Positions 1 through 7,704 of a stretch of DNA of 7,704 nucleotides are shown here, in pieces. Source of the stretch: a bacterium (GTDB lineage: Bacteria; SZUA-79; Acidulodesulfobacterales; Acidulodesulfobacteraceae); the NCBI GenBank assembly GCA_021821565.1, contig JAKACI010000067.1:1-7704 (forward strand), given 5' to 3'. The position numbers and the translations under genes were made by a program. Every line of letters starts with the position of its first letter. The stretch's first letter is position 1. The notes below the pieces were generated by a model that searched no databases, was not told the DNA's origin, and saw only the letters and a list, made by a program, of their open reading frames with translations.

Positions 1-184
1 CTATAATATCCGCATTTGTTTGATTGGCTTTAATAGATAATTCAAGCGAATCGCCTTGAAAGTCTGCAATTTCTTGAATTTCATCTCTCTGATAATTATG
101 AGCTAATAATATAGCATTTTTCTTTTTCAACAATTCTTTCAATAGATTCTGTTTTCTTTTAATTTCGCCGTCTATTGTTTCCAT
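1..184 (-). CDS. nadA: Quinolinate synthase NadA, N-terminal part (runs off the left edge)
   Basis: NadA is a cytoplasmic [4Fe-4S] enzyme that condenses iminoaspartate with dihydroxyacetone phosphate to give quinolinate, the precursor of NAD. Only the first 61 codons are present, read leftwards from an ATG at 184-182; the rest lies outside the window. The visible protein has a charged helix (about residues 7-23, ending in KKKNAI), then [20 protein letters not shown] and SLELSIKA. This is the family's first-domain signature: His29 in the HNYQ motif and Ser46 in the GDSLELS motif are substrate-contact positions in characterised NadA proteins. The cluster cysteines lie later in the protein and cannot be checked. 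No upstream in-frame start is plausible in the A/T tract before the ATG, and no Shine-Dalgarno is visible. The gene is divergent from trpS. The family call is firm from the motif run; only completeness is unknown. Confidence 0.9.
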
Positions 185-296
185 TTTTTTATTATTTATT
201 CTATTAAATAAAATATAATTACATAATTAAACTTATATTTTATCATATTTATTATTACAATAACAATAATAATATTTTAAATTTTTATTATAAAAA

Positions 297-330
297 ATTA
301 ATTTAATATTGATTTTTACATTAAATTAAT
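297..330. repeat. A/T-only inverted repeat in the nadA-trpS intergenic region
   Basis: Perfect 11-bp inverted repeat, attaatttaat (297-307) and attaaattaat (320-330), separated by 12 bases. It lies between the divergent nadA and trpS genes, about 18 bases upstream of the trpS -35 box. Its symmetry and position would suit a dimeric regulator's operator. In sequence this rich in A/T, however, repeats of this length can arise by chance, so a regulatory role is only a suggestion. Confidence 0.3.
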
Positions 331-347
331 AAAACAATTCAAAAAAC

Positions 348-377
348 TTGATTTTATCCATAAAAGAATATTATAAT
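348..377 (+). promoter_or_regulatory. Sigma70-type promoter of trpS-dsrE
   Basis: A -35 box TTGATT (348-353) and a consensus -10 box TATAAT (372-377) are separated by 18 bases. Transcription would be expected to begin around 383-386, immediately before the trpS ATG at 387, giving an almost leaderless message. This agrees with the absence of a good Shine-Dalgarno before trpS. The boxes are seen directly; the start site is inferred from usual spacing. Confidence 0.55.
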
Positions 378-386
378 ATATGAATT

Positions 387-1448
387 ATGAATAATAATAA
401 ACAAAATCCTGCGGTAGCGTCAGGATTTAAATTTGAAAGTCCTGACGCTTCAAGTAAAATATACAGAAGAATATTGACGGGGGATAGACCGACGGGCCCT
501 CTTCATCTGGGACATTATTGCGGCTCTTTAGAAAATAGGGTTGCCCTTCAGGACAAATATGACACATTTATATTAATAGCGGATATACAAGCTTTAACTA
601 CTAATTTTGATCATCCTGAACTTCTTAAACAAAATATATTTCAGGTTGCATTAGATTATCTTGCAGTCGGAATTGCGCCTGAAAAATCAACAATTATAAT
701 TCAATCAATGATTCCTGAGATAGCCGAATTGACAATATTTTTTTCAATGTTTATTTCAATAAATGCTTTAAAACATAATCCTACTATTAAAGCCGAGTCA
801 AAAGAAAAAGGCTATAAAGAACTTAACTACGGTTTTTTAGGATATCCCGTAAGCCAGACCGCCGATATAACAATCTTTAAAGCCGACTTAGTCCCTGTCG
901 GAATAGATCAATTGCCGCATATAGAATTATCACGAAAAATAGTAAGACGGTTTAATGAACTTTACGGCAGCACTTTAATTGAACCTCAAGCTCTTTTAAG
1001 CGAATTTCCAAAACTTATCGGTCTTGACGGAAATTTAAAAATGAGCAAGTCCTACGGAAATGCAATTTTTCTCTCGGATGATTTTGATACTATAAAATCT
1101 AAAATAAGAACTGCTTTAACCGACAAGTCGCGTATTCATACATCTGATCCCGGTCATCCCGATATATGCACTATTTTTTCTTATCATAAAACTTTTTCAA
1201 ATGACGATTTAACGAAAAATACCGAAAATGACTGCATTAATGGTTCAATAGGGTGCGTGCAATGCAAAAATAATCTTTTTGAATCAATTAAAAATATTTT
1301 AGTTCCTATGAATGAAAAACGGCAATATTATAAAGAACGACCTTCAGAAATTTGGGATATTTTGCTGACCGGTACCAATAAGGCAAAAAAGATTGCGGGA
1401 GAAACCTTAAAAGAAGTAAAGAATAATATGAAAATTAACTATTTTTAA
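387..1448 (+). CDS. trpS: Tryptophanyl-tRNA synthetase, probable [4Fe-4S] type
   Basis: Class I aminoacyl-tRNA synthetase that charges tRNA-Trp with tryptophan using ATP, in the cytoplasm; 353 residues against a usual 325-340. The first beta strand and HIGH-type motif read RILTGDRPTGPLHLGHY (HLGH at 40-43), and the KMSKS loop is intact at 218-222. The C-terminal domain carries Cys261, Cys283, Cys290 and Cys293, spaced C-x21-C-x6-C-x2-C. This nearly matches the C-x22-C-x6-C-x2-C motif that binds a [4Fe-4S] cluster in Thermotoga maritima TrpRS, so a cluster near the anticodon-binding end is likely. The N-terminus is about 25 residues longer than usual, and the DNA for that extension contains a strong hairpin (416-449). 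No other ATG is available before the catalytic core; a TTG at 474 would cut into the first strand. An overlapping ATG at 380 opens only a 4-codon frame. The dsrE-like gene follows after 14 bases, probably in the same operon. The function is certain; the exact start is less so. Confidence 0.95.
   Translation: MNNNKQNPAVASGFKFESPDASSKIYRRILTGDRPTGPLHLGHYCGSLENRVALQDKYDTFILIADIQALTTNFDHPELLKQNIFQVALDYLAVGIAPEKSTIIIQSMIPEIAELTIFFSMFISINALKHNPTIKAESKEKGYKELNYGFLGYPVSQTADITIFKADLVPVGIDQLPHIELSRKIVRRFNELYGSTLIEPQALLSEFPKLIGLDGNLKMSKSYGNAIFLSDDFDTIKSKIRTALTDKSRIHTSDPGHPDICTIFSYHKTFSNDDLTKNTENDCINGSIGCVQCKNNLFESIKNILVPMNEKRQYYKERPSEIWDILLTGTNKAKKIAGETLKEVKNNMKINYF
416..449 (+). repeat. Hairpin-forming inverted repeat inside the 5' end of trpS
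   Basis: Perfect 10-bp arms agcgtcagga (416-425) and tcctgacgct (440-449). In RNA the stem can extend inward by one G-U and two A-U pairs, to 13 bp with an 8-base loop (429-436). It spans codons 10-21, entirely within the N-terminal extension that ordinary TrpRS proteins lack. It is much richer in G/C than the surrounding DNA. It could modulate translation close to the 5' end of a nearly leaderless message, or be a palindromic insertion tolerated in a dispensable extension. Nothing follows it that looks like a terminator. Confidence 0.6.
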
Positions 1449-1450
1449 AA

Positions 1451-1457
1451 AAGGAGA
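1451..1457 (+). promoter_or_regulatory. Strong ribosome binding site for the DsrE-like gene
   Basis: AAGGAGA lies between the trpS stop (1446-1448) and the ATG at 1463, with six bases between GGAG and the start. It fixes the start and shows that the organism does use Shine-Dalgarno initiation, in contrast to the upstream trpS. Confidence 0.8.
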
Positions 1458-1462
1458 AAAAA

Positions 1463-1840
1463 ATGGCAAACAAATTGTTTATTATGCTTCAAAACACGAC
1501 ACCCGATAATCCTCATCAATTAGGAGCACCCTTTTTTCAGGCTGCTGCCGCCGCAACTATGGATTATGAAGTAGAGATGATTCTTACGGCAGATGCAGGA
1601 CTTCTGATGAAAAAAGGCGTAGCGGAAAATTTAAAAGTAAAAGAAGGCAGCCCTAAATCTGTTTACGATTTTATTAAAGACGCTTATGAAGCGGGAGTTG
1701 TCCTCAAAGTATGCACACCTGCTTTAGAACTAAACAATTTTACAAAAGATGACCTTATACCTGAATGCAGCGGGGTCGTCGGCGGCGCTTATGTTGTAGA
1801 AATGGCAATGGATGATGATGTAAAAGTATTAGCTTATTGA
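1463..1840 (+). CDS. DsrE/DsrF-like family protein
   Basis: Small soluble protein of 125 residues in the DsrE/DsrF/DrsH-like fold, a group that includes sulfur-relay proteins carrying persulfide on a cysteine as well as many members of unknown role. It begins with a hydrophobic beta strand (KLFIMLQNT) and a glycine/alanine-rich helix (residues about 21-32). A second strand and turn follow (EVEMILTADAGLLMKKG), then VLKVCTPALEL at about 81-90. Cys84 sits in the loop where this family normally places its reactive cysteine; a second cysteine, Cys102, lies in IPECSGVVGGAYV near the C-terminus. There is no signal peptide and no second Dsr gene nearby, so a DsrEFH complex is not supported. It follows trpS after 14 bases with its own strong ribosome binding site, so the two are probably co-transcribed. 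The family call is good; the substrate and partner are unknown. Confidence 0.75.
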   Translation: MANKLFIMLQNTTPDNPHQLGAPFFQAAAAATMDYEVEMILTADAGLLMKKGVAENLKVKEGSPKSVYDFIKDAYEAGVVLKVCTPALELNNFTKDDLIPECSGVVGGAYVVEMAMDDDVKVLAY

Positions 1841-1860
1841 TTTGATTTAAATTGGCTTGA

Positions 1861-1891
1861 CTTAATTTATTAATTTATTAAGAGTTTTTTT
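1861..1891 (+). terminator. Weak intrinsic terminator of trpS-dsrE
   Basis: A 6-bp A/T-rich stem (cttaat 1861-1866, attaag 1877-1882) is followed by a run of seven T at 1885-1891. It lies in the 49-base gap between convergent genes, and the T-run overlaps the stop codon of the minus-strand ATPase gene. The stem is short, so termination efficiency is doubtful. Confidence 0.35.
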
Positions 1892-2549
1892 AAGAATTTA
1901 TACCCTGCTTGCTTGCGGAATATTCAAGAACTCCCTCGAGCAGGGTAAATCTATCTAAGCAAATTGTCTCACACGGCATAGATTTTACAAAAAGTTCATT
2001 ATTTACTAATCCTCCCGTCAAATAAATTTTAGCAGGTTTTCTTGCAAACCTATACATTGACATACATATGCCTTTTATTAATCTTGCAGCGGCAATACTC
2101 GGTTCAATATTAGAAGCAACCATATCAAAAACATGACCCATTCCTAAAAGTCCGCAAGTAGCAGTGATAAATTCTCTTTGAGGTTCTATTTTATTATAAT
2201 CTAAATTTAAATAATTTCCCAAAATTTCTATAGCCTGCCCTGTAAATGCCCCGCATTCCGTATTCCAATCGCTATGAATAAAATTGCCGTCTTCAAAAAC
2301 AACGTACTTGGCATCTCTTGAGCCTACGTCTAATAAAGTGAAAGATTTTTCTTTTATCAGTCTCTTTCCTGCATAAGAAAGAGCTATTATTTCATTTACG
2401 GATTGTTTTGCAAATCTATCTATATTATGTCCCGTCCCTATATCTGCCCTAAATGTTTTTTCAAGATCGGCAACCTTTTTTACATTCTTGTCATTCGTTT
2501 CGGTATTTAAAATTTTAGCATAAGTAGTTCCTGCATCTAAAAGTATCAT
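1890..2549 (-). CDS. BadF/BadG/BcrA/HgdC-type ATPase activator-like protein (Fe-S)
   Basis: Member of the Hsp70/actin-fold ATPases that activate 2-hydroxyacyl-CoA dehydratases and benzoyl-CoA reductases by ATP-driven electron transfer from a [4Fe-4S] cluster shared between two subunits. Visible signatures in order: phosphate-1 loop LLDAGTTYAKI (D5, G7, K12); GTGHNID at 38-44, in place of the usual ATGYGR; NEIIALSYAGKRL (52-64), matching the family's NEI-hA-GA helix. Then come the phosphate-2 loop LLDVGSRDAKY (72-82), Cys99 in TECGAFTG (family CAAGTG), Cys132 in TATCGLLGMG and the adenosine loop YLTGGLVNN (176-184). Cys99 and Cys132 correspond to the two cluster ligands of HgdC. At 219 residues it is shorter than the usual 250-270. 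The ATG at 2549 has GAGG about 13 bases upstream, which is distant, and an in-frame stop lies just before that. It is the last gene of the minus-strand run, 150 bases after the HgdB-like gene, its likely partner. That gap is A/T-rich with no clear terminator or promoter. Confidence 0.8.
   Translation of the reverse strand: MILLDAGTTYAKILNTETNDKNVKKVADLEKTFRADIGTGHNIDRFAKQSVNEIIALSYAGKRLIKEKSFTLLDVGSRDAKYVVFEDGNFIHSDWNTECGAFTGQAIEILGNYLNLDYNKIEPQREFITATCGLLGMGHVFDMVASNIEPSIAAARLIKGICMSMYRFARKPAKIYLTGGLVNNELFVKSMPCETICLDRFTLLEGVLEYSASKQGINS
1901..1947 (-). repeat. Inverted repeat in the 3' end of the activator-like gene
   Basis: Perfect 9-bp arms taccctgct (1901-1909) and agcagggta (1939-1947), with a 29-base spacer. 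One G-U and one G-C pair could extend the stem inward. It lies in the last coding residues of the ATPase gene. No T-run follows it on the minus strand, so it does not look like that gene's terminator. A transcript reading through from dsrE would also contain it. Its role is unknown, and it may be coincidental. Confidence 0.4.
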
Positions 2550-2699
2550 TATAATATGTCCGCCTCAGTTTTAGCATTATTAATAAATATTTCAAAATTG
2601 ACGATATAAATTATAAATTCTTAAAATTAAAAATGTTTTAATATAGCGCATTAATTTTTGGTAATTTTAGAAGTATAATAAAAAAATAAGCAATTTGTA

Positions 2700-3611
2700 T
2701 TAACCAACCACTCCGTTAAGCTGTAAAAATGCGGTTAGTTTTGCCACGGTGCTTCTTGTAAGCCCTAAATCCATATCAATAAAAATACCTCTCGGATGTT
2801 TGCTTGCAAGATAAGATGCAAGTCCTGCTTTTGGACAAAAGCTTTGCGCAAAAAAAACCGTAGGTACATCGGGGTTAAATTCTAACTCAAGTTGTAAATC
2901 ACCAGGCGTCAGGTTTTCAACACACCTTGTCCAGCCGTAAATATGAGTTTCATCGGGAAAATAATTTGCTAAAGAAAAATCTCCCCAGGGAGGCGTTCCC
3001 CAGAATGCGCATTTAGGCTTGACGTATTCAGGCTTGAACGGTTTTTTCTTTTCAATATCTCTATAAAAATAACCTGCGATTCGACCAAACTTGTCATCTA
3101 AAGGGATACCGCTTTTGCAGATAAAATCTCCTTTCCTTTCAATATCATTATTCTTAACGCGGGTTAATTTTATTCTTAATTCATTTACAATAAAATCCGC
3201 AACAAATCCCATTTCATTGCATCTTGCTATTTCTGAATCTTCAATTATTATCTCTGATATAGGATTTCTTCCTACAAGAACAGAATCAACGACATCTTCA
3301 GTCCAATAATCCGTTGCGGCTAAAATATTGGCTATAATCCGTTTAATTTGAGCGCAATATGCTTTAGGAAGAATATTTTCCGTAGGTTCGGTGATTAATT
3401 GGTCTACCTTGTACATATCTAAAGACAAGATGACAGCGTTTTTTTTAATAAGATCTTCCATAATTTCTTTTGGAGGGATACCGATAATTCCGACAAACGG
3501 TTTGTCTTTGGGATTTTGAAGAAATGATTTTTCTTTGCCCTTAACAAATCCGTGTCTTGTTAAAACCATATCTCGCACAGGGTTGTAACCTGTATTATCA
3601 TTATCTTCCAC
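2700..3611 (-). CDS. Compact 2-hydroxyacyl-CoA dehydratase (HgdB/BcrC)-like protein
   Basis: Probably a divergent, shortened member of the HgdB/BcrC family, whose members hold an Fe-S cluster reduced by the BadF/HgdC activator. Numbering is from the GTG at 3611 (303 residues). KPFVGIIGIPPKEIMEDLIKKNAV (about 37-60) resembles the family's opening VGYF-x-PEEL-x-AAG. Cys86 in KAYCAQIKRI falls where the first cluster cysteine is expected. KCAFWGTPPWGDFSLANYFP (200-219) resembles the RILLTGSP-GD segment. TVFFAQSFCP (251-260, Cys259) and GIFIDMDLGLTRSTVAKLTAFLQ (275-297) match the family ending QxFC then LExD-x-TRxEAFLE. Other cysteines are 131, 165, 201 and 230. Typical members have roughly 370-430 residues, so the middle is reduced. 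A TTG at 3626 would add five residues, but GAGGA lies 8 bases before the GTG and nothing suitable precedes the TTG. The activator-like ATPase follows after 150 bases. The substrate is unknown; the family call rests on motif resemblance only. Confidence 0.6.
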   Translation of the reverse strand: MEDNDNTGYNPVRDMVLTRHGFVKGKEKSFLQNPKDKPFVGIIGIPPKEIMEDLIKKNAVILSLDMYKVDQLITEPTENILPKAYCAQIKRIIANILAATDYWTEDVVDSVLVGRNPISEIIIEDSEIARCNEMGFVADFIVNELRIKLTRVKNNDIERKGDFICKSGIPLDDKFGRIAGYFYRDIEKKKPFKPEYVKPKCAFWGTPPWGDFSLANYFPDETHIYGWTRCVENLTPGDLQLELEFNPDVPTVFFAQSFCPKAGLASYLASKHPRGIFIDMDLGLTRSTVAKLTAFLQLNGVVG

Positions 3612-3619
3612 TTTTGCAA

Positions 3620-3624
3620 TCCTC
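3620..3624 (-). promoter_or_regulatory. Ribosome binding site that selects the GTG start at 3611
   Basis: GAGGA, read on the minus strand from 3624 to 3620, is followed by 8 bases and then GTG (3611-3609). The longer frame's TTG (3626-3624) overlaps this site and has no purine-rich site of its own; an in-frame TAA lies two codons upstream of that TTG. The GTG is therefore the better start for the HgdB-like gene. Confidence 0.6.
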
Positions 3625-3787
3625 AAAATTTAATATAAACAACTTTCTAAGATAAATATATTATTAGATATATTAATATATTATTTTATTTTTATTTGCC
3701 TAAGTTTTAATATAATATTAGAATATATTTTAATATAAAATTTTAACTTTAAATATGACTTTTATCACACTATATATGAATATATAC

Positions 3788-3835
3788 GTTAAAAAATGGG
3801 CTCGTATAGCATAGCTATTTTCCGGTTAAAAAATG
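3788..3835. repeat. Direct repeat flanking a small hairpin between trxB and the HgdB-like gene
   Basis: gttaaaaaatg occurs at 3788-3798 and again at 3825-3835. Between the copies is a small G/C-containing island with a 5-bp hairpin (atagc 3806-3810, gctat 3814-3818). The 261-base gap otherwise holds A/T tracts and an all-A/T 8-bp hairpin (3844-3851 with 3860-3867), 20 bases past the trxB stop. That hairpin might act as a weak trxB terminator. No gene is apparent in the gap. The promoter for the HgdB-like gene presumably lies in its left part, but no convincing -35 box is visible. Confidence 0.35.
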
Positions 3836-3887
3836 TTAATAATTATTTTAATAAATTACTTAAAATATTTATTAGAAAAATTTTGAG

Positions 3888-4802
3888 TCAGCAGACATCG
3901 CATATATATTCTTCCGCCATAGTAGCGGCTAATGCGCCGTCTCCCACAGCCGTAGCCACTTGAAGCAGTTTTTTTGCGCGGACGTCTCCTGCGCAAAAAA
4001 CTCCGGGCATAGACGTCATAAGAGTATAAGGGTCCGTTTTTATGAAACCGTATTCGTCCTTTTCAATATTACTTACAAAAGATGTTTGCGGTTTTATGCC
4101 GACGAAAATAAAAACTCCTTTAACGGGGATTATCGTCCTTTCTTTAGTCTTTACGTTTTCTACCGTCAGCGATTCTACCGTTTTAGAACCATTTATTGAA
4201 ATCGGTATATGTTCTAAGTTTAGTATAACATTTTCAGCGTTATGAAGTCTTTCCTGAATGATTTTCTCAGCCCTCAGTTCTTTTCTTCTGTGTACTAAAA
4301 TAAGAGAATTTACAATTCTTGCAAGATAATTAGCTTCTTTGACTGCGGTATCCCCTCCGCCTATAACGGCAATATCCCTATCTCTAAAAAATGGACCGTC
4401 GCAAGTTGCGCAATATGAAACTCCTTTGCCTATAAATTCTTTTTCTCCCGGTATTCCAAGCTTTTTAGGAGATGCTCCGACAGTAATAAGAACGGTGCTT
4501 GTATCATAATCAGCTTCTACGCCCTTTAATGTTTTACAGTTGCCATTGTCTTTAATTTCTTTTATCTCATCATAAACTATTTTTAATCCGAAGCTTTTGG
4601 CATGTTTTTCAAACTTATCCATGAGTTCTGCTCCTGAAATAGACGGGAAACCCGGATAATTTTCAATAACATCGGAAACGGCAATCTGACCACCTATTGA
4701 CATTTTTTCTATTAATATAATGTTAAGCCTCGCCCTTAAAGCATATATAGCGGCGGACAAACCTGCAGGACCGCCTCCTACAATTATCATATCATAAATC
4801 AT
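3888..4802 (-). CDS. trxB: Thioredoxin reductase, NADPH-dependent, with extra C-terminal CxxC
   Basis: Cytoplasmic flavoenzyme that passes electrons from NADPH through FAD and a redox-active disulfide to thioredoxin; 304 residues against about 320 in E. coli. Domain order is FAD site GGGPAGLSAAIYALRA (9-24), an NADPH domain holding the active-site disulfide CATC (Cys131, Cys134), nucleotide loop VIGGGDTAVKEANYLA (146-161), HRRKELR (171-177), and the final FAD motif VFCAGDVR (268-275). The HRR-x3-R pattern is the NADPH 2'-phosphate grip of classical enzymes, which argues against ferredoxin- or NADH-type relatives. The protein ends in EEYICDVC, so Cys301 and Cys304 form a second CxxC at the extreme C-terminus, unusual for this low-molecular-weight class. 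AAGGAGGT (4811-4804) lies a short 4 bases before the ATG; a second Met at codon 5 is a less likely start. The gene is divergent from the permease and upstream of the HgdB-like gene by 261 bases. No thioredoxin gene is adjacent. Confidence 0.92.
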   Translation of the reverse strand: MIYDMIIVGGGPAGLSAAIYALRARLNIILIEKMSIGGQIAVSDVIENYPGFPSISGAELMDKFEKHAKSFGLKIVYDEIKEIKDNGNCKTLKGVEADYDTSTVLITVGASPKKLGIPGEKEFIGKGVSYCATCDGPFFRDRDIAVIGGGDTAVKEANYLARIVNSLILVHRRKELRAEKIIQERLHNAENVILNLEHIPISINGSKTVESLTVENVKTKERTIIPVKGVFIFVGIKPQTSFVSNIEKDEYGFIKTDPYTLMTSMPGVFCAGDVRAKKLLQVATAVGDGALAATMAEEYICDVC

Positions 4803-4842
4803 TCTACCTCCTTAAAATTTACTATCGGCAATTTTAGTAATA

Positions 4843-4854
4843 ATTATAATTATA
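4843..4854 (-). promoter_or_regulatory. Candidate -10 boxes for trxB
   Basis: On the minus strand two TATAAT hexamers stand directly in tandem, 41-52 bases upstream of the trxB ATG. No good TTGACA-like box lies 16-18 bases further upstream, and the 218-base trxB-permease gap is nearly all A/T. This is only a candidate. Nothing else in that gap stands out. Confidence 0.3.
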
Positions 4855-5020
4855 TTGTTGAATTTTTTGTATATTTTTTGTATTTATATTGTAATTTAAA
4901 GAATATTTGTGTAGTATTTTATTTTATTATTAAATTAAATATTAAAATATTAATAAAAATATATTTTTATATTTTATAATGATGTTAAATCGTATCAATT
5001 AACTATTATAAATCAAACTA

Positions 5021-6595
5021 TTGAAAAAATCATTAAAAAAATCATTAAACCTTTTACAGCTTACTTTTGCTTCTACTGGTGCTATAATCGGTTCAGGCTG
5101 GCTGCTCGGGATATATTTTAGCGCAAAATACGCAGGTCCTTCATCTATTATTTCCTGGATAGCGGGCGGTTTTGCCGTAATGCTTATAGCGCTTGTTTAC
5201 AGCGAATTAGGAAGTATGCTGCCATTATCAGGCGGTATTGCCCGATATCCCAAATATACTCACGGCGCTCTTTTAGGTTTTATTTCAAGCTGGATACTGA
5301 TAATATCGGGGGCAGCCGTTAGTTCAATAGAAGCGGAGGCTTCAGTCCAATATCTAAACTATTATATTCCCGGACTTTATATAAATTCTTCACTTACGCC
5401 TTCAGGCTTATTAATAACATTTTTTATACTTCTGTTATTTTTTATTATTAATATATTCGGAGTAAAAATTTTTGCGAAAACTAATACGTTTTTAACTTGG
5501 TTTAAATTAGCCATACCTGTAATTGTCGCATCGGTTTTAATTTATGCCGCCTTTAAAAATAATAATATTTCATCTCTGAATCATTACAGTTTTATGCCTT
5601 ACGGATTTGGCGGAATGATGAAAAGCATATCTTTAGGAGGCGTTATGTTCTCTTTTTTAGGATTTAGACAGGCAATAGAACTTGCAGGCGAATCTAAAAA
5701 CCCCGGCAGAGACGTCCCATTAGCTACTATAATGTCGGTGATTATCGGGATAATTATTTATGGAGCGCTTTCTGTAAGTTTTATTTTAGCGGTTCCTTTA
5801 GTAAAATCAAATAACTGGCTTGCCTTAAATTATTCTTCTCCTTTTATAAGCTTATCTCAAAATTATAACCTGATTTTTCTGACGGTGCTTATAATTATCG
5901 GCGCTATTATTTCTCCGTTTGGAACGGGGTTAACATATATGGGTACTACTTCAAGAGTCGGCTACGCTATGTCAAAAATGAATTTTTTGCCGCGTAAACT
6001 TTCGCAATTCAACAAATACGGTATTGCATATATCTCGCTTATTTTCATATTTTGTCTTTCCGCCATATACCTGATGCCTTTTCCAAGCTGGCAATCGTTA
6101 GTGGGAATAATAACGTCAAGTATTGTATTTACTTATATACTTGGTCCTGTAAGTCTGATGTCTTTCAGAAAGCTGACTCCGAACCTTAAAAGACCGTTTT
6201 ATCTCCCTTTAGCCGCTATAATATCTCCAATCGCTTTTATTATCGGTTCGTTAATAATTTACTGGTCAGGTTTCGGAGTTTTATGGAAACTTTTTATCGG
6301 TATAGCGGCAGGATGTATTATATTTATAATAAAAGATTATAAGAAAAAAAATTTTAAGAGAAATTTTCTGCCCGGATTATGGTTTTTATTTTATATAATT
6401 ACGATAATAATTTTATCGTATTTAGGAAGCAAAAATTTTGGCGGGATAAATTTACTCATATTTCCGTATGACATAATAGCGGTTATTATAGCTTCTTTAA
6501 TCTATTATGCTATATCTATACAAACATTTATTAAAACAGATGAAATTAAAATGATTTTGGAAGAACAGTTTATAAGTGAAGAATTTGACGAATAA
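5021..6595 (+). CDS. APC-superfamily amino-acid permease
   Basis: Integral inner-membrane transporter of 524 residues, mostly hydrophobic with about 12 membrane segments, expected to import an amino acid by proton or cation coupling. TM1 contains the broken-helix substrate motif GAIIGSGWLLG (20-30). ELGSMLPLSGGIARYPKYTHG (62-82) is the TM2-TM3 signature of the family. SFLGFRQAIELAGESKNPGRDVPLA (211-235) is the conserved TM6-TM7 segment. Length and the GSGW motif recall aspartate:proton symporters of the YveA kind, but specificity cannot be read from sequence. Translation is taken from a TTG: an in-frame TAA ends at 5011 and the next Met lies beyond TM1. No Shine-Dalgarno precedes the TTG. TATAAA at 5007-5012 might be a -10 box, which would make the message leaderless; this is weak. 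The first codons contain a perfect 12-bp tandem repeat (5024-5035, 5036-5047) encoding KKSL twice. A good hairpin terminator follows the stop. Confidence 0.85.
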   Translation: MKKSLKKSLNLLQLTFASTGAIIGSGWLLGIYFSAKYAGPSSIISWIAGGFAVMLIALVYSELGSMLPLSGGIARYPKYTHGALLGFISSWILIISGAAVSSIEAEASVQYLNYYIPGLYINSSLTPSGLLITFFILLLFFIINIFGVKIFAKTNTFLTWFKLAIPVIVASVLIYAAFKNNNISSLNHYSFMPYGFGGMMKSISLGGVMFSFLGFRQAIELAGESKNPGRDVPLATIMSVIIGIIIYGALSVSFILAVPLVKSNNWLALNYSSPFISLSQNYNLIFLTVLIIIGAIISPFGTGLTYMGTTSRVGYAMSKMNFLPRKLSQFNKYGIAYISLIFIFCLSAIYLMPFPSWQSLVGIITSSIVFTYILGPVSLMSFRKLTPNLKRPFYLPLAAIISPIAFIIGSLIIYWSGFGVLWKLFIGIAAGCIIFIIKDYKKKNFKRNFLPGLWFLFYIITIIILSYLGSKNFGGINLLIFPYDIIAVIIASLIYYAISIQTFIKTDEIKMILEEQFISEEFDE

Positions 6596-6601
6596 TATTA
6601 T

Positions 6602-6637
6602 ATAGGTAAACTAAAATTGTTTTACCTATTATTTTTT
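6602..6637 (+). terminator. Intrinsic terminator of the permease gene, shared between convergent genes
   Basis: A perfect 9-bp stem, ataggtaaa (6602-6610) with tttacctat (6621-6629), encloses a 10-base loop and is followed by a T-run (6632-6637). It begins seven bases after the permease stop, and its T-run includes the first bases of the MFS stop codon. On the plus strand it is a good terminator. On the minus strand the hairpin also forms but is followed by only scattered T, so it would be weaker there. Confidence 0.8.
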
Positions 6638-7704
6638 AATTATTTTTTAATTTTTTAAGAGATAGCCTGCTTATCATAATATATAGGACAACGGAACATA
6701 CGACTAAAATAACGGGAATAATTCCAAAATAATTTTTAAATAAAAATCCTGCAAGAACCCCTCCTGCAAAACTTCCGGAAAATTGAAAAGTATTATATAT
6801 GCCCATTGATGTTCCGACAAAAGAAGGATCTGACACCGAAGAAACTAAAGACGGCATTATAGGTTCTGTAATTGAAAATCCCGTGAAAAATAAAATGCCT
6901 CCTATTATTATAATGGGCAGCGCATACGTTTCACTATTAGAAAACATAAATAATGCCGAAATTCCCATCAACAGGTAGCTTAATTTCAGTAAATGAGTTT
7001 CATATCCCTTGTCGGCTTTTTTTGAAGCTTTCATCATTGCAAATAAAGAAAATACGACCATAGGTATCAGCACCTTATAGTAATCTGCCGTTCCCAACCG
7101 CAATTTGACTATCATCGGAAGCGTAAAAAAGAAAACCGTCATAAAAAAAGATAATATAAAGCCCTGGAAAGAGAGATTGGCAATTATTTTATTTTTAAAT
7201 ATATTGATAAATCTGCTAAAAGACATCTCTACTTCTTCAAGGATTTTTTTATTTTCAGGCTCTTCAACAAATAAATAAATAAAAATTGCAGACAATATTC
7301 CAAGCGTACCTGAAAAATAAAATAAAAATGGATATCCGAAATATAACGAAAGAAGCGGACCGAGAACTATGCCCACTACAAAACTCAAACCGATAGGGAT
7401 TCCAAGATATGCAAGAGCCGTAGCCCTCTGGTTTTCAGAAACTGTATCGGAAACAAGGGCGAAAGCAACGGAGCTTTCAGCCGCAACCCCCTGTAAAAAT
7501 CTTAATAAAATCAATTCCAAAATATTGGAAGAGAAACCTATTAAAATAGTAAAAATGCCAAAAAGCAGCATTCCTGCAAAAAGTATGTTTTTTCTGCCGT
7601 ATTTATCCGATAAATATCCGAAAGGTATCTGAAATATTGCTCTTGATAGACCGTATATTCCAAAGGCGAGGCCTATAAGCAAATAACTATTTGTAAATTG
7701 GCGG
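6636..7704 (-). CDS. YajR-like MFS transporter, N-terminus beyond the right edge
   Basis: Major facilitator superfamily transporter in the inner membrane. The frame is still open at the window edge: residues RQFTNSY precede LLIGLAFGIYG. A TTG at 7682 is therefore only an internal leucine, and the true start with TM1 lies outside. LIGLAFGIYGLSRAIFQIPF is TM2, followed by motif A GYLSDKYGRK in the TM2-TM3 loop. FLQGVAAESSVAFALVSD (TM4) and a proline/glycine-rich TM5 (GIVLGP, the drug-antiporter-type motif C) follow. A charged central loop (EEPENKKILEEVE) separates the two six-helix halves, and the protein ends soon after TM12 in LKKLKNN. The N-terminal half closely resembles E. coli YajR in wording, but the C-terminal YAM domain of YajR is absent. 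The substrate is unknown; efflux of small molecules is typical of relatives. It converges on the permease gene through the shared terminator. Confidence 0.85.
   Translation of the reverse strand, partial: RQFTNSYLLIGLAFGIYGLSRAIFQIPFGYLSDKYGRKNILFAGMLLFGIFTILIGFSSNILELILLRFLQGVAAESSVAFALVSDTVSENQRATALAYLGIPIGLSFVVGIVLGPLLSLYFGYPFLFYFSGTLGILSAIFIYLFVEEPENKKILEEVEMSFSRFINIFKNKIIANLSFQGFILSFFMTVFFFTLPMIVKLRLGTADYYKVLIPMVVFSLFAMMKASKKADKGYETHLLKLSYLLMGISALFMFSNSETYALPIIIIGGILFFTGFSITEPIMPSLVSSVSDPSFVGTSMGIYNTFQFSGSFAGGVLAGFLFKNYFGIIPVILVVCSVVLYIMISRLSLKKLKNN

Follow-up and report, generated by a model that had tools for sequence, protein, structure and literature searches.

A conserved two-gene system predicted to form a compact ATP-driven low-potential reductase of the HGD-D/BcrC/DCCP fold

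Two adjacent genes of the window (the whole stretch of DNA analyzed here, 7,704 nucleotides), a partner gene (PAR) and an activator gene (ACT), probably encode one ATP-driven low-potential reductase module, in which an activator ATPase would serve a compact partner with the HGD-D/BcrC/DCCP fold. Judging from alignments and structural models, PAR/ACT is a conserved, unnamed two-gene system, a compact variant of the ATP-driven activator/HGD-D kind that would work like DCCP/DCCP-R. The original prediction, an ATP-driven reductase made of an HgdB/BcrC-like partner and its activator, is supported by the fold models and by the co-occurrence of the two genes, and it remains a prediction. We consider the finding to lie far beyond chance because of the many homologues and the strict linkage of both genes.

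Locus and gene boundaries

Both open reading frames were found where they had been predicted, adjacent and on the minus strand, and the genes of the locus are as follows.

387-1448, plus strand: trpS, convergent to PAR/ACT
1463-1840, plus strand: small DsrE-like gene directly behind trpS, convergent to PAR/ACT
1890..2549, minus strand: ACT (activator gene), predicted 219-aa compact BadF/HgdC-type ATPase
2700..3611, minus strand: PAR (partner gene), predicted 303-aa compact HGD-D/BcrC/DCCP-fold Fe-S protein
3888..4802, minus strand: trxB (thioredoxin reductase), located upstream of PAR on the same strand

The window further encodes an amino-acid permease and an MFS transporter and includes the start of nadA; as had been claimed beforehand, no CoA-transferase or acyl-CoA gene was found among the window genes. 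The PAR reading frame is open to a TTG at 3626 (2700-3626, 308 aa), and a GTG start at 3611 gives the protein of 303 aa. The GTG is the likelier start because a GAGGA motif ends 8 nt upstream of it. PAR residue numbers are counted from the TTG at 3626.

ACT is a predicted activator ATPase

ACT matched TIGR00241 (E 6e-11), HgdC (1hux, E 2e-7), 4eht (E 2e-6) and the DCCP reductase 7yyl_E (E 3e-6), with scores under the curated cut-offs (21.2 vs 31.5 bits for PF01869 and 42.3 vs 125.4 bits for TIGR00241). In an alignment of 17 activators, two of which are ordinary HgdC-type proteins, D5, G7, G40, D74, G76, D79, K81, N96, C99, C132 and GG179-180 were invariant in 17/17. The phosphate and adenosine motifs and the two cluster cysteines of the HgdC/BadF type were thus all present in ACT, and the claim that the activator keeps both nucleotide loops together with Cys99 and Cys132 held for every aligned protein. 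The two cysteine codons are located as follows.

2154..2156, minus strand: ACT Cys132 codon, putative cluster cysteine, invariant in 17/17
2253..2255, minus strand: ACT Cys99 codon, putative cluster cysteine, invariant in 17/17

On this sequence evidence, ACT is predicted to be an activator ATPase of the BadF/HgdC type. It shares its nucleotide motifs and both cluster cysteines with HgdC (1hux), and differs from it in length (219 aa vs a chain of 270 residues), in its scores under the curated cut-offs and in the occurrence of the compact type only together with PAR, as seen across 80 genomes.

Predicted fold of PAR

As the top Foldseek match of the window PAR model, we obtained the double-cubane protein 6eno, with a probability of 0.99 but an E-value of only 5e-3 (model pLDDT 72, mediocre). 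The model of the 246-aa homologue P0021 reached a pLDDT of 94.1, and its Foldseek matches at E≤0.001 were HGD-D/Bcr/DCCP chains in 8/8 cases. Of the 246 residues of this model, 224-236 were aligned to HGD-D/Bcr/DCCP chains. Using VIA-align, ten HGD-D/Bcr/DCCP entries were top-ranked for both models. Taken together, the models give PAR the HGD-D/BcrC fold; this fold check had been set in advance for the 303-residue protein, and the predicted fold was not refuted.

In profile searches, the window PAR gave no match to Pfam PF06050 at E≤1 and lay under its curated cut-off. PF06050 weakly matched 33 of 87 PAR family members at E≤1 (best 1.7e-4), and hhalign gave a weak link of the PF06050 type (E 5e-4 and 1.3e-3, with probabilities of only 31 and 18%) in which the first two cluster-cysteine regions were aligned. 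A PDB search with the PAR family profile returned no match, and a single-sequence PDB match, 7rag (E 0.036), was judged to be due to chance. Comparing the two lobes of PAR by hhalign, we observed a link that spans just 12 columns (probability 88%, E 3e-6). At E≤10, the N-lobe profile matched 201/201 C-lobes (best 0.031, none <0.01) vs 6/201 shuffled ones. These values are suggestive of an internal duplication, which we do not claim.

Conserved cysteines and a missing stretch

Conservation of the PAR cysteines was counted in 201 proteins, namely 91 of the 93 homologues and 110 new ones from 120 listed profile matches, with the following result.

2835..2837, minus strand: PAR Cys264 codon, in QSFCxK, putative cluster cysteine 3, kept in 201/201
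2922..2924, minus strand: PAR Cys235 codon, in GWTRCxE, fourth near-invariant cysteine, 200/201
3219..3221, minus strand: PAR Cys136 codon, putative cluster cysteine 2, kept in 201/201
3354..3356, minus strand: PAR Cys91 codon, putative cluster cysteine 1, kept in 201/201 members and aligned with an HGD-D cluster cysteine

Cys91, Cys136 and Cys264 coincided with the three cysteines common to HGD-D proteins in 8/8 HGD-D rows and 19/19 family rows of a joint alignment (18 distinct family proteins, P0005 being entered twice), which bears out the description of a partner with family-like motifs. In our reading, the expected counterparts of these three are BzdO Cys95/128/380 and the proximal sub-cluster of BzdN. 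The double cubane of BzdN is held by six ligands, Cys36/73/100/263/293/327, according to PMC11971306. Placed by hand, Cys235 tentatively fits the D-x-C-T-G cysteine of BzdN-like subunits (BzdN Cys263); the automatic alignment set it elsewhere. Positions assigned by hand also put Gly49 of PAR at BzdN Cys36 and left BzdN Cys293 with no clear equivalent. Since the Cys36 position is a glycine and the conserved cysteines are four, not six, a full double cubane is unlikely in PAR, and a single cubane with an extra cysteine as ligand or neighbour seems likelier. At position 30 (P0021 numbering), at the end of N-lobe strand 2, cysteine replaces aspartate in 28/201 members (e.g. DLC for DLD), where it is a possible fifth ligand.

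The spacing between cluster cysteines 2 and 3 was 123-128 residues in the 19 family rows vs 216-231 in the eight HGD-D proteins, that is, about 100 residues fewer in PAR. The alignment placed PAR gaps opposite 59-74 HGD-D residues at the position of the helical domain and opposite 35-43 residues in the C-lobe. In BzdNO, the intermediate helical domain (BzdN 156-227) helps to build the CoA channel, according to PMC11971306. Computation on the aligned sequences shows the shortening of PAR to fall at the place of this domain, a feature of CoA dehydratases and benzoyl-CoA reductases that is absent from the PAR rows.

Pairing, distribution and neighbours

Judged by their genomic linkage, PAR and ACT are one unit. 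An ACT reading frame followed PAR in 80/80 genome loci (the L079 copy being cut by the contig end). The pair survey covered 114 loci, some of them the same genome twice, with duplicates, the fragments L122/L123 and PF06050 loci excluded; both genes were complete in 113, and these lay on one strand in 113/113 cases, with ACT at most 30 nt from the PAR stop in 91 and 318 nt at the maximum. Distances among PAR and among ACT proteins co-varied (Mantel r 0.917 vs ≤0.232 in 1000 permutations, computed on 82 non-redundant pairs), common descent inflating this r. Across 80 whole genomes, a compact ACT profile scored at least 269 bits in 39/39 genomes with PAR and at most 57 bits in 41/41 without it. 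The co-occurrence of the two genes, proposed as a check by gene-neighbourhood survey, was not refuted, as they stood together wherever both could be seen.

We collected 93 PAR homologues at E≤0.01, of which 24 (23 and the window protein) entered alignment A1 and 87 alignment A2, with P0017, P0020, P0023, P0030, P0088 and P0091 excluded from the latter. A PAR profile detected at least 2472 protein clusters at E≤0.001 (best 7995 candidates scored), and 359 stretches in genome contigs encoded a relative, 80 of which were kept. Among the matches listed, the few named sources included Desulfobulbaceae, Eisenbacteria, Latescibacteria and Gastranaerophilales, and any name given to a listed partner protein was "hypothetical". 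Within the open-licence literature of PMC, we found no description of a PAR/ACT family. PAR was carried by 28/395 genomes of the Desulfobulbus phylum, 2/47 of the Eisenbacteria phylum, 6/7 of the phylum of genome G005, and 16/30 of the phylum of G001, which holds the close relatives of the window and which we take to be SZUA-79 (one copy is a fragment). No viral contig encoded a relative. Searching for anti-phage defence with PADLOC, we observed no match for either window protein and two weak matches (E 0.0012 and 0.017) for homologue P0021.

In the window lineage, trxB was upstream of PAR in 14/14 copies (the window and L001-L013), and it was absent from the clusters of other lineages. The convergent trpS and DsrE-like genes were kept in the same 14/14 copies. 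Permease genes read as lptF/G lay upstream in 49 loci, and a gene for a RACo-type corrinoid-activating ATPase, a call made on one scanned representative (the L060 copy), lay on the opposite strand near the lptF/G-like-PAR-ACT block in 31 loci (L021, L026, L060, L072 and others). Elsewhere, inspection by eye revealed lysS with ABC-type genes, metallo-hydrolases and others. No recurrent acyl-CoA neighbour was present among the neighbour clusters identified, which cover a subset of the neighbours; together with the absent CoA-channel stretch, this strengthens the suggestion of a compact, single-partner branch with non-CoA chemistry. The neighbours of PAR/ACT change by lineage, and the simplest reading is that its function is self-contained.

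Comparison with known systems

PAR/ACT shares with DCCP/DCCP-R (6eno, 7yyl, 7yzm) a fold found among the top Foldseek and VIA-align matches of the PAR models, an organization of one catalytic partner and one activator ATPase, and the lack of a tie to CoA substrates. It differs in size (about 420 aa for DCCP vs 303 aa for the window PAR and 246 aa for the homologue) and in cysteines, four being conserved in PAR and six serving the [8Fe-9S] double cubane of BzdN according to PMC11971306; because PAR lacks this cysteine set, we did not file it as a DCCP. With the class I benzoyl-CoA reductases BzdNO/MbdON and (R)-2-hydroxyisocaproyl-CoA dehydratase, it has in common two Rossmann-like lobes, the three cluster cysteines and an HgdC/BadF-type activator. 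According to the same source, these enzymes have two catalytic subunits and the intermediate helical domain, whereas PAR has neither: one PAR gene per genome was found in 7/7 pair-carrying genomes searched, and no PF06050-like gene in the window. Because these domain and subunit features are missing, we did not file PAR under the CoA dehydratases or the benzoyl-CoA reductases.

The 4-thiouridine-5'-monophosphate desulfidase TudS, with one domain of the HGD-D fold (PMC11971306), is another shrunken member of the fold superfamily. By contrast with its single domain and sulfur-transfer role, PAR retains both lobes and has a dedicated ATPase. QueF, the nitrile reductase that converts preQ0 to preQ1, possibly performs the same step as the pair in some phyla, as suggested by distribution and one operon type; it belongs to another family, depends on NADPH and, in the phylum of the window, occurs alongside the pair.

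Candidate substrates and roles of the pair

Outside the phylum of the window, the best lead to the substrate at present points to a precursor of 7-deazaguanine (queuosine) type. In the specific form of this explanation, which we consider rather unlikely, the pair would be an ATP-driven preQ0 reductase that turns the nitrile of 7-cyano-7-deazaguanine into preQ1 and replaces the NADPH enzyme QueF, de novo or in salvage. In the Desulfobulbus phylum, QueF (E≤0.001) was found in 0/28 pair-carrying genomes vs 221/367 others (197 over the cut-off; Fisher 2.9e-11, uncorrected for phylogeny), and in the 80-genome set a strong QueF (≥78 bits) was found in 2/39 genomes with the pair vs 21/41 without it (2 and 22 over the cut-off). 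Pair-carrying genomes of the Desulfobulbus, Eisenbacteria and G005 phyla had no QueF over the cut-off. QueC was over the cut-off in 31/39 pair-carrying genomes, with one further fragment, and QueH was present in 36/39 (missing in G190, G242 and G392). Among the QueC-positive Desulfobulbus-phylum genomes of this set, QueF was missing in 25/25 with the pair vs 9/13 without it (p 0.01). Both pair-carrying Eisenbacteria genomes (L094/L130 and L015/L093) encode the queuosine-precursor transporter YhhQ directly upstream of the pair (identified by Pfam Vut_1 and TIGR00697 in the G021 copy and by tblastn, 73%, in the G003 copy) and have QueH, with no QueC or QueF over the cut-off. Reduction of acetylene, hydrazine and azide by HGD-D-fold relatives, described in PMC11971306, is also consistent with such a reaction. 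However, QueF was found in 29/30 genomes of the window's phylum, 15 of the 16 pair-carrying ones included, alike with and without the pair and with no sign of decay at the active site: both groups have the CP-x-T/S-G-x-PD motif and an LQEH variant (the G455 sequence ends before the cysteine). With the pair in 16/30 of these genomes, we reject a simple replacement of QueF in this phylum. QueF was also lacking in 10/25 QueC-positive genomes without the pair, which points to a further route. A search of 40 sources, a subset of the loci, revealed no preQ1 riboswitch, and the mutual exclusion of the pair and QueF may reflect shared ancestry.

Alternatively, the pair could supply low-potential electrons to another enzyme, e.g. 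QueH or a corrinoid protein, or reactivate it, with PAR as a relay whose cluster is fully ligated by cysteine; this role appears about as doubtful as preQ0 reduction. If Cys235 completes a four-cysteine cluster, no iron would be left open, and PAR would relay electrons to another protein and not be the catalyst. This role is favoured by the near-invariance of that cysteine, by the RACo-type reactivase gene in the 31 loci and by QueH, which outside the Desulfobulbus and window phyla was present in 8/8 genomes with the pair vs 1/21 without it. On the other side, QueH was not enriched within the Desulfobulbus phylum (26/29 vs 17/20, p 0.68), RACo was not recognized beside the pair in loci of other phyla read by eye (first 60 residues per reading frame), and no client gene was constantly adjacent. 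Far less probable is that PAR is a diverged subunit of a 2-hydroxyacyl-CoA dehydratase or benzoyl-CoA reductase that acts with its activator on a CoA ester. The fold and cluster cysteines of PAR would suit such an enzyme, but the CoA-channel stretch is absent, the catalytic gene is single, the window has no acyl-CoA genes, and another PF06050 protein over the cut-off, as a possible second subunit, was found in only 2/7 pair-carrying genomes searched.

Several further observations concern the queuosine genes. The window-phylum QueF proteins (L164, L182-L210) read LQEH, and other QueF-II proteins mostly FHE. QueC and QueH, with neither the pair nor QueF over the cut-off, were found in the Desulfobulbus-phylum genomes G054, G057, G058, G059, G061, G062, G068, G074 and G075, which may have another preQ0 reductase or an undetected QueF. 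QueG was over the cut-off in 0/39 pair-carrying genomes vs 15/41 without the pair, and the pair-carrying G170 had one full-length homologue below the cut-off (135.5 bits). A third epoxyqueuosine reductase instead of QueG/QueH was ruled out by the frequency of QueH in pair-carrying genomes. In L065, queD/queE lie at a distance of about 3 kb, separated from the pair by opposite-strand genes, which we took as chance.

Proposed mechanism and significance

ATP-driven activators and nitrogenase-type systems are the main known biological deliverers of electrons at the lowest potentials. For the preferred reading, an ATP-driven reductase module, known relatives suggest that ACT would be a dimeric compact activator ATPase in which one [4Fe-4S] cluster is bound between the subunits by Cys99 and Cys132 of each; ferredoxin or flavodoxin would reduce it, and ATP hydrolysis would drive an electron into PAR. 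In PAR, a single cubane would sit between the two Rossmann-like lobes, bound by Cys91/136/264; Cys235 would either be its fourth ligand or lie beside the open iron. PAR would reduce a small non-CoA substrate at very low potential. Since we found neither a second catalytic subunit nor an accessory gene that is constantly present, the pair probably works on its own.

A two-gene version that lacks the CoA-binding stretch, occurs in several phyla and has its own ATPase wherever looked for would represent an unexplored enzyme family, and PAR/ACT may offer a minimal chassis for the study of ATP-gated electron injection. It is conceivable, if rather unlikely, that the pair is an oxygen-sensitive low-potential nitrile reductase that replaces QueF in anaerobes, the copy in the phylum of the window being redundant or re-purposed. 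We know of no earlier low-potential Fe-S reductase of such a kind that converts a nitrile to an amine; the pair would then be the first, and it would add a biosynthetic member related to tRNA to the benzoyl-CoA-reductase fold. If the queuosine lead is true, a missing step of tRNA modification would be filled in many anaerobes.
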